Of a DNA stretch of 64,000 nucleotides, positions 1 to 64,000 are shown in pieces. The stretch is from Microlunatus soli (GTDB lineage: Bacteria > Actinomycetota > Actinomycetes > Propionibacteriales > Propionibacteriaceae): positions 6,386,001 through 6,450,000 of the forward strand of contig NZ_LT629772.1 in assembly GCF_900105385.1 (NCBI RefSeq), read 5' to 3'. Below the pieces are notes generated by a model. The model had not been told where the DNA came from and made no database searches. It worked only from the letters and a program-made list of their open reading frames with translations. Made by a program: the position numbers and the translations under genes. The first letter of the stretch is position 1. Each line of letters begins with the position of its first letter.

Positions 1-536
1 AAGATCATTTCTGGTCGGCAGAGCGCGGACTGTACGCCGACGATCTCGGTCGGACGACGTTCAGCGAGCACGCCCAATGTCTGGCGCTGTTCGCCGGGGC
101 CGCCGATGGTGCCGACGCGGTCGCCCGAACGATCGACAGCAGCGATCCCGACCTGGCTCGGACGACGGTCTACTTCGACCACTATCTCTTCGATGCCTAC
201 GGCCGGATCGGTCGCCCCGACGCGATGATCAACAGGATGGGACTGTGGTTCGACCTGCTCGACACCGGTCTGCGGACGGTTGTCGAACAGCCGGAGCCGA
301 CCCGCAGCGACTGCCATGCCTGGGGCGCCCATCCGATCGTGCACACGGCCACCACACTGCTCGGCATTCGTCCGATCGAGCCCGGCATGAGTCGGGTGAT
401 CATCCGCCCGCAGCTGGGGCCGCTGGAATGGGCCGAGGCAACGGTGCCCACGCCGTTCGGTGCTCTTTCGGTGCGGGCCGAGGCAGCTGCCGAGCCGACG
501 ATCGATCTTCCGACGGGGATGCTCTTGGATCGGTGA
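1..536 (+). CDS. Alpha-L-rhamnosidase (GH78), C-terminal part
   Basis: The 3' end of a gene entering from the left; the reading frame is open from base 3. About 177 residues are visible. The motif SDCHAWGAHP near residue 106 of the visible part, followed by a short beta-rich tail (LGIRPIEPGMSRVIIRPQLG), is what the last helices of the (alpha/alpha)6 barrel and the C-terminal beta domain of family GH78 rhamnosidases look like. The family hydrolyses terminal alpha-L-rhamnose from plant or bacterial glycans. The catalytic acids lie upstream of the window, so activity cannot be judged. There is no clear terminator before the nitrate reductase operon, but a 150-bp gap and a different role argue that the genes are separate units. 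Confidence 0.85.
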   Translation, partial: DHFWSAERGLYADDLGRTTFSEHAQCLALFAGAADGADAVARTIDSSDPDLARTTVYFDHYLFDAYGRIGRPDAMINRMGLWFDLLDTGLRTVVEQPEPTRSDCHAWGAHPIVHTATTLLGIRPIEPGMSRVIIRPQLGPLEWAEATVPTPFGALSVRAEAAAEPTIDLPTGMLLDR

Positions 537-594
537 TCTCCACAACCGGTGACGACGTCGTGGTGATTTTCGGCGTCTGACGAGGAGAAATATC

Positions 595-613
595 GGTCAA
601 AGACGGCTTGATC
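595..613. promoter_or_regulatory. Inverted repeat upstream of narG
   Basis: GGTCAA, seven bases, TTGATC: arms match in five of six positions. It lies just upstream of a possible -10 box (TACATT, 624-629), where an FNR/CRP-type or other dimeric regulator could act on the nitrate reductase operon. The arms resemble FNR half sites (TTGAT) but the spacing is seven rather than four, so the regulator is not assigned. Confidence 0.3.
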
Positions 614-686
614 GGGCATGAAATACATTTGCTGATCACCGGCTGACCCCTTGCGCCGACTCCACATCGGTGGTTGCGTGGTGATC

Positions 687-3600
687 ATGACTGGGAGCAG
701 ATCCTCCTCGGGGGTCGATGGTCCAGCAGCCGGCGCACTCTTGACAGCAGGTCGATTCTTCACCCGCTGGGAAGAATCCGAAGACCGCCGCGTCGTCTTC
801 CGTAAAGGCGGCCGCTCGGGCGACGCCTTTTATCGCGATCGGTGGAGCCACGACAAGATTGTGCGCTCCACCCATGGCGTGAATTGCACCGGATCCTGTT
901 CATGGAAGGTGTATGTCAAGGACGGGGTGATCACCTGGGAGAGCCAGGCCACCGACTACCCGTCGGTCGGCCCGGACAGTCCCGAGTACGAGCCTCGCGG
1001 TTGTCCTCGCGGCGCCGCGTTCTCCTGGTACACCTACTCCCCCACCCGGGTGCGCTATCCGTATGCCCGCGAGGTGTTGATCGAGGCCTATCGGGCGGCC
1101 AAACGGCAGCATCGCGATCCGGTCGATGCGTGGGCGGCGGTCGTCGGCGATCCGACGACCCGGCGCAGGTACCAACAGGCTCGCGGCAAGGGCGGCCTGA
1201 TCAGGGTGAGTTGGGACGAGGCACTGGAGATCGCCGCAGCCGCGCACGTCCACACCATCAGGGCCTACGGGCCGGACCGCTGCGCCGGCTTCTCGCCGAT
1301 CCCGGCGATGTCCATGGTCAGCCACTGTGTCGGGACCCGATTCATCCAATTGATCGGCGGTGTGATGACGTCGTTCTACGACTGGTACGCCGATCTCCCG
1401 GTCGCCAGCCCGCAGGTGTTCGGAGACCAGACCGATGTCCCGGAATCCGGCGACTGGTGGGACAGCACCTACCTGATGATGTGGGGTTCCAATGTCCCCG
1501 TCACCCGCACCCCGGATGCACATTGGATGACCGAGGTGCGCTATCGCGGCACCAAGGTCGTGGCCGTCAGTCCGGACTACGCCGACAACACGAAATTCGC
1601 CGACGAGTGGATGCCTGCCCAGGCCGGATCCGACGCCGCACTGGCGATGGCCATGGGGCACGTGATGTTGCGCGAATTCTTCGTCGACCGGCAGACCGAA
1701 TTCTTCAATTCCTATGTCCGCCAGTTCACCGACCTGCCGTTTCTGATCCGTCTGGAACTGCGGGACGACGGCTCACTCGCGGCCGGCAAGTTCCTGACTG
1801 CCGCGGACCTGGACACCAGGGAGACCGCACCGGAGGACACCTGGAAGACGGTGCTGCTGGACGATGCGACCGGGCAGCCGGTGGTGCCCGGCGGCTCGAT
1901 CGGTCACCGCTATGCGGAGTCCGGCGAGGGCCACTGGAATCTTGATCTTGACGGGATGACACCGCGGTTGAGCCTGTACGGCTCCGGCGACGTCGCCGAG
2001 GTGATGCTGCCGGCGTTCACCTCGCCGACCGGCGAGGGTGAGGTGCTGCGCCGCGGTGTTCCGGTCACGACGGTCGGTGATCACCTGGTGACCACGGTTT
2101 TCGATCTGATGCTGGCCCAGTACGGCGTCGGCCGGGACGGTCTGCCAGGCGAGTGGCCGACCGACTACACCGACGTCGCACACCCCTACACCCCTGCCTG
2201 GCAAGCGGAGATCACCGGTGTCCCCGCCGAGCAGTGCATCCGGATCGCCCGCGAGTTCGCCCAGAACGCGATCGACTCCCAAGGCCGCTCCATGATCATC
2301 ATGGGCTCCGGCATCTGCCAGTGGTTCCACGGTGATGCCACCTATCGGGCGGTGCTGGCGTTGTTGATGTTGACCGGTTGCCAAGGGCGCAACGGCGGCG
2401 GCTGGGCGCACTACGTCGGCCAGGAGAAGTGCCGGCCGATCACCGGCTGGATCTCATTGGCCAATGCCCTGGACTGGTCCCGTCCGCCGCGGACGGTGCC
2501 GGGCACCTCCTATTGGTACATGCACACCGGGCAGTGGCGCAACGACGGTTACACCGCCGATTCGCTGCTCTCCCCGTTGGCCGGAGACCGCCTCCGTGGC
2601 AAGCACACCGCCGACACCATCGCCCAGTCAGCGCGGCTGGGCTGGATGCCGTTCTATCCGCAGTTCGCGGCCAACCCCCTCGATGTCGCAGACCAGGCGC
2701 AACAAGCGGTCTCGTCCGGCACCGCCAACAGCGCGGCCGGTTACGTGGCCGAGGAGTTGCGATCCGGGCGGCTGCAGCCGGCGATCGCCGACATCGACGC
2801 CGAACAGAACTGGCCGCGGACGTTGGTGCTGTGGCGGTCGAACCTGTTCGGGTCGTCGGCCAAGGGTGACGAATACTTCCTGCAGAATCTGCTCGGCACC
2901 CAGGCCAATGTGCTCGGCAGTGAGAACCCGAAGGCGCCGCGCCCGATCGAGGTGGCCTGGCATGACGAGGCACCGCAGGGCAAGCTCGACCTGCTGGTGT
3001 CGGCCGACTTCCGGATGACGTCGACGACACTGCACTCCGACATCGTCTTCCCGGCAGCGACCTGGTACGAGAAGCACGACCTCTCCTCGACCGACATGCA
3101 TCCCTTCGTGCACGCCTTCTCCCCCGCCATCGACTCACCGTGGCAGAGTCGTACCGACTTCGAGTTGTTCCACGGCCTGGCCCGTCGCTTCTCCGAACTT
3201 GCCGAAGATCATCTCGGGACCCGTCGCGACCTTGTCGCAGTGCCGATGCAGCACGACACGGCGGGCGAAACGTCACAACCACGGGGTGAGGTCCGAGACT
3301 GGCTGACCGACGACAGCGTCGAGGCTGCGCCGGGCCGGACCATGCCCAACTTCACCGTCGTCGAACGCGACTACACCAAGATCGCCGACAAGCTGGCCGC
3401 GGTCGGTCCCCTGGCCGACCAACTCGGCTTCACGGTCAAAGCCATCACCTATGACGTCACCGAACAGGTCGACGGCCTCAAGCACAGCAACGGTGTGATG
3501 TTGGGCGGCAGCACCGACGGACGGCCCGCGATCGACACCGACGCGAAGCTGGCCGAGGCGATCCTCCGGTTCTCCGGGACGACCAACGGCGCGCTGGCGG

Positions 3601-4400
3601 TCCAGGGCTTCCGCCAGCTCGAGCGTCGGGTCGGCAGACCGATGGCCGATCTTGCCGAGGGATCGGAGGAACGCCGAATCAGTTTCGCCGACACCCAGAC
3701 CTCGCCGCAGCCGGTGATCACCTCACCGGAGTGGTCCGGGTCGGAGACCGGTGGCCGCCGCTATGCACCGTTCACCCAGAACATCGAACGGCTGAAGCCG
3801 TTCCACACCCTGACCGGTCGGATGCACTTCTATCTTGATCATGACTGGATGGCCGATCTCGGCGAGGCGATGCCGATCTACCGGCCGCCGCTGGACATGC
3901 ACACACTGTTCGGCGAACCTCGACTCGGTCGCGACGGCGCGCAGGTCACCGTCCGATACCTGACACCGCATTCGAAGTGGTCGATCCACTCCGAGTATCA
4001 GGACAACCTGCTGATGCTGTCGCTCTCCCGCGGCGGGCCGACGGTCTGGATGAGTACCGGCGACGCGACCGCGATCGGCGTCGAGGACAACGAGTGGGTG
4101 GAGTGTGACAGCGCGAACGGCGTCTTCGTCGGCCGGGCGATCGTCAGTCACCGCATCCCCGACGGGCTGGTGTTCGTCCACCACGTCCAGGAACGGACGA
4201 TCGACGTCCCGAAGTCCGAACGCACCGGCCGCCGGGGTGGGATCCACAACTCCGTCACCCGGCTGTTGGTCAAGCCGAGTCACCTGATCGGCGGCTATGC
4301 CCAGCTCTCCTACACGTTCAACTATCTCGGGCCCACCGGAAACCAACGCGACATCGTGGCCACGGTCCGCCGTCGCAGCCAGGAGGTGCAGTACCGATGA
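687..4400 (+). CDS. narG: Respiratory nitrate reductase, alpha subunit
   Basis: Catalytic molybdo-bis-MGD subunit of the membrane-bound nitrate reductase: reduces nitrate to nitrite on the cytoplasmic face with electrons from NarH. About 1237 residues, close to the 1247 of E. coli NarG. The N-terminal FS0 Fe-S site has the diagnostic His ligand: H-x3-C-x3-C-x34-C (HGVNCTGSC about residue 63, RGCPRGA about residue 106). The Mo-ligand Asp region is present as SFYDWYADLPVASPQ, followed by GDQTDVPES. The ATG at 687 was chosen because it puts the FS0 His at a position similar to E. coli; a TTG at 651 is in frame but adds a tail unlike the family. There is no strong ribosome-binding site. First gene of narGHJI; its stop overlaps the narH start (ATGA). 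Confidence 0.97.
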   Translation: MTGSRSSSGVDGPAAGALLTAGRFFTRWEESEDRRVVFRKGGRSGDAFYRDRWSHDKIVRSTHGVNCTGSCSWKVYVKDGVITWESQATDYPSVGPDSPEYEPRGCPRGAAFSWYTYSPTRVRYPYAREVLIEAYRAAKRQHRDPVDAWAAVVGDPTTRRRYQQARGKGGLIRVSWDEALEIAAAAHVHTIRAYGPDRCAGFSPIPAMSMVSHCVGTRFIQLIGGVMTSFYDWYADLPVASPQVFGDQTDVPESGDWWDSTYLMMWGSNVPVTRTPDAHWMTEVRYRGTKVVAVSPDYADNTKFADEWMPAQAGSDAALAMAMGHVMLREFFVDRQTEFFNSYVRQFTDLPFLIRLELRDDGSLAAGKFLTAADLDTRETAPEDTWKTVLLDDATGQPVVPGGSIGHRYAESGEGHWNLDLDGMTPRLSLYGSGDVAEVMLPAFTSPTGEGEVLRRGVPVTTVGDHLVTTVFDLMLAQYGVGRDGLPGEWPTDYTDVAHPYTPAWQAEITGVPAEQCIRIAREFAQNAIDSQGRSMIIMGSGICQWFHGDATYRAVLALLMLTGCQGRNGGGWAHYVGQEKCRPITGWISLANALDWSRPPRTVPGTSYWYMHTGQWRNDGYTADSLLSPLAGDRLRGKHTADTIAQSARLGWMPFYPQFAANPLDVADQAQQAVSSGTANSAAGYVAEELRSGRLQPAIADIDAEQNWPRTLVLWRSNLFGSSAKGDEYFLQNLLGTQANVLGSENPKAPRPIEVAWHDEAPQGKLDLLVSADFRMTSTTLHSDIVFPAATWYEKHDLSSTDMHPFVHAFSPAIDSPWQSRTDFELFHGLARRFSELAEDHLGTRRDLVAVPMQHDTAGETSQPRGEVRDWLTDDSVEAAPGRTMPNFTVVERDYTKIADKLAAVGPLADQLGFTVKAITYDVTEQVDGLKHSNGVMLGGSTDGRPAIDTDAKLAEAILRFSGTTNGALAVQGFRQLERRVGRPMADLAEGSEERRISFADTQTSPQPVITSPEWSGSETGGRRYAPFTQNIERLKPFHTLTGRMHFYLDHDWMADLGEAMPIYRPPLDMHTLFGEPRLGRDGAQVTVRYLTPHSKWSIHSEYQDNLLMLSLSRGGPTVWMSTGDATAIGVEDNEWVECDSANGVFVGRAIVSHRIPDGLVFVHHVQERTIDVPKSERTGRRGGIHNSVTRLLVKPSHLIGGYAQLSYTFNYLGPTGNQRDIVATVRRRSQEVQYR

Positions 4401-6109
4401 GGGTGATGGCCCAGATGGGCATGGTGATGAACCTGGACAAATGCATCGGATGTCACACCTGTTCGGTCACCTGCAAGCAGACCTGGACCAATCGTGCCGG
4501 AACCGAATACGTCTGGTTCAACAATGTCGAGACCCGGCCGGGACAAGGGTATCCGCGACGGTACGAAGATCAGGACCGGTGGCGCGGCGGCTGGCAGCTG
4601 GACAAGCGCGGCAGGCTGCGGCTGCGGACCGGGAGCCGGCTGCGGCGGCTGGCGACGATCTTCGCCAGTCCGGTGCAACCCAACATCTCCGACTACTACG
4701 AGCCGTGGACCTACGACTACCAGATGTTGATCGACGCGCCGCTCGACGACGACACCCCGGTGGCCCGGCCGAAGTCGTTGCTCACCGGCGACGACACCAA
4801 GATCACCTGGTCGGCCAACTGGGACGACGATCTCGGCGGCTCTGCTCAGCACGGTGACGACGACGTGCTGGTCCAGAAGGTCCGGCAGGAGTCGCAGGAC
4901 AAGATCAAATTCGAGCTGGAGAAGACGTTCATGTTCTATCTCCCGCGGATCTGCGAGCACTGCCTCAACCCGAGCTGCATGGCTTCCTGCCCGTCCGGCG
5001 CGATCTACAAGCGCAGCGAGGACGGCATCGTGCTGGTCGACCAGGAACGCTGCCGCGGCTGGCGGCAGTGCATCACCGGCTGCCCGTACAAGAAGATCTA
5101 CTTCAACCACAAGTCCGGTAAGGCCGAGAAGTGCACGCTCTGTTATCCGCGGATCGAGGTCGGCATCCCGACCGTCTGCGCCGAGACCTGTGTCGGCCGG
5201 CTGCGCTACCTCGGGCTCTTCCTGTACGACGCCGACGCGGTCACCGAGGCCGCCTCGGTACCCGACGATCAAGATCTCTACCAGGCCCAGCTGGACCTGA
5301 TGCTCGACCCGAACGACCCCGAGGTGATCCGCGGCGCCCGCGAACAGGGCATCCCGGATGACTGGATGGACGCGGCCCGACGATCCCCGGTCTACCAACT
5401 GGCGAAGGTCTATCGGGTGGCCCTGCCGCTGCATCCGGAGTACCGGACGATGCCGATGGTCTGGTACATCCCGCCGTTGTCGCCGGTAGTCGACCTGCTG
5501 GCCGAGCAGGGCCATGACGGCGAGGACGCCGGCAACCTGTTCGGGGCGATCGAGTCGCTGCGGATCCCGGTGGAGTATCTCGCGGAGTTGTTCACCGCCG
5601 GTGACACCAACGTGATCCTCGGTGTCCTGCACCGGCTGGCGGCGATGCGTGCCTACATGCGCGACATCACCCTGGACAGACCCGGCCGGTCCGAGATCGC
5701 CGACGCGGTCGGCATGTCGGAGGAACTGGTGATGAGCATGTATCGACTGCTCGCCCTGGCCAAGTATTCCGACCGCTACGTGATCCCGCCGGCCCACGTG
5801 GAACAGGCCCACGAGTTGGAGGAACTGGGCTGTTCGCTCGACTTCGACGAGGGACCCGGGATGTACGCCTCCGGCCCGATGGGCGAGGCCAGCGGCCGTC
5901 CGACGCCGGTCGCGATGGAGACCTTCGAGGGACTGCGGCAGCGCCAGCAGTCCGACACCTCGACCGACGCCGGCGATCTCCGCGGCCGGGTCAATCTGCT
6001 CAATTGGGACGGAAACGGCACCCCCGCCGGCCTGTTCCCCGAGCCGTCCAGACAGAGCGGGTCGAAACAGGAGGAAGCCGAGCAGCCGGCCGAGGTCTCG
6101 GAATCATGA
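4397..6109 (+). CDS. narH: Respiratory nitrate reductase, beta subunit
   Basis: Iron-sulfur electron-transfer subunit between the haem b subunit NarI and NarG. 570 residues, somewhat longer than the 512 of E. coli. Four cysteine clusters are visible: CIGCHTCSVTC (residues 16-26), CEHCLNPSCMASCP (about 186-199), CRGWRQCITGCP (219-230) and CTLCYP...CAETC (about 246-265). The Trp in CRGWRQC is the NarH-specific replacement that gives a [3Fe-4S] centre. The extra length is a C-terminal tail after about residue 500, rich in Glu, Ser and Gly, with no recognised domain. Start and stop overlap both neighbours by four bases, so translation is coupled to narG and narJ. Confidence 0.97.
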   Translation: MRVMAQMGMVMNLDKCIGCHTCSVTCKQTWTNRAGTEYVWFNNVETRPGQGYPRRYEDQDRWRGGWQLDKRGRLRLRTGSRLRRLATIFASPVQPNISDYYEPWTYDYQMLIDAPLDDDTPVARPKSLLTGDDTKITWSANWDDDLGGSAQHGDDDVLVQKVRQESQDKIKFELEKTFMFYLPRICEHCLNPSCMASCPSGAIYKRSEDGIVLVDQERCRGWRQCITGCPYKKIYFNHKSGKAEKCTLCYPRIEVGIPTVCAETCVGRLRYLGLFLYDADAVTEAASVPDDQDLYQAQLDLMLDPNDPEVIRGAREQGIPDDWMDAARRSPVYQLAKVYRVALPLHPEYRTMPMVWYIPPLSPVVDLLAEQGHDGEDAGNLFGAIESLRIPVEYLAELFTAGDTNVILGVLHRLAAMRAYMRDITLDRPGRSEIADAVGMSEELVMSMYRLLALAKYSDRYVIPPAHVEQAHELEELGCSLDFDEGPGMYASGPMGEASGRPTPVAMETFEGLRQRQQSDTSTDAGDLRGRVNLLNWDGNGTPAGLFPEPSRQSGSKQEEAEQPAEVSES

Positions 6110-6738
6110 TCATCGAGAAGATCGGTCGCTCGGTTCCGAAGACCTCGACCGCCGATCGGTTGATCCGGCAGGTCGCCTCGTGGTGCCTGAGCTATCCCGA
6201 CCAGGAGGTGTCCGATCGACTGCCACAGTTGACCGCGGCGATGACCGAGCTGGCACCGGGCACCGGCCGGGACGCGCTGCTGCGCTTCCTGGACACCTGG
6301 TCCTCGACCCCGGCGGCACAGCGACGACGGACCTACGTCGAGCTTTTCGATCTTGATCGGCACCTCGCGCTGCACCTGTCCTACTGGACCGACGGCGACA
6401 CCCGGCGGCGCGGGCAGGCCCTGGCGGACTTCAAGCAGCAGTACCGGCTCAGCGGGTTTCGGCTGACCGATGATCAAGAACTCCCCGATCATCTGACGAT
6501 CGTGCTGGAGTTCGCGGCGATCGTCGACCCGCAGGCCGGCACCCGGCTGCTGCAGCAGTACCGACCGTCGCTGGAGCTGATCAGGTTGGCCCTGGCCGAC
6601 CGCGGGTCGCCGTTCGCCGACGTCCTGGTCGCGGTCTGTTCGACGCTGCCCGGTCAATCCCCGAAGGATCGCGCGGGAGTGCAGGAACTGGCCGGGCCGC
6701 CACCGGTGGAGGCCGTCGGGCTGGAGGGATACCGATGA
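6106..6738 (+). CDS. narJ: Nitrate reductase assembly chaperone (delta)
   Basis: System-specific chaperone that holds apo-NarGH, allows Mo-cofactor and FS0 insertion, and couples this to docking on NarI. It is not part of the mature enzyme. 210 residues, all-helical by appearance. The family segment SSTPAAQRRRTYVELFDLDRH is recognisable (residues about 66-86), as is the later TIVLEFAA. The start ATG overlaps the narH stop (ATGATC, 6106), and the gene ends in an ATGA overlap with narI. An upstream in-frame start at 6004 lies inside narH and would add 34 unrelated residues. Confidence 0.93.
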   Translation: MIIEKIGRSVPKTSTADRLIRQVASWCLSYPDQEVSDRLPQLTAAMTELAPGTGRDALLRFLDTWSSTPAAQRRRTYVELFDLDRHLALHLSYWTDGDTRRRGQALADFKQQYRLSGFRLTDDQELPDHLTIVLEFAAIVDPQAGTRLLQQYRPSLELIRLALADRGSPFADVLVAVCSTLPGQSPKDRAGVQELAGPPPVEAVGLEGYR

Positions 6739-7487
6739 ATCTCTTCCTCTGGGGCATTCTCCCCTACCTGATGATGGTGGTCCTGATCGGCGGCACGATC
6801 TGGCGCTATCGCTACGACAAGTTCGGCTGGACCACCCGGTCGTCCCAGCTGTACGAATCCCGCCTGCTGCGCTGGGCGTCGCCGATGTTCCACTTCGGCA
6901 TCCTGGTGGTGATCGGTGGCCATCTCGGTGGCCTGGTCATACCAGAGTCCTGGACCAGCGCGATCGGGCTCTCCGAAGAGGGCTATCACATCATCGCCCT
7001 CGGGCTGGGCACGGTGGCCGGTATCTGCACCCTGGCAGGGATCTCGATCCTGATCTACCGGCGACGCACCACCGGACCGGTGTTCATGGCGACCACCAAG
7101 AACGACAAGACGATGTACGTCGTCCTGGTCGCGGCGCTGGTGGTAGGACTCTTCACCACGCTCTTCCACGGCGGTCTGGGAGGTGGCGAGGCCCACAACT
7201 ATCGGGAGAGTGTCTCGCCCTGGTTCCGCTCGCTGTTCATCCTGCAGCCGAAGATCGGTTCGATGGCCGCAGCGCCGCTGGCCTTCCACATCCACACCCT
7301 GGTGGGGATGCTGCTGTTCGCGATCTTCCCGTTCACTCGACTGGTGCACGCCTTCACAGCGCCGGTGCACTACCTGTTCCGTCCCTACATCGTCTACCGC
7401 AGCCGCGACGCCGGCCCCACCGGGAGCCGGGCACCGCGCCCCGGCTGGAGCCCGGTCGGGACCCGGGACCGCGACCGCACGAGGTGA
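6735..7487 (+). CDS. narI: Respiratory nitrate reductase, gamma subunit (cytochrome b)
   Basis: Membrane dihaem cytochrome b that oxidises quinol and passes electrons to NarH, releasing protons outside. 250 residues with five hydrophobic segments. The four axial haem ligands of E. coli NarI (H56, H66, H187, H205) have counterparts at H53, H63, H187 (H185 is adjacent) and H205. The last about 35 residues are a basic, Pro/Arg-rich cytoplasmic tail. It starts inside the last codons of narJ. This completes a four-gene enzyme with no missing subunit. Confidence 0.96.
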   Translation: MNLFLWGILPYLMMVVLIGGTIWRYRYDKFGWTTRSSQLYESRLLRWASPMFHFGILVVIGGHLGGLVIPESWTSAIGLSEEGYHIIALGLGTVAGICTLAGISILIYRRRTTGPVFMATTKNDKTMYVVLVAALVVGLFTTLFHGGLGGGEAHNYRESVSPWFRSLFILQPKIGSMAAAPLAFHIHTLVGMLLFAIFPFTRLVHAFTAPVHYLFRPYIVYRSRDAGPTGSRAPRPGWSPVGTRDRDRTR

Positions 7488-7493
7488 TCCGGC

Positions 7494-8696
7494 ATGGCCA
7501 CCACCGAAGCGTCCGCACCGACCGCGATCCGCGGACAGTCCCGCAACCTCGCCGCTGCGACCGTCGCCTTCGGCATCAGTTTCTGGGCTTGGAACGTGAT
7601 CGCTCCGCTCGGCGTGCACTACACCGAGCTGCTGAGCCTGAGCGGTGGTCAGAAGGCATTCCTGGTCGCCATCCCGGTGCTGGTCGGCTCGCTCGGCCGG
7701 ATCATCGCCGGGGCGCTCGCCGACAAGTTCGGTGGCCGGCTGATGTTCACCGTGCTGCTGGCGCTGACCGCACCGTTCGTGATCTTGGTCGGCGTCGCCG
7801 GTGCGGCGGCCTCGTACCCGTTGTTGTTGATCTTCGGATTCCTGCTCGGAATCGCCGGTACGACCTTCGCCGTGGGTATTCCGTTCGTCAACGCCTGGTA
7901 TCCGCCGGCCAAGAGAGGCATGGCGACCGGCATCTTCGGTGCGGGGATGGGCGGAACCGCCTTCTCTGCCTTCTTCACGCCGCGTTTCGTGGAGTGGTTC
8001 GGCTACTTCGCGACCCACCTGATCATTGCCGTCGCTGTCCTGCTCGGTGCGGCGATGTGCTGGTTCGCCCTGCGGAACGCGCCGTCCTGGAGGCCCAGTG
8101 ACTTGCCCGTCCTCCCCAAGATCGCCGGCGCGGCGCGGCTCGCGATCACCTGGAAGATGGCCTTCCTGTACGGGATCTGCTTCGGCGGATTCGTCGCGTT
8201 CTCCACCTACCTGCCGAGCTACATCAAGGACGTCTACTCGTTCAATCTCACCGAGGCCGGCACCCGGACCGCGATCTTCGCCATCACCGCGGTGATCGCC
8301 CGCCCGATCGGCGGCGCACTCTCCGACCGGCTCGGCCCGCGCCAGGTGGTGGCGATCTCGTTGGCCGGAACCGCGATCCTGGCCGTGGTGGTGGCGTTCC
8401 AGCCGCCGCCGGACCTGGGGTCCGGGAGCACCTTCGTGCTGCTGGCACTGTTCCTCGGCCTGGGCACCGGTGGGGTGTTCGCCTGGGTGGCGGTGCTGGC
8501 GCCGCCGGACCGGGTCGGCAGTGTGACCGGTGTGGTCGGCGCGGTCGGCGGTCTGGGCGGCTTCTTCCCGCCGCTGATCATGGGAGCCACGTACCAGGTC
8601 TTGCTCCCCGACTACGGCTTCGGGCTGGGGCTGCTCACCCTGCTCGCAGCCGGCGGACTCGCCTTCACGCTGTTGAACAGGATCGATCGGGCCTGA
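7494..8696 (+). CDS. narK: Nitrate/nitrite MFS transporter
   Basis: Major facilitator with about 12 hydrophobic segments, 400 residues, of the nitrate-nitrite porter group: an early Arg after TM2 (GSLGRIIAGALADKFGGR), glycine-rich stretches in the nitrate signature regions (GFLLGIAGTTFAVGIPFVNAWYP-like segment; GAVGGLGGFFPPLIMG), and the characteristic AFSTYLPSYIKD-type segment. It is expected to import nitrate and/or export nitrite for the respiratory enzyme. GAGGTGA ends seven bases before the ATG and overlaps the narI stop, so it is the fifth gene of the operon. Whether it is the proton-symport or the antiport type cannot be told from sequence alone. Confidence 0.9.
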   Translation: MATTEASAPTAIRGQSRNLAAATVAFGISFWAWNVIAPLGVHYTELLSLSGGQKAFLVAIPVLVGSLGRIIAGALADKFGGRLMFTVLLALTAPFVILVGVAGAAASYPLLLIFGFLLGIAGTTFAVGIPFVNAWYPPAKRGMATGIFGAGMGGTAFSAFFTPRFVEWFGYFATHLIIAVAVLLGAAMCWFALRNAPSWRPSDLPVLPKIAGAARLAITWKMAFLYGICFGGFVAFSTYLPSYIKDVYSFNLTEAGTRTAIFAITAVIARPIGGALSDRLGPRQVVAISLAGTAILAVVVAFQPPPDLGSGSTFVLLALFLGLGTGGVFAWVAVLAPPDRVGSVTGVVGAVGGLGGFFPPLIMGATYQVLLPDYGFGLGLLTLLAAGGLAFTLLNRIDRA

Positions 8697-8700
8697 ACGC

Positions 8701-8736
8701 CATCGGCCGCCGACGCAGCAGCGTCGACGGCCGATG
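8701..8736. terminator. Strong hairpin after narK
   Basis: 15-bp arms (8701-8715 and 8722-8736) with one mismatch and a six-base loop CAGCAG, five bases after the narK stop. It lacks a clear U tract. It lies between convergent narK and the Rpf gene, so it may serve both directions. Confidence 0.6.
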
Positions 8737-8749
8737 ATTGAGGCTCTGA

Positions 8750-8773
8750 CCCCGGACCGTGGCCCGGGGTGTT
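8750..8773 (+). terminator. Second hairpin with T-rich tail after narK
   Basis: CCCCGG (8750-8755) pairs with CCGGGG (8764-8769), followed by TGTTGTTGTG on the + strand. This is the better intrinsic-terminator candidate for the nar operon; the Rpf gene ends 16 bases further on. Confidence 0.5.
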
Positions 8774-8788
8774 GTTGTGTTCGGGGTG

Positions 8789-9829
8789 TCAGCGCAGTCC
8801 GAGCTTGCTGCTGCAGGCCGGCCAGGCGCCCCAGCCCTGACCCTTCTGGACCTTCTTGCCGATCCGGATCTGCTCGGCGCGGGAGGCATGGTGCGGCATT
8901 CCCGAGCCACCGTAGCCCCGCCAGGTCTGCAGCGTGAACTGCAGCCCGCCGTAGAACCCGTTTCCGGTGTTGATCGACCAGTTACCGCCGGCCTCACACT
9001 GGGCCAGCCGGTCCCACACGGTGTTCCGCGAGCTGTAGCTGGCGGCCTTCACCTTCTTGCTCGAGCTGCGGGCCTTCTTGTGCGACGAGCCCTTGTACGG
9101 CTTGTTGTCGTCATTCAGCAGGACCCTCCAGACGGCCTTGCCGGCGACGCCGGTGACCTTGAGGTCCTCGCGCCGCTGCAGGTTCTTCACCCGGGAGCTG
9201 GTGATGTCGCCGAAGTATCCGGTGGTCGGGACGCTCGGCCCGTACTTCGACAGTTCGCGTTGCAGCCTCTTGACCGATCCGCTGCGATCGCCGTGGTGCA
9301 GCCGCGGACGGCTGGACTTGGTGGAAGCGCTGCTGGATCGCTTGCCGCCGGTGAAGGAGGCGATCTTCGGCGAGCTGACGTGGTGGCCGTCGGTGAGCAG
9401 TTCGTGCCAGACGCGGCTTCCGGCGACACCTGTCTGCTTCCAACCGTTGAGCCGCTGCACGCGCTTGACACGCTTGGTCGTCTTCGTGCCGAAGTAGCCG
9501 GTGTCGGACACGTTCGGGCCGTAGGCCGACAGCTCACGCTGCAGCCGCGTGACGGCAGCTCCGGACTTGCCCTTGCTCAGCTTCGGCAGGTCGTGTCCGA
9601 TCGGTGCGGCCGACGCCGGTTCAGCGGTCGCCAGTCCGAGCCCGCCGACCAGTGCAGCACTGGCCAGGACGCCGACAGCGGCCTTGGGTGCCTTGCTCGG
9701 CTGCGCGGTACGGGCGGGCGCGACGGCCCGCCGGGGCTGCTGATGAGCTCGCTTGAAAAACGTTGCCGGCTCGGCGGGACGACTCAGATCCACACGTCGA
9801 GCGACCGGCTGTCGGCCGGTTGCGGGCAT
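8789..9829 (-). CDS. Secreted resuscitation-promoting-factor-like protein with two PG-binding domains
   Basis: Predicted secreted muralytic enzyme. 346 residues: a basic N-terminal region, a hydrophobic signal (about 48-68) with an ASA-A cleavage site near residue 74, two peptidoglycan-binding_1 repeats (about 80-147 and 180-240, each with RLQRELS.YGP and TGYFG), a Ser/Lys-rich linker, and a C-terminal Rpf domain (about 268-346). The Rpf domain shows WDRLAQCEAGGNW with the catalytic Glu at 279, GFYGGLQF, and two cysteines (278 and 339) that form the usual disulfide. Rpf proteins cleave peptidoglycan glycan strands and help dormant cells resume growth. The start is supported by GGGGAGAAG three bases before the ATG. 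The pre-signal stretch of about 45 residues is unusually long. Confidence 0.93.
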   Translation of the reverse strand: MPATGRQPVARRVDLSRPAEPATFFKRAHQQPRRAVAPARTAQPSKAPKAAVGVLASAALVGGLGLATAEPASAAPIGHDLPKLSKGKSGAAVTRLQRELSAYGPNVSDTGYFGTKTTKRVKRVQRLNGWKQTGVAGSRVWHELLTDGHHVSSPKIASFTGGKRSSSASTKSSRPRLHHGDRSGSVKRLQRELSKYGPSVPTTGYFGDITSSRVKNLQRREDLKVTGVAGKAVWRVLLNDDNKPYKGSSHKKARSSSKKVKAASYSSRNTVWDRLAQCEAGGNWSINTGNGFYGGLQFTLQTWRGYGGSGMPHHASRAEQIRIGKKVQKGQGWGAWPACSSKLGLR

Positions 9830-10142
9830 GTACTTCTCCCCTCGATTCCTGGCGTCGCCCCGATGCTCTTTGGCATCGACCAGCAGGAGATCTCGGACGT
9901 CTTCTGGTCCGTGATCGAGCCGGCTTCCCCGGCGACGATGACCGGGGATTCCCGGGCACGGTCCTGGACGTTATCGTTTCGAGACAATGAGAGCAATACG
10001 GTGGGCAAAGAACCGACGTATTCCTGAGCCAGTCGGAGAGGAACCTCCGAGCCCGACGTGGTGGAGATCCGCACAATTATTGCTTGTGCCGAGCAGGGCC
10101 TGAGCTGGCCGCTCGGGCCGATCCGGCGCCCTGTGCCGACTC
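9830..10142 (-). promoter_or_regulatory. Rpf gene leader: promoter and structured 5' region
   Basis: No gene is seen here. On the minus strand TTGCTC (9991-9996), 17 bases, TAACGT (9968-9973) is a plausible promoter, giving a leader of about 130 bases. Inside it are two hairpins: CCCCGG/CCGGGG, and CGATGC-TCTTTG-GCATCG (+ strand 9860-9877). Rpf genes of actinobacteria often have a c-di-AMP riboswitch here, but I could not find its conserved blocks. The part from 9997 to 10142 holds nothing I recognise. Confidence 0.35.
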
Positions 10143-10610
10143 CCGACATCATCATCGGACCCACCAGATGCATCGGCACCGGGACCCGATCGGTTTCCGG
10201 ACGGGACCCGCGTCACGGCCGTCTCCTTCGATCCGCTCGAACCGTGTGCGCGCGTCCACATACCGGACTTCGGACTGTATCGGATCGCCGCTGGCAGCCT
10301 CCGTGGCAGCACGCACTGCTCGATCGGCCGGGCTTCGGCGTCCCCGGCGACCGGCCGGCGATGGCGGCTGCACTCCAGGAGCTCCGGCGTCGCGGCGCGG
10401 CCGGCCAGCGGGTCGAGGTCGGCTGCCGTGGAGGTCACGGACGTACCGGTACCGCGCTGGCTGCGCTCAGCCGACCTGACCGGACACCTGTCCGCCGGCG
10501 ACGCCGTCGGATGGGTCCGGCAGCTCTACTGCGCGGAGGCGATCGAAACCCCCGATCAGGAAACGCTCGTCGCCCAGTTCGCCGACTGGAACCGCCCCGT
10601 TCCTGCGTAG
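10143..10610 (+). pseudogene. Decayed protein-tyrosine-phosphatase gene
   Basis: Homology-like segments of a small actinobacterial PTP run in order but in different frames. From 10143 to about 10277 (frame of base 10143): TRVTAVSFDPLEPC and VHIPDFGLY. From about 10277 to 10468 (frame of base 10361): WQHALLDRPGFGVP, then VEVGCRGGHGRTGTALAAL with the C-x5-R phosphatase loop. From about 10468 to 10610 (first frame again): AGDAVGWVRQLYCAEAIETPDQE and a TAG stop. Two compensating single-base shifts are needed, and the first frame has no ATG/GTG/TTG between the TGA at about 10101 and the first conserved block. So the gene is probably dead, although sequencing errors could explain the shifts. The PTP loop itself is intact. 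Confidence 0.65.
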
Positions 10611-10853
10611 CGTCCGCTGTGTAGCCGTCCCGGTGAAAATCCGGCCGACAGCTCTGGGAAACCGGCTCACCGGAAGCCGCGGTCAGCTCGGTGCACCCGA
10701 TCGCCTGTCGCACCCTCGTGACTGTCGCACCCGAACTGGCTCGCCGTTGGTCGGCGCACCTGCATGTCACCCACTTCACGGCCGGCGGCAGCCATCCAAG
10801 CCAGGCTTGTGCCCGGTGATTGCACACCGGCATCCGATCACTTAAGGTCGTAA

Positions 10854-10868
10854 CGACAATCATTCTCA
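10854..10868. promoter_or_regulatory. Zur/Fur-type operator before aztD
   Basis: CGACAATCATTCTCA is a 7-1-7 inverted repeat (five of seven pairs) close to the actinobacterial Zur box TGAAAATCATTTTCA. It lies 15 bases before the aztD start. Zur with zinc bound would repress the gene when zinc is plentiful. Confidence 0.6.
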
Positions 10869-10883
10869 TTAGAAAGTTTGATC

Positions 10884-12128
10884 ATGACGACTACTCGACC
10901 CTGGCGAGCCGGGCTGATCGCAGCTGCGACGGCCGGGCTGCTGACCGCTGCCGGTTGTGCCGCCGATTCCGGACCGAGTGCGGCTCCGGAACGCACCCCT
11001 GCCGCCGAACGGACCGAGGTGACCGGGACACGGATCTCGGTCAGCTACGACGGCGGCATCCTGGTGCTGGATCGGGACAACCTGCAGCCGGTCGCCGATC
11101 TGAAGCTACCGGGCTTCCTGCGGCTCAACCCGGCCGGGGACCAACGGCATCTGATGGTGTCGACCGGCGACGGCTTCCGGGTGCTCGACACCGGGGTCGA
11201 GGTCAAGGCGCACGGCGATCACAGCCACTACTTCGCCGGTCGTGCGGCGCTCACCGACGTCAGCTACACCGCGCCGGAGCCGGGGCACGTGGTCCGCCAT
11301 GCCGGCAAGGTCGCGCTGTTCAGTGACGCCGCCGGCACCGTCCGACTGCTGGATCCCGCCACGGTGGCAGCGAAGCCGGCCGCCGAACCGGTGTGGACCG
11401 CTCCCGCACCGCATCACGGAGTCGCTGTCCCGACCGAGCAGGGCGGGATGCTGGTCAGCGTCGGGACCGAGGAAGGTCGGACCGGAGCAGCGGTGCTGGA
11501 CCGAGACCACCAGCAGATAGCGGCCAGTGACGATTGTCCCGATCTGCACGGCGAGGCCGCAGCCGGCAACGGGACGATCCTCGCCGGTTGCACCGATGGT
11601 GTGCTGCTGTGGAAGGACGGCAAGTTCGTCAAGGTCGACAGTCCGGACAACTATGGACGGGTCGGCAATCAGGCAGGGTCACCGGAGTCCGATGTCGTCC
11701 TGGGCGACTACAAGACCGATCCGGACGCCGAGATCGAACGGCCGACCAGGATCAGCCTGATCGACACCGAGGACGAGAAGTTCCGGCTGGTCGAGATCGG
11801 CGCCAGCTACTCCTTCCGTTCCCTCGGTCGCGGGCCGGAGGGTGAAGCGCTGGTCCTCGGCACCGACGGCAAGCTGCACGTGATCGATCCCGACACCGGC
11901 AAGGTCACCCAACGGATCAAGGTGCTGGATGCCTGGAAGGAACCGGTGGCCTGGCAGGACCCACGCCCGACACTGCTGGTGGAGGGTGACACCGCCTGGG
12001 TGACCGATCCGGCCAACTCCGCGGTGCACGTGGTCTATCTGCCCACCGGGAAGCGGGTCGATACCGTCAAGCTGCCGCAGGTACCCAACGAGATCAGCGG
12101 AGTCGGCGAGCCCGCCGACCACAGCTGA
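10884..12128 (+). CDS. aztD: AztD-like zinc metallochaperone lipoprotein
   Basis: Extracytoplasmic beta-propeller-like protein resembling AztD, which binds zinc and hands it to the solute-binding protein AztC. 414 residues from ATG 10884; an upstream TTG at 10878 is also in frame. Lipoprotein signal with lipobox LTAAGC (Cys25). Repeated propeller-like blades are seen as VLD/LLDP/VIDPDTGK strands. A His-rich site HGDHSH (His110, 113, 115) and a second Cys/His patch (CPDLHGE about 215) fit zinc binding. No aztA, aztB or aztC lies nearby, so it must serve a transporter encoded elsewhere or act as a zinc buffer. The Zur-like box directly upstream supports a zinc role. The exact partner is inference. 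Confidence 0.8.
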   Translation: MTTTRPWRAGLIAAATAGLLTAAGCAADSGPSAAPERTPAAERTEVTGTRISVSYDGGILVLDRDNLQPVADLKLPGFLRLNPAGDQRHLMVSTGDGFRVLDTGVEVKAHGDHSHYFAGRAALTDVSYTAPEPGHVVRHAGKVALFSDAAGTVRLLDPATVAAKPAAEPVWTAPAPHHGVAVPTEQGGMLVSVGTEEGRTGAAVLDRDHQQIAASDDCPDLHGEAAAGNGTILAGCTDGVLLWKDGKFVKVDSPDNYGRVGNQAGSPESDVVLGDYKTDPDAEIERPTRISLIDTEDEKFRLVEIGASYSFRSLGRGPEGEALVLGTDGKLHVIDPDTGKVTQRIKVLDAWKEPVAWQDPRPTLLVEGDTAWVTDPANSAVHVVYLPTGKRVDTVKLPQVPNEISGVGEPADHS

Positions 12129-12148
12129 TCCCCAGGACGACCGAGATC

Positions 12149-12181
12149 CCTGAGCCAGAGGTCCCATTCGACAAGCTCAGG
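12149..12181. terminator. Hairpin between convergent aztD and heparinase gene, with a REP-like half
   Basis: CCTGAGC (12149-12155) pairs with GCTCAGG (12175-12181). The right half reads TTCGACAAGCTCAGG, the same motif as the REP-like elements at 41.4, 45.6 and 51.5 kb. It sits where two genes converge and could end both transcripts. Confidence 0.45.
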
Positions 12182-12191
12182 AACCGTTGGA

Positions 12192-14120
12192 CTATCGGGT
12201 GAAGGTCAACTCGAGCCGTCCATGATCGACCGCTTGCGGAGTGATCAACAACCGCCACAGTTCGGGTCCCCAGAGCCCGATCAGGTTGGGGTCGTCGAGT
12301 TGCTTGGTCTCGCTGCGGATCGACGTTGCCCCGTCGACTCGCAGCGTGACCGAGCTGCCGGCAACGCCGAAGGTCACGGCGCTGCCGTCGATCCGTGGCT
12401 CCCGGGCGCAGGTCAGCGGCAGCACCACGGTCGGGCTGCCGTTCCCCTGCCACACGTCGGTGATCACCACCTGTCGCCGTGCTCGATCCAACCGCGCCGT
12501 CCGCCGGTAGCTGTCCATCCCCGTCCCCGACGGCCAGGCGTCGATCAGTTCCGCGGACACGCTGACCCCCTGGTCGTCGTCGACCTGCTGCACAGACCTC
12601 GCGGCAAACTCTGCGCCGGCCGACTGCACGGTGCCGTCGATGATCGGCAGGCAGTGCCAGTCGCTGTTCATCTCCCACAACTCGTAGCGCTGCGGACTGA
12701 AGGTCTTCTTGCTGTAGACACCGACACCCGGGTCGACGATCAACGGGTGGCCGTCGACGGCGATCGACAAGCCGCCGACGTCGTTCTGGTTGTGATGTTC
12801 GGCGTTGTGTCCGGCCTTCATGCAGAGCAGGAACCCATCGCTGCTCCCCTGCTGTTCCCGCGCGACCAACACCTGAAGATCGGGAAACCAGCGTTCCTTG
12901 ATCAACGGAGCGTCGGTGGCAGGTGCTTCCAGGAAGCCTGGTTCGAAGATCTCCGACAGACCGCGCCACAGATTGGTCCGCGCTCGTTCCGGTCGAGGAT
13001 TGGCAGCGTCGCGCAGGAAGATCGACAACTGTTCGGCCTGCGGATCGCCCAACAGTCGACCGGCCCGGTGCAGCACCGAGGACTCCAGCAGCCACTGCCC
13101 GTGGCCGTCGGCGTGCTGGATCATGTCCCGACCGTCGACATGCATCGCCACCGGGTAGCGGGACAGCGCAGCGACTGCCGGCAGCGCAAATCCGTCCAGT
13201 TGTCCGTCACTCGCACCGCGTAAGGCGTCCAGGCAGTCCAGCAACTTGGCCGGCCCGACCGCCCAGTAGGACTGACCTTCGGAGCACCCGCCGTCGGGCA
13301 GCAGTTGATCGACATAGGCGTCCAGTGCGGCGATGATCTTGCTCACAACCGCCGCCCGACGATCGGCGTCGTTCTCGGTGAACAGCGTGGCCACCAGGAG
13401 GTTGGAGCAGACCCACGGATTCCAGTTGTTCGGGGTCCGGCCCTGCTGGGACAGCCAGAACCAGTCGTCCCGTTCCAACAGCGGAGTGATCAACCGCCGG
13501 TCGATCTCGCCGACCACTCTGGCGTCGAAGGCATCGCCGCCGGCGGCGATCAGTCGATCCCCCATCAGGTAGCGGGTCCAGGCGAGTTGAGCGCCGGTCT
13601 CGGCCGCAAACAGATCGATCACCGGCTCGTCGGTCGCCGGCAATGGCAGCCGAACGTGGCGCCGGGAGAAGGAATGCGCCGGCACGCCCCAGAACGACTC
13701 CTCGCTGATCGACCAGACCGCGTCCATGATCGGATCGGTGAACCGATCCTCGGCGGTCAGGCCCGCACCGAGCACCAGATCGCGAAGGATCCGACGGCGG
13801 CCGAAGTGTGACAACTCGAAGCGGGACCGGTTGCCGTTGCGCTGGAAATCGGCGAACACCGAGGCCCGCAGATCCGGCCACGGTTCGTTCAGCGCCTGAT
13901 CGGCGGTCTCGATCGACCGGTCCCGTACCTGATCGGGCAGGTTGCGCCAGGGCTCCCGTTCGTCGACGGTCGGGAAGGGATGCCAGTCGCCCAAGACCGA
14001 TCGGACCAGCGACGGCGGCATCAGTGCGGTCAGTTCGCCGCGGCCGTACGGCAGATCGGGATCGTCGGGAAGAGCGTACGGTCGGGGCTCGGTGACGGCG
14101 CTGCGAACGGGCATGATCAT
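12192..14120 (-). CDS. Heparinase II/III family polysaccharide lyase
   Basis: 642 residues. An N-terminal alpha-helical toroid (to about residue 370) is followed by a beta-sheet domain of the heparinase II/III family. The family hallmark GHNAEHHNQNDVGGLS, with the His and Asn of the active site, sits near residue 430, followed by DGHPLIVDPGVGVY. The first half has GRTPNNWNPWVCSN and LPDGGCSEGQSYW, typical of the alpha domain of these lyases. It is expected to cleave uronic-acid-containing glycosaminoglycan-like polymers by beta-elimination; the substrate is unknown. No signal peptide is visible, so it probably acts on imported oligosaccharides. The ATG overlaps the stop of the binding-protein gene (ATGA), so both form one operon. 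Confidence 0.88.
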   Translation of the reverse strand: MIMPVRSAVTEPRPYALPDDPDLPYGRGELTALMPPSLVRSVLGDWHPFPTVDEREPWRNLPDQVRDRSIETADQALNEPWPDLRASVFADFQRNGNRSRFELSHFGRRRILRDLVLGAGLTAEDRFTDPIMDAVWSISEESFWGVPAHSFSRRHVRLPLPATDEPVIDLFAAETGAQLAWTRYLMGDRLIAAGGDAFDARVVGEIDRRLITPLLERDDWFWLSQQGRTPNNWNPWVCSNLLVATLFTENDADRRAAVVSKIIAALDAYVDQLLPDGGCSEGQSYWAVGPAKLLDCLDALRGASDGQLDGFALPAVAALSRYPVAMHVDGRDMIQHADGHGQWLLESSVLHRAGRLLGDPQAEQLSIFLRDAANPRPERARTNLWRGLSEIFEPGFLEAPATDAPLIKERWFPDLQVLVAREQQGSSDGFLLCMKAGHNAEHHNQNDVGGLSIAVDGHPLIVDPGVGVYSKKTFSPQRYELWEMNSDWHCLPIIDGTVQSAGAEFAARSVQQVDDDQGVSVSAELIDAWPSGTGMDSYRRTARLDRARRQVVITDVWQGNGSPTVVLPLTCAREPRIDGSAVTFGVAGSSVTLRVDGATSIRSETKQLDDPNLIGLWGPELWRLLITPQAVDHGRLELTFTR

Positions 14121-15769
14121 TTGTCGCCCGATCCCTTCTTCTGGAGCTGGTCCTGATATTCCTTGCGCATCTCGTCGCCGACGGCGGACTTCCAGGTGGA
14201 CAGCACGTCGCCGAAGCCGGAGTACGGTTTGCGGCCCTGGATGATCTCGTTGACGCTGTCCAGGAAGGCCTTGTCCGCGGTGGCGTTCTTCGTCGCCTGG
14301 GCGTTGGAGAAGAGCCCGATCGCCGGATTGGCCACGCCGTGCGGGACCTCCATCGACTGGTAGTCGTGCTGCTTCTTGGCGTCCTGCGGCCGCCCCGGGG
14401 AGTAGCTGGCCTTCGGCCCGTCGCCGAGGTAGCGCATCGGGATCGCCACGTTGACCTTGCCGGAGTCGGTCAGTGTCGGGTTGCCGGCCTTGTCGACCTT
14501 GTGGTCGACGCCCTCCTCGCCGTAGGACAGGTAGTAGTACTCCTCACTGCCGAACGGTGCGGCCAGGTAGTTGGCCAGGCGCAGGCAGAGCTTCACCCGC
14601 TCGGCGTCCATCTTCTTGATCGACGCCATGCCGAAACTGCCTGATCCCAGGGCCCACGGCGCGAGCTCGCCGCCGTCGCGTTTGTAGACCGGCATCAGGC
14701 CGAGCTCGAAACCCTCACTGGCCGCACCGGTGCTCTGATAGCTGTTGAAGCCGGTGTAACCGTCACTGGCGTTGATCGCGATGTTGCCGGCGGCGAAGAG
14801 CTCCTTGAACGGCTGCTGCGGATTGAACGCGTCGGGGTGCATCACGCCGGACTTCCACATTGCGATCAGATCGCTGACACTGCGCTTGTAGGCGTCGGTC
14901 TCGTAGGCGTGGGTGAAGGTGCCACCCTCGTTGCGCCAGACGTTGGGCTCCTCGTTCATCCGTGCCAGCAGTGCCCGCGGCTGACCGATCATGGAGTACG
15001 CCCACCGCCGCTTCTTGGGATCGGTGAGAGCTTTCCCGGCATCGAGCAGTTCGGCCAGCGATTTGGGTTCGGTGGAGACCCCCGCTTCCTTGAACCGGTC
15101 GGCGCGGATGAAGTTGTAGGTGCCGATCAGGCCGCGTGGCAGCGGTAGCCCGAAGATCTTGCCGTTGTAGATCACCGACTTCCACACCTGGGTCGGGATG
15201 TTGGCCAGATTCGGGTAGTCCTTGACCGCGTCGCCGCCCAGATACTCGTCCAGCGGGCTGAACCGCTTCTCCAGCAGTGACGGGAAGTTGGCCACCACCT
15301 GGGTCAGCATCATGTCCGGCAACTCGTTGCCGGCGATCACGGTGGAGAATTTCTGGATGTAGTCGGCGTTCGGGGTGATCTGGAGCTTGAGATCGATGCC
15401 GAGCCGTTCGTTGAGTCCCTGCCAGAACGGGTTCTTGCTGACTCCTGGCGGCACCGTCGCGTAGTTGATCACCATCCCGGTGATGGTGTCCTTCCCGGTG
15501 CCGGGCTTTTCGGGAACCGTCTTCTTCCGCTCCGTCGGGAACAGCTTGTAGGCGGGTTCGACGCCCTCGGTGGTGCCGGGGAAATCGGGCTTGGCGCCCT
15601 CGATCGGGATGTAGCTCGGCAGCTTGACCGACTGGTTGGTGCTGGCCGAGTTGGTCTCCGCCTTGGAACTGCTGCAACCGCTCAGTCCGCCGGCGACCAG
15701 GGCGGTGCCGCCCGCGCCGATCAGCAGCTTCCGGCGGTCGATCAGGGGCAGGGCACTGAATGCTGACAC
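14117..15769 (-). CDS. ABC-transporter sugar-binding lipoprotein
   Basis: Extracellular solute-binding protein, family 1, large LipO-like type (about 550 residues). GTG at 15769 is preceded by AAGGGAGA at good spacing. The signal has a twin-arginine look (DRRKLLIGAGG) and a lipobox LSGC with Cys32. The mature part has the two-lobe features of oligosaccharide-binding proteins (GLNERLGIDLKLQITPNADY, NELPDMMLTQVVANFPSLLEK, YNGKIFGLPLPRG). Its gene is translationally coupled to the heparinase-like lyase, suggesting uptake of an acidic oligosaccharide. No permease or ATPase genes are adjacent, which is unusual for this protein type. Confidence 0.9.
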   Translation of the reverse strand: MSAFSALPLIDRRKLLIGAGGTALVAGGLSGCSSSKAETNSASTNQSVKLPSYIPIEGAKPDFPGTTEGVEPAYKLFPTERKKTVPEKPGTGKDTITGMVINYATVPPGVSKNPFWQGLNERLGIDLKLQITPNADYIQKFSTVIAGNELPDMMLTQVVANFPSLLEKRFSPLDEYLGGDAVKDYPNLANIPTQVWKSVIYNGKIFGLPLPRGLIGTYNFIRADRFKEAGVSTEPKSLAELLDAGKALTDPKKRRWAYSMIGQPRALLARMNEEPNVWRNEGGTFTHAYETDAYKRSVSDLIAMWKSGVMHPDAFNPQQPFKELFAAGNIAINASDGYTGFNSYQSTGAASEGFELGLMPVYKRDGGELAPWALGSGSFGMASIKKMDAERVKLCLRLANYLAAPFGSEEYYYLSYGEEGVDHKVDKAGNPTLTDSGKVNVAIPMRYLGDGPKASYSPGRPQDAKKQHDYQSMEVPHGVANPAIGLFSNAQATKNATADKAFLDSVNEIIQGRKPYSGFGDVLSTWKSAVGDEMRKEYQDQLQKKGSGDK

Positions 15770-15808
15770 AGGTTCTCCCTTGAACGCATGGTGGTCCGCG
15801 ATGATGAT

Positions 15809-15824
15809 CGGAAAGGCCTTTCCG
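15809..15824. promoter_or_regulatory. 16-bp perfect palindrome upstream of the sugar-binding operon
   Basis: CGGAAAGGCCTTTCCG is a perfect dyad, 40 bases upstream of the GTG of the binding-protein gene. Size and position fit a LacI- or GntR-type operator of a carbohydrate operon. The cognate regulator is not in the window. Confidence 0.45.
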
Positions 15825-15922
15825 GACCCTAGGCCAAGATCATCAGCACCGCTACCCCAACCGCCATAGCTCGGCCCATTTGCCAAAAAGTTGCCATACG
15901 CACCCCGAAGGTGTCGGGTGGT

Positions 15923-17308
15923 TCACAGCCGTCGGGCGAGGATGACCCAAGCGGTACGGAGCATGATCTGGATGTCGAGGAAGGGTGACCAGTTCGCCAG
16001 ATACTGCAGGTCGTGGCCGAGCTTGAACTCCGGATGCGTGTGGTAGTGGCCGTAGACCTGGGCCAGGCCGGTGATGCCGGGCTCGATCTGGTGACGTCGA
16101 CGGTAGCCGGGGATCAGCCGTTCGTATTCGGCCATCTCCTCCGGCCGTTCCGGGCGCGGGCCGACGATGGTCATCTGGCCGGCCAGCACGTTGATCAATT
16201 GCGGGAGTTCGTCCAGCCTGGTGCTCCGCAGCCAACCCAGCCCCCGGATGATCCGCGGGTCGTCGGTGGTCGCCTGCACCGGTCCGGAGAACCGTTCCGC
16301 GTCGCGTCGCATGGTGCGGAACTTCAACATCCGGAACGGCGCCCCGTCGCGGCCGACCCGATGCTGGACGAACAGCAGCGGCCCACCGGCCCGGACGGCG
16401 ACCAGGACGCCGGTGAAGATCATCAACGGGATGGTCAGCGGTGCGGTCAACACCAACACGATCACGTCCATCCACCGCTTCAGCCGCTGCTGCGAACCGG
16501 TCAGGATGTGCGCCGACAACGACACCACCGGCATCCCGCCGATCTCACCCACGGTGCGCAATCCCAGCAGAGAGTCGTGGGGACGCACCAGCTGCAGGGT
16601 CTCCACCCCTCGCAGTTCCAGCCGGGACAACGCGTCGGCGTAAAGATCACTCAGCCCGGTGCCGTCCAGCAGCAGGACACCGGTAGCGGCGTAGCGGTCG
16701 ACCCGTTGTTCCAGGTCATCGGTCCCCCGGACCTGACCCGCGACCACGACCGCCGTCGTCTGACCCAGATGCTCGGCTGCCCGCAGGCAGGCCTCGGCAC
16801 TGCCGATCAACAACACCCGCGCCGGGCCGGCGTTGCGTTCGCGGAGGCGCCGAGACACCGCCCGGGTGATCCAGAGCCCGACCGGCCCGACGATCGCGTA
16901 GGCCAGCAGAACGCTTCGCGGGATCAGGAACTCCCCCAACAACCAGCTGGTGACGCCGATCATCAGCGACGCCAACCAGACCAGGGTGATCAATCGGGAC
17001 GCCGACGGCGGGACCACCAGCCGACGTTCACGGTCGTAGAGGCCGCCGAAGGAGAAGACGGCCAGGTGGATGATCGCGACGATCCCGTAGGACCAGACGT
17101 AGCGACTCAGGTGCGATGCGGCATTGAATCCGGGGCGTACCTGGATCATGACCGCAGTGATCGCGAACAGCAGCCCGTAGACGATCAGCAGATCCGCGAC
17201 GTGCAGCAGCCGGATGCCGCGGCGATTCATCGCGCGCACCACCGTCAGCCGCGGCCGGGTGCGCGTCTTCGGCGGCCGTCGCTGCGGGTCGCTCGCCGGA
17301 ACGGTCAT
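15923..17308 (-). CDS. Polyprenyl glycosylphosphotransferase (exopolysaccharide initiation)
   Basis: Membrane enzyme that transfers a sugar-1-phosphate from a UDP-sugar to undecaprenyl phosphate, the first step of capsule or exopolysaccharide repeat synthesis. 461 residues: four or five N-terminal transmembrane segments (about 30-150), a CoA-binding-like loop region (about 165-260), one further membrane segment (about 285-310) and the C-terminal bacterial sugar-transferase domain. The domain shows KRWMDV, FVQHRVGRDGAPFRMLKFRTM, STRLDELPQLINVL and IVGPRPE. No other polysaccharide genes are next to it. The ATG is followed by a basic cytoplasmic N-terminus; the ribosome-binding site is weak. Confidence 0.92.
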   Translation of the reverse strand: MTVPASDPQRRPPKTRTRPRLTVVRAMNRRGIRLLHVADLLIVYGLLFAITAVMIQVRPGFNAASHLSRYVWSYGIVAIIHLAVFSFGGLYDRERRLVVPPSASRLITLVWLASLMIGVTSWLLGEFLIPRSVLLAYAIVGPVGLWITRAVSRRLRERNAGPARVLLIGSAEACLRAAEHLGQTTAVVVAGQVRGTDDLEQRVDRYAATGVLLLDGTGLSDLYADALSRLELRGVETLQLVRPHDSLLGLRTVGEIGGMPVVSLSAHILTGSQQRLKRWMDVIVLVLTAPLTIPLMIFTGVLVAVRAGGPLLFVQHRVGRDGAPFRMLKFRTMRRDAERFSGPVQATTDDPRIIRGLGWLRSTRLDELPQLINVLAGQMTIVGPRPERPEEMAEYERLIPGYRRRHQIEPGITGLAQVYGHYHTHPEFKLGHDLQYLANWSPFLDIQIMLRTAWVILARRL

Positions 17309-17369
17309 CGTTGACGATCACACCACAGCCGGGCGGCGAGCGCTATCCGCCGCGCCCAACCGAGGCCCA

Positions 17370-17417
17370 GTCATGCCTCATGCTGGTCATGCCTCATGCT
17401 GGTCATGCCTCATGCTG
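17370..17417. repeat. Three tandem copies of a 16-bp unit
   Basis: GTCATGCCTCATGCTG is repeated at 17370-17385, 17386-17401 and 17402-17417 without change. The third copy covers the last codons and stop of the MazG-like gene (minus strand, ...Q-H-E-A-stop), so the other two are exact duplications of that gene end. Confidence 0.9.
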
Positions 17418-17726
17418 TTCCAGCCACCGGTCGATCTCGGCCATGGTCGCTCCGAACGCGGACTCCAGGTCGATCCGGTAGCAGTCGGCCAGCGTCAGCA
17501 CGCTCCACAGACAGTCGGCCAGCTCGTGGGCGAGCTTGTCCTGAACCTCGGCGGAACCGCGGACACCGGCCGCGGACTGTGTCAGCTTGGCAAGATCGCC
17601 GACGTCGCCGACGAACCCGAGCATGATCTCCTCCGGTGTCCAGGATCGACCGTACTGTCGCTCCTCGTAGCGGGCATACCGGGACCTGATCGTCCGCGCG
17701 GCCTCCTGCAAGGCTTGCAATTCCAT
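17403..17726 (-). CDS. MazG-like nucleotide pyrophosphohydrolase family protein
   Basis: 107 residues, a four-helix MazG/dUTPase-like fold by motif. EEIMLGFVGDVGDLAKL (32-48) stands for the EExxE region and HELADCLW (67-74) supplies ExxD; together these bind Mg and hydrolyse non-canonical NTPs. The first motif is shifted from the usual EExGEL, as in the small MazG-like proteins of actinobacteria, so substrate and activity are uncertain. The start at 17726 gives the family length; longer in-frame extensions run back into the methyltransferase gene. It lies 17 bases downstream of that gene on the same strand and is probably co-transcribed. Confidence 0.8.
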   Translation of the reverse strand: MELQALQEAARTIRSRYARYEERQYGRSWTPEEIMLGFVGDVGDLAKLTQSAAGVRGSAEVQDKLAHELADCLWSVLTLADCYRIDLESAFGATMAEIDRWLEQHEA

Positions 17727-17743
17727 CCGGCCAGTCTGCCGGT

Positions 17744-18745
17744 TCAGCGTGCCCGTTGTCGCCGGCCGACGATCACGGTCGCGGGATGGCCGTTGACCAG
17801 CACGTCGTGGCTGGAATCGACGGCCAGCCGATGGGCCTGCCAGTGCCGCAGGGTGGCGCCGACGAGGCGTCGCGCGGTGATCATCACGACCCGTCCGTCG
17901 GTCTTCAGGACACGGTCGAACGAGGTCAGGACGTCCTCGATGAACTCCTCGTAGTCGGCTCCGAGATCCTCGAACTCGCCCCACGGCGGGTCGGTCACGA
18001 TCGCGTCGACGGTGTGGTCGTCGACGGACGGCAGCGTTCGGGCGTCCTCGCTCAGCAGCGTGACCTGTCGGGACCGCTGCAGTGCAGGATCGATCCGGGG
18101 ACCCGATCGGCTGCCGTAGCGGAGATCGGAATAGATCGCCTGCCGGAGCGGACTACCGAGCCGGGAAGCGACCAGCGCCCCACTCCCGGCAAACGGATCG
18201 AGGAACACGTCGGTCGGCCGCCGTCCGGCCGCCCCCACCAACAGGTTGGCCAGGTCCGGTCGCAGCGCGCCGGGCTGCTGCTGGCCAGGCTTGGGCAGCT
18301 GGATCCTGCTGGTCAACAGCACCTCGTCCAGGTCCCGGCGGGTGAGCACCCAATATTCTCCGCCGCGCCCACCCCGGCGGTTGACCGTGCCACGGGTCCG
18401 GCGGGCAATCGACTCCTCCAGCCGGGATCGCGATCGTGGCGGCACCGACGCGAGCTGCCCGTCCTCGGAGAACATCACCCGGAACGGCTGCTTGCCGCCG
18501 GGCAGTTCCCAGCCGGACGCCCGCCGGGCGAGTTCGTCCAGGGACCGTTGCATCGCGCCCCGACGCGGCACCGATCCGATCACCCGGTAGGCATTCTTGA
18601 GATACCCGAGCCGGGTGATCTTCGAGGCGCCGCCAGCGGTGTCGATCATCATCGCGCTGTCGTCGGCGTAGATCTTGGTCGCCTTGAGGTCCTGGGCCAT
18701 GGCGGCATCGACGAGGTCGCCGAGACCTGCGCCATGCAACAGCAT
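17744..18745 (-). CDS. TRM11/THUMP-like RNA methyltransferase
   Basis: SAM-dependent methyltransferase of the Trm11/RlmL type, acting on an amino group of RNA. About 333 residues. The N-terminal half is a divergent RNA-binding region (KITRLGYLKNAYRVIG). The C-terminal Rossmann domain has motif I DPFAGSGALVASR (about 180) and the catalytic NPPY-like motif TDPPWGEFEDLG (about 250). ATG 18745 was chosen because GAGGAG stands eight bases upstream; GTG at 18754 is possible. Target RNA unknown. A second methyltransferase of the same broad type lies at 24124-25125. Confidence 0.8.
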   Translation of the reverse strand: MLLHGAGLGDLVDAAMAQDLKATKIYADDSAMMIDTAGGASKITRLGYLKNAYRVIGSVPRRGAMQRSLDELARRASGWELPGGKQPFRVMFSEDGQLASVPPRSRSRLEESIARRTRGTVNRRGGRGGEYWVLTRRDLDEVLLTSRIQLPKPGQQQPGALRPDLANLLVGAAGRRPTDVFLDPFAGSGALVASRLGSPLRQAIYSDLRYGSRSGPRIDPALQRSRQVTLLSEDARTLPSVDDHTVDAIVTDPPWGEFEDLGADYEEFIEDVLTSFDRVLKTDGRVVMITARRLVGATLRHWQAHRLAVDSSHDVLVNGHPATVIVGRRQRAR

Positions 18746-18827
18746 CACTCGCACTCCTCGACCCTACCGGCTGGTCGCTGTACGACGCCGGACCCGACCT
18801 CCGCCCCTCGGTCGGACTGTTCCGCTC

Positions 18828-18844
18828 CTTGCCGCTTCGGCAAG
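18828..18844. promoter_or_regulatory. Short perfect hairpin or operator between divergent genes
   Basis: CTTGCCG-CTT-CGGCAAG lies in the divergent intergenic region between the RNA methyltransferase and the disulfide-reductase-like gene. It could be an operator; there is no further support. Confidence 0.25.
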
Positions 18845-18914
18845 AAGATTTGCCAGGTGTCGTCCCCCGGTGACCATGGAGACATCACCGACGCTCTCAC
18901 CGAAGGACCCGAAC

Positions 18915-19871
18915 ATGCGCGACAACCCGACAGCTCAGGCACTCTACGACGTGACCGTGGTCGGCGGCGGCCCCGCCGGTCTCAGCGCGGCCATCGCCCT
19001 GGGGCGGTCCCGTCGCTCGGTGCTGGTGATCGACGCCGGCCGACCCCGCAATGCGCCCGCCGCCGGAGCCCACAACGTGCTGTCCCGGGACGGCATCCCG
19101 CCTCGGGAACTGTTGGCCCTCGGGCGCACTGAGGCGGTTGGGTACGGCGTCGAGATCGTCGACGGCGAGGTGACCACCGCCCGACAGCAGGACGGAGTGT
19201 TCGAGATCGCAACCGCCACCGGACCCAGCGTCCGGTCACGGCGGGTGTTGTTGGCCGGCGGACTCGTCGACGAGCTGCCGGACATCCCCGGCCTGGCCGA
19301 ACGGTGGGGAACGACGGTGCTGCACTGCCCCTACTGCCACGGCTGGGAGGTCCGGGACCAGATGATCGGAATCCTCGCGACCACCGGCATGTCGGCGCAT
19401 CAGGCCTTGCTCTTCCGACAGCTTAGCGACAAGATCACCTTCTTCACCCACACCGCCGGTGATCCTGAACCCGAGCAGGCCGAACAGTTCCGGGCGCTCG
19501 GCATCAGCGTCGTCGCCGGCGTTGTCGATCATCTCGACGGCACCGGCAGCATGCTGGACGGCGTCACGCTCACCGACGGTCGGACGATACCGGTCGATGC
19601 GCTCGTCGTCGGGCCGCGTTTCCGGGCCCGGACGGAGCTCTACGAGCAACTCGGCGGGCAGCCGGCCGAGCATCCGCACGGGGTGCTGATTCCGACCGAC
19701 CCCGGCGGTCGCACCGATATCGGGGGCGTCTACGCGGTCGGCAACGCCAGTGACCTCTCGGCCTCCGTCGCACCGGCTGCCGGCGCCGGTGTGCTGGCCG
19801 GCGGAATGATCAACGCGGATCTGATCGCCGAGGACACCCGACGCGCGGTCGAGGCGATGCGCGAGGAGTGA
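18915..19871 (+). CDS. Thioredoxin-reductase-like FAD/NAD(P) disulfide oxidoreductase
   Basis: 318 residues. The N-terminal FAD motif is VVGGGPAGLSAAIALGRSRR (residues 15-34), an NADPH domain lies in the middle, and the C-terminal FAD-closing motif is GGVYAVGNASD. The redox pair is CPYCHGWE (Cys138, Cys141), not the CATC of true thioredoxin reductase. CPYCHG-type pairs occur in the GliT/HlmI dithiol-oxidase-like branch and in uncharacterised actinobacterial paralogues. It is therefore a flavin disulfide/dithiol oxidoreductase of unknown partner rather than TrxB. GAAGGA precedes the ATG by seven bases. A DinB-family gene follows after 13 bases. Confidence 0.85.
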   Translation: MRDNPTAQALYDVTVVGGGPAGLSAAIALGRSRRSVLVIDAGRPRNAPAAGAHNVLSRDGIPPRELLALGRTEAVGYGVEIVDGEVTTARQQDGVFEIATATGPSVRSRRVLLAGGLVDELPDIPGLAERWGTTVLHCPYCHGWEVRDQMIGILATTGMSAHQALLFRQLSDKITFFTHTAGDPEPEQAEQFRALGISVVAGVVDHLDGTGSMLDGVTLTDGRTIPVDALVVGPRFRARTELYEQLGGQPAEHPHGVLIPTDPGGRTDIGGVYAVGNASDLSASVAPAAGAGVLAGGMINADLIAEDTRRAVEAMREE

Positions 19872-19884
19872 CAGGATCATCAGC

Positions 19885-20376
19885 ATGCAGAACGATCAGC
19901 GGTTGCGACCGGCTTCGTCTGCCGACGAGCGAGCCATGATCACCGGCTGGCTGGACTGGCAGCGGCAGACGGTACCGCTGAAGTGCGCGGGCCTGACCGA
20001 CGAGCAGGCTCGTCGCAGGCTGCTGCCGACGTCGCCGGAGATGACCGTCGGTGGACTGGTCAGTCACCTCATCGCCGTCGAACGGCACTGGCTGGTCGGG
20101 TCGTTCCTCGGTGAACCTGCCGGCCCGCTGGACGACGACGGCTGGGTCGACGACGAGCCGCTGGACAGTCTCGTGGATCGCTACCTCCGACAGTGTGAGG
20201 TGTCCCGCCGGATCGTGGCCGCGCACCAGCTCGACGAGCTGGAACGCTATGCGCCGGAGGGGATGCCCGTGCTGTCGTTGCGGTGGATCCTGCAGCATCT
20301 GATCGAGGAGACCGCCCGCCATCTCGGCCACCTGGACATCCTCGCCGAGCTGCTCGACGGTCGCCGCGGAGCATGA
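19885..20376 (+). CDS. DinB/DUF664 family protein
   Basis: 163 residues, four-helix DinB-like bundle. Conserved segments MTVGGLVSHLIAVERHWLVG (about 52-71) and LSLRWILQHLIEETARHLGHLDILAELLDG (about 129-158) carry the three His positions that bind a metal in this superfamily. In actinobacteria many relatives are thiol (mycothiol or bacillithiol) transferases, but this specific protein has no assigned substrate. It is separated by 13 bases from the flavin disulfide reductase upstream; a shared redox role is possible but only inferred. Confidence 0.82.
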   Translation: MQNDQRLRPASSADERAMITGWLDWQRQTVPLKCAGLTDEQARRRLLPTSPEMTVGGLVSHLIAVERHWLVGSFLGEPAGPLDDDGWVDDEPLDSLVDRYLRQCEVSRRIVAAHQLDELERYAPEGMPVLSLRWILQHLIEETARHLGHLDILAELLDGRRGA

Positions 20377-20403
20377 ACCCATCGGCTCCGTCGGTGGCCG
20401 GGT

Positions 20404-22191
20404 TCAGCCGGAAAGCTGCTCGGCGAACAGATCGGCGAACCGTCCCGCACGGGAGAGCAACTCGTCGTAGCTGCCGACCTGGACCACCCGGCCCCGATCG
20501 AAGACATAGATCCGGTCCATTCCCTTCAAGGTCCAGGCGCGGTGCGAGACCACGATGGTGATCCGGTTCCCCTTCGTCCGCTGCAGTTCGGCGAAGATCT
20601 CTCGTTCGGCCTCGGCATCCACCGCGCTGGTCGGCTCGTCGAGGATCCAGATTCCGGCGTCGCGCAGGTGGATCCGGGCCAGCGCCAACCGCTGCCACTG
20701 TCCGCCGGACAAACCGACGCCACCCCACTGCTGCCCCAGCTGGGTGTCCAGGCCGTCCGGCATCGACGCCACCAGTTCGGCGAGCCCGACCGAACGCAGC
20801 GCCGACCACAGCTCCTCGTCCGCGACCTCCCCGGCCGACCGTCCCAACGCCACCACATCGCGGACCCGGAACTCGTACCGTCCGAATTCCTGGGTCAGCA
20901 GACCGATGCGGCTCAACAGGTCGGCATGGGTGAGGTCGTCTGCACTGATCCCGTCGATCATGATCGTCCCCGATTGTCGTTCGACCACACCGAGGATGGC
21001 GTTCACCGTCGTCGTCTTGCCGGCACCGTTGGCTCCGACCAGGGCGATCACCTCGCCCTTCTCGACGGTCAGGGACACGTCCCGGACCGCCCAACCGGCC
21101 GCGTCCGGATAGCTGACGCTCACTGCCTCGGCGGTCAGCCGTCCGACGGTCGCGGGCCCGGACGTCGGATCGTCCGGCTCGGCGGTTCCGACGACCGCGG
21201 CATACGCCTCGGCCTGCGGTGCGGTGGAGACGATGTTGCCGAACGCGAAGCCGGTGAACCGGATCGCCGACAGACCGGACAGGATGCCAGCCACAGCCGC
21301 CGCGGCCAACGCTGCGCCGACGTCGGTGATGATCATCGACACCAGAGCGGCGGCCAGCAGCAGGGCGGTCGCCGCCGAGGCCGCCGACTCCCATCGCATG
21401 TCGATCGCGATCAGCCGGTCGAGCATGATCATCTTCTGTCGTTGGGTCTGCGACACCAACGAGGCAACCTTGTGGCCGCTGCCGAGCAGCGCGAGCTCAC
21501 TGCCGGTGCGTTGCTGCACCAACTGTTCCATGGCGTAGGTCGATCGTCGTTCCACCGCAGCGATCGGCGGCCAACCCACCGACTCCGATCGGGCGATGAA
21601 GGTCATCGCCAGGACGGTCGGCAGCAGGGCCGACAGCACCAGGATGCCGGCCGCCGCGGAGAAGCCGAAGATCGCTGCGCACAGGCCGATCGACGTCAAC
21701 GCGGTGCCGACCAGTTGCAGCGTGTCGCCGGGCACCCGGGTCATCCGATCGACGGCCAGGGCAGCGGCCTGCAGGCGGGTATTGGTGGCCGCCTCGGCGA
21801 GCTGCCGCGGATGCAGACCAGCCGCAGCGGCGGCGAGCCGGGACCGGTAATGATGGGCCAATCGGAATCCGGTCCGTTGCGACGCCGACAGCGCCAGATA
21901 CCCGAGGGAGAAGTTCAGTCCGACGACGATCGTCAATCCCGCCAGGGTGATCGCCAGCCGGGCGTCCTGCGGACTCGGCGAATCGACCTGCTCCAGCAGA
22001 GCCTTCAACAGCCACACCTCTGCGGGCGGGACCAAGGCATGCACCAGGGTCAACAGGCCGGCAACCAGGAACCACCGGCGGGCCTGGCCGGCGGCGTCCC
22101 GTAGCCCGCGCCGGGCCGTACGAGCCGCAACGGCAATGGCACTGCGGAAGGACAGGTCTGAGGACGGCGAAACACGACGGGACCGGGACAC
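20404..22191 (-). CDS. ABC exporter, fused permease-ATPase
   Basis: Half-transporter of the type I exporter fold, about 595 residues. Six hydrophobic segments occupy roughly residues 30-310, and a nucleotide-binding domain follows. The latter has Walker A GANGAGKTT, the Q-loop in LLTQEFGRYEFRV, the signature GLSGGQWQR, Walker B IWILDEPTSAVD and the switch His in VSHRAWTLKG. Substrate unknown; unlike typical exporters it has no partner half-transporter next to it and so probably homodimerises. GTG 22191 has AGAGG five bases upstream; an ATG at 22221 would add ten residues. It ends convergently, 27 bases from the DinB gene. Confidence 0.88.
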   Translation of the reverse strand: MSRSRRVSPSSDLSFRSAIAVAARTARRGLRDAAGQARRWFLVAGLLTLVHALVPPAEVWLLKALLEQVDSPSPQDARLAITLAGLTIVVGLNFSLGYLALSASQRTGFRLAHHYRSRLAAAAAGLHPRQLAEAATNTRLQAAALAVDRMTRVPGDTLQLVGTALTSIGLCAAIFGFSAAAGILVLSALLPTVLAMTFIARSESVGWPPIAAVERRSTYAMEQLVQQRTGSELALLGSGHKVASLVSQTQRQKMIMLDRLIAIDMRWESAASAATALLLAAALVSMIITDVGAALAAAAVAGILSGLSAIRFTGFAFGNIVSTAPQAEAYAAVVGTAEPDDPTSGPATVGRLTAEAVSVSYPDAAGWAVRDVSLTVEKGEVIALVGANGAGKTTTVNAILGVVERQSGTIMIDGISADDLTHADLLSRIGLLTQEFGRYEFRVRDVVALGRSAGEVADEELWSALRSVGLAELVASMPDGLDTQLGQQWGGVGLSGGQWQRLALARIHLRDAGIWILDEPTSAVDAEAEREIFAELQRTKGNRITIVVSHRAWTLKGMDRIYVFDRGRVVQVGSYDELLSRAGRFADLFAEQLSG

Positions 22192-22386
22192 GGCAACCTC
22201 TGCACACATCGACACGGGCATGGGCAGGGCGACAGCGCAGCACAGTTGATCATGACGATCGGAAGATCCTCATGGGTCGAGCCGGCATCGCTGCGCCCGT
22301 TGCCAAATGCGATGACGTCCGGATTCCCCGGACTCAGAGGCAGAGTGGCCTGGACACGACAAATCTAGCAGCCAGGCATCCTCAGG

Positions 22387-22923
22387 TCACCCCTGCAAGC
22401 GATCCAATGCTCGCCGCAGATCCCGCTCGTGGTGGATGATCTCGTGATCGGCCCGGGTCAGCAGCACCTCGATCGTCCGCGGCGATCCGTCGCTGCCGAT
22501 CCCCTCCCGTCGCAGATGATCATCGTCGAGGGAGTTGATCATCGCGATCAGTGACCGGCAGGCCTGGTCGACGTCGGCGCAGACCCGTTGCACGCTGCGC
22601 CGCCGGTATTCACCGACCTCGGCCTCGATCGTCCAATCCATCGGCTGCAGTTGTGGACGATCCTCATCAAGCACCTGTTGCACCCGGCCGAGGTACCACG
22701 GAATCACCTCACCGAGGTGGGCGCCGTATTCGAGCATCGACCACTCCCAGGGCGCCAGCCGGTGCCGGACAGCCGCCGAATCGACCTTGCCGAGCGTCTC
22801 CTGCAGCAGCTCGGGAAGTTCCGTCGCGTGGGTGACACAGTCGTCGAGCCCGGTCCCGAAGTCGAATCCGCAGATCACGCAGCGTTGCACCGCGATCGGT
22901 ACGGCATGCTGGATCTGACTCAT
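22387..22923 (-). CDS. DinB family protein with N-terminal cysteine pair
   Basis: 178 residues. DinB-like helices with PWEWSMLEYGAHLGEVIPWYLGRV (about 55-78) and a C-terminal RADHEIIHHERDLRRAL that supplies the metal His positions. It differs from the previous DinB protein by an N-terminal CVICGFDFG segment (about residues 15-23), a C-x2-C pair that may bind zinc. ATG 22923 was preferred over a GTG at 22974 because the family starts here; the ribosome-binding site is weak. Function unknown. Confidence 0.75.
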   Translation of the reverse strand: MSQIQHAVPIAVQRCVICGFDFGTGLDDCVTHATELPELLQETLGKVDSAAVRHRLAPWEWSMLEYGAHLGEVIPWYLGRVQQVLDEDRPQLQPMDWTIEAEVGEYRRRSVQRVCADVDQACRSLIAMINSLDDDHLRREGIGSDGSPRTIEVLLTRADHEIIHHERDLRRALDRLQG

Positions 22924-23107
22924 CAGCCACCCGCCATCTCGCGTCGGCGACCCGCGTCGGGTCCGGACAGCCACGATAACGCCGGGGCGTGTCGGTGCGC
23001 AGCATGATCGCTGTGTCCCTGATCGCTGTGTCGGGGCCTGCTGACAGAATGCGCAACCCGAGGATGTTGGACACCACCCTCATCAGGCCACCAGGAGGAG
23101 GGCAGCG

Positions 23108-23401
23108 ATGGAGCTGCGATTCAGTGGCAGCGTCTGGCATTGGCGTGGCCCGGCGCCGTACTACTTCGTCAGTGTGCCGGACGAAGAGTGTCTCGACATC
23201 AAAGAGGTCGCCAGGGCGCTGACCTACGGCTGGGGTGTGATCCCGGTGACGGTTCGGGTCGGGGACACCGAATTTGGCACCTCGCTCTTCCCCAAGGACG
23301 GTGGCTACGCGGTGCCGTTGAAGGATGCTGTCCGCCGGGCCGAGGGGATCGGAGAAGGCGATCGGATCACGGTCCGGCTGACCCTCGGCGAGCCCGGCTG
23401 A
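23108..23401 (+). CDS. DUF1905 family protein
   Basis: 97 residues, a small beta-barrel family with no known biochemical role. Family-typical segments: FSGSVWHWRGPAPYYFVSVP at the start, GWGVIPVTVRVG in the middle, and a C-terminal LKDAVRRAEGIGEGDRITVRL. It has a very strong ribosome-binding site (AGGAGGAGGG) eight bases before the ATG. It stands alone, 45 bases ahead of a methyltransferase gene on the same strand. Confidence 0.85.
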   Translation: MELRFSGSVWHWRGPAPYYFVSVPDEECLDIKEVARALTYGWGVIPVTVRVGDTEFGTSLFPKDGGYAVPLKDAVRRAEGIGEGDRITVRLTLGEPG

Positions 23402-23446
23402 TCGGTGCCGAGGGTGGACGGGTGTGTTCGTCGCTAGTCTGGACCG

Positions 23447-24115
23447 ATGTCCACCACTTCGACAGCGCGGTACGACAGTCACGCGGACTGGTTCATCGAC
23501 TACAGCAGCGACTGGAGGTCGGCGGCGACCGACTACCTGCCGGAGGATCTCTCCGATCAACGGGTTCTCGATCTGGCCTGCGGATTCGGCCAATTGAGCC
23601 GCCCGCTGGCAGATCGCGGCGCCACCGTGGTCGGCGTCGATCTCGCCGGCCAACTGATCGATCGGGCCCGACAGCAGGAGTCCGAAGAACCGCGCGGTGT
23701 CAGTTATCACGTCGGGTCGGCGACGGCCACGGACTGGTGGGACGGCACCGCATTCGACGGTGTGGTCTGCAATATGGCGCTGATGGACATCGATGATCTC
23801 GACGCCGCACTGGCAACGGTGCGCTCGGTGTTGCGGCCGGGCGGCTGGTTCACCGCCACCCTGTTCCACCCCTGCTACCCCGGCGACCCGCAGGATCCGA
23901 CATCTTTGCCGAGCTGGCCACCGGACCGTGGCTACGACGCGGAGGGCTGGTGGACGACCGGCCAGAGTGGCGTCCGCGGCCACGTCGGTGCCCACCACCG
24001 GAAGCTGTCCAGCTATCTGAACGCCGTCCTCGCGGCCGGCCTGCAGCCGACCCGGTTCGACGAGCGGTCGACCGCGCTGCCGACCCTGTTCGTCATCACC
24101 GCGACTCGCAGCTGA
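23447..24115 (+). CDS. Class I SAM-dependent methyltransferase
   Basis: 222 residues. Rossmann methyltransferase with motif I VLDLACGFGQLSRPLADRG (about 40-58), an acidic post-I residue in VVGVDLAG, motif IV FDGVVCNMALMDIDD and post-IV VLRPGGWFTATLFHPCYPG. The ubiquinone/menaquinone-like group of small-molecule methyltransferases is the best match, but the substrate is unknown. It is followed after eight bases by the THUMP-type methyltransferase and is probably co-transcribed with it. Confidence 0.85.
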   Translation: MSTTSTARYDSHADWFIDYSSDWRSAATDYLPEDLSDQRVLDLACGFGQLSRPLADRGATVVGVDLAGQLIDRARQQESEEPRGVSYHVGSATATDWWDGTAFDGVVCNMALMDIDDLDAALATVRSVLRPGGWFTATLFHPCYPGDPQDPTSLPSWPPDRGYDAEGWWTTGQSGVRGHVGAHHRKLSSYLNAVLAAGLQPTRFDERSTALPTLFVITATRS

Positions 24116-24123
24116 GCCGGGCG

Positions 24124-25125
24124 ATGACACTGGTGCTTCGGCTGGACACGGTGCAGGGAGCCGAGGATGTCCTCGCTGCCGAGCTGGCTGACCACGGCAC
24201 GGCCCGTCCGATCGGCGCGGGCTGGGTCGAGTTGCGCGGCGCTCCGGACGACGGGGTGCAGGAGGTCGCCGACCGACTGCTACGGCTCGCCGCCGCGCGG
24301 TGCTTCACCGGCGTGGCCGTCCCGCTGCCCGGCATACCCCGGGAGCCGGCGTTCGATGCCGCTCTCTCGGAGCTGATCATGATCATGGAGAAGGCGGGAT
24401 TCGCCGGTGATCACGGCTTTCGGGTGGCCGAACCGTCCACCGAGGCACGGGATGAGATCGCTGCCTCCATCACCGCCGCGATCGGTTGGCGCCAGCAGCC
24501 GAGCAACTGGGTGCTCAATCTGGTCCCGGGCGATGACGGCTGGTCCGCCCAGATCGGTCCGCTGCATTGGAGCCGCCGGAACGCAAAGCTGGAACGTCTC
24601 CCCTGGTCCACGCCGGCAGCATTGGCCGACGTCCTGGTCAGGATGGCCAAGATCAGAGCTGGACATCGGGTCCTGGATCCCTGCTGTGGCAGCGGCACCT
24701 TGCTGGTCGCCGCCGGTCTTGCCGGCGCAACGACCTTGTACGGGGTGGATCGCGATCCCGAGGCGGTCGCCGTCGCGACCCGCAACCTGGACACCCTGCG
24801 GCTCCCGGCGACCCTCCGTGTCGGTGATGCCGAGGCGTTGGGAACGATGAAGGGGGTCGGCGAGGTCGATCGGATCATCGGCAACCTGCCGTTCGGCAAA
24901 CAGGTCGGAAGCCATCGCGACAACGAACGGCTCTACCCCGCGTTGCTGGACGGCATTGCCCGTCGGCTCAGCGCCGACGGTCGGGCCGTATTGTTGACCG
25001 AAGACAAGCGCCTGTTCACCGACAGCGTGCAACGCACCCGCGGGCTCAAGATCATCAATCAGGCCGGATTCCGCTACGGTGGCGCCACGCCGACCGGATA
25101 TGTGATCACCCGCCGCCGACGGTGA
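24124..25125 (+). CDS. THUMP-type tRNA/rRNA N2-guanine methyltransferase-like protein
   Basis: 333 residues. The N-terminal 150 residues form a THUMP-like RNA-binding region (GAEDVLAAELADHG at the start). The C-terminal methyltransferase has motif I VLDPCCGSGTLLVAAGLAGA (about 181-200), DRDPEAVAVATRNL, and the catalytic NLPFGKQVGSH (about 258) typical of the TrmN/Trm14 group that methylates guanine N2 in tRNA. ATG 24124 overlaps nothing and sits eight bases after the previous stop; a longer in-frame start lies inside the preceding gene. Target position not predictable. Confidence 0.82.
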   Translation: MTLVLRLDTVQGAEDVLAAELADHGTARPIGAGWVELRGAPDDGVQEVADRLLRLAAARCFTGVAVPLPGIPREPAFDAALSELIMIMEKAGFAGDHGFRVAEPSTEARDEIAASITAAIGWRQQPSNWVLNLVPGDDGWSAQIGPLHWSRRNAKLERLPWSTPAALADVLVRMAKIRAGHRVLDPCCGSGTLLVAAGLAGATTLYGVDRDPEAVAVATRNLDTLRLPATLRVGDAEALGTMKGVGEVDRIIGNLPFGKQVGSHRDNERLYPALLDGIARRLSADGRAVLLTEDKRLFTDSVQRTRGLKIINQAGFRYGGATPTGYVITRRRR

Positions 25126-25155
25126 TCATCCGCAGGGTTGGTCCATGATGGTCGC

Positions 25156-26130
25156 ATGACCACACAGCCGCTGCCGTCGAAGCTTCACGTCGTCGTCCTG
25201 GACGACTATCAGCAACTGATCGGGTCCTCGGCCGACTGGTCACGGCTCGGTGCCGAGAGCACCGTCACCTTCCTGGCCGAGCATCTCGAGGGCAGCGACC
25301 TGATCGATGCGCTGATCGACGCTCAGGTGGTGGTCGCCGTGCGGGAGCGGACGCCGTTGCCGGCCGAGATTCTGGCGCAACTGCCGGAGCTCCGACTGAT
25401 CGTCACCGCCGGTATGTGGAACGCGTCGATCGACCTCGACGCGGCCCGCGCCCGCGGTATCGAGGTGTGCGGGACCCGCGGCATCGACGGTTCCGCGGCC
25501 GAATTGACCTGGGCGTTGATCCTGGCCGCCTTGCGTCACGTCCCGGACGAGGATCGATCGATGCGCAACGGCGGTTGGCAGACGACGATCGGCACCGATC
25601 TCGAGGGGCACACCCTCGGTGTGATCGGCCTCGGTCGACTGGGGAGCAGAGTCGCGCGGATCGGCATCGCCTTCGGCATGGAGGTGTTGGCCTGGTCGAC
25701 CCATCTGGACCAGCAGCATGCCCGGCAGCTGGGAGTCACGCCGGTCGCCAAGGAGGAGTTGCTGCGCCGGTCCGACGTCGTCTCGTTGCATCTGAAACTG
25801 TCCGACCGCTCCCGCGGGACCATCGGTGCTGCCGAGTTGTCGATCATGAAGCCGACGGCGTGGTTGATCAACACCTCCCGCGGACCGTTGGTCGACGAGT
25901 CGGCCCTGCTCGACATCCTCGACCAGCGGCGGATCGGCGGAGCCGCGCTGGACGTCTACGACCGCGAACCTCTCCCCAGCGATCATCGGTTGCGATCCTT
26001 GCCGAACACCGTGCTGACCCCACATCTGGGCTACGTGACCGTCGACACCTACCGGCGCTTCTTCTCCGACGCGGTCGAGGACATCATGGCCTTGCAGGAC
26101 GGTTCGCCGATCCGGGTGCTGCCCCGCTGA
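25156..26130 (+). CDS. D-2-hydroxyacid dehydrogenase (NAD-dependent)
   Basis: 324 residues of the D-isomer-specific 2-hydroxyacid dehydrogenase family. NAD-binding GLGRLGSRVARIGIAFGM (about 158-175); catalytic Arg in NTSRGPLVDESAL, Glu in DVYDREPLP, His in LTPHLGYVT. It interconverts a 2-oxo acid and a D-2-hydroxy acid; the closest style is the phosphoglycerate-dehydrogenase-like branch, but a 3-phosphoglycerate role is not implied. A strong hairpin follows. ATG 25156 is preferred over TTG 25138. Confidence 0.88.
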   Translation: MTTQPLPSKLHVVVLDDYQQLIGSSADWSRLGAESTVTFLAEHLEGSDLIDALIDAQVVVAVRERTPLPAEILAQLPELRLIVTAGMWNASIDLDAARARGIEVCGTRGIDGSAAELTWALILAALRHVPDEDRSMRNGGWQTTIGTDLEGHTLGVIGLGRLGSRVARIGIAFGMEVLAWSTHLDQQHARQLGVTPVAKEELLRRSDVVSLHLKLSDRSRGTIGAAELSIMKPTAWLINTSRGPLVDESALLDILDQRRIGGAALDVYDREPLPSDHRLRSLPNTVLTPHLGYVTVDTYRRFFSDAVEDIMALQDGSPIRVLPR

Positions 26131-26137
26131 CGACGAC

Positions 26138-26170
26138 CGCCGACACCGGTCGGCAATCTCGGTGTCGGCG
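26138..26170 (+). terminator. Perfect 11-bp hairpin after the dehydrogenase gene
   Basis: CGCCGACACCG (26138-26148) pairs fully with CGGTGTCGGCG (26160-26170) around an 11-base loop, eight bases after the stop codon. No long U tract follows. Confidence 0.6.
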
Positions 26171-26268
26171 ACGTGTTACCGCTGGTGCACGACACCGGTC
26201 ATTGCCGTCAGCGCCGATCTGAGGTTGAGTGAGGACGGTTTGTGCCCCCTGACGGAAAGGCAACTTCC

Positions 26269-26946
26269 GTGATCACGACCCAAGCTCGACGCCTGCCCGC
26301 CGCCGCATTGTTGCGGATGGCGTCCATGATCATCCTGATCGGCGTGCTGCTCACCCCGGCCCTGAGAGCCTCGGCTGTGACCAGCTACTCCGAGCCGCTG
26401 CAGACCGCGATCGGCGACTTGAGCGTCGCGACCGAGCATCGCGACGGCTATGAACGGGACAAGTTCAATCTCTGGATCGACGCCGACGATGACGGCTGCG
26501 ACACTCGCGATGAGGTGCTGATCTCCGAGGCCGAGGATGCTCCGGACGTCGGCTCCGGCTGTTCGTTGAGCGGCGGCCGGTGGTACTCCTACTACGACGG
26601 CGTCTCGCAGACCTCGACCTCCGACATCGACATCGACCACGTCGTCCCACTGGCCGAGGCCTGGGACTCCGGTGCCGGCGACTGGACCGCCGACCGCCGG
26701 GAGGCCTACGCCAACGACCTGGATGACTATCGGACACTGGTCGGCGTCACCGATTCGGTCAACCAGTCCAAGAGCGATCAGGATCTCGCCGAGTGGCTGC
26801 CCGATCAGCAGCAATGCCGTTACCTGCGGGAGTATGTCGCGGTCAAGATCCGCTGGACACTGGCGGTGGACAGCGCGGAGAAATCGGCGATGGAGGACCT
26901 GGCCGCCGGCTGTACCAACAGCACGATCTCGGTCGAGATCGTCTGA
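26269..26946 (+). CDS. Secreted HNH endonuclease (DUF1524 type)
   Basis: 225 residues. Signal peptide: basic start, hydrophobic LLRMASMIILIGVLLTPAL, cleavage about RASA. The core DIDIDHVVPLAEAWDSGA, then DYRTLVGVTDSVNQSKSDQD, is the His-Asn nuclease centre of GmrSD-C/DUF1524 proteins common in the secreted fraction of actinobacteria. Cys pairs (C84/C101 and C184/C218 approximately) suggest disulfides outside the cell. GTG 26269 is supported by GGAAAGG eight bases upstream; a GTG at 26242 would add nine residues. Probably a nutritional extracellular nuclease. Confidence 0.85.
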   Translation: MITTQARRLPAAALLRMASMIILIGVLLTPALRASAVTSYSEPLQTAIGDLSVATEHRDGYERDKFNLWIDADDDGCDTRDEVLISEAEDAPDVGSGCSLSGGRWYSYYDGVSQTSTSDIDIDHVVPLAEAWDSGAGDWTADRREAYANDLDDYRTLVGVTDSVNQSKSDQDLAEWLPDQQQCRYLREYVAVKIRWTLAVDSAEKSAMEDLAAGCTNSTISVEIV

Positions 26947-26991
26947 CGCGCGGTCGCCCGACCATGCCACCGCGGCCCGTGAGGTGGCCGC

Positions 26992-27017
26992 TACACTCCG
27001 TGTTGAAACCATTCAAC
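26992..27017. promoter_or_regulatory. Promoter -10 with overlapping palindrome before the GH106-like gene
   Basis: TACACT (26992-26997) is a plausible -10. GTTGAA-ACCA-TTCAAC (27002-27017) is a perfect 6-bp dyad placed over the expected start of transcription, 22 bases before the ATG. That is where a repressor of a sugar-inducible gene would bind. Confidence 0.4.
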
Positions 27018-27039
27018 CGTTCGACATCGGAGTCCCGTC

Positions 27040-29649
27040 ATGTCATCAGGCAAACCCTCGGACCAGTTGACCGCGTTGCGTTCCGGATTCGCCGAACCGT
27101 CACCGGACAGCCGGGTGATGATGCGCTGGTGGTGGTTCGGCCCCGATGTCACCCGGGCCGAGCTTGATCGCGAACTCCAGGTGATGGCCGAGGCCGGCAT
27201 CGGCGGCGTCGAAGTCTCCTACGTGTACCCGCTGAGCGCCGACAGCCCCGAACTGCTCGGCCCCGAGTTCCTTGATCATCTCCGCTATGCCGCCGAACGA
27301 GCACGTGATCTCGGCCTCCGCTTCGATCTCACCTTGGGCAGCGGCTGGTCCTTCGGCGGTCCGCACATCGACGCCGACCATGCCGCCAAGCAGCTGGACT
27401 GGGAGCGTCGGGAGATCACCGGCGAACCGGTCGATCTTCCGATCCGGACCTGGCCCGGCGACCGGCTGGTGGCGGCCTACCTCGGTGGCGGCAGCGCACA
27501 GGAACCGCCGACCGACTGCGTACGGCTGGAGATCGCGGACGACCGGCTGCAGATCCCCCGAGGCAGTGGACCGCGGCAACTGCTGCTGGCGATCGAACGG
27601 CCGACCGGTCAGGTCGTCAAGCGGGCGGCCGCCGGCGCCGACGGGCCGGTCCTCGACCATTACTCCGCGTCCGCCGCGCGAGCGCATTTGGACACGTTCG
27701 CCGAACCGCTGCTGGCCGCGGTGCCGGCGGAGCTGATCGGCTCGGTCTTCTGTGACAGTCTCGAGGTGTACGGCGCAAACTGGACACCCGACCTGGTCGA
27801 CGAATTCGAACGCCGCCGCGGCTATCCGCTGCTCCCCCGGCTGTACGAGTTGATCATCAACACCGACGCCTCCGACCAGCTGCGGATCGACTACTACCGC
27901 ACCCTCACCGAGCTGTACGAAGAGAACTTCGTGACGGTCTTCCAGCGCTGGGCCGCCGATCATGGGGTCCGGTTCCGGATCCAGGGTTACGGTGCACCGC
28001 CGGCCAAGATCAGCAGCTACCGCTTTGCCGATCTGTACGAGGGTGAAGGCTGGGGCTGGCAGACGATCACCCAGACCCGGTGGGCGTCGTCGGCAGCACA
28101 CCTGGACGGGCTGCCGGTCGTCTCGGCGGAATCCTGGACCTGGGTGCACTCGCCGACGTTCCGGGCTACCCCGCTCGACCTGTTGGGTGAGGCGCACGAA
28201 CTGTTGCTGGACGGGGTCAACCAGTTCATCGGTCACGGCTGGCCCTACTCCCCGTCGGGCACCGAACGGGACGGACTGGGTTGGTTCTTCTACGCCGCCG
28301 GCGCACTGGACGACCGTAATCCGTGGTGGCCGGCGATGCCCGGCCTGATGCGCTACCTGCAACGGCTGAGCTGGCTGCAACGACAGGGCACGCCGGTGGC
28401 CGACATCGCGCTCTACGTCCCGTCCGATGATCTGTATCCGCACCTCGGCCGCGAGGTCGGTGGCAGCCTCGACCTGTGGCGGGAGACCAACCGAACGGTC
28501 GATCCGACGATCGTCGCCACCATCCGCGCGGGTGGCTGGGACTACGATCTGGTCGACGACGACGCATTGGAGCTGATCGACCCGACGACCAGACCGGTGT
28601 TCATCCTGCCGGCCGTCGACCGGTTGCCGGAGCGCACGCGCCAGTGGTTGGCCGACTATCAGGCCGACGGCGGAATCGTGTTGGCCGTCGAAGGATCGTC
28701 GACCGTGGGCACCCCTGGCGCCGTCACCGATCTCGACGCCGCGATCCGTGGCGCACTCGCCCCCGATCTCTCCATCACGCCGGTCTGCGGTGAGGTGGGC
28801 ATGGTGCACCGCCGGCTCGCTGGCGATGTCGATGGTGATGCCGGTGCCGTCGATGCCTATCTGCTGATCAACACCGGACCGCACCGTCGCGAGTTCAGCG
28901 CGACACCACGGACGTCGCACGCCGGACACGAGCTCTGGGATCCGATGACCGGCCAGCCGGTCGGCACGTTCTCGGACAGCAGCATCCCGATCGTCCTGGA
29001 GCCCTATCAGAGCGTCGTGATCGTCAGCCACGACGGCGCGAACCCGACCTCGTCCACCGTTCCCGGAGCCGGTGAGGAGATGCCGCTGGGGTCGGACTGG
29101 ACCGTTCAGTACGACGATCAGGAGCCCCGGACCGTCACGCTTCCCCATCGCTGGGAGGATGACCGGGACGGCTACTCGGGCAGCGCGGTCTATCGCGGCA
29201 CCATCGAGCTGAGCAGTGATCAGCCGGACGGGACGCCGTCGGGCGACCCGGCGCAGTTGATCATGGACTTCGGAGAGCTGCAACCGGCCCAGCTCGGCTC
29301 CGACGATCGGGACGGGATCCGCGGTCGGTCCTACCGGGTCAAGGGTGCGGCGCCGATCCGGGAGGTGGCCGAGGTGATCATCAACGGCCGCACCGCCGGG
29401 GTGGTGTGGGCGCCGCCCTACCAGGTCGATCTGTCCGACCTGCTGGTCACCGGCAGCAACGCCGTACAGATCCGGGTCAGCAACACGGCCGCGAATGCGC
29501 TGTCCCAGGACACGGCGATCGACCGGGCGGTCCAGGTGTCGCGGGGTCAATACGGCCAGCGGTTCGTGATGCAGGACCTGGATCGGGCCCTGGACGGAGT
29601 GAGCTCCGGCCTGCTGACGGTCCCGAAGATCATCCGACGACGCCGCTGA
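27040..29649 (+). CDS. Glycosyl hydrolase, GH106-like (alpha-L-rhamnosidase type)
   Basis: 869 residues without a signal peptide, so probably cytoplasmic. The N-terminal TIM-barrel starts with MMRWWWFGPDVTRAELDRELQ, GGVEVSYVYPL and LGSGWSFGGPHI, all characteristic of the large GH106-like group. Mid-protein WTPDLVDEFERRRGYPLLPRL, SAESWTWVHSPTFRATPLDLLGEAHELLLDGVNQFIGHGWPYSP are also family blocks and carry the acidic catalytic candidates. The C-terminus is a galactose-binding-like beta-sandwich (VIINGRTAGVVWAPPYQVDLSDLL). Together with the GH78 enzyme at the left edge this gives the region two rhamnose-cleaving candidates. Exact specificity is inferred. Confidence 0.82.
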   Translation: MSSGKPSDQLTALRSGFAEPSPDSRVMMRWWWFGPDVTRAELDRELQVMAEAGIGGVEVSYVYPLSADSPELLGPEFLDHLRYAAERARDLGLRFDLTLGSGWSFGGPHIDADHAAKQLDWERREITGEPVDLPIRTWPGDRLVAAYLGGGSAQEPPTDCVRLEIADDRLQIPRGSGPRQLLLAIERPTGQVVKRAAAGADGPVLDHYSASAARAHLDTFAEPLLAAVPAELIGSVFCDSLEVYGANWTPDLVDEFERRRGYPLLPRLYELIINTDASDQLRIDYYRTLTELYEENFVTVFQRWAADHGVRFRIQGYGAPPAKISSYRFADLYEGEGWGWQTITQTRWASSAAHLDGLPVVSAESWTWVHSPTFRATPLDLLGEAHELLLDGVNQFIGHGWPYSPSGTERDGLGWFFYAAGALDDRNPWWPAMPGLMRYLQRLSWLQRQGTPVADIALYVPSDDLYPHLGREVGGSLDLWRETNRTVDPTIVATIRAGGWDYDLVDDDALELIDPTTRPVFILPAVDRLPERTRQWLADYQADGGIVLAVEGSSTVGTPGAVTDLDAAIRGALAPDLSITPVCGEVGMVHRRLAGDVDGDAGAVDAYLLINTGPHRREFSATPRTSHAGHELWDPMTGQPVGTFSDSSIPIVLEPYQSVVIVSHDGANPTSSTVPGAGEEMPLGSDWTVQYDDQEPRTVTLPHRWEDDRDGYSGSAVYRGTIELSSDQPDGTPSGDPAQLIMDFGELQPAQLGSDDRDGIRGRSYRVKGAAPIREVAEVIINGRTAGVVWAPPYQVDLSDLLVTGSNAVQIRVSNTAANALSQDTAIDRAVQVSRGQYGQRFVMQDLDRALDGVSSGLLTVPKIIRRRR

Positions 29650-29658
29650 CCAACTCTG

Positions 29659-29687
29659 TTGCGGACGAGCACGGCTGGGCCTACGCT
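29659..29687 (+). promoter_or_regulatory. thrS leader promoter
   Basis: TTGCGG (29659-29664), 17-base spacer, TACGCT (29682-29687). The expected +1 falls at about 29694-29695, exactly on the ATG of the leader peptide, so the leader mRNA would be leaderless. Confidence 0.5.
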
Positions 29688-29694
29688 GGACGGC

Positions 29695-29763
29695 ATGTCA
29701 GGTCATCGCTCAGCAACGACGACGCCGGTCCACTCCGGCGCCGTCCGATCCGAGTTGTCCTGA
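29695..29763 (+). CDS. thrS attenuator leader peptide (22 residues, Thr-Thr-Thr)
   Basis: A small open frame ATG...TGA: MSGHRSATTTPVHSG and seven more residues. Codons 8-10 are ACG ACG ACG (29716-29724), three threonines in a row, upstream of an intrinsic terminator and a threonyl-tRNA synthetase gene. The third Thr codon abuts GCCGG (29724-29728), which can pair with CCGGC (29735-29739). A ribosome stalled for lack of Thr-tRNA would cover that first arm and free ACTCCGG (29732-29738) to pair with CCGGAGT (29784-29790), destroying the terminator. The peptide itself is not expected to have a function. It has almost no ribosome-binding site, consistent with leaderless initiation. Confidence 0.7.
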   Translation: MSGHRSATTTPVHSGAVRSELS

Positions 29764-29778
29764 CCCACAGCTCGTTCC

Positions 29779-29811
29779 AAGCCCCGGAGTCGATGACTCC
29801 GGGGCTTTGTC
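29779..29811 (+). terminator. thrS attenuator terminator
   Basis: A perfect 13-bp stem: AAGCCCCGGAGTC (29779-29791), loop GAT, GACTCCGGGGCTT (29795-29807), then TGTC. It lies 41 bases before the thrS ATG and 16 bases after the leader stop. Its 5' arm is also complementary to ACTCCGG at 29732-29738, giving a competing antiterminator. Confidence 0.8.
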
Positions 29812-29851
29812 GTGCTCGGGGTCCGAACTCCCCGTCCACCAGGAGCACATC

Positions 29852-31162
29852 ATGATCGACAACCACACCGACCCACTGCCCGAGGCGTTATCTTCCGAGG
29901 CGGCCCTGCCGTCGTCCGACCATCGGGTGATCGGTCGCGAGATGGGCATCTTCGCCAGCAATCCCCTGATCGGCTCCGGGCTGCCCCTGTGGCTTCCCGG
30001 CGGCGCGATCATCCGTCGCGAACTGGAGCAGTACGCCCACCAGTTGGCGATGGAGAGCGGCTGTGCGGAGGTCTACTCCCCCGTGCTCGCCAAACAGGAG
30101 CTGTACCAGCGGTCCGGTCACTGGGCGAAGTTCGCCGACGACATGTTCCCGGCGATGGACGTCGGCGATCATGATCACGCCGGTGACCAGCTGGTGCTCC
30201 GGCCGGCGAACTGCCCGCACCACGCGCTGATCTTCGCCAGCGAGCAGCGCAGCTATCGGGATCTGCCGATCCGCTACCACGAGATGGCCGCCATGTTCCG
30301 CGCCGAACGCTCCGGGGTGCTCTCCGGTCTCAGCCGGGTCCGGCAGATCAACCTCGACGACACCCACGTCTTCTGCAGGCCGGATCAGATCGCCCAGGAG
30401 GCGGAGCTCGCCCTGGACTGTGTCTTGCGCGGGCTGACCGTCCTCGGAGTCGGAATCGATCACCTTCGACTCTCCCTGCGGGACGACGGCGACGGTTACC
30501 TCGGTGATGATGATCAGTGGCGTGATGCCCAAGATCAACTCCGCGGCGTGTTGGACCGCGTCGGCGCGCTTCGTCCCGGGCTGCAGATCCGCGAAGCCGC
30601 CGGCGAAGCGGCGTTCTACGGCCCGAAGATCGACGTCCAGGTGCTCGACGCCCGCGGCCATCAGGAAAGTCTGGCCACCGTCCAGGTCGACTTCAACCAA
30701 CCCGAGCGATTCGGTCTGAAGTATGTCGACGCCGACGGCTCTGATCGCGGTGTGATCATGGTGCACCGCGGTGTCCTCGGAGCAATGGAGCGGATGGTCG
30801 GCTTCCTGTTGGAGATCCACGACGGCAGGCTCCCGCTGTGGCTGGCCCCCGTCCAGCTCTGCCTGCTCCCGGTGCACCCCGACCACCATGATCATGTCCG
30901 GCGGCTGGCGGACCGGATGACCGCGGCCGCACTGCGGGCCCGGGTCGAGTCCGACGGCACCCTTGGCAGGAGGATCCGGGCCGCGCGCAAACGTCGCGAC
31001 GCCGTCCTGGGGGTGGTCGGTGATGCCGAGCGTGCCGCCGACACCGTCTCGATCATCGATCCGCGCGCCGACATCTCCGCGGTGTTGCGATCGGGTGAGC
31101 TGATCGACATCCTCGGCGGTGCAGCGTCGTCTCGTGCGGTGAAGATCAACTGGCCGCAGTGA
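29852..31162 (+). CDS. thrS: Threonyl-tRNA synthetase, short form without TGS/editing domains
   Basis: 436 residues, compared with about 640-690 for full ThrRS: the N-terminal TGS and editing domains are absent and the protein begins directly at the class II catalytic core. Motif 2-like FRAERSGVLSGLSRVRQINLDDTHVFC and motif 3-like VHRGVLGAMERMVGFLLE are present. The three zinc ligands are kept: Cys121 (RPANCPHH), His172 (DDTHVF) and His305 (MVHRG), with spacing close to E. coli C334/H385/H511. The anticodon-binding domain follows (LWLAPVQLCLLPV onwards). It charges tRNA-Thr but cannot remove serine in cis, so it probably works beside a full-length enzyme. AGGAG lies six bases before the ATG. 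Its expression appears attenuator-controlled. Confidence 0.92.
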   Translation: MIDNHTDPLPEALSSEAALPSSDHRVIGREMGIFASNPLIGSGLPLWLPGGAIIRRELEQYAHQLAMESGCAEVYSPVLAKQELYQRSGHWAKFADDMFPAMDVGDHDHAGDQLVLRPANCPHHALIFASEQRSYRDLPIRYHEMAAMFRAERSGVLSGLSRVRQINLDDTHVFCRPDQIAQEAELALDCVLRGLTVLGVGIDHLRLSLRDDGDGYLGDDDQWRDAQDQLRGVLDRVGALRPGLQIREAAGEAAFYGPKIDVQVLDARGHQESLATVQVDFNQPERFGLKYVDADGSDRGVIMVHRGVLGAMERMVGFLLEIHDGRLPLWLAPVQLCLLPVHPDHHDHVRRLADRMTAAALRARVESDGTLGRRIRAARKRRDAVLGVVGDAERAADTVSIIDPRADISAVLRSGELIDILGGAASSRAVKINWPQ

Positions 31163-31195
31163 TCGTGGACTGTTCGGCGGCGGCCGACAGCTCGA

Positions 31196-32095
31196 TCAGC
31201 TCTTGGTGCCGACCGGGTAGACGGTCAGCTGGCGTACCGACTTGCTCTGACAGACGTCGGTCTCGAACTTGACGTAGGCCGAGGTGTAGGAGGACGGCGG
31301 GTAGACCCGGAAGCCGTCGGAGGTGGTCGGGACGCATTCGGCCGGATCGAAGTTGCCGGCGTTGGCGATCCGGAGCAACTCGGTCTGCACCTCGCCGTCG
31401 GAGAGCTTGACCTTCTCCGGGCTCGCCGATCGATCCCGGGCGGCCGGTTTGCCGAGTTGGGTGCCGTTCTTCTTGCCGACGAACGAGACACCGGCGTAGC
31501 CGTACATCGTGCACGGCGATCCGGAGGTGTTGGTGAAGGTGATCAATACATAGCTGCTGCCAGCGGCTCCGCTGCCTTCCGGGATCCGGGCACCGATCGA
31601 CAGGTCCTCCAGGGTGCACGTGGTCGGCGTGCTGTCCGGCTTGTCGGACGGTTCCTCGGTCGGTTCTGTCGTCGGATCCGGCTGTGACTTGTCCTTGCTG
31701 CCGGACGTGTCCTGCGAACCCTCGCCTGACTTGTCGTCCGATCCGGATCGGTGACCGTCGCCGGACTTCTTGGTGTGCTTGGACCCCTTGCGGTGCTTCG
31801 GGGCATCGTCGGACGTCTTCTCATCGGCCGAACCGCCGCCGGAACCGTCGCGTTTCGGCTCGTCCTGGTCGGTCGGCTCGGCGGACGGCGTCGGGCTCTG
31901 GTCGTCGGCAGACGGCTCGGGGGTGGGTTGATCAGGCCCAGCGGCGGAAGGTGTCGCTCGCCCGGAGACGACCGATTCGTGCGGGTCGCTCGGTCCGGCA
32001 ACCTGCATCCCGTTGCCGCAGCCGACCAGGGTGGCCGCCGCGGCGATGCCGACGACCAGCGTCAAGGCAGCGCGAACCGGTCGGCGTGGGGTCAT
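31196..32095 (-). CDS. DUF4232 lipoprotein with long charged linker
   Basis: 299 residues. Signal and lipobox TLVGCG (Cys about 26), then about 130 residues of low-complexity Ser/Asp/Lys/Pro linker (about 30-160), then a C-terminal beta-sandwich DUF4232 domain (CTLEDLSIGARIPEGSGAAG, FTNTSGSPCTMYGYAGVSFVG, CVPTTSDGFRVYPPSS). DUF4232 proteins are exported and cell-surface attached in actinobacteria; their role is unknown. The gene follows the sensor kinase by 131 bases on the same strand, which recalls CseA, the lipoprotein of the CseBC envelope-stress system, but there is no sequence similarity to CseA that I can claim. Confidence 0.8.
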   Translation of the reverse strand: MTPRRPVRAALTLVVGIAAAATLVGCGNGMQVAGPSDPHESVVSGRATPSAAGPDQPTPEPSADDQSPTPSAEPTDQDEPKRDGSGGGSADEKTSDDAPKHRKGSKHTKKSGDGHRSGSDDKSGEGSQDTSGSKDKSQPDPTTEPTEEPSDKPDSTPTTCTLEDLSIGARIPEGSGAAGSSYVLITFTNTSGSPCTMYGYAGVSFVGKKNGTQLGKPAARDRSASPEKVKLSDGEVQTELLRIANAGNFDPAECVPTTSDGFRVYPPSSYTSAYVKFETDVCQSKSVRQLTVYPVGTKS

Positions 32096-32226
32096 GTCGG
32101 AGAGAGTACGGTGTCGGTCTCGCGGGCCCATCTCGTGCCCATCACAACCACGTCTCATTCGTGACCTTCCATCCGCAGCCCGACCTGCACCGCACCGATG
32201 CCGGTGACCGTCATACCGTCGCGTCA

Positions 32227-33570
32227 TCACCGCCTGACGGTGTCCACCTCCTGCTGCCCCGGTGGCCGCTCCTGCCCCGGCGGGGCGGTCGGTAGCTCGA
32301 TGGTCACCCGGGCGCCGGAACCGGGCGCGTTGTCGAAGTACAGCCGTCCGCCCAGGACCGAGGCCTGACCGGAGGCGATGATCAGCCCGAGCCCGTGACC
32401 GCCTCCCCGACTGGCCGAGGACCGGTGGAACCGCTGCGGGCCGGTGGCCAGGAAGTCCTTGCCGAAGCCCTGACCGTTGTCGGTGACGACGATCCGGCCT
32501 CCGGAGGCCTCGATCACGATCGGCGGCTGTCCGTGCTGCAGCGCGTTGCGGATCAGGTTGCTCAACACCCGTTCGAGCCGACGTGCGTCGGTCAGCACGG
32601 TCACCGTATCGGCGTCCGGGCGTACCGTCAGCGCCTCGACCGGATACTCACCCTTGGAAACTCCCCGTTGGACGGCGCGGGTGACGACGTCGGACACGCG
32701 GACCCACTCCAACTGGGCGGTTTCGACACCGCTGTCCAGACGGGCGATCTCGAGCAGTTCCTCGACCAGGCTCGCCATCGCGTTGGCCCGGTCCCGGATC
32801 ATCTCCGAGGGACGCGAATCGTCCAGCAGTGCCGCTGCAGTGGTCAGACCGGTCAGCGGCGTCCGAAGATCGTGAGCCACGTCGGCGGTGATCCGCTGCT
32901 CGGCACGCAGCCGGGCCGCCAGCCGATTGGCCATTGCGTCCACGGCGTCGGCCAGGTCGCCGACCTCGTCCTCGCCCGGGCCGACCGCTGCCCGGAGCGA
33001 TCGTTCACCGTTGTCCGGCAGCAGCGTTGCGCTCGAGGTCGTCCCGGTCGCGGTAGCGGCGATCCCGCGAGCCGTCCGGGCCGCCAACCGCAACCGCCGG
33101 GACAGCCCGTTGGCCGACAGCGCCCCGCCGATGGTGGCCGCGATCGCGGTCCCGATCCCGGCGATCAGCAACGCACGGTCGACCGCCTGCACCGACGCGT
33201 CGACCGCCGGAAAGGTGGTGCGGATGCTCAGCAGGTCGTCGCCGACCCGGCCCGCAGCCCAGACCACCCGGGTCTGGCCGCCGCTGATGTCGGTGCCGTG
33301 AGCTCCGTCGTGGGTCAGTGCCGTGCGCAGATCGGCCGGCACCCGCGGATCGTTCAGCTCGGCGTCGAAGCTCTTGAACCCGGTCGAGCGGTAGATGCCC
33401 ATCGCGGCGATCAGATTGGTGTTCGCCGCCTCCCGTTGCTGATCGATCCGGTTCTGGATCACCAGGAAGTGCACCGCCAGGGTGAGGATCGCGACCGCTG
33501 CCACCACGATGCAGGCGATCGTCGCGGCGATCCGGACCCGAAGTCCGGGGTGCAGCGTGGCGGCGGCCAT
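32227..33570 (-). CDS. Two-component sensor histidine kinase, CseC-like
   Basis: 447 residues. TM1 about 12-38, an extracytoplasmic sensor of about 95 residues, TM2 about 132-155, HAMP (about 155-225), HisKA with phosphoacceptor His233 in ADVAHDLRTPLTGL, and HATPase_c with N-box NLIRNALQHG, G1 DNGQGFG and G2 RGGGHGLGLIIASGQ. The ATG shares one base with the regulator stop (TGATG), so the two are translationally coupled. The layout and the partner regulator resemble the CseB/CseC envelope-stress pair of Streptomyces; the ligand is unknown. Confidence 0.9.
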   Translation of the reverse strand: MAAATLHPGLRVRIAATIACIVVAAVAILTLAVHFLVIQNRIDQQREAANTNLIAAMGIYRSTGFKSFDAELNDPRVPADLRTALTHDGAHGTDISGGQTRVVWAAGRVGDDLLSIRTTFPAVDASVQAVDRALLIAGIGTAIAATIGGALSANGLSRRLRLAARTARGIAATATGTTSSATLLPDNGERSLRAAVGPGEDEVGDLADAVDAMANRLAARLRAEQRITADVAHDLRTPLTGLTTAAALLDDSRPSEMIRDRANAMASLVEELLEIARLDSGVETAQLEWVRVSDVVTRAVQRGVSKGEYPVEALTVRPDADTVTVLTDARRLERVLSNLIRNALQHGQPPIVIEASGGRIVVTDNGQGFGKDFLATGPQRFHRSSASRGGGHGLGLIIASGQASVLGGRLYFDNAPGSGARVTIELPTAPPGQERPPGQQEVDTVRR

Positions 33571-34286
33571 CAGCGCCGCAGCTTGTAGCCGAACCCGCGG
33601 ACCGTCTCGATCCGGTCGTTGCCGATCTTGGCGCGTAGCCGCTGGACATGGACGTTCACCAGGTGATCATCTTCTTCCCACTCCGGGTAGTCCCAGACCC
33701 GTTGCAACAGGGCCGATCGGGAAAGCACGACCCCGGGGCTGGCGGCGAGTTCCAACAGCAATCGCATCTCGGTCGGGGTCAGATTGATCGACGTGCCCGA
33801 CCGGGTCAGTTCCAGGGCTCGCCGATCAAGATCAAGATCACCGATCCGTACGTGGTCGCCGGCGTCGGCCGTCGGGGTCGCCTCAGGCGCCGGTGCGGGC
33901 GCCGGTTCGGAACGCCGTGAGACGCTGCGGAGTCGGGCCAACAGCACCTGGATGTCGAACGGCTTGGTCACGTAGTCGTCGGCACCGGCCTCCAGGCCGG
34001 ACACGATGTCGATCGACTCCGAACGGGCCGAGATCATCACGACCGGCGTGTTGCCGGCCTCCCGGATCCGCCGGCACAGGCTGATCCCGTCCAGCCCGGG
34101 CAGCATCACGTCGCAGAGCACGATCTGGAACTCGGTCCCCGGCTCTCGACCGGTGAACGTCCGCCAGGCGTCCAGGCCGTCACGCTCCCAACTGACGTCG
34201 TAGTCGTAGCGCTCCAGATTGAGCTGGGTCGCCTCGCCGATCACTTCGTCGTCCTCGACCAGCAGCAACCTGCCTGCTGTCGCCAT
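33570..34286 (-). CDS. OmpR-family response regulator, CseB-like
   Basis: 238 residues. Receiver domain with acidic pair E11-D12/D13, phosphoacceptor Asp59 (LCDVMLPGLDGISLCRRIR), Thr/Ser and Lys in MISARSES and YVTKPFD. Then a Pro/Ala linker and a winged-helix DNA-binding domain (LTPTEMRLLLELAASPGVVLSRSALL, HVQRLRAKIG, ETVRGFGYKLRR). The SLCRRIRE and ARSESIDIVSGLEAGADDYVTKPFD blocks are close to Streptomyces CseB. GGAAGGA stands six bases before the ATG at 34286. It probably controls envelope-related genes in response to its kinase. Confidence 0.9.
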   Translation of the reverse strand: MATAGRLLLVEDDEVIGEATQLNLERYDYDVSWERDGLDAWRTFTGREPGTEFQIVLCDVMLPGLDGISLCRRIREAGNTPVVMISARSESIDIVSGLEAGADDYVTKPFDIQVLLARLRSVSRRSEPAPAPAPEATPTADAGDHVRIGDLDLDRRALELTRSGTSINLTPTEMRLLLELAASPGVVLSRSALLQRVWDYPEWEEDDHLVNVHVQRLRAKIGNDRIETVRGFGYKLRR

Positions 34287-34461
34287 CTGCCGTCCTTCCA
34301 CCGGATCCAGTCAACATGCCAACGGTCGCACGATTGCGCCTCCGGTCCCGACAGGCCCACCGACCGTGCCCCGACCGAGATGTCCCGACCTGCAGCAGGC
34401 CGACCTTACACAGGGCGGGATCCAACGCCCGGGAGGGCGCCGAGGCGGCGAGGCGGGGCGG

Positions 34462-35121
34462 TCAGGCCAGTCGGCAGACCAGGATGATGTTGTCCAGCAG
34501 CACGCCTTGCTGACCGTCCGGGCCGACCGCCGGCCGTTCGATCGCCTCCAGCCGCTCGACCCGCCAATGGTCCTGGATCAGCCCGAGCTCGTCGAAGGTC
34601 TGCTGCACCGTCGGGAACGGCGGGTGTTCGTGGCCCTCCGGCATCCACGGCGGCGGCGCGCCGTGGTCGACGATCAGCAACCGTCCGCCCAGTGCGACCG
34701 CGCGGGCGGCCTGCTGCAGCACCGCTCCACGGGGGAAGTCCACCGGCGAGTGCAGATACTGCGCGGAGACCAGATCGAAGGTGCCACTGGGAAAATCGGT
34801 CGCCAGATCGTGACGTTCGAAGCTGGTCCGGGCATCCACCCGCTGCTGCTCAGCGGCGGTACGGGCCCGCTGCAACGCGGTCTCGGAGATGTCGATCCCG
34901 GTGACCCGCCAGCCCATCCCGGCCAGCCAGACCGCGTCGCCGCCCTCGCCGCAGCCCAGATCGAGCGCGCTGCCGACCTCCAGTTCGCCGACCACCTCGG
35001 CGAGCACCGGATTGACCCGCCCACTCCAGATCTGGTCCTTCTCCTGATAGCGCCGATCCCAGAAGGTGGTGGCATCGGCTGCCGCGGCCTGCTGCTCCTG
35101 CGTGTCGGAGTGGTCGGTCAT
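34462..35121 (-). CDS. Class I SAM-dependent methyltransferase
   Basis: 219 residues. Tellurite-resistance/TehB-like style: FWDRRYQEKDQIWSGRVNPVLAEVVG at the N-terminus, motif I ALDLGCGEGGDAVWLAGMGWRVTGIDIS, and FDLVSAQYLHSPVDF with LGGRLLIVDHG. Small-molecule substrate unknown. ATG 35121 was selected because AGGAGG stands nine bases upstream; the ATG at 35130 directly abuts the same site and is unlikely to be used. Confidence 0.85.
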   Translation of the reverse strand: MTDHSDTQEQQAAAADATTFWDRRYQEKDQIWSGRVNPVLAEVVGELEVGSALDLGCGEGGDAVWLAGMGWRVTGIDISETALQRARTAAEQQRVDARTSFERHDLATDFPSGTFDLVSAQYLHSPVDFPRGAVLQQAARAVALGGRLLIVDHGAPPPWMPEGHEHPPFPTVQQTFDELGLIQDHWRVERLEAIERPAVGPDGQQGVLLDNIILVCRLA

Positions 35122-35254
35122 GACGGGCATCCTCCTGACGTGTCGGTCACCGTCAAACCCTACTGTCCGCCGCCCACGGTCCGCCCGGTGAGCCGACCGA
35201 TGGTCGGAGTGAAATGACTTGCGTCGTCGTGCGGTATCCAGCAGCCTGCCGTCG

Positions 35255-36226
35255 ATGACCGATGATCAACAGACGGCCGCCGCGGGCGGCTCGGGCAGTC
35301 GACTGCCCGACCTGACGACGCTCGTGACGTCGGCCGACCAAGGGCTGCACCCCTGGATCCGTCAGCGGGTTCGACAGGCGGAGCGGGCTGCCGCGCTGGC
35401 AGCGGAGATCGGTTTCTGGCTGAACACCGCAGCCCAGGACCTGGACCATGCCCGTGGATTCGCGGCCCATGCACCGTCGATCGGCCAACCGGTCTCGGCG
35501 TACCTGGATCGCTGGCTGCCGCTGTCGCCCGACGCGTCGGTACTCGCCGGCCCGCGCTATCTCGGCCGCGATCCCGAACTGCCCTTCGTCGGCATCACGG
35601 CCGCCGATCGGGTGCTGGGACCGGCCGACAAGGAGTCGCTGATCGGCCTGGCGCGGACCCAATTCGCCCCCTTCCAGCCGAAGTTCGTGCTGCTCTCCTC
35701 CTCCACTCCGCTGTCGGCGTGGTCCGGTTGCCGGTCGGAGAAGCGGCTGCTGGTCGGCGAGATCGGAGAACTCCGGTCCCGACCTGTCACCCCCGGGCTC
35801 GACACCCGCCCCCATCACGTCGACGGCTACCCGGGCTACCGAGCGATTTACGAACGCGACCAGGCAGCCGACCGGGTACGCCGCAGGTGGGCACAGCCCG
35901 AGGACCGCGAGGACTTCGTCCGGCTCGCCGAAGCGGGAATGATCTTCGACGTCCTAGTCGACGGTGAGTGGGCCGGCGTCGTCGCCGCCGAGATCGAGAG
36001 CAAGGGCGGCATCCACGGCGCCGTGGTCCAGGAACTCACACTTGATCAACGGTTCCGTGGCCGCGGCTACGGCAACCAGCTGAGCCTGCTGCTGGCCCGC
36101 GCACTGCCGCTGGACGATGATCAACTGTTGCTCGGCACCATCCACACCGACAACGTCACCGCCTACCGATCCGCCCTGCGCGCCGGCCGGATCGACGTCG
36201 GCGGCGAGATCCTGATCCCTCTCTGA
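35255..36226 (+). CDS. GNAT-like N-acetyltransferase
   Basis: 323 residues. The C-terminal third carries a GNAT acetyl-CoA-binding motif A, VVQELTLDQRFRGRGYGNQL (about 265-284), with R-G-R-G-Y-G as the pyrophosphate loop, followed by HTDNVTAYRSALRAGR typical of motif B. The N-terminal 200 residues match no family I know; they contain a Trp/Pro-rich segment and a Cys (SGCRSEK). Substrate unknown. GTG/ATG starts further upstream are possible; ATG 35255 gives the most natural N-terminus. Confidence 0.65.
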   Translation: MTDDQQTAAAGGSGSRLPDLTTLVTSADQGLHPWIRQRVRQAERAAALAAEIGFWLNTAAQDLDHARGFAAHAPSIGQPVSAYLDRWLPLSPDASVLAGPRYLGRDPELPFVGITAADRVLGPADKESLIGLARTQFAPFQPKFVLLSSSTPLSAWSGCRSEKRLLVGEIGELRSRPVTPGLDTRPHHVDGYPGYRAIYERDQAADRVRRRWAQPEDREDFVRLAEAGMIFDVLVDGEWAGVVAAEIESKGGIHGAVVQELTLDQRFRGRGYGNQLSLLLARALPLDDDQLLLGTIHTDNVTAYRSALRAGRIDVGGEILIPL

Positions 36227-36295
36227 AGCCCTCAGCCTCGGACGCGATAGCCCAGCAGCAGCCCTCAGACCGGCGAGAAGTTGCGGAGCCGAGGA

Positions 36296-36380
36296 GTCGC
36301 GCGAAAATCGGACACACGTCCACTTCTCCCGACCCGTCCTCGACTCAAGCGGACGAAACGACGCGAGTGTCCACGATTCC
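36296..36380. repeat. Two degenerate copies of a dispersed intergenic repeat
   Basis: 36296-36327 (GTCGCGCGAAAATCGGACAC...) aligns in inverse orientation with the repeats at 54237-54520: GCGCGA, TCGGACAC and CGTCC are shared. A weaker copy, ACGCGAGTGTCCACGATTCC, lies at 36361-36380 in the opposite orientation. The rest of the 289-bp gap between the two acetyltransferase genes shows nothing else. Confidence 0.5.
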
Positions 36381-36515
36381 GGTCTGCCGGTCGTCGGTCG
36401 ATGGACACGTACAGGCTTGGAGGGATGCCCTCTTCTTTGCATCCTCGCCCAGTCTGGTCGGGCATCTGACATGAAATCGACGTGAGTGTGCGGCCTGCTG
36501 TGCTGAACTACTCGG

Positions 36516-37229
36516 GTGGACCTGGGGTGGCTGGATCGCGTTGATACGTTCTGGCGCCGGATCTTCGGTGTGTCCGAGCGCGCAATCGGTCCCGTGATCA
36601 CTCGACATCGCATCCCAGAGCTCCGCGACTCCCCCGGAATCTATGCGGTCCTTCGCCACGAAACTGTGCACGTCTCGGCGCCCGCCGACGTCGTGGCATC
36701 GATCCGCCAATGGCAGCCGACGACCGTTACTGTCACCGACGCCAACTGGTGGCACCTGCACCTTCCGGACTGGGAAGTTCTGGGCCCCAGCATTCACGGC
36801 TTCACCGACGCGTCCCCATCGACCAGCGTGCAGCCCACGGAACTCCGGATCGAACCGATCACACCGGGCCGACTCCGCGACCTGCAGTCGACAGTGGATC
36901 GTGCCGAATGGGGCGAAAGCGGCTTTGCCGGCGGTGACGTTGAGCTGGCGTGGCGCGCCACCGACGATGCCGGCCGGACCGTCGCTGCCGCCAACCTGAC
37001 ACCCTTCGACGGGCAGCCCGCCGATGTCGGAGTGCTGACCGATCCGGGTGCGCGCGGCCGTGGTGCTGCGACAACCGTCGCGGCGGTCGCCACCACCTAC
37101 GCCGTTCAGGAATTCGGGATCGCGCGCTGGCGTGCCTTGAGTACGAACCGAGCATCGCTCCGAATCGCCGAACGGCTCGGCTTCATCGCAGACTGCCGCC
37201 AGATAGCACTGCGACCGCGGTTGTCCTGA
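36516..37229 (+). CDS. GNAT family N-acetyltransferase
   Basis: 237 residues. The N-terminal half resembles the regulatory half of two-domain GNAT proteins. The C-terminal half has motif A VGVLTDPGARGRGAATTVAA (about 170-190) and the motif B-like ALSTNRASLRIAERLGFIADC (about 211-231). Substrate unknown. The GTG start at 36516 lacks a clear ribosome-binding site, so the true start may lie slightly downstream. Its end converges with the aminopeptidase gene, 26 bases away. Confidence 0.75.
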   Translation: MDLGWLDRVDTFWRRIFGVSERAIGPVITRHRIPELRDSPGIYAVLRHETVHVSAPADVVASIRQWQPTTVTVTDANWWHLHLPDWEVLGPSIHGFTDASPSTSVQPTELRIEPITPGRLRDLQSTVDRAEWGESGFAGGDVELAWRATDDAGRTVAAANLTPFDGQPADVGVLTDPGARGRGAATTVAAVATTYAVQEFGIARWRALSTNRASLRIAERLGFIADCRQIALRPRLS

Positions 37230-37255
37230 CTGGAAGGTGTCGCCCGTCAGGCAGA

Positions 37256-38230
37256 TCAGCCACGTGCCCCGATGCGGTCTGCGTGCCGGGTATTGGCCGC
37301 CCGCCACGTGTCGATCATGTTCTGCCCGCCGTGCCCTTCTCCCTCGTCGATGATCAGCTCGCTGCCCGGCCATGCCCGGTGCAGCTGCCAGGGAGTGACG
37401 GCCGGCCCGCTGACATCCCGTCGACCGTGAATCAGCGTGGCAGGTATCCCCGACAGTTCGCTTGCTCGCTCCAGGATCGATGGGGCGAGGAACGCATCGT
37501 TGGCCCAGTAATGCGTGACCAGGGTTGCGAAGACATGTCGGAACTCGAGGTCGTCCCAGCGTGGGTCGCGGTGCAAACCTGCGCCGATGGAGATGTGGTG
37601 GTCCTCCCACTCCGCCCAAGCGATCGATGCGGCATCTCGGATGGCGGGGTCCCGATGGGTCATCAGCTGCGCGTAGGCGTCGATGACGCGGCCCTGACCG
37701 CGGTGGTACCCGATCCCTGCCTGCTCGGCATGCGCGGCCAGCCGGTTCCATGCCTCCGGGAAGATCGCTCCGACCGTCTCGGTGATCCACTCGACCTGAA
37801 ATCGATCAGTCGTCGTCACTGCCATTGCAACGATTCCGAGACTGCGTTCCGGGTGCGCTTGGGCATAGGCGAGTGCAAGTGTCGAGCCCCATGAGACGCC
37901 GTTGATCAGCCAACGATCAACACCGAGGTGCTCACGCAACTGTTCAAGATCGCCGATCAGCTGCACCGTGGTGTTCTGAGCGAGGTCGTAGCCCGGGGCG
38001 GTGACGTGTGGAGTCGACCGGCCGCAACCGCGTTGATCAAGACCGATGATGCGAAACCGCGACGCGTCGAACTTCTCCCGGTAACCGCCGCGTCCGAGCG
38101 TGCCACCAGGACCGCCGTGGAGGTACAGAGCCGGGATGCCACCGGGCGCACCCGATTCCTCCCAGAAGACCTCGTGCCCGTCACCGACAGCTAGCATCCC
38201 CGACCTATGGACCAGTGCTTCCTCGGACAC
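37256..38230 (-). CDS. pip: Proline iminopeptidase / alpha-beta hydrolase
   Basis: 324 residues of the S33 prolyl aminopeptidase type. HGGPGG oxyanion motif (about 39-44), DQRGCGRSTPH, nucleophile Ser in NGVSWGSTLALAYAQAHPERS (about 110), Asp and His expected in HGRRDVSGP and EGHGG. It releases N-terminal proline from peptides. GTG 38230 was kept because the family has a short N-terminal strand before DGHEVFWEE; ATG at 38197 is a good alternative start. Cytoplasmic; no signal peptide. Confidence 0.88.
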   Translation of the reverse strand: MSEEALVHRSGMLAVGDGHEVFWEESGAPGGIPALYLHGGPGGTLGRGGYREKFDASRFRIIGLDQRGCGRSTPHVTAPGYDLAQNTTVQLIGDLEQLREHLGVDRWLINGVSWGSTLALAYAQAHPERSLGIVAMAVTTTDRFQVEWITETVGAIFPEAWNRLAAHAEQAGIGYHRGQGRVIDAYAQLMTHRDPAIRDAASIAWAEWEDHHISIGAGLHRDPRWDDLEFRHVFATLVTHYWANDAFLAPSILERASELSGIPATLIHGRRDVSGPAVTPWQLHRAWPGSELIIDEGEGHGGQNMIDTWRAANTRHADRIGARG

Positions 38231-38326
38231 GGTAGGCGAGCCTATCGGACCGCCGAGTGCAGCTCCGCGGGCCGATCTCGACTCCCGGTTCTAGGGAACC
38301 GCTGATGACTTCCCTAGACTCCACGG

Positions 38327-38845
38327 GTGACGAGCACACCCGGCCCACACCGACTCGATCATGTCGTCCCACTCACCGAAGCGCGGTTGACCGCGGCCCG
38401 CAATGGCTGGCGGGAGAAGGTGTTGATCTACCTGACCCGCGATCCGTCCGAGCTGTTGGTGCTGGAACACACCGACGAATATCCCACGGCCGGCGTGCAG
38501 GTGCCGGGCGGCGGCGTCGAACCGGGCGAACAGCCGGCAGCGGCAGCCGTTCGGGAGCTCGCCGAGGAGACCGGGCTGCACAGCAGGTCGCCGGCGGTGT
38601 ATCTGGAATCCCGGATCTGGGACCAGGCGGTCGCGCCGTCGATGGTCCGGCACTACTTCTGGGTGGCCGCGCCGGCGGACGCTCCCGACCGGTGGTCACA
38701 CGTTGTGACCGCCGGTGAGGAAGACGAAGGAATGCTGTTCTGGTTGACCTTCCGCTCTCGGAACACCGCCGGGCTGACCGCCGGTTACGGCTGGGATTCG
38801 GCCTTGGACCGGCTGGACAGCGTCCTATCGGCCCGTGATCACTGA
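38327..38845 (+). CDS. Nudix hydrolase
   Basis: 172 residues. The Nudix box GGGVEPGEQPAAAAVRELAEETGL (residues about 61-84) is complete: G-x5-E-x7-R-E-L-x-E-E-x-G-L, which binds Mg and cleaves nucleoside diphosphates linked to another moiety. Substrate unknown. GTG start with little upstream Shine-Dalgarno signal. Convergent with the sugar isomerase gene. Confidence 0.88.
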   Translation: MTSTPGPHRLDHVVPLTEARLTAARNGWREKVLIYLTRDPSELLVLEHTDEYPTAGVQVPGGGVEPGEQPAAAAVRELAEETGLHSRSPAVYLESRIWDQAVAPSMVRHYFWVAAPADAPDRWSHVVTAGEEDEGMLFWLTFRSRNTAGLTAGYGWDSALDRLDSVLSARDH

Positions 38846-38893
38846 GCCCGCAATGCTCGAGCTCCGACAATTGGACGCCTCGGCCTGCTCGCC

Positions 38894-39787
38894 TCAGGAG
38901 GTGGTCAGGTAACCGGCCGGTGCCTGCCGGCGGACGTGGTCAAATGCTTCGTCGAATCGGTCCGGAGCCAATTCCTTCAACTGGTGCAGGACGATCGCGC
39001 CGTCGAAGCGGTGCTGCTGGAGTTGGAGCAGATAGTGGGCATAGTCGAGCTTGCCCTGTCCTGCGGCGCGTCCACCGGCGTCCGCGTCATGATCAAGATC
39101 CTTGGCGTGAGCCAGCACGATGTCGTCACCGACAAGATCGAAGACCGCGTCCAGATGATCCGACATCCGCTCCAGGTCACCGGCGTGGAAGATGTTGGCC
39201 ACATCCATCAGCACCTTCACCGCCGGGCTACCGATCTCGTCCATCAACCGACGAGCGTTCTGGGCAGAGTTGACGACGTTGTTGTACTCGGGCTCGAATG
39301 CCAGCCGCACCTGTGCGGCTTCGGCGGCCCGGGCCGCCGGTCGCAGCTGATCGAGCAGGTCCGACCATGCCTCGTCGGAGGCATTCAACGGACTGTGCTG
39401 CCACATGATGTCCTGACGGGTTCCGGTGCAGACGGCGACGATGTCGGTGTCGAACAGGTGTGTCAGATCGATCAAAGTGATCAGATGTCGGAGATTGCGC
39501 TCACGACGATCCGGGTCCGGGTGGATCATGTTGTAGGTGCCGTCGACCGCAGCGACGCGGATCCCGCGGGTTCGCAATACCTCACTGGTCTGCGCCGCGA
39601 AGTCCGCGTCCAGATGGGGACCCAGGACATCCAGACCGAAGAGCAGCGCGTCGCGAACTGCCACCTCCGCCACGGCCGAACCCAGCTGGAGTTGGACGGT
39701 GTCGATGCCGTGTTCGACGATCCGATCCGCCACCTCCGCCAGGTCCGAACCATCGAACTCTGTTGTCATCACGCCGATCGCGGCCAT
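38894..39787 (-). CDS. Sugar phosphate isomerase/epimerase-like TIM-barrel protein
   Basis: 297 residues, xylose-isomerase-like TIM barrel (AP endonuclease 2 superfamily). Acidic and His metal-ligand candidates: LAFEPEYNNVVN (Glu), LMDVANIFHAGD (Asp, His), VLAHAKDLDHD (His). It isomerises or epimerises a sugar or inositol derivative; the specific substrate is unknown. AGGAG stands nine bases before the ATG. It is not next to a transporter or kinase that would indicate the pathway. The 220-bp gap upstream (39788-40007) shows nothing I recognise. Confidence 0.85.
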   Translation of the reverse strand: MAAIGVMTTEFDGSDLAEVADRIVEHGIDTVQLQLGSAVAEVAVRDALLFGLDVLGPHLDADFAAQTSEVLRTRGIRVAAVDGTYNMIHPDPDRRERNLRHLITLIDLTHLFDTDIVAVCTGTRQDIMWQHSPLNASDEAWSDLLDQLRPAARAAEAAQVRLAFEPEYNNVVNSAQNARRLMDEIGSPAVKVLMDVANIFHAGDLERMSDHLDAVFDLVGDDIVLAHAKDLDHDADAGGRAAGQGKLDYAHYLLQLQQHRFDGAIVLHQLKELAPDRFDEAFDHVRRQAPAGYLTTS

Positions 39788-40007
39788 CGTCCCGCACTCC
39801 TCTCGTCAACTCACAGCGGAGCCGCGATTCCTGCAGGTCGTCGCAGACTCACTCCGCCGCCCAGAAGCATTCCACAGTGGCATGGCGGAGACGCCTCGGA
39901 GTCACCTGTCGTCGGGGAACCCATGATGCGCTGGTATCGGTGGGCTCGGCACCGGCCGACTCGACAGCACCATTCGTCGTTTTCGGGCGATGAGTCGGCG
40001 CAGTGAG

Positions 40008-40408
40008 TCAGGCGACGTCGTCTTCCCAGGCGCTGCAGCGTTCTGGTGTGCTGTCGTTCTTGCTGTCGACCAGGCACACCATGTATCTGACCGGTTTGTT
40101 CTCGACGATCTTGTAGTTGCGATGCTCTGCCGCGCCGTTCAGTCCGTTGCCGTTGAACACCCTGTCGAGTTCCATCCACTCGCGATACCCGGTCTCCGGG
40201 TTCGGCTGAACACCTCGATCACTCCGCGCACACCCTTGCCATCCGCGGTCCAGTCGTTGACCGTGAAGTGCTCGCCGTAGGACTGGAACCACACGGTGCC
40301 GGCGTTCTTCCCGGCGGTGTCGGCTCCTCCGTCCGCCTGCGCGGGCGTCGTCGTCATGGTGAGTGCCGCGGCAGCAGCGATCGCAAGCATCACGATACGT
40401 CGCATCAT
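40008..40408 (-). pseudogene. Frameshifted small secreted protein
   Basis: A signal-peptide-bearing N-terminus (MMRRIVMLAIAAAAALTM, cleavage after AQA) followed by GTVWFQSYGEHFTVNDWTAD and KGVRGVIEVF is in one frame. The continuation, QPNPETGYREWMELDRVFNG to VRYMVCLVDSKNDSTPERCS, is in another. Together they make a plausible about 130-residue exported protein of the Streptomyces-type small secreted beta proteins. The junction is near 40209 (after GTG TTC, minus strand) and needs one missing base. GAAGGA precedes the start ATG. It could be a real frameshift mutation or a base-calling error; codon use looks normal on both sides. Confidence 0.7.
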
Positions 40409-40533
40409 CGTGTTTTCCTTCACTGGTTGAGGATTGATCGTCGTCGCAGAAGATTGAATGAGGGTTCGGGGCAGGCTGATCGCGATTCGATATGGGTCGA
40501 AACACGTGAGTCTTCGTTGACGAGGGTCGGCGA

Positions 40534-43500
40534 TCAGCGAAAATCACGGGAGACGTACTTGCGCGGGATCACCTGGGCGGCCCGCGGGATCACCTGGACC
40601 AACCGGTCGAGCCGATCGGCCGACAGATTGGTGACACCGTCGGTGTGTTCGATCGTTCCGCGGATGATCATGCCTGCGGTGTTCCGTGCGATCCGGCGAT
40701 AGCGCTTCCACAGCACCTCGGTGCAGATGACGTTGAGCATCCCGGTCTCGTCCTCCAGGTTGAGGAAGGTGACACCGCCGGCCGTGCTCGGGCGCTGTCG
40801 GTGGGTGACCATCCCGGCAACCTTGATCCGACGCCCGTCATACTCCGGACCGGACGCGAACAAGTCCTTGATCGCAACCACGCCAAGATCATCCAGCTCC
40901 GTCCGCAGATGGGCGATCGGATGCTCACCGGGAGAGATCTTGGTCGCCCAGATGTCGGCCAGGGTCAGCTCGGTGATGCTCATCCCGGGCAGCTCCGGCG
41001 GCGGAGCGTCGATCGCAGTCCCCTCGAGCTGATCTTGACTGTCGGCGTAGCCGGCATCCCACAATGCCTGCCGGCGGCTGACCCCGAAGCTGTCGAAGGC
41101 ACCTGCCGTCGCCAGTGCTTCGGCCTGCTTGACCGTCAATCCTGCTCGCCGGACGACATCGTTGATACTGCTGAACGGTCGTCGCTCACGCTCTTCGACG
41201 ATCTTGGTGGCAGCCGGTTCGCCCAGCCCCTGCACCGTGGTGAGTCCGAGTCGTACGGCGAGAGCACCATCGCGACGATGAGCGGGAGTCGGATCATCGC
41301 AACCCGGATCGAACGGACCGACCGGCGGCTGATGTTGATCAAGGCAGCTGTCCATTCCGGTAGGGACCTGAGCTTGTCGAAGCGATGTCCTGAGCCTGTC
41401 GAAGGGGGTCGTTCTTTGAACATCGGCTTCCGGTCCCTCGACAGGCTCAGGTCCTGTTTCGGGTTCCAGGCCGGTGTCGACCGCAGACGCGACGATGTCG
41501 GGGCGGAGCACGGTGACACCGTGCCGGCGGGCATCGGCGACCAGGGACTGCGGTGAGTAGAAGCCCATCGGCTGGGCGCGGAGCAGGCCGGCCAGGTAGG
41601 CACCGGGATAGTGCAGCTTCAGCCAGCCGGTGGCGTACACGATCAGGGCGAAGCTCAGGGCGTGACTCTCGGCGAAACCGAAGTTGGCGAAGGCCTCGAT
41701 CCGGTCGTAGATGCCCTGGGCCAGATCACCGGTGATGCCATTGGCGGCCATCCCGTCGAAGAGCTTCTGTCGCAGCCGTTCGATCTTCTCCACGCCCCGT
41801 TTGGAACCCATCGCCCGGCGCAGCAGGTCGGCATCGTCACCGGTGCAACCACCGACGGTCATCGCGATCTGCATCAACTGTTCCTGGAACAGCGGGATCC
41901 CCTTGGTCCGTTCCAGCACCGGCTGCAGCAGCGGATGCGGATAGGTCACCGGATCGATGCCGGTCGCCCGTCGGATGTAGGGATGCACCGCACCACCCTG
42001 GATCGGGCCGGGACGGATCAACGCCACCTCGATCACCAGATCGTAGAAACGCCGTGGGCGCAGCCGCGGCAGGGTGCCGACCTGGGCCCGGCTCTCCACC
42101 TGGAACAGACCGACCGAGTCGGCCCGGCAGAGCATGTCGTAGACCGCAGGCTCCTCCTTGGGCAAGGTGGCGAACTCCCAATGCTCCCCCAGGTGCTGAT
42201 CGATCATCGCCAGCGTGTGGCTGATCGCGCTCAGGATGCCGAGCCCGAGGAAGTCGAACTTGACCAGCCCCATCCAGGCGCAACTGTCCTTGTCCCATTG
42301 CAGGATCGTTCGATTCTCCATCCGGGCGTGTTCGATCGGGACCACTTCGCCGACCGGCTGCTCGGTCAGCACCATCCCGCCGGAGTGGATGCCCAGGTGC
42401 CGTGGTGCGGTGATCAACTTGTTGGCCAGTTCGACCACCGGCCGAGGAATCTCATGATCATCGTCGTCGGTGACCGTGCTCCAGCTGTCGATCTGCTTGG
42501 ACCAGGCGTCCTGCTGGCCCGGTGAGTAGCCGAGCGCCTTGGCCATGTCCCGGACCGCCGACTTGGGTCGATAGCTGATCACGTCGGCGACCTGGGCGGC
42601 GTTCCGCCGACCGTAGCGCCGATACACCTCCTGGATCACCTCCTCGCGTCGGTCGGAATCGAAGTCGACGTCGATGTCCGGCTCCTCCTCCCGGGTGGTG
42701 GCCAGGAACCGTTCGAACGGCAGGTCGTAGCGGATCGGGTCGACAGCGGTGATCCCGAGGGTGTAGCAGACCACCGAGTTGGCGGCCGATCCCCTGCCCT
42801 GGCAAAGAATCCCGCGTTCCTTGGCGAAGGTGACCATGTCCCGGACGATCAGGAAGTAGCCCTCGAAGCCCTTCTCCGCGATCACCGCGAGCTCTTTGTC
42901 CAACCGGGCCTGGGCCTGCTCACGGATGTCCGGATACAGCTGATCTGCGCCTCTTCGGGTCAACTCCCGCAGCCAACTCGTCGGATCGTGCCCCGGCGGC
43001 ACGTCCAGCTTCGGCAACCTCGGCTTGGCGGCTCGCAGATCGAAGGCCAGCTGGCGACCAAGATCAGCAGCTCGCCGCACCGCACCGGGATAGCGGCCAA
43101 ACCGCTGGGCCATCTCCGCACCGGAGCGTAGGTGCGCGGTCGGCGGCGGCAACCAGCCGTCCATCTCGGCCAGACTGCGCCGGGCCCGGACCGCCGCCAT
43201 CGCACTGGCCAGCCGATAGTCCTTCGGTGCGGCGTAATGCACGTTGTTGCTGGCGATCGTCGGCAGGCCATGATCAGCAGCGAGCACGGCCAACTCGTCA
43301 TTGATCAGCGAGTCTCCCGGCAGGCCGTGATCGATCAGCTCGACCGTGACGTGATCAAGGCCGAACAACGCAGTCAACCGGTCCAGTTCTGCGGCTGCTG
43401 CTTCGTGTGCCGCCGCACCGGACTCACTGCGCAGAGCCTGTCGGAGGAGTCCCTTGCGGCAACCGGTCAAGATCATCCAGTGACCGCCGTGCGCAGCCGC

Positions 43501-44037
43501 CACCTCCTCCAGATCGTAGACCGGCTTGCCCTTCTCGCCGCCACGCAACTGTGCCTCGGTGATCACACCGGCCAGTCGGCGGTAACCCTCCACGCCATCG
43601 GCCAACACCAGCAGATGGCTGCCCTGCGGATCCGGGATGCCGAGCTGGGCTGCGGTCAGCTCCAACGACAGCTCGGCTCCGTAGACGGTGGACAGGTCGT
43701 ACTCCTTGGCCGCCTCGGCAAACCGGGCAGCACCGTAGAAGCCGTCATGATCGGTCAGCGCCAGCGCGTTCAGACCCAGCCGGACGGCCTCCTCGATCAG
43801 GGTCTCCGGATCGCTGGCTCCGTCCAGGAAGCTGAAGTCGGAATGCGCATGCAGCTCCGCGTACGGCAGCACCGGGCCGTCCGGTCGCTTGACCTCGTCC
43901 TTGGCCAGATACTCCTCGCGATGATGCGACCAGCCGGGGCCATTGTCACCGTGCGGATTCTCCCAGGGCTTGGCAGGCCGACCGGACAACTTGCGTTCCA
44001 GCTCCGACCAGGAGATCGGTGGATTGTTGTACGCCAT
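40534..44037 (-). CDS. dnaE2: Error-prone DNA polymerase III alpha subunit
   Basis: 1167 residues. N-terminal PHP domain (YAELHAHSDFSFLDGASDPE), the C-family polymerase core with catalytic aspartates in PDIDVDFDSDRREEVI, YRPKSAVRDMAKALGYS, HLGIHSGGMVLTEQP, FGFAESHALSFALIVY, a helix-hairpin-helix region and a C-terminal OB fold (IKVAGMVTHRQRPSTAGGVTFL). DnaE2 is the translesion partner of ImuB in the SOS mutasome. Residues about 861-891 are encoded by a REP-like insertion (EPVEG...FDRLRTSLRQAQ), just before the HhH region, in frame. ATG 44037 is supported by AGGGGG about ten bases upstream; GTG 44061 is possible. Downstream of imuB, same operon. Confidence 0.95.
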   Translation of the reverse strand: MAYNNPPISWSELERKLSGRPAKPWENPHGDNGPGWSHHREEYLAKDEVKRPDGPVLPYAELHAHSDFSFLDGASDPETLIEEAVRLGLNALALTDHDGFYGAARFAEAAKEYDLSTVYGAELSLELTAAQLGIPDPQGSHLLVLADGVEGYRRLAGVITEAQLRGGEKGKPVYDLEEVAAAHGGHWMILTGCRKGLLRQALRSESGAAAHEAAAAELDRLTALFGLDHVTVELIDHGLPGDSLINDELAVLAADHGLPTIASNNVHYAAPKDYRLASAMAAVRARRSLAEMDGWLPPPTAHLRSGAEMAQRFGRYPGAVRRAADLGRQLAFDLRAAKPRLPKLDVPPGHDPTSWLRELTRRGADQLYPDIREQAQARLDKELAVIAEKGFEGYFLIVRDMVTFAKERGILCQGRGSAANSVVCYTLGITAVDPIRYDLPFERFLATTREEEPDIDVDFDSDRREEVIQEVYRRYGRRNAAQVADVISYRPKSAVRDMAKALGYSPGQQDAWSKQIDSWSTVTDDDDHEIPRPVVELANKLITAPRHLGIHSGGMVLTEQPVGEVVPIEHARMENRTILQWDKDSCAWMGLVKFDFLGLGILSAISHTLAMIDQHLGEHWEFATLPKEEPAVYDMLCRADSVGLFQVESRAQVGTLPRLRPRRFYDLVIEVALIRPGPIQGGAVHPYIRRATGIDPVTYPHPLLQPVLERTKGIPLFQEQLMQIAMTVGGCTGDDADLLRRAMGSKRGVEKIERLRQKLFDGMAANGITGDLAQGIYDRIEAFANFGFAESHALSFALIVYATGWLKLHYPGAYLAGLLRAQPMGFYSPQSLVADARRHGVTVLRPDIVASAVDTGLEPETGPEPVEGPEADVQRTTPFDRLRTSLRQAQVPTGMDSCLDQHQPPVGPFDPGCDDPTPAHRRDGALAVRLGLTTVQGLGEPAATKIVEERERRPFSSINDVVRRAGLTVKQAEALATAGAFDSFGVSRRQALWDAGYADSQDQLEGTAIDAPPPELPGMSITELTLADIWATKISPGEHPIAHLRTELDDLGVVAIKDLFASGPEYDGRRIKVAGMVTHRQRPSTAGGVTFLNLEDETGMLNVICTEVLWKRYRRIARNTAGMIIRGTIEHTDGVTNLSADRLDRLVQVIPRAAQVIPRKYVSRDFR
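41363..41454. repeat. REP-like inverted repeats inside dnaE2
   Basis: CCTGAGCTTGTCGAAG (41367-41382) and CCTGAGCCTGTCGAAGGGGG (about 41388-41407), then the inverted CCCTCGACAGGCTCAGG (41435-41451). It inserts about 30 codons without breaking the frame. The same motif is found at 12165-12181, 45593-45637 and 51537-51592. Confidence 0.75.
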
Positions 44038-44039
44038 CA

Positions 44040-44065
44040 GGGCGTGCCCCCTAACGGACACGCCC
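44040..44065 (-). promoter_or_regulatory. Hairpin between imuB and dnaE2 enclosing the ribosome-binding site
   Basis: GGGCGTG and CACGCCC (44040-44046 and 44059-44065) form a perfect 7-bp stem ending three bases before the dnaE2 ATG. The Shine-Dalgarno-like AGGGGG lies in its loop. It may couple dnaE2 translation to ribosomes finishing imuB. Confidence 0.4.
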
Positions 44066-45570
44066 TAGTCATATCTCGCCTCGGTGAACCAGCTGCTGCC
44101 GGTGGCGACCAGCAGCCAGGCGCTGCCGTCCGGGGCGACGATCTGGAACCGGGCTCGGAGTGGGGAGTCCGGCTCCTCCCACCAGCGTTCGTCGATCGGC
44201 CACGGACCGACCCAGGCCTCGACCGGGACGAAATCTCCGTCCTTGGTCGGCCGGAACCGGCCGGGCTCGCCGCTGATCCCGCCCCGATCGGTGAGCTTGA
44301 TCGGCTGCCCCTCCAGATCGAGCACGACAGCCGGCAGCGGCTGCTCGAAGACCCGGGTCGGAGCCGGTGGCGGCAGGCTGCCCGGCCACGGCAGTCCGGT
44401 CGGCCGGACACTGGTCGGCTGTTCACCCCACGGCGTGAGCAACTCCCGATCGGCCGGTTCCCGGCCGCCCTGGATGCCCGCCGCCAACACTCCGTCGAAG
44501 CCGATCATCCCTTGCACACGGGCGATCCCGCGTTGGATCTTCTCATCCGGCGCACTACCCCACAGCCCCTCGGACTGGGTGCCCACCGACTCGCACTGAT
44601 CGGGCAGCAGCCGGATCTGAACCACCGGATCGGGCGCCGGATCGGCCTGCAACTGCCAACGCAACCGGTCGATGATGTCGCTCGAGTCGAACCACCGCGG
44701 GTGTGCCCAGCGGCGTTCATGATGCCAACCGTTCTCGGTGTCCACCTCGATCCGGATCGCGGTGCAGACCAGCCCGTTGCGGGCCAGCCCGGCGACGAAG
44801 CGGTCCGCCGTCTGCCTGCTGCTGAACGCGATCGGTTCGATGGTCTCCAAGCCGGGAGCGAAACTCACCTGCTGCTGGTGTTCCGGTGGCACCGACCGTC
44901 CGCTCAGCTTGCGTCCGGTGCGGGCACCGGCGAGCCGGTGAGCCCGGGCGCCGGCATGTCCGAAACGGGTCAGCACGTCCTTGGCCGGCAGCCGGACGAA
45001 GTCACCGAGGGTGTTGATGCCCATTCGGAGCAGCAGTCCGACCAGGTTGTCCTCGGCCAGGACGCCGATCGGCAGACCGGCGAGGAAGGCAGCCGACCTG
45101 CCCGTCTCGATGATCTGATGATCTTGGACGACGGCGAGCCGGGCCGCCTGCTCGGCGGTGAAGAGTTCGTCGGCGATACCGATCCGCAGGTCCCAGATCC
45201 CTGCAGAGACAAGCTTTTCGGCCAGCAGTGCCGCAGCTTCGGCCTCGCCGCCGTAATAGCGGCTGGGCACGGTCAACGCACACAGGCCGGGCCGGATCAC
45301 CTCGACCCCGGGGCTGAACTCCTCGATCGCCGACAGCACCGGCTCGAAGGCACGGCTGTCCAGATCGGGGTTGTGGTCGATGATGATCAACTCCGGGCAG
45401 CGGGCGGCGGCATCCCGCTTGCGCATCCCGCGGCGTACACCCTCGGTCCGGGCAGTTGAGGAGCAGGCGAACACCTCGCCCTTGGCGACCACCGCGACGG
45501 CAGCATGGGGCGGCAGATTTTCCGCCTCCATCGCCGCGATCACCGGCCAGTCCGGGCACCAGACCGCCAT
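44065..45570 (-). CDS. imuB: ImuB, catalytically dead Y-family polymerase-like mutasome protein
   Basis: About 501 residues from ATG 45570 (MAVWCPDWPV). ImuB is the hub that links DnaE2 and ImuA' to the beta clamp. It has the Y-family fold but no catalytic acids: the DxD region is replaced by WCPDWPVIAAM. The later VLAEDNLVGLLLRMGINTLGDFVRLPA is the helix-hairpin-helix of the thumb, and the C-terminal region (KDGDFVPVEAWVGPWPIDERWWEE) is family-typical. The frame stays open up to a GTG at 45738, next to the LexA box, which would add 56 residues encoded partly by REP-like repeats, so the true start is uncertain. Co-directional with and 28 bases before dnaE2. Confidence 0.9.
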   Translation of the reverse strand: MAVWCPDWPVIAAMEAENLPPHAAVAVVAKGEVFACSSTARTEGVRRGMRKRDAAARCPELIIIDHNPDLDSRAFEPVLSAIEEFSPGVEVIRPGLCALTVPSRYYGGEAEAAALLAEKLVSAGIWDLRIGIADELFTAEQAARLAVVQDHQIIETGRSAAFLAGLPIGVLAEDNLVGLLLRMGINTLGDFVRLPAKDVLTRFGHAGARAHRLAGARTGRKLSGRSVPPEHQQQVSFAPGLETIEPIAFSSRQTADRFVAGLARNGLVCTAIRIEVDTENGWHHERRWAHPRWFDSSDIIDRLRWQLQADPAPDPVVQIRLLPDQCESVGTQSEGLWGSAPDEKIQRGIARVQGMIGFDGVLAAGIQGGREPADRELLTPWGEQPTSVRPTGLPWPGSLPPPAPTRVFEQPLPAVVLDLEGQPIKLTDRGGISGEPGRFRPTKDGDFVPVEAWVGPWPIDERWWEEPDSPLRARFQIVAPDGSAWLLVATGSSWFTEARYD

Positions 45571-45592
45571 CACCCGGGTGGTGCGTTCCTGG

Positions 45593-45637
45593 CCCTTCGA
45601 CAGGCTCAGGGACCGTGGCCCTTCGACAGGCTCGGGG
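45593..45637. repeat. Two REP-like units in the imuB 5' region
   Basis: CCCTTCGACAGGCTCAGGG (45593-45611) and CCCTTCGACAGGCTCGGGG (45619-45637) in direct orientation, between the LexA box and the first conserved codon of imuB. Confidence 0.75.
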
Positions 45638-45748
45638 ACCTTGGTGGGCTGCTCAGGGAGCTTGGGTCGGGGTGTGCGTACCTGTTCGGGGGCGTTGTGC
45701 CTCCGGATCCCGGGGAGAGTCTGCTGGTGTCCCTTCACCTCTCCATAT

Positions 45749-45764
45749 TCGAACTTCTGTTCGA
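45749..45764. promoter_or_regulatory. LexA (SOS) box of imuB-dnaE2
   Basis: TCGAACTTCTGTTCGA matches the actinobacterial LexA consensus TCGAAC-N4-GTTCGA perfectly in both arms. It lies about 180 bases before the conserved imuB start and only 11 before the alternative GTG. It would make imuB and dnaE2 DNA-damage inducible. Confidence 0.85.
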
Positions 45765-45797
45765 ACAAGTCAAGATGTGGGCCGTCTCGATGCCGGG

Positions 45798-47699
45798 TCA
45801 GCCGCGCGGTGCGGGCTCCTCGGTGTCCTCTGCCACGGCGGCGGCACCCCGCGCCGAGCCGGTGGGTCTCACCAGTTTGATGGACAGCACCCGTTCGCGC
45901 TGCCGCGCCTCCTGCTGATCCCGACGGCGGGCGTCCAGCAACTGCGGCAGCGAGACCACACCGACCACCTTGGTGTCGTCCCGGCGGTCGACGACCGGGA
46001 GGGTGCTGACGTCGTTGACCGCCATCGTCTCGGCAACCTGTCGCAGCGGCTGGTCGGCATGGGTGACAACGGGCTCGGCGTGCAACTCGTCGTTGATGAT
46101 CCCCGTCGGCGACTCCGTTCGTGCCAGCAGTGCACCACGGGTCACCACGCCGATCAGAGTTCCCTGCTTGACCACAGGATAGAGCTGCTGGCGCCAGCCG
46201 GCGTAGTCGTCGGTCGGGTCGTTGAGTACGGCCAACGCCTGACTGATCCGCAGATCGGGACTGAATTCGACGATCTTGGTCGTCATCACCTCGCTGACGA
46301 AGACGATCTCCAGCGGGTCGACGTCGTACTCGCGACTCAGGTGATAGCCGCGGCGGGCGATCTTCTCGGTCAGCACGGACCGTCGCAGCAGCACCGTCGA
46401 GACGCCGTACGCGGTCATCGAGGCGATCATGATCGGCAGCAGCGCATCCCAGCGGTGGGTGAGCTCGAGCGCGAACACCACGCCGGTGATCGGTGAGCGC
46501 ATCACCCCGCCGAGCACACCGGCCAGTGCGACCAGGGCCCAGAAGCCCGGGCCGACCGACGGGAAGATGTGCGCCTCGACCGCTCCGAGTGCACCACCGA
46601 TCATGAACATCGGCGCCAGCACACCGCCGGACGTACCCGATCCGAGGGACAGCGACCAGATCAGGGTCTTGACGACAAGGATGCCGACCACCAGGCCGAG
46701 GCTGATCGAACCGTCGAGTTCGGCGCCGATCACGTCGTAGCCCACCCCGAGGGCCTGCGGGACGAACAGGCCGCCGACTCCGATCACCAAGCCCCCGATC
46801 GCCGGCCACCACATCCAATGCAGCCGAAGCCGATGGAAGGCATCCTCCGAGGCGTACACCAGCACGGTGGCCACGATGGCGAGCAGAGCGGCGATGACAC
46901 CGGAGACGGCGGCGAGGAGGTAGTCGACGTCGTGCAGATGCAGCGCGGAGGTGACCGGGAAGACCGGCCCGGGACCGAGGATGTGGTGCCGGATCACGGT
47001 CGCGACCGCCACCGCGGAGGCCACCGGTACGAGGCTGCGAGGGAGCCACTCGAAGAGCAGCAGTTCGGCCGCCAGCAGCAACGCGGCCAGCGGCGAGTTG
47101 AAGGTGGCCGCCATCCCGGCGGCCGAACCGGCGACCAGCAACGCCTTGCGTTCGTCGGCGGTCAGATGCAGGAACTGGGCCAGCAGTGACCCCAGCGCAC
47201 CGCCGGTCATGATGATCGGGCCCTCCGCGCCGAACGGTCCGCCGGTGCCGATCGCAACGGCCGAGGAGACCGGCTTCAGGACCGCGACCCGCGGTTGCAC
47301 CTTGCTGCCGCCGAGCAGGATCGCCTCGATCGCCTCCGGCATGCCGTGGCCGCGGATCTTCTCCGATCCGTAGCGGGCCATCGCCCCGATCACGAGGCCG
47401 CCGACGACCGGCGCGAACAGCACCAACCACCAGGCGTGCCGGCCCGGCGCGATCAGTTCGGTGGAGACCCGTTGGTAGAAGACGGCGTTGGTGATCAACC
47501 CGATCAGCCGCAACAGGCACCAGGCCGCGCCGGCGCCGGCAGCGCCGATGGGGACGGCCAGGACGGCGATCCACAGCATCCGTGGCGTGGCGGTGAAGTC
47601 GCCGAGGTGTCGCACATCGCGGACCTCGGCGGCGCGATGCCGACGGCCGGGCCGGGTGAGGACGGAACGGGCAGGCGTTGGCCGGGCAGCAGCAGACAC
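45798..47699 (-). CDS. ClC-family chloride channel/transporter with CBS domains
   Basis: About 633 residues. The ClC core has about 12-14 hydrophobic helices with the selectivity segments GTGGPFGAEGPIIM (the Glu at the gate position is kept, suggesting Cl-/H+ exchange) and LSLGSGTSGGVLAPMFMIGG. After about residue 480 there is a cytoplasmic pair of CBS domains (EVMTTKIVEFSPDLRISQAL; MAVNDVSTLPVVDRRDDTKVVGVVS). The GTG at 47699 is tentative: the region upstream overlaps the operators of the divergent MarR gene and no ATG fits. Chloride export or acid/osmotic roles are typical; the MarR regulator next to it may control it. Confidence 0.88.
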   Translation of the reverse strand: MSAAARPTPARSVLTRPGRRHRAAEVRDVRHLGDFTATPRMLWIAVLAVPIGAAGAGAAWCLLRLIGLITNAVFYQRVSTELIAPGRHAWWLVLFAPVVGGLVIGAMARYGSEKIRGHGMPEAIEAILLGGSKVQPRVAVLKPVSSAVAIGTGGPFGAEGPIIMTGGALGSLLAQFLHLTADERKALLVAGSAAGMAATFNSPLAALLLAAELLLFEWLPRSLVPVASAVAVATVIRHHILGPGPVFPVTSALHLHDVDYLLAAVSGVIAALLAIVATVLVYASEDAFHRLRLHWMWWPAIGGLVIGVGGLFVPQALGVGYDVIGAELDGSISLGLVVGILVVKTLIWSLSLGSGTSGGVLAPMFMIGGALGAVEAHIFPSVGPGFWALVALAGVLGGVMRSPITGVVFALELTHRWDALLPIMIASMTAYGVSTVLLRRSVLTEKIARRGYHLSREYDVDPLEIVFVSEVMTTKIVEFSPDLRISQALAVLNDPTDDYAGWRQQLYPVVKQGTLIGVVTRGALLARTESPTGIINDELHAEPVVTHADQPLRQVAETMAVNDVSTLPVVDRRDDTKVVGVVSLPQLLDARRRDQQEARQRERVLSIKLVRPTGSARGAAAVAEDTEEPAPRG

Positions 47700-47756
47700 G
47701 GTCGGACTGGTTCCTTCGCGGGCGTCGGTTTGATCCTCCGGCGCGCCGTCGCGCCC

Positions 47757-47803
47757 GTGTCGTGCTCGGGTGCACGACACGGACAAACAATATCGTGACA
47801 CGA
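47757..47803. promoter_or_regulatory. Two inverted repeats between divergent clc and marR
   Basis: GTGTCGTG/CACGACAC (47757-47764 and 47773-47780) and TCGTGACACGA (47793-47803) share the half-site TCGTG/CACGA. They are placed just upstream of a possible marR -10 (TACTAT, 47806-47811). A MarR dimer could bind both and control both genes. Confidence 0.55.
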
Positions 47804-47820
47804 CATACTATTCTGAATCG

Positions 47821-48210
47821 GTGCCCACCGATCAGCAGTACCAACGTCTGTTGGCCTTCCGCACCGCCCTACGACGCTTCGATCAGTGGAGCCGTACGGC
47901 CGCCGAGGAACACGGGCTGACCCACACTCAGCACCAGCTGCTGCTGGCGATCCGCGGCAGCCGGACCGCGGGTGGCCCGACGATCGGTGAGATCGCCGAG
48001 GCATTGATCATCCGGCACCACACGGCGACCGAGCTGGTCGATCGTGCGCAGCGACTCGGGTTGGTCGACCGGATCAGGAATGCTGACGACGGCCGGCGCG
48101 TCCAGTTGCGGCTCAGTGCGGACGGCCGACAGGTGCTCGATGCACTGACGGCGGTTCACCTGGAGGAACTGCACCGCCTCGGCCCCTGGCTCGATCCCCC
48201 GACGCCATGA
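47821..48210 (+). CDS. MarR family transcriptional regulator
   Basis: 129 residues from GTG 47821. Winged-helix MarR fold: TAAEEHGLTHTQHQLLLAIRGS, recognition region GEIAEALIIRHHTATELVDRAQRLGLV and wing RIRNADDGRRVQLRLSADG. The GTG falls about ten bases after a candidate -10, so the mRNA may be leaderless. The inverted repeats upstream are the likely operators, regulating itself and the divergent ClC gene. The TDT transporter follows on the same strand after 30 bases and may be in the same operon. Inducer unknown. Confidence 0.88.
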   Translation: MPTDQQYQRLLAFRTALRRFDQWSRTAAEEHGLTHTQHQLLLAIRGSRTAGGPTIGEIAEALIIRHHTATELVDRAQRLGLVDRIRNADDGRRVQLRLSADGRQVLDALTAVHLEELHRLGPWLDPPTP

Positions 48211-48240
48211 TGTGATCGACGCCATGAACTGGTCGACGTC

Positions 48241-49311
48241 ATGATCGTGTTCCGTGGCGATCCTGCTGATCGGGAGCCGCGGCTGCCGACCGTGCAGCAA
48301 CGGATGCACCAGGCACTCCGGGAGCTGTCGCCCGGATACTTCGCCGCGGTGATGGCAACCGGCATCATCTCGATCGAGTTGGCCGCCCACGACTTCCCGG
48401 TGCTCTCCCGGATCATGCTGGTGGTGGCGATCGGTGCGTTCGTCGCACTGCTCGCCCTGAACGTCTGGCGCTTCGTCGCGCACCGCCACGAGTTGCTCCA
48501 CGACTTCACCCATCCGCTGCGTGGATTCGGGTTCTACACCTTTGTCGCCGCCATCGATGTGGTGGCCGTCCGGATCGCCCTGACCCAGCATGTCGTGGCG
48601 ACCGTGCTGCTCTCGATCTCCATCGTGCTCTGGTTGACTCGTGGATACCTGATCCCCTGGACCACCCGGTTGGGCGCCGGCGAGCACCCGATCGCAGCCG
48701 CCGCCAATGGCACCTGGTTCATCTGGGCGGTCGGCGCTCAGTCGATCTCGGTGGCCGCCGCGGTGTTGACACCGTTCGGAGCCGGGCAGTGGTTGCCCTT
48801 GATCGCAGTGGGTGCGTGGTGCCTGGGACTGTTCCTCTACCTGGTCGACGGCGTGTTCGTGGTGATGCGGCTGTTGAGTTATCCCTTCACAGCAAGAGAT
48901 CTGACGCCACCCTACTGGGTCGCGATGGGCGCGGCCGCGATCACCGCACTGGCCGGCAGCAAGGTGGCGACGCTGCCACCGGGGCCGTTCGCCGATCTGG
49001 TCCGGCCGGCGATCCGGCCTGCTGCGCTGTTCGCCTGGGTGATCGCGAGCTGGCTGCTGCCGGCCCTGGTGGCCATGGGCTGGTGGCGGCATGTCACCCA
49101 TCGGGTCCCGCTGCGCTACGACGCCAACATGTGGAGCATCGTCTTCCCGCTCGGGATGTACGGGATGGCGTGCACCTCGATCGCCCGGGCCGATCGACTG
49201 CCCTATCTCGGAACGCTCGGCACGCTCTGGGTCTGGATCAGCCTCGGCGCCTGGCTGCTGACGGCGCTGGCCGGGATCCGCCATCTCGCGCGTGACGTGC
49301 TGCTCCGATAG
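48241..49311 (+). CDS. TDT/SLAC1-family transporter (tellurite resistance/C4-dicarboxylate)
   Basis: 356 residues, ten hydrophobic segments. The N-terminal LSPGYFAAVMATGIISI is the family signature of the TehA/Mae1/SLAC1 anion-channel group; FPLGMYGMACTSI occurs in a late helix. Members move sulfite, C4-dicarboxylates, malate or other anions; this subgroup is often annotated as tellurite-resistance/C4-dicarboxylate transporter without proof. It lies 30 bases after marR on the same strand. It ends convergently to imuA'. Confidence 0.85.
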   Translation: MIVFRGDPADREPRLPTVQQRMHQALRELSPGYFAAVMATGIISIELAAHDFPVLSRIMLVVAIGAFVALLALNVWRFVAHRHELLHDFTHPLRGFGFYTFVAAIDVVAVRIALTQHVVATVLLSISIVLWLTRGYLIPWTTRLGAGEHPIAAAANGTWFIWAVGAQSISVAAAVLTPFGAGQWLPLIAVGAWCLGLFLYLVDGVFVVMRLLSYPFTARDLTPPYWVAMGAAAITALAGSKVATLPPGPFADLVRPAIRPAALFAWVIASWLLPALVAMGWWRHVTHRVPLRYDANMWSIVFPLGMYGMACTSIARADRLPYLGTLGTLWVWISLGAWLLTALAGIRHLARDVLLR

Positions 49312-49428
49312 GGGCGAGCCTGGCCCCCTTAGCATCGCGTTAACCGATCGGCAGCGCACCGCTAGCCGCGATCACGGCAGGCTCGACGCATTGTTCCTGA
49401 ACCGTGAGGAGTCGACCGGTCAGCAGGA

Positions 49429-50139
49429 TCATCCGGCGCGTACGGCGTAGAGCTCCGGCGTGCGGTCGGGGGTGTCGACGACCCGTACCTGATGATCGTC
49501 ACCGGGCAACAGCAGGTGCGCCTCGCGGACCTGGCCGGTGGCCAGCTCGGCGATCACCCGAGCTCGACGCCCGGTCAGTCGGCCGTGCCCGCGGCCGATC
49601 CCGGTCCACTGAGAATCACGAATGCTCAACCGTGCCTCGGCTCGTGGCCAGTCACCGACCGAGATCAACACCGCGTCGTGTTGCCGGATCCGGGGCGCCA
49701 GCCGGGCAGCCTGATGCTGGCTGACCGGACGGAAACCGGATCGGGCGGTGGGCACCCGGAGCACCACGACGCCGAGCACATCGGCCAACGCCGCGGTCAC
49801 CTCCAGCCAGGCCTCCCCCGGCTCCGGCACCAGCACCGTACGGTCCAGGTCGACTCCGAGCTCGGCCGCTGCCTCCAGACCGAAGTCCGGCATCCCGATC
49901 ACCGCAGACCAGGAGCCGGCGGCGGACGGTCCGGCCATCGCCAACATCGCCAGCCCCGGGGTGGACACCGCATAGCTGGCTCCGGTCCGCAGCTGAACCA
50001 GTCCGGACAATGCGGGCAAGGTCGGCAGCGGCTGGGAGGTGGCGGTCCCCTGCATCCGGTGCACCTGTTGCCGCAGCTCCTGGATGCTGGCGAGCTTCTG
50101 CTCAGCACTCCGGACGTTGGCTAGCGAGGTGACGGTCAT
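49429..50139 (-). CDS. imuA: ImuA' (RecA-like mutasome accessory protein)
   Basis: 236 residues. A truncated RecA/SulA-like fold of the actinobacterial ImuA' type: VRSAEQKLASIQELRQQVHRMQG at the N-terminus, GASYAVSTPGLAMLAMAGPSAAGSWSAVIGMPDFGLEAA where a Walker A loop would be, then LVPEPGEAWLEVTAALADVLGVVVLRVP. It helps load DnaE2 and ImuB at lesions. No complete Walker A motif is visible. The ATG at 50139 lies ten bases after the LexA box, so the mRNA is probably leaderless or nearly so. The clc-marR-TDT genes separate it from imuB and dnaE2. Confidence 0.88.
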   Translation of the reverse strand: MTVTSLANVRSAEQKLASIQELRQQVHRMQGTATSQPLPTLPALSGLVQLRTGASYAVSTPGLAMLAMAGPSAAGSWSAVIGMPDFGLEAAAELGVDLDRTVLVPEPGEAWLEVTAALADVLGVVVLRVPTARSGFRPVSQHQAARLAPRIRQHDAVLISVGDWPRAEARLSIRDSQWTGIGRGHGRLTGRRARVIAELATGQVREAHLLLPGDDHQVRVVDTPDRTPELYAVRAG

Positions 50140-50149
50140 CGCTCTATAT

Positions 50150-50165
50150 TCGAACAACAGTTCGA
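50150..50165. promoter_or_regulatory. LexA (SOS) box of imuA'
   Basis: TCGAACAACAGTTCGA: both arms match the TCGAAC-N4-GTTCGA consensus. A -10-like TATAGA lies between box and start codon. SOS control in common with imuB-dnaE2. Confidence 0.88.
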
Positions 50166-50195
50166 GTTGGTCAAGTCCTGGCAGGACCCGAGGTC

Positions 50196-51473
50196 TCAGC
50201 CGGTGCTGCGTAACTCCGCGGGTTCGTCGGAACTGAAGTCGATCGCCTTGGCCTGCCGACCGAAGGCGGTCAGCACGATGACCGCAATCGCTGCTCCGCC
50301 GACGGTCACCGCCATCGCCGTCGGATAGCCGACGTGGCCGGACAGCGCCTGCTGGATCGGCAGGTTGAAGGCGGCGATCAGATTGCCCAGCTGGTAGGTG
50401 ACGCCGGGATAGAAGCCGCGGATCGCGTTCGGTGACAGCTCGTTCAGATGGGCCGGGATCGCGCCCCAGGCGCCCTGGGTGGTGGCCTGGATCAGCGCAG
50501 ACCCCAGGCACAGCCAGCCGGCGGTCTGGGAGAAGGCGAAGATCGGGATGATCGGCAGCGTCAGTGCCGCACCCAGGATGATGGTGCCCTTGCGGCCGCG
50601 CCCCCACCGGTCGGACAGCGAGCCGAAGATGACGCAGCCCACCGCGGCGCCGATGTTGTAGATCACCGCGATCCAGCTGGCCGTGGTCGCCGCCAGCCCG
50701 GCGCCGCCGTGCTCGGTCGATTTCAGGAAGGTCGGGTAGATGTCCTGGGTGCCGTGACTCATCCAGTTGAAGGCAGCCATCAACAGCACCAGGTAGATGA
50801 ACCGGCGCAGCACCTTGGGATTGAGGAACACCTGACGGATCGAGGTGTTGCTGCGGTTCATCTTGGTCCGGGTGGTCTCCCAGACCTCCGACTCCCGGAC
50901 CCTGGTCCTGATGATCAAGCTGATCAGCGCCGGCAGGATGCTCAACGCGAACAGCCACCGCCAACTCAGCCCCAGCGCGGAATGCACCAACAGGAAGGCC
51001 AGCGAGGCGAGCAGATAGCCGCAGGAGTAGCCGCCCTGCAGGATGCCGGAGAAGAACCCGCGTCGGTGCCGCGGCACCTTCTCCATCGTCAGCGCAGCAC
51101 CGAGTCCCCACTCCCCGCCCATCCCGATGCCGTACAGCAGCCGCAGGATGAACAGCACGGTGAAATTGGGGGCGAAGGCGCAGGCGAAACCGACCACCGA
51201 GTAGAAGCAGACGTCGACGATCAACGGCAACCTGCGGCCGACCCGGTCTGCCCAGATCCCGAACAGGTAGGCACCGACCGGACGCATGATCAACGTGATC
51301 GTGGTCAGGAACGCCATCCGTTCCAGCGAAACACCGAAGTCCTTACCGATCTCGGCGTAGACCAGGACGATCAGGAAGTAGTCGAACGCGTCCAACATCC
51401 ACCCGAGCCAGGACGCGGCGAACGCGCTCCGCTGGTCGGAGTCGAGCTTGGCTGATGCTGTCGGCTGTGACAT
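50196..51473 (-). CDS. MFS transporter, carboxylate/sugar-acid type
   Basis: 425 residues, 12 hydrophobic helices. MFS signatures between TM2 and TM3 (FGIWADRVGRRLPLIVDV) and between TM8 and TM9 (GSLSDRWGRGRKGTIILG). FDYFLIVLVYAEIGKDFG and WGLGAALTMEKVPRHRRGFFSG resemble the SHS/JEN1 and NanT-like carboxylate porters of actinobacteria. Substrate is therefore guessed to be a monocarboxylate or sugar acid. ATG at 51473; no clear ribosome-binding site. Confidence 0.85.
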   Translation of the reverse strand: MSQPTASAKLDSDQRSAFAASWLGWMLDAFDYFLIVLVYAEIGKDFGVSLERMAFLTTITLIMRPVGAYLFGIWADRVGRRLPLIVDVCFYSVVGFACAFAPNFTVLFILRLLYGIGMGGEWGLGAALTMEKVPRHRRGFFSGILQGGYSCGYLLASLAFLLVHSALGLSWRWLFALSILPALISLIIRTRVRESEVWETTRTKMNRSNTSIRQVFLNPKVLRRFIYLVLLMAAFNWMSHGTQDIYPTFLKSTEHGGAGLAATTASWIAVIYNIGAAVGCVIFGSLSDRWGRGRKGTIILGAALTLPIIPIFAFSQTAGWLCLGSALIQATTQGAWGAIPAHLNELSPNAIRGFYPGVTYQLGNLIAAFNLPIQQALSGHVGYPTAMAVTVGGAAIAVIVLTAFGRQAKAIDFSSDEPAELRSTG

Positions 51474-51536
51474 CGAAGGCCCTCTCCCGTAGAACGGAAG
51501 CCAGGCTATCTATCTCGGTCGGCAGCTCTCTCATCG

Positions 51537-51592
51537 CCCTGGGCCTGTCGAAGCACAGGCTTCGAAGGACAGGCTTCGAAGGACAGGGCCCG
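51537..51592. repeat. REP-like repeat cluster between MFS and thioredoxin genes
   Basis: CCCTGGGCCTGTCGAAGCAC, then two direct copies of ACAGGCTTCGAAGG, then ACAGGGCCCG; internally palindromic TTCGAA cores. It is a variant of the TTCGACAGGCTCAGG family. Confidence 0.6.
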
Positions 51593-51601
51593 ACCGGCGC
51601 C

Positions 51602-51934
51602 TCAGCCCACAGCCGTAGCAACCAGATGCGGTTCGAGCTGGCTCATCAGTGCCCGCTTGGATCGGGCGCCCTTGATCGACAGTGCCGGTTCGCCACCGAC
51701 GAAGAGCAACATCGTGGGCAGCCCGAGGACCCGGTAACGGGCGGAGATCTGCGGATGTTCGTCACTGTTGATCTTGGCAACCAGCAGCCGATCGGCGAGC
51801 TCCTTCTGCAGTTGGTCGAGGATCGGGTCCATCACCTTGCACGGCGGACACCACTCGGCCCAGAAGTCCACCAGTACGGGCAGCGTGCTCTGCTCGAGCG
51901 TGGCGTCGAAATTCTCAGTGGTCAGCGTCTGCAT
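51602..51934 (-). CDS. trxA: Thioredoxin
   Basis: 110 residues, canonical thioredoxin fold with the redox motif FWAEWCPPCKVMDP: Cys29 and Cys32 with two prolines between (CPPC instead of CGPC). cis-Pro in YRVLGLPTMLLFVGG. The ATG lies inside the end of the MerR-family gene (20-base overlap), so the two are co-translated; longer starts run back into that gene. CPPC thioredoxins have an altered redox potential compared with the CGPC housekeeping form; this is probably a secondary thioredoxin under MerR control. Confidence 0.92.
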   Translation of the reverse strand: MQTLTTENFDATLEQSTLPVLVDFWAEWCPPCKVMDPILDQLQKELADRLLVAKINSDEHPQISARYRVLGLPTMLLFVGGEPALSIKGARSKRALMSQLEPHLVATAVG

Positions 51935-52310
51935 CGCGTTCCTCCGGTGTCGGTGCGCAGCCAGGGCAGCTGCGCGCAAGCTGTTCGGCGAGGTCGGTAC
52001 GGCGACGGACGAGCTCGGCGATCTCGGAGTCCAGCTCGGTCAGCTTGCGGTGATACACCGCGACCGAATCCGGGCATGAGTCACCGGTCGGTTCGCCGGA
52101 CCGCAGACACTCCACGAACGGGCGGGTGTCGTCCAGCGTGAAGCCGGTACCAAGCAGTTGACGGATCTGGGTGACCAGCTGCAGGTCCTGCTCGTCGAAC
52201 TCCCGGTAGCCGTTGGCTCGGCGTCGTGCCGGCAACAGTCCTTGCTGTTCGTAGTAGCGCACCGAACGAGTGCTCACACCGGCCTTGGTCGCCAGCTCTC
52301 CGATCTGCAT
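51915..52310 (-). CDS. MerR family regulator
   Basis: 131 residues. MerR HTH: MQIGELATKAGVSTRSVRYYEQQGLLPARRRANGYREFDEQDL, then a long helix RTDLAEQLARSC and a C-terminal Cys pair (SCPGCAP). Further Cys at about 80 (ECLRSGEPTGDSC) and 92 may bind metal or sense thiol stress. It forms an operon with thioredoxin by overlap and has its own perfect operator upstream. Probably an activator of its own operon in response to a redox or metal signal. ATG 52310 was preferred to GTG 52319 by homology to the MerR start. Confidence 0.9.
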   Translation of the reverse strand: MQIGELATKAGVSTRSVRYYEQQGLLPARRRANGYREFDEQDLQLVTQIRQLLGTGFTLDDTRPFVECLRSGEPTGDSCPDSVAVYHRKLTELDSEIAELVRRRTDLAEQLARSCPGCAPTPEERDADADH

Positions 52311-52354
52311 CACGTCCACCGAACCTCTTCGCCGCTACATGTTCTGAGACATCG

Positions 52355-52386
52355 ACGATAAGCGTTGACACCGGTGTCAAGGTCAA
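52355..52386 (-). promoter_or_regulatory. MerR-type promoter with 20-bp spacer and palindromic operator
   Basis: On the minus strand TTGACC (52381-52386), 20-base spacer, TATCGT (52355-52360). Within the spacer lies the perfect palindrome TTGACACCGGTGTCAA (52365-52380). The unusually long spacer with a centred dyad is the classic MerR-activated architecture. Confidence 0.75.
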
Positions 52387-52487
52387 GTGATCAACCCGCG
52401 AAATTGCGATCTCAAGCCGACGGCCGGGCGCCCGTCACGCTTGGAGCGGACCGTCAGGTGGCGATGAGATCGCGATATCGCGGGCCG

Positions 52488-53132
52488 TCAGTCGAGCATC
52501 CGCAGGAAGTAGGCATGCAACCGTGGATCTCCGGAAACCTCGGGATGGAATGAGGTCGCCAGCAGCTGTTCCTGCCGGACGGCGACGATGGCGCCTCCCG
52601 CGGCGTCATCGACGGACCCGGCGGCTGGATCAGCGAGGTGGACACGACCGACGACACGGACGTCGCCGCCGACCTTCTCCACCCAGGGCGCCCGGATGAA
52701 AACAGCATGGAACGGTTGCTGCGGTTGATCGTCGAGATCAAGATCGAGATCGGTCTCGAAGGAGTCCAACTGCCGGCCGAAGGCGTTGCGGCGAACCGTG
52801 ATGTCCAGACCGCCGAAGGTCTGTTGATCATGAGTGCCACCGGTGATCCGGTCGGCGAGCAGGATCATCCCCGCGCAGGAGCCGTAGGCCGGCAATCCTT
52901 CGCGCAGCGCTGCCACCAACGGATCCCGGACCTCGAAGATCCTGGCCAGCTTGTCGATCGTGGTGGACTCCCCGCCGGGAATGACGATCCCGTCCAGCCG
53001 CTGCAGATCCTCCGGCCGTCGGACCCGGACCGGCTCGGCACCGACCGTCTCCAGCGAGCGGAGGTGCTCGATCACGTCACCTTGCAGTGCGAGCACCCCG
53101 ACCCGCCGACGGGAGTTGCTCGGGGTCACCAC
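52488..53132 (-). CDS. pdxT: Pyridoxal 5'-phosphate synthase glutaminase subunit
   Basis: 214 residues of class I glutamine amidotransferase type. It supplies ammonia from glutamine to PdxS. Motifs: [20 protein letters not shown], nucleophile Cys86 in YGSCAGMI, and the His196/Glu198 pair in [10 protein letters not shown]. There is a short acidic insertion (DLDLDLDD) before FHAVFIRAP. The GTG at 53132 overlaps the pdxS stop. GTG 53129 is equally possible. Confidence 0.95.
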
Positions 53133-54049
53133 CCACGCTCGGCGAGCCGATGCGGCTCGGGGATGTCGTCGACGTTGATGCCGACCATGGCCTCACCCAG
53201 ACCGCGGGAGAACTTGGCGATCACGTCCGGGTCGTCGTAGAAGGTGGTCGCCTTGACGATCGCCGCGGCCCGCTGTGACGGGTTGCCGGACTTGAAGATG
53301 CCCGACCCGACGAAGACGCCTTCGGCTCCGAGTTGCATCATCATCGCCGCATCGGCCGGCGTGGCGATACCGCCGGCGGTGAACAGGACGACCGGCAGCT
53401 TGCCGAGCTCGGCGACCTCGCGGACCAGATCGTACGGTGCCTGCAAATCCTTGGCAGCAACGAAAAGCTCGTCCTTGGACAGCGAACGCAGCCGGTTGAT
53501 CTCGCTGCGGATCTGCCTCATGTGGGTGGTGGCGTTGGAGACGTCGCCGGTGCCCGCCTCGCCCTTGGACCTGATCATCGCCGCGCCCTCGGTGATCCGT
53601 CGCAGTGCCTCGCCGAGGTTGGTCGCGCCGCAGACGAACGGCACACCGAACGCCCACTTGTCGATGTGGTTGGCGTAGTCGGCCGGGGTCAGCACCTCGG
53701 ACTCGTCGATGTAGTCCACGCCCAGCGACTGCAACACCTGGGCTTCGACGAAGTGTCCGATCCGAGCCTTGGCCATCACCGGGATGGAGACCGCGGAGAT
53801 GATGCCGTCGATCAGATCCGGGTCACTCATCCGCGCCACGCCGCCCTGAGCACGGATGTCGGCCGGCACTCGTTCCAGTGCCATCACCGCGACCGCCCCG
53901 GCGTCCTCGGCGATCTTCGCCTGTTCGGCGGTGACCACGTCCATGATCACGCCGCCCTTGAGCATCTCGGCCATCCCGCGCTTCACCGGTGTGGTCCCGG
54001 TGTGCCGGTCGGCCCCGTTCTGCTCGGTCCGCTGGATCGTGTCGGTCAT
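53126..54049 (-). CDS. pdxS: Pyridoxal 5'-phosphate synthase synthase subunit
   Basis: 307 residues, (beta/alpha)8 synthase of the DXP-independent route that makes PLP from ribose 5-phosphate, glyceraldehyde 3-phosphate and ammonia. Conserved [70 protein letters not shown] and [20 protein letters not shown] are all intact. Upstream partner of pdxT in a two-gene operon. Promoter not seen with confidence. Confidence 0.97.
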
Positions 54050-54518
54050 CGCCTGCTCCTGAACTCCTCGGTGTCAGCGCCGTCGATCGACGCTCATGAC
54101 GAGTCTCCCGCAATCGCCGTCGGAGTGGATACGTCAAAGCAGTCCAATCAGGATCGAGTGGACACCCAACCCCTCCTCCCCCGGAACCGGATCACCCGGG
54201 TCCAGACCTCGCGGAGGTGCCCACCAACCCGGGGCCAGAAGAACGGCCGCATGTCCGGACTTCGCGACCTCAGGCCTGCGCCCGGCCCAGAAGATCGGCC
54301 GACAGGCCAACAATCGCGCCCTCAAGGATCGGCCCTGCTCCGGCTGGACTTGGCAGCAAGATCGGACGAGTGTCCAGGATTCGCGCCCTCGGAGCCCTGA
54401 TCCGCGCAGAAGATCGGCCGAGTGTCCACATATCGCGTTCTCGGGAGCTGGCGGATGTTCTGATCGGGCTGACTGTGGTTTCGCCCGAAGATCGGACGAG
54501 TGTCCGGAAATCGCGCTC
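54050..54518. other. 469-bp noncoding region with repeats
   Basis: No open frame here has coding character on either strand. The left part (54050-54235) carries the pdxS upstream sequence. The right part is filled by five degenerate 35-bp repeats listed separately. Nothing else is recognised. Confidence 0.7.
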
Positions 54519-54520
54519 TT
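54237..54520. repeat. Five degenerate 35-bp direct repeats
   Basis: Copies at 54237-54271, 54289-54323, 54356-54390, 54408-54442 and 54486-54520, 52-78 bases apart. Consensus about AGAAGATCGGMCGAGTGTCC followed by five variable bases and TCGCGCYCTC. The third and fifth copies agree best. The last one overlaps the end of the BenE gene by two bases. Too divergent for CRISPR and with unequal spacers. Related copies occur at 36296-36380. Confidence 0.75.
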
Positions 54521-55712
54521 AGCGGCTGGGGTCGGGTGAGGGGCGGCGGAGGACGGCGCGGGCGACGAGGCCGGCGACGAGAGCCCAGAAGGCGGAGCTG
54601 ATGCCGAGAGCGCTGAATCCGGCGGCGGCGACCAGGAAGGTGATCACCGCGGGGATGCGTTCGTCCGCCTGTTCGACGGCACCGGCGACCGACGATGCCA
54701 GGGTCGGAATCAGGGCGATGCCGGCGACCGCCGCCACCACGCCGGGCGGAGCCAGCGTCACCAGGGTGGCGAACGCAGCCGAGCAGACACCGAGCACGAG
54801 ATAGGTCACGCCGGCGGAGAACGCGGCAACCCAGCGACGGCGGCGATCCGGGTCAGCCTCCGGTGCCGCGGCCAGGGCTGCGCTGATCGCGGCCAGGTTG
54901 ATCGCGTGTCCACCGAACGGGGCGCCGAGGATCGTGCCGGCGCCGGTGATCAACATCGCCGGTCGCCACGGGACCTGATAGTCGTAGCTGCGCATCACCG
55001 CCACACCGGGAAGGTTCTGCGAAGCCATCGTGACGATGTAGAGCGGGATCGCCAGCCCGATCACCGCCTGCCAGCTGAAGTGCGGCACGGTGAGTTCCGG
55101 CCGGGGCACCAATTGGCCGAGTGTCGGCACCGAATCCGCCCCGGCGCTGCTGATGATGATCACCACGGCCGCGACGACGAACGCCGCCGGCACCGCCCAT
55201 CGGGGGGCCAGGCGAAGCAGGATCAACCAGCACAGCAGGATCGGCGCAACCGTCAGTGGGTGAGCAGCCACCGCCGTGATCGGCGCCAGACACAGCGGCA
55301 GTAACACGCCCGCCAACATCGCCTGCGCGATCGGTGTCGGGATCCGGCCGATCAAGGTCGACAGGCCCGGCCACAGTCCGGTGATCATGAACAGTGCTCC
55401 GGTCACACAGAAGGCACCGACCGCAGCGGGCCATCCCCCGCTGACCGCGGCACTCCCGGCCAGCAGCGCCGCACCGGGTGTCGACCAGGCGACCGTGATC
55501 GGCATCCGGAACCGACGCGCCAGGATCATCGTGGCGACACCGAGCAACACCATCAATGCGAGCAGCCCCGATGCCGCCTGCGCCGGTGTGGCACCGACAC
55601 CGTGCAGCCCGGACAGCACGACCGCGAACGAGCTGCTGGAGCCGACCAGCGCGGTCACCACACCGGCCCCGACGGGGACGGCGATCGGCGCCTGATTTCG
55701 GGTTATGCTCAT
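54519..55712 (-). CDS. BenE family benzoate/H+ symporter-like transporter
   Basis: 397 residues, about 11-12 hydrophobic segments. Family blocks: FAVVLSGLHGVGATPAQAASGL, FRMPITVAWSTPGAALLAG, MVLLGVATMILARRFRMP, NLPGVAVMRSYDYQVPWRPAM and GTILGAPFGGHAINLAAISAAL. BenE proteins import benzoate or related aromatic acids with protons; no aromatic-degradation genes are adjacent, so the substrate is open. GGAACGGAG lies five bases before ATG 55712. Divergent from the XRE-cupin regulator, which probably controls it. Confidence 0.88.
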   Translation of the reverse strand: MSITRNQAPIAVPVGAGVVTALVGSSSSFAVVLSGLHGVGATPAQAASGLLALMVLLGVATMILARRFRMPITVAWSTPGAALLAGSAAVSGGWPAAVGAFCVTGALFMITGLWPGLSTLIGRIPTPIAQAMLAGVLLPLCLAPITAVAAHPLTVAPILLCWLILLRLAPRWAVPAAFVVAAVVIIISSAGADSVPTLGQLVPRPELTVPHFSWQAVIGLAIPLYIVTMASQNLPGVAVMRSYDYQVPWRPAMLITGAGTILGAPFGGHAINLAAISAALAAAPEADPDRRRRWVAAFSAGVTYLVLGVCSAAFATLVTLAPPGVVAAVAGIALIPTLASSVAGAVEQADERIPAVITFLVAAAGFSALGISSAFWALVAGLVARAVLRRPSPDPSR

Positions 55713-55721
55713 CAGCACTCC

Positions 55722-55754
55722 GTTCCGGATACAGAACGTTCCACGAACAGAACG
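55722..55754. promoter_or_regulatory. Direct and inverted repeats between divergent benE-like and XRE genes
   Basis: ACAGAACG occurs at 55731-55738 and 55747-55754 (16 bp apart); GTTCCGGATACAGAAC (55722-55737) is also an inverted pair. Placed between the two starts, these are the likely operators of the XRE-cupin regulator. Confidence 0.5.
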
Positions 55755-55786
55755 GTAGCAGTCGGTAACCGAGGAGGGGAAGCCCG

Positions 55787-56347
55787 ATGGTCGGAGCGAA
55801 CGCGGTGGCGGTCGGACGCCGGCTGACCCAGCTGCGTGAGGGGCGCCGGCTGAGCCTGTCCGAGCTCGCCCGGCGCGCCGGTATCGGCAAGGGGACACTG
55901 TCCGAGATCGAGTCCGGCCGCAGGAACCCGACCCTGGAGACCCTGTATGCGTTGACACTCCCGCTGCAGGTCCCGCTGACCGCGCTGCTCGGTGAAGCGG
56001 CGCGGACCACGCTGTCGCCGGATGCGGATGGTCCGGCGATCACCGGGCATTCGGGGATGTCGGCGATCACCCTGGACGTCCGACACCAGCCGGACGGCAG
56101 CACTGTCGAGGTGTTCCGACTGGAGTTCCCGGCAGGCGCGAGCCACGAGTCCCCTGCCCACGGACCGGAGGTACGCGAACACCTCACCGTCGGACACGGA
56201 CGGCTGCGGGTCGGGCCGACCGGCCGGCTGACGACGCTGACCGCCGGCCAGTCCCGTGGTTGGACCAGCAATCAATCGCACCGCTATGTCGCCGTCGACG
56301 GCCCGGCCGAGGCGATCGTCGTGATCGTCTCGCCGGCGGATCGCTGA
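55787..56347 (+). CDS. XRE-family regulator with C-terminal cupin
   Basis: 186 residues. N-terminal helix-turn-helix (GRRLTQLREGRRLSLSELARRAGIGKGTLSEIESGRRNPTLETL, residues 9-52) followed by a cupin domain (about 110-182; EVFRLEFPAGASHESPAHGPEVREHLTVGHGRLRVG). Regulators of this layout bind a small ligand in the cupin and repress a neighbouring transporter or catabolic gene. Here the divergent BenE-like transporter is the obvious target. GAGGAGGGG precedes the ATG. Ends 22 bases before the convergent DUF2252 gene. Confidence 0.9.
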   Translation: MVGANAVAVGRRLTQLREGRRLSLSELARRAGIGKGTLSEIESGRRNPTLETLYALTLPLQVPLTALLGEAARTTLSPDADGPAITGHSGMSAITLDVRHQPDGSTVEVFRLEFPAGASHESPAHGPEVREHLTVGHGRLRVGPTGRLTTLTAGQSRGWTSNQSHRYVAVDGPAEAIVVIVSPADR

Positions 56348-56368
56348 GCGGTCGTTCGCTCGAACGAA

Positions 56369-57820
56369 TCAGCGCGGGCGGAAGGTGGAGCCGGCGATGT
56401 CGAGGGCGTCCTGGTCGACCGGCAGTTCGCCGTGCCGGACCGCCTCGACCAATCGACCATGATCGGCTTCGGTCTGGTCGGCGTAGCCGGCCGCGAAACG
56501 GCACATCGCCTGATCGAGCTTGTCACTTGACCCGACGTAGCCGGCGATCATCGACGCACCGCTGGTCCGGGCGTGGCCCTTGGCCAGCAGATGGCCGACG
56601 ATGCCGGCGTAGTCGGTGAGGGCGGCGACGTCGATCGAGTCCAGCCCGATGGTGCCCTTCATGTTGCGGAACTGCCGGACGTAATACTGCCTACTGCCAA
56701 CGGTCGTCCAGCCGAGCAACGGATCGCTCACGGTCTGCAGCGCCTGTTGGTATTCGGCAACCCGCTGGCCCTGGTGATCATGCCAGGCCGAGTCGCCGTG
56801 GACGTACGGCGCCAGCACCGATCGGCGTGCCTGTTTGAGCTGCAGGAACACCACATCACTGGGCGAACTCCCTTCCAGCAAAGCGATGTAGGCACGCAGA
56901 CCGACACTGCCGACACCGACCACCTTGTGCGCGATGTCGATCAAGGTGTAGCCGCCGAGGGTCCGCCGCCATTGTGGCGGGATGGTGGACAGGTAGTCGT
57001 CCAGCCCTTGGGCGACGGCGTCGTACTCCTCGGCGGGGAGTCGGGTGATCAGTGGCGGCTCCTCCACGATCTGCCGCTGCCCGGCATGCTCGCGGGTGAA
57101 ACGCGGCAGCGCACGGTCACTGGTCCGACGCCGGGCCCGCCGTGCGGCTCGTTCGATCTCCTTCTGCAGGCTCTTCTCGGTCGCCGCACCCTGCAGCCGT
57201 TCGACGTCGAGATGGTTGTAGGCGCGTTTCAGCAGCGGTTCGTCGGCCAGGAACCGCACCTCGTGACGATAGGCGGCGACGCAGGAGGCGACGGCGTCCC
57301 CGCACTGGTCCTCACGGGCTCCGTTCTCCCGGCCGGCGACCCAGATGCTGGCAACCAGCCGCCGCAGATCCCACTCCCAACACCCCGGATGCGCCTCGTC
57401 GAAATCGTTCAGATCGATCACCAGCTCACCCTCGGGCGAGGCGTAGAAACCGAAGTTGCCCAGGTGCGCGTCTCCGCAGATCACCGGCATGATCCCGGTC
57501 GACGGCAGCCCGGCCACGTCGGCGGCCATCACGATCGCCGTACCCCGCAGGAAACCGTAGGGCGAGGACAGCATCCGAGCCACCCGGATCGGGATCAGCT
57601 CGGGTACCCGTCCCTGGTGAGATTCGATGATCAACTCCACCGGGTCCGCACGGTCCGGCTCCGGAGACCACACCCCCAACTCACGGCGCGGCACCTGCTC
57701 GCGCAGCCCGCGCCCCATCGCGTACCGCTCCTCACGGGAGATCGGACGCTGCCGCAGCGAGAAGAAGGACTCACTCTGCACCGATGGCAGCACCACGTGG
57801 CCACCGACCGGATCAGCCAC
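56369..57820 (-). CDS. DUF2252 family protein (kinase-like)
   Basis: 483 residues. DUF2252 proteins have a protein-kinase-like fold; recognisable blocks are MPVICGDAHLGNFGFYASPEGELVIDLNDFDEAHPGCWEWDLRRLVAS (about 115-160), with the HLGN and DLNDFD positions equivalent to kinase catalytic and Mg-binding loops, and GVGSVGLRAYIALLEG, VFLQLKQARRSVL later. Real function unknown. GTG 57820 was chosen because GAGGGAGGG stands four to five bases upstream. Divergent from the DUF488 gene. Confidence 0.88.
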   Translation of the reverse strand: MADPVGGHVVLPSVQSESFFSLRQRPISREERYAMGRGLREQVPRRELGVWSPEPDRADPVELIIESHQGRVPELIPIRVARMLSSPYGFLRGTAIVMAADVAGLPSTGIMPVICGDAHLGNFGFYASPEGELVIDLNDFDEAHPGCWEWDLRRLVASIWVAGRENGAREDQCGDAVASCVAAYRHEVRFLADEPLLKRAYNHLDVERLQGAATEKSLQKEIERAARRARRRTSDRALPRFTREHAGQRQIVEEPPLITRLPAEEYDAVAQGLDDYLSTIPPQWRRTLGGYTLIDIAHKVVGVGSVGLRAYIALLEGSSPSDVVFLQLKQARRSVLAPYVHGDSAWHDHQGQRVAEYQQALQTVSDPLLGWTTVGSRQYYVRQFRNMKGTIGLDSIDVAALTDYAGIVGHLLAKGHARTSGASMIAGYVGSSDKLDQAMCRFAAGYADQTEADHGRLVEAVRHGELPVDQDALDIAGSTFRPR

Positions 57821-57943
57821 CGAACCCTCCCTCACCTGAGTTGGTCCCCGCAGGCATCGTACGGGGCAGGCGTTCGTCGGGCCGTTGGGACGCGCGAGGC
57901 CGGCCGACGATCCTTGACGCCGGCCGGCTCCGGGTGCAGCGTG

Positions 57944-58312
57944 ATGATCGTGACGAACGCAGCGCGTGTGCAGATCCGTCGGATCTACGATCCTCCCGCG
58001 GACGGCGACGGCCACCGGGTGCTGGTCGACCGGCTCTGGCCCCGCGGCATCAGCAAGGAACGGGCCCGGCTTGATCAATGGTGCAAGGAGATCGCGCCGT
58101 CCACCGAGTTGCGAAAGTGGTACGGCCACGATCCCGACAGTTACGACGACTTCGCCGAGCGCTACCGGGCCGAGTTGGAGGAGCCGGAACGCGCCGCCCT
58201 GCTCGCGGACCTCAGGGCGATGGCGGCGCAGTCGACGCTGACCCTGTTGACCGCGACAAAGCGTCCCGAGATCAGCGAAGCTCAGGTGCTGAAGGACCTG
58301 CTCACCGGGTGA
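57944..58312 (+). CDS. DUF488 family protein
   Basis: 122 residues, full length for the family. VQIRRIYDPPADGDGHRVLVDRLWPRGISKERARLDQWCKEIAPSTELRKWYGHDP covers the conserved N-terminal half (YDPP, RVLVDRLWPRG, LRKWYGHDP); TLLTATKRPEISEAQVLKDLL ends it. Function unknown. ATG 57944 gives MIVTNAARV; GTG 57950 is an alternative. It may share an intergenic promoter region with the divergent DUF2252 gene. Confidence 0.88.
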   Translation: MIVTNAARVQIRRIYDPPADGDGHRVLVDRLWPRGISKERARLDQWCKEIAPSTELRKWYGHDPDSYDDFAERYRAELEEPERAALLADLRAMAAQSTLTLLTATKRPEISEAQVLKDLLTG

Positions 58313-58334
58313 CGACGCAGAACGCGGCGGAACC

Positions 58335-58709
58335 TCACGGGTGACGAGCGCCGCGGTGCGCACCGTCACCGACGGCGTGCGCCTCCCGGAGCCAGCCGAG
58401 GAACTCTTCGTCCAACTGGTCGGATGTCGAGATCCTGAAGTGATGGACGAACAGTTTTGCGGTGTAAGGCGAGACGTTGGTGATCCGTTCGTCCTCGACG
58501 ATCCGCTGCAGATCGAGATAGCCGACCAGGCCGCGACGGTCCGGTCGCGCGCCGGCGAATCCGCGGTGCGTCCCCTTGAACGTGATGGTCGACTTCGAGG
58601 GCGAAGAGCGGAACTCGCCGACCGAGGTGAGCAGCTCCACAAACCGGTCATACAGAGCGACCGACGCTTCCGGCTGGCCCCGCAGATGATCTTCAACAAT
58701 CCACGTCAT
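58335..58709 (-). CDS. DUF5655 domain protein
   Basis: 124 residues. YDRFVELLTSVGEFRSSPSKSTITFKGTHRGFAGARPDRRGLVGYLDLQR and KLFVHHFRISTSDQLDEEFLGWLREAHAVG are typical of the short DUF5655 proteins found in actinobacteria, sometimes fused to DUF4287. Function unknown. Ends convergently to the DUF488 gene (22 bases). Confidence 0.8.
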   Translation of the reverse strand: MTWIVEDHLRGQPEASVALYDRFVELLTSVGEFRSSPSKSTITFKGTHRGFAGARPDRRGLVGYLDLQRIVEDERITNVSPYTAKLFVHHFRISTSDQLDEEFLGWLREAHAVGDGAHRGARHP

Positions 58710-58807
58710 GGCGTCAGCGTAGGGCGTCGGTCCGACAGCCCGGCGCGATCGTCGACAGCAGGACGCGGGTGCCGCCGGGTCGGCCGACGCATGGCAGGCT
58801 GGGCGGG

Positions 58808-59596
58808 GTGCCGACCGATCACACCGTCACGCGTCTGTCGACCACCCCGGTGAAGGGCCTGTCCCTGCATCACCCCGATGCCATCCGGTTGACGGCCCGC
58901 GGCGTTGTCGGAGATCGGCAGTTCCTGCTGATCGACGACAACGGCAAGCTGCAGAGCTGCACCCGGAACCAGGCGCTGTACGGTCTGACCGCGCACTGGC
59001 AGCAGCAGAGCCGGCGGTTGAGCATTCGCCGCGGAGCCGACGAACTGCTGACCGGGGTGATCGAGCCCGGATCGGCGGCGGACACCGACATGTGGGGACT
59101 CCGTACGCTGCCGGCCGACGAGGTCGCCGACCCGATCTGGCACACCTTCTTCTCCGACCTGATCGGTCGCCCGGTGCGACTGCTGCAGGCCCGCGAACCG
59201 GCCGTCGACGTGCAGCCTGCGACGTTGCTCGGCACCGGGTCGGTCCAGGAACTGGCGCGACAGGCCGGCCTTGCCAGTATCGACCCGGGCCGGTTCCGGA
59301 TGTTGATCGAATTCTCCGGCGGGGTGCCCCACGTCGAGGATTCCTGGAACGGGCTTCGGTTGCAGATCGGCGATGCGGTGCTGCGGGCCGGTGGTGGGGT
59401 GAAACGCTGTGCCGCGACCACCCGCAACGTCGATTCCGGCGAGGTGGACCTGCAGACGTTGCGGGTGATCACCGGCTATCGCGGCCGCCAGGACTCGGTC
59501 CTCGGACCCGGAGCGCTCTTCGGCATCTACGCCGCAGTCCTGCAGCCAGGCACGATCTCGGTCGGGGACGAACTGATCGTCGACGCCGACGGCTGA
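58808..59596 (+). CDS. MOSC domain protein
   Basis: 262 residues. N-terminal MOSC_N beta-barrel (VTRLSTTPVKGLSLHHPDAIRLTARGVVGDRQFLLID) and MOSC core (GSVQELARQAGLASIDPGRFRMLIEFSGGVPHVEDSWNGLRLQIGDAVL; Cys in GGGVKRCAATTRNVDSGEVDLQTLRVITGYRG). MOSC proteins bind molybdenum cofactor or transfer sulfur. It lies 193 bases ahead of the molybdo-selenoenzyme gene fdhA, so a role in its maturation or in a separate Moco-dependent reaction is plausible but not shown. GTG 58808 was chosen by the family N-terminus. Confidence 0.85.
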   Translation: MPTDHTVTRLSTTPVKGLSLHHPDAIRLTARGVVGDRQFLLIDDNGKLQSCTRNQALYGLTAHWQQQSRRLSIRRGADELLTGVIEPGSAADTDMWGLRTLPADEVADPIWHTFFSDLIGRPVRLLQAREPAVDVQPATLLGTGSVQELARQAGLASIDPGRFRMLIEFSGGVPHVEDSWNGLRLQIGDAVLRAGGGVKRCAATTRNVDSGEVDLQTLRVITGYRGRQDSVLGPGALFGIYAAVLQPGTISVGDELIVDADG

Positions 59597-59618
59597 ACGG
59601 AGTACGGCCGGTTGTCAG

Positions 59619-59643
59619 GTTCCAACTCGTTCAAAGTTCCAAC
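59619..59643. promoter_or_regulatory. Direct repeat upstream of fdhA
   Basis: GTTCCAAC at 59619-59626 and again at 59636-59643, 17 bp apart, about 150 bases before the fdhA ATG. Possible regulator site; no further support. Confidence 0.3.
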
Positions 59644-59789
59644 CGATCTGAGCACGACGGTCAACGACAGGCTCCCGGTCGGCGTCAGGGCGATCGTGGA
59701 GCCGAGCCGGCGCGGGCGCCGACCGCGCACAGCCGGACACACCATCGGCCCCTCTGTCGGGACGAACCGGACGGGGTTAGGCTCAGCGC

Positions 59790-62700
59790 ATGGCGCGATG
59801 GAGTCCGTTGGAGTGGCCGGTGGTCCGGCAGTTGCGCTCCGGTGATCTCTTCGGCCGGGGTCCGGCCGTCACGTCCGAACGGACCCGCGAGATCGCGCCC
59901 CGGACCACGACCGCCGACCGGGTCGTGCAGAGCGTCTGTCCCTACTGCGCTGTCGGCTGTGGACAGCGGGTGTTCGTCCGCGACGAGAAGGTCGTCCAGA
60001 TCGAGGGCGACAAGGATTCGCCGATCTCCCGCGGTCGGCTCTGCCCGAAGGGCGCGGCCAGCGAGCAACTGATCAACTCCCCCGGCCGGCAGACCCAGGT
60101 GCTCTATCGCCCGCCGCGCAGCAAGGACTGGCAACGACTCGATCGCAACACCGCGATGGACATGATCGCCAAACGCTTCATCGAGTCCCGACGCAACACC
60201 TGGCAGGAGAACGACGCCCAGGGCCGGCGGCTCCGCCGGACGATGGGCATCGCGTCGTTGGGCGGCGCGACACTGGACAACGAAGAGAACTATCTGATCA
60301 AGAAACTCTTCACCGCCGCCGGCGCGATCCAGATCGAGAACCAGGCCAGGATTTGACACTCCGCAACGGTTCCCAGTCTGGGAGCCTCGTTCGGGCGTGG
60401 CGGTGCCACGCAGTATCTGCAGGACATGGCCAATGCCGACTGCATCGTGATCCAGGGCTCCAACATGGCCGAATGCCATCCGGTCGGATTCCAATGGGTC
60501 GAGGAGGCCAAGGCCCGCGGCGCGAAGATCATCCATGTCGACCCCCGGTTCACCCGCACCTCGGCGATCGCCGACAGGCATCTGCCGATCCGGGCCGGCT
60601 CGGATGTGGTGTTGTTGGGCGCGTTGATCAACTACGTGATCAGCAATGAGCTCTGGTTCGACGAGTACGTGACCGCCTACACCAACGCCGCCACGATCGT
60701 GACCGAGGCCTATCGCGACCCCGAGGACCTGGACGGCCTGTTCTCCGGCTTCGACCCCGAGACCGGCGCCTACGACCCCGCCAGCTGGGCCTATCAAGGT
60801 CACGACACCGACGAAACGGGACAACCGGGCACGCGCCGAGGCCCCGGAGAACACGGAGCCAGTGCATCGCAGCGGGCGGCCGGTGATCAACACGGCAGCG
60901 GCGGGCCCGCCCTCGAGCATGCCGAGGTCGAACGCGACGAGACCCTGCAGCATCCCCGGACCGTGTTCCAGATCCTCAAGCGGCACTTCGCCCGCTACAC
61001 CCCGGAGATGGTCCGCGACCTGTGCGGCATCAGCGTCGAGGACTTCGGATACCTGGCGCGCGCGGTCACCGAGAATTCCGGCCGGGACCGCACCACCTGC
61101 TTCGCCTACGCGGTCGGCTGGACCCAGCACACCCTCGGTGCCCAGTTCATCCGCAGCGCGGCGATCCTGCAACTGCTGCTGGGCAACATAGGCCGGCCGG
61201 GCGGCGGCATCATGGCGCTGCGCGGTCATGCCAGCATCCAGGGTTCGACCGACATCCCGACTCTGTTCAACCTGCTGCCCGGCTACCTGCCGATGCCGAA
61301 GGCCGGTGATCATGACACTTTCGCCGACTATTTGGAGGCAGTCGGCTCCAAACAACAGAAGGGATTCTGGGCCAACGCCGACGCCTACACGATCAGTCTG
61401 CTGAAGGCCTGGTGGGGCGACGCCGCCACTGCCGACAACGACTGGGCCTATGACTACCTCCCCCGGATCACCAGACCGCACGGCACCTACCAGACCGTCA
61501 CCGGAATGCTCGCCGACGAGGTAGAGGGCTACTTCCTGCTCGGCCAGAACCCTGCGGTCGGCTCGGCCAACGGGCGGATGCAACGGCTCGGCATGTCGCA
61601 TCTGAAGTGGCTCGTCGTCCGCGACCTGAACATGATCGAATCGGCAACGTTCTGGAAGGACGGCCCGGAGATCAAGACCGGCGAGCTGAAGACCGAGGAG
61701 ATCGACACCGAGGTGTTCTTCATGCCGGCCGCATCGCATGTGGAGAAGGCCGGATCGTTCACCCAGACCCAGCGGCTGCTGCAGTGGCGGCACCAGGCGG
61801 TCGCGCCGCCGGGCGATTGTCAGAGCGACCTGGACTTCTTCATCGATCTCGGCAACCGGGTCCGGGCGTTGCTGGCCGATTCGACCGACGACCGGGACCG
61901 GCCGCTGCTGGACCTGACCTGGGACTACCCGGACGACGAACACGGCAACCCCGACTCCGAGGCCGTGCTGGCCGAGATCAACGGCCGGCAACTCACCGGG
62001 CCCGGTGCCGGCAGACCACTGTCGGCCTACACCGAGCTGCGGGCCGACGGATCCACCGAGGCCGGCTGCTGGATCTACACCGGCGTGTACGCCGACGGAG
62101 TCAACCAGGCGGCCCGTCGCAAGCCGGGCCGCGATCAGGGCCCGACGGCACTGGAGTGGGGTTGGGCGTGGCCGGCCAACCGGCGGATCCTCTACAACCG
62201 TGCGTCCGCCGACCCGGACGGAAACCCTTGGAGCGAACGGAAACGCTACGTCTGGTGGGACCGTGAGCAGGGCAAGTGGATCGGTGACGACGTGCCTGAC
62301 TTCGTACCGGATCGAGCCCCGCACAGCCGACCCGATCCCGGTGTCGGCGGGCCCGACGCGATTGCCGGCGACGACCCCTTCGTGATGCAGTCCGACGGCA
62401 AGGGTTGGCTGTTCGCCCCACACGGCCTGGTGGACGGCCCGATGCCGACGCACTACGAGCCACAGGAATCGCCGGTGGCCAACGCCCTCTACCCGCAGCA
62501 GCAGAGTCCGGCCCGGGTGCGGTTCGCCCGTCCGGACAACCTCAGTGCGCCGAGCGCCGGCACCCCGGGCGCCGACGTGTACCCGTTCGTCTTCACCACC
62601 TATCGGCTGACCGAACATCACACCGCCGGCGGGATGAGCCGCTGGCTGCCGTACCTGTCCGAACTGCAACCGGAGATGTTCTGCGAGGTGTCGCCGCAGC

Positions 62701-63128
62701 TGGCCGCCGAACGCGGACTGGAGCCGTACGGCTGGGCGACGTTGATCTCGCCGCGGGCCGCGATCGAGGCCCGGGTGTTGATCACCGACCGGGTCTCACC
62801 GTTGATCATCGGCGGCCGTACCATCCATCAGATCGGCATGCCCTATCACTGGGGCGTCGGCAGCGACGCGGTGATCACCGGCGACGCCGCCAACGACCTG
62901 CTCGGCATCACGCTGGACCCGAATGTGCTGATCCAGGAATCCAAGGTCGGCTCCTGCGACATCCGTGCCGGACGCCGTCCGCACGGCCGGGAGTTGCTGG
63001 ACCTGGTCACCGAGTACCAGACTCGAGCCGGGGCGACGACCGAGACCGACAACCAGACCGTGACCGATCCGGGCAGCCAGGGAAGAGACCGACACCGCCC
63101 GGGAACAGATCAGGGGAAGGAGGACTGA
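59790..63128 (+). CDS. fdhA: Formate dehydrogenase alpha subunit, selenocysteine-containing
   Basis: Molybdo- or tungsto-bis-MGD enzyme oxidising formate to CO2. One frame runs from ATG 59790 to TGA 63126-63128 (1112 residues) with a single internal UGA at 60354-60356, residue 189, in NQARI-U-HSATVPSLGASFGRGGAT. This is where formate dehydrogenases have Sec or Cys before His. The N-terminal [4Fe-4S] ligands are Cys50, 53, 57 and 85. A SECIS-like hairpin follows the UGA. There is no Tat or other signal peptide, so it is probably cytoplasmic-facing, unlike the exported E. coli FdnG/FdoG. A candidate -10 TAGGCT at 59776 suggests a leaderless start. Stop and fdhB start overlap (TGATG). selA, selB, selC and selD must lie elsewhere. 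Confidence 0.92.
60354..60394 (+). promoter_or_regulatory. Sec UGA codon with bacterial SECIS hairpin
   Basis: UGA, then 11 bases (CACTCCGCAAC), then GGTTCCC-AGTCT-GGGAGCC (60368-60386, seven pairs, one G-U). This is the same distance as from UGA to the GGUU of the E. coli fdhF SECIS, with a related loop (AGUCU against GGUCU). The lower stem is CCG/AAC (60361-60363 and 60365-60367) against GTTCGG (60389-60394). SelB should recognise it and insert selenocysteine. Confidence 0.88.
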
Positions 63129-64000
63129 TGGGCCAGTTCTCCGGTCCGAGCGACCCGGCCGCCGACGCACGATGGCCGGAACATCAACACCGCAAGGGGT
63201 TCTTCACCGATACCTCGATCTGCATCGGCTGCAAGGCCTGCGAGGTCGCCTGCAAGGAATGGAACCAACTTCCCCGCGACGGTGATCTCGAGCTGCTCGG
63301 ATCCTCCTACGACAACACCGGCGAACTCGGGGCCAGCACCTGGCGGCACGTCGCCTTCATCGAGCAGGGACCCGAACGGATCGAGCAGGCACGAGCCTCC
63401 GGCCGGGCCCTTGTTGATCTTGGGATGCCGACCGTCGGCCCGCCCTCGGATCACGGTCCGTCGACAGACTCAGGACCCTTGGTCGCCGATCCTGCCACCG
63501 GTTCGGTTTCGTTGAACGATACGGCGCCGCCGGATACGCCGGAGTTCCGTTGGCTGATGGCCTCCGACGTCTGCAAGCACTGTACGCATGCGGGCTGTCT
63601 GGATGTCTGCCCGACCGGAGCGTTGTTCCGCAGCGAGTTCGGCACCGTCGTGGTGCAACCCGACGTCTGCAACGGCTGCGGCGCCTGCGTCGCCGGCTGC
63701 CCGTTCGGCGTCATCGAACGGCGGACCGACGGGACCGTGCAACCCGGCGAACGGCGCGGGCAGCGCAAGGGCGAGCAGCCCGAGGTGCCGCGGGTCGGGA
63801 TCGCTCAGAAGTGCACGCTCTGCTACGACCGCTTGGTCGATGATCAGACTCCCGCCTGTGCGCAGACCTGCCCGACCACGTCGATCAAGTTCGGCGATCG
63901 GGACGAGATGCTGGCCACCGCCAAGGAACGGGTCGCCGAATTGCATGCCCAGGGCATGACCGAAGCCCGGCTGTACGGCGCAAACGAGCTGGACGGCGTC
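63128..64000 (+). CDS. fdhB: Formate dehydrogenase iron-sulfur beta subunit, 5' part
   Basis: Ferredoxin-like electron-transfer subunit; 291 residues visible, open to the window end. Cluster motifs: CIGCKACEVACKEWN (C32, 35, 38, 42), CKHCTHAGCLDVCPTGAL, CNGCGACVAGCPFGVIE and CTLCYD...CAQTCPTTSIKFGD, four [4Fe-4S] sites as in the FdoH/FdnH group. About 50 residues between 90 and 140 form a variable insertion rich in Ser, Pro and Asp. The start ATG shares one base with the fdhA stop. A membrane gamma subunit would be expected further downstream. Confidence 0.95.
   Translation, partial: MGQFSGPSDPAADARWPEHQHRKGFFTDTSICIGCKACEVACKEWNQLPRDGDLELLGSSYDNTGELGASTWRHVAFIEQGPERIEQARASGRALVDLGMPTVGPPSDHGPSTDSGPLVADPATGSVSLNDTAPPDTPEFRWLMASDVCKHCTHAGCLDVCPTGALFRSEFGTVVVQPDVCNGCGACVAGCPFGVIERRTDGTVQPGERRGQRKGEQPEVPRVGIAQKCTLCYDRLVDDQTPACAQTCPTTSIKFGDRDEMLATAKERVAELHAQGMTEARLYGANELDGV

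Follow-up and report, generated by a model that had tools for sequence, protein, structure and literature searches.

By its title, a 2010 study of Vecchione and Sello reportedly placed an auxiliary tryptophanyl-tRNA synthetase of Streptomyces under ribosome-mediated attenuation and connected it with antibiotic resistance. As far as the title goes, this system resembles the locus characterized here in that an auxiliary synthetase is attenuated; amino acid and enzyme are different, and antibiotic resistance figures in that title only. Two threonyl-tRNA synthetase (ThrRS) genes of Bacillus subtilis are said, in a title of Putzer from 1992, to be controlled by antitermination through a conserved sequence. 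This sequence is the T-box, which is not known to involve a leader peptide. Judged from that title, the B. subtilis pair shares with our case two ThrRS genes and RNA control of transcription, with a T-box there and a leader peptide here.

Because the thrL-thrS pair of Streptomyces lividans TK24 has already been reported (PMC8079986), the leader characterized here is not the first of its sort. In the accessible passages of that report, thrL (MKRVRPFLETTPGFVPAR) precedes thrS and is described as leaderless, with unclear termination. Like our leader, it combines a leaderless peptide before thrS with a single hairpin that lacks a U-rich sequence, and its end (...TTP...VPAR) resembles many of the leaders found here. 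The report concerns one species and two Thr codons, whereas the leaders presented here have three and are spread class-wide, and its accessible passages make no remark on competing helices, relatives or a short paralogue. The S. lividans thrS behind thrL is presumably the short form described below. Table 4 of the same report also gives metL, before metNIQ, with a Thr-Thr-Thr-Pro run; metL may be a related Thr-reading leader.

In the parts available, a 2005 survey of actinobacteria (PMC1262725) covers Corynebacterium and Streptomyces attenuators of trp operons and of trpS and leuS, those of trpS and leuS being predicted, and reports that threonine operons showed no conserved RNA structures. 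What these attenuators have in common with ours is the actinobacterial setting, a run of cognate codons, an antiterminator and a terminator that share a complementary core, and synthetase genes among the targets. They sense Trp or Leu, not Thr, and the trp and leuS terminators carry U-tracts, unlike the one described here.

In the open-access literature searched, the leader is not reported beyond S. lividans thrL and a row in a WblC table, and we found no earlier report there of its class-wide spread, its tie to a short ThrRS or the shared CCGG design. Here, we show that the thrL-thrS leader already known from S. lividans occurs class-wide and that a WblC/WhiB7-like box stands in front of it in two families. 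The locus is located in a window, by which we mean the whole analysed stretch of 64,000 nt, of Microlunatus soli (GCF_900105385.1, NZ_LT629772.1, positions 6,386,001-6,450,000, forward strand). We consider it very likely that the leader is a ribosome-mediated transcription attenuator of thrS2, the gene of a reserve and probably editing-less ThrRS.

Leader anatomy and alternative helices

All leader features lie on the plus strand. A weak -35-like hexamer, TTGCGG (29659-29664, 3/6 match to TTGACA), and the -10 hexamer TACGCT (29682-29687) are separated by a 17-nt spacer, and 7 nt after the latter follows the ATG (29695-29697) of the leader peptide gene thrL (MSGHRSATTTPVHSGAVRSELS-stop, 22 codons, 29695-29763, stop codon at 29761-29763). 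Three consecutive Thr control codons, ACG ACG ACG, occupy 29716-29724. Arm 1 (CGCCGG, 29723-29728) and the CCGGCG at 29735-29740 of arm 2 (ACTCCGGCG, 29732-29740) make up the protector stem. Alternatively, ACTCCGG at 29732-29738 of arm 2 can pair over 7 bp with CCGGAGT at 29784-29790 of arm 3. Arm 3 (AAGCCCCGGAGTC, 29779-29791) is also the 5' half, and arm 4 (GACTCCGGGGCTT, 29795-29807) the 3' half, of a perfect, GC-rich 13-bp stem, the putative terminator, with a GAT loop, whose tail TGTCGTGC contains no U-tract. Promoter hexamers, 22-codon frame, Thr run, protector, competing pairing and hairpin had all been named in an initial annotation of the locus and were read directly from the sequence; a strict consensus scan at the leader returned 0 promoters and 0 U-tract terminators.

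Only two distinct hairpins with at least 10 Watson-Crick pairs and a loop of 3-8 exist in the 64 kb, the leader hairpin being the longer, and the leader RNA folds with z = -6.0 (0/200 shuffles as good). Together with its recurrence in relatives, this hairpin rarity and fold score make the arrangement more than chance. The other hairpin has 11 perfect pairs (47755-47782). A search of the window with Rfam, including the Thr operon leader and other described leaders, gave 0 matches at gathering score.

The position of the promoter suggests that transcription starts at or beside the leader ATG at 29695, and not downstream of 29763, which would give a leaderless transcript. In 131/131 elements scored, an in-frame start codon (ATG 113, GTG 18) follows TANNNT at a distance of 6 or 7 nt. 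Most of these elements were found with a model containing this stretch, while the named loci (see below) and those of genus g31 were found without it. A -35 hexamer with at least 4/6 matches to TTGACA is present in 31/129 aligned elements (24%; shuffled 8.6%). Control positions 1, 2 and 3 are ACG in 125, 128 and 131 of 131 elements, respectively. Eight genes of the window encode Thr more often by ACC than by ACG (122 ACC, 52 ACG), and the near-constant ACG of the control codons perhaps means that one isoacceptor is sensed.

CCGG, a self-complementary core, is present in all four arms of the window and in arms 1, 2, 3 and 4 of 116, 124, 127 and 128 of 131 elements. Since this core is common to all arms, helices 1:2 (protector), 2:3 (antiterminator) and 3:4 (terminator) are each possible, not simultaneously; their arms overlap, making the helices mutually exclusive, and in our models folding switches with ribosome position. 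Across 136 elements, a count that includes five added g31 elements, the contiguous helices have median lengths of 6 (1:2), 8 (2:3) and 12 pairs (3:4), the last forming a perfect stem of 7-17 pairs. With G-U pairs allowed, helix 2:3 has at least 6 contiguous pairs in 122/136 elements and 5 or fewer in the other 14/136, and averages 7.15 pairs compared with 5.41 when arm 2 is mononucleotide-shuffled. In family f1, 5 pairs or fewer are seen in 3/9 elements (L008, L068 and L077), and L077 has none at the expected place. The conservation of the 29732-29738/29784-29790 pairing, raised by the initial annotation, is borne out in the 7 genus genomes that have this gene, with 6-7 pairs in 6/7 and 5 pairs in the seventh, L008. 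Duplexes of arm 2 with its own arm 3 are more stable than swapped ones (-15.5 versus -14.5 kcal/mol; 0/300 permutations as good, 131 elements), and when one representative was taken for each of 14 families, the own partner was better in 300/300 draws. L122 and L146, in which no perfect 7-pair stem was found, were left out of energy and hairpin counts.

For folding models of the window RNA, we assumed a value for the ribosome footprint. In RNA ending at 29790, the predicted P(1:2) is about 1.0 when ribosome-free, and a ribosome on Thr1 or Thr2 leads to a P(2:3) of 0.81-1.0 per pair. For a ribosome on Thr3 only the last four pairs of 2:3 are predicted to remain, and for one at the stop codon the model gives a P(1:2) of 0.89 and a P(2:3) of 0.11. 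Since a ribosome at the window stop codon leaves arm 2 uncovered, the protector must do work there. Once arm 4 has been made, the modelled terminator probability is 1.0 in every equilibrium fold, stalled ribosome included. A finished transcript that always prefers the terminator means that antitermination would have to be kinetic.

The RNA motif CTCCGGCG is kept across leaders in differing reading frames, as Ser-Gly-Ala or Leu-Arg-Arg, which points towards selection on the RNA and not on the peptide. In helix 2:3, pairing in the column that adjoins the core is seen in 128/132 elements, compared with at most 115 in 2000 shuffles, and the next four columns show no excess pairing over shuffles in these 132 elements. 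This parse omits L164 (132/133 kept) and misreads at least two elements, L094 and L008. With regard to covariation in the stems, expected from the initial annotation, one two-sided change in the antiterminator, T-A to C-G, was found; it represents a single event on an 82-row protein tree, and the four independent pairs found on this tree vary on only one side of helix 2:3. Covariation was thus rejected as proof of helix 2:3. The idea that the ACG run pairs with the hairpin tail was likewise discarded as not general, with at least 6 complementary bases in 31/131 elements and fewer than 4 in 53.

The short ThrRS and its linkage to the leader

The downstream gene thrS2 (29852-31162, plus strand) encodes a short ThrRS of 436 aa. 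Its product matches TIGR00418 with 389.1 bits (curated cut-off 383.65), over profile positions 169-544 of 565 only. In the Pfam search, the catalytic core PF00587 and, weakly, the anticodon-binding domain PF03129 appear, both only at E 0.001, and there is no match to the editing domain tRNA_SAD (PF07973) or to TGS. The anticodon-binding domain scores 23.4 bits compared with 53-64 in three full-length forms. Elsewhere in the same genome, the housekeeping ThrRS (L002, at 6.63 Mb) carries tRNA_SAD, and a third ThrRS-like match (L003) is weak, with 30% over about 130 residues. This SAD-less profile, next to a SAD-bearing ThrRS elsewhere, indicates that thrS2 encodes a short, probably editing-less second ThrRS that presumably charges tRNA-Thr. 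Thus, the annotated target, thrS, is correct in so far as TIGR00418 identifies a ThrRS; the housekeeping synthetase is a different gene, and the one here is a short paralogue from which the editing domain is missing. The 82-row protein tree, built with a quick method, comprises 32 rows from the window's subfamily, 38 sampled from the other subfamily, 4 of genus g31 and 8 full-length forms; on it, a branch with an SH-aLRT of 100 separates the 74 short forms from the 8 full-length ones. A lost zinc ligand in the short form, at a position that we take to be that of E. coli His385, was considered and rejected: alignable full-length actinobacterial ThrRSs read Tyr at the same place, so this residue is not special to the short form.

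Within a sample of 20 genomes of the genus, the short ThrRS is found in 7, each of which also has a full-length ThrRS. The Thr leader precedes short thrS in all 7, which confirms the conservation of the Thr run anticipated by the initial annotation. The short ThrRS frame of L009 (G004) contains one in-frame TAG, reflecting a decayed gene or a sequencing error. Conservation counts started from a protein search for the short ThrRS, and leader counts are therefore not biased by the RNA model. Thr leader and hairpin precede short thrS in 23/23 named loci (Promicromonospora, Antribacter, Isoptericola MAGs, Luteipulveratus, Flexivirga, Nocardioides and Actinocatenispora), in the form of a start codon, few codons, Thr-Thr-Thr-Pro and stop, followed by the hairpin. 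These 23 leaders were combined with 4 genus leaders, 27 in all, to build the covariance model R1.

Protein searches at E 1e-90 in an order sample of 245 genomes and at E 1e-88 in a class sample of 394 genomes, cut-offs at which shorter or more diverged ThrRS forms would be missed, gave 53 genomes and 65 matches, respectively. Subtracting the full-length G116 (771-residue frame) from the former and four full-length forms (G109, G382, G391 and G438) from the latter leaves 52 and 61 short forms. In the order sample, the Thr leader precedes short thrS in 52/52 cases: 47 of the 245 genomes have an R1 match of at least 42.5 bits, every one before a same-strand ThrRS, and five leaders were read by eye (G026, G029, G032, G043 and G046), being diverged with Thr run and hairpin kept. 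In the class sample, the Thr leader is present in 59/59 readable cases out of 61, since G395 and G520 begin at a contig end. Here, 54 leaders reach at least 41.5 bits with R1, those of G293, G310, G325 and G439 score 36.4-40.2 bits with the Thr leader seen, and that of G447, read by eye, has an imperfect hairpin. Some of the 61 short forms lie in open frames of up to 811 from stop to stop; because the leader is found directly before the catalytic core in these cases, the product made from it would be short. Overall, the Thr run is present in every protein-found relative for which the upstream region is available.

At 41.5 bits or more, R1 matches 104 genomes of the order and class samples, 103 of them before a same-strand ThrRS, with G469 running off its contig. 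Below this score, 15 loci were checked (L128-L130 and L159-L170), of which 4 stand before a ThrRS and 11 do not, resembling plain terminators; the best match without ThrRS among those checked has 40.2 bits (G118). As most of these weak matches look like plain terminators, the raw R1 tallies of 163/245 genomes (order) and 171/394 (class) are not element counts. In L176 (G475) and L177 (G594), where a single ThrRS was found, this ThrRS is a full-length form with SAD domain and has the Thr leader in front of it; the control unit can therefore sit on either form. The surroundings of the element vary. An upstream GH106 rhamnosidase-like gene (27040-29649, same strand as thrL), thrL-thrS2 and a convergent DUF4232 gene are found together (27040-32230 in the window) in 4 genus genomes, and only there among the loci examined. 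With its neighbours varying, the leader goes with thrS and not with the GH106 or DUF4232 genes. Further downstream, the minus strand encodes a two-component pair most like CseC/CseB, below their cut-offs (32227-34301).

Alternative explanations and a possible second input

The leader could act mainly on translation or mRNA stability, with a stalled ribosome refolding the RNA and a 3:4 hairpin that, lacking a U-tract, does not terminate. The sequence after the window hairpin, UGUCGUGC, is indeed U-poor and not a U-tract, the scan finds no U-tract terminator, and the S. lividans authors, in the accessible passages, call thrL termination not clear and the U-rich sequence missing (PMC8079986). Against this stand the strong perfect hairpin (median 12 pairs, 136 elements) between leader stop and thrS and the Shine-Dalgarno-like site of thrS (AGGAG, 29841-29845, plus strand), which lies outside arms 1-4; we regard control at this level as improbable. 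U-poor terminators are common in actinobacteria. That the hairpin is a mere terminator of the GH106 gene and the Thr frame accidental is hardly credible, even if this gene has the same orientation and 45 nt separate its end from the leader, given that GH106 adjoins the element in only the 4 genus genomes among the loci examined, that the leader stays with ThrRS in 103/104 strong R1 matches, and that in 47/131 elements the 400 nt upstream have their longest open frame on the opposite strand. T-box control or autoregulation by the ThrRS protein, which govern the two B. subtilis ThrRS genes and E. coli thrS, might replace ribosome stalling. We give this next to no weight, as neither the window, searched with Rfam (T-box model included) at gathering score, nor three thrS2 loci, searched at E 0.5, yielded a match, and neither model explains conserved Thr codons together with a leaderless frame. 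At the housekeeping locus L002, Rfam at E 0.5 yields only two sub-threshold microRNA matches.

A different reading takes translation-inhibiting antibiotics or ThrRS inhibitors as the main signal and sees in the attenuator a single tier of the response to antibiotic stress. For S. coelicolor, the aminoacyl-tRNA genes listed as WblC/WhiB7-activated include one named thrS2, which may be the short form. The published WblC/WhiB7 box, GAAAWY, sits 3 bp ahead of the -35 element. At this place before the leader promoter, an exact box is found in 22/129 elements (0.08 expected) and one with at most one mismatch in 53/129 (2.2 expected). In families f22 and f23, exact boxes are present in 8/14 and 10/12 elements and boxes with at most one mismatch in 14/14 and 12/12, positioned 31-35 nt before the -10. 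Judging from its leaders, which resemble S. lividans thrL, f22 is probably Streptomycetaceae. The window leader promoter, in contrast, has no GAAAWY box at the published place, and exact boxes are seen in only 1/9 elements of f1, 0/37 of f2 and 0/15 of Promicromonosporaceae. Antibiotic stress as the main signal therefore appears doubtful to us; nor need it compete with attenuation, since the box would set initiation and not read-through. The S. coelicolor ThrRS gene SCO3778 is reported as a sigma-E binding target only in ethanol-stressed cells (PMC10771440), and sigma-E may thus add another input at a second ThrRS gene.

Proposed mechanism and implications

Anatomy, conservation, ThrRS linkage and helix switching in folding calculations support the attenuator reading, and with it the initial view of a trp/thr-type attenuator on a leaderless transcript before a synthetase gene. 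In the proposed mechanism, transcription would begin at or beside the leader ATG, so that a ribosome would load on the 5' end at once. With Thr-tRNA well charged, the ribosome would pass the ACG run and reach the stop codon, arm 2 would be covered or paired with arm 1, and the 3:4 terminator would form and end transcription in vivo. When charged Thr-tRNA is scarce, through threonine starvation or because the housekeeping ThrRS is blocked or overloaded, the ribosome would stall on the ACG codons, covering arm 1 and freeing arm 2. The freed arm would catch arm 3 on its emergence and leave arm 4 partnerless, allowing RNA polymerase to continue into thrS2, whose short product would then charge tRNA-Thr.

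Tentatively, we can picture an Actinobacteria-wide, proofreading-free reserve ThrRS that is silenced by a leaderless Thr attenuator and released upon collapse of Thr-tRNA charging, with a WblC/WhiB7 box adding antibiotic stress in some families, accuracy traded for survival and the whole cassette being portable. If true, the cell would give up accuracy in order to survive, the cost being Ser at Thr codons, as we infer from the missing SAD domain. The leaderless leaders with U-poor hairpins assembled here form a large set for comparison, which would help in studying such terminators. Two questions are opened, namely whether many actinobacteria keep a low-fidelity reserve ThrRS for threonine-tRNA crises and whether this enzyme belongs to their intrinsic response to translation inhibitors. 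What had been noted for one Streptomyces gene is hereby extended to a regulatory family that spans the class and goes with a ThrRS lacking the editing domain.
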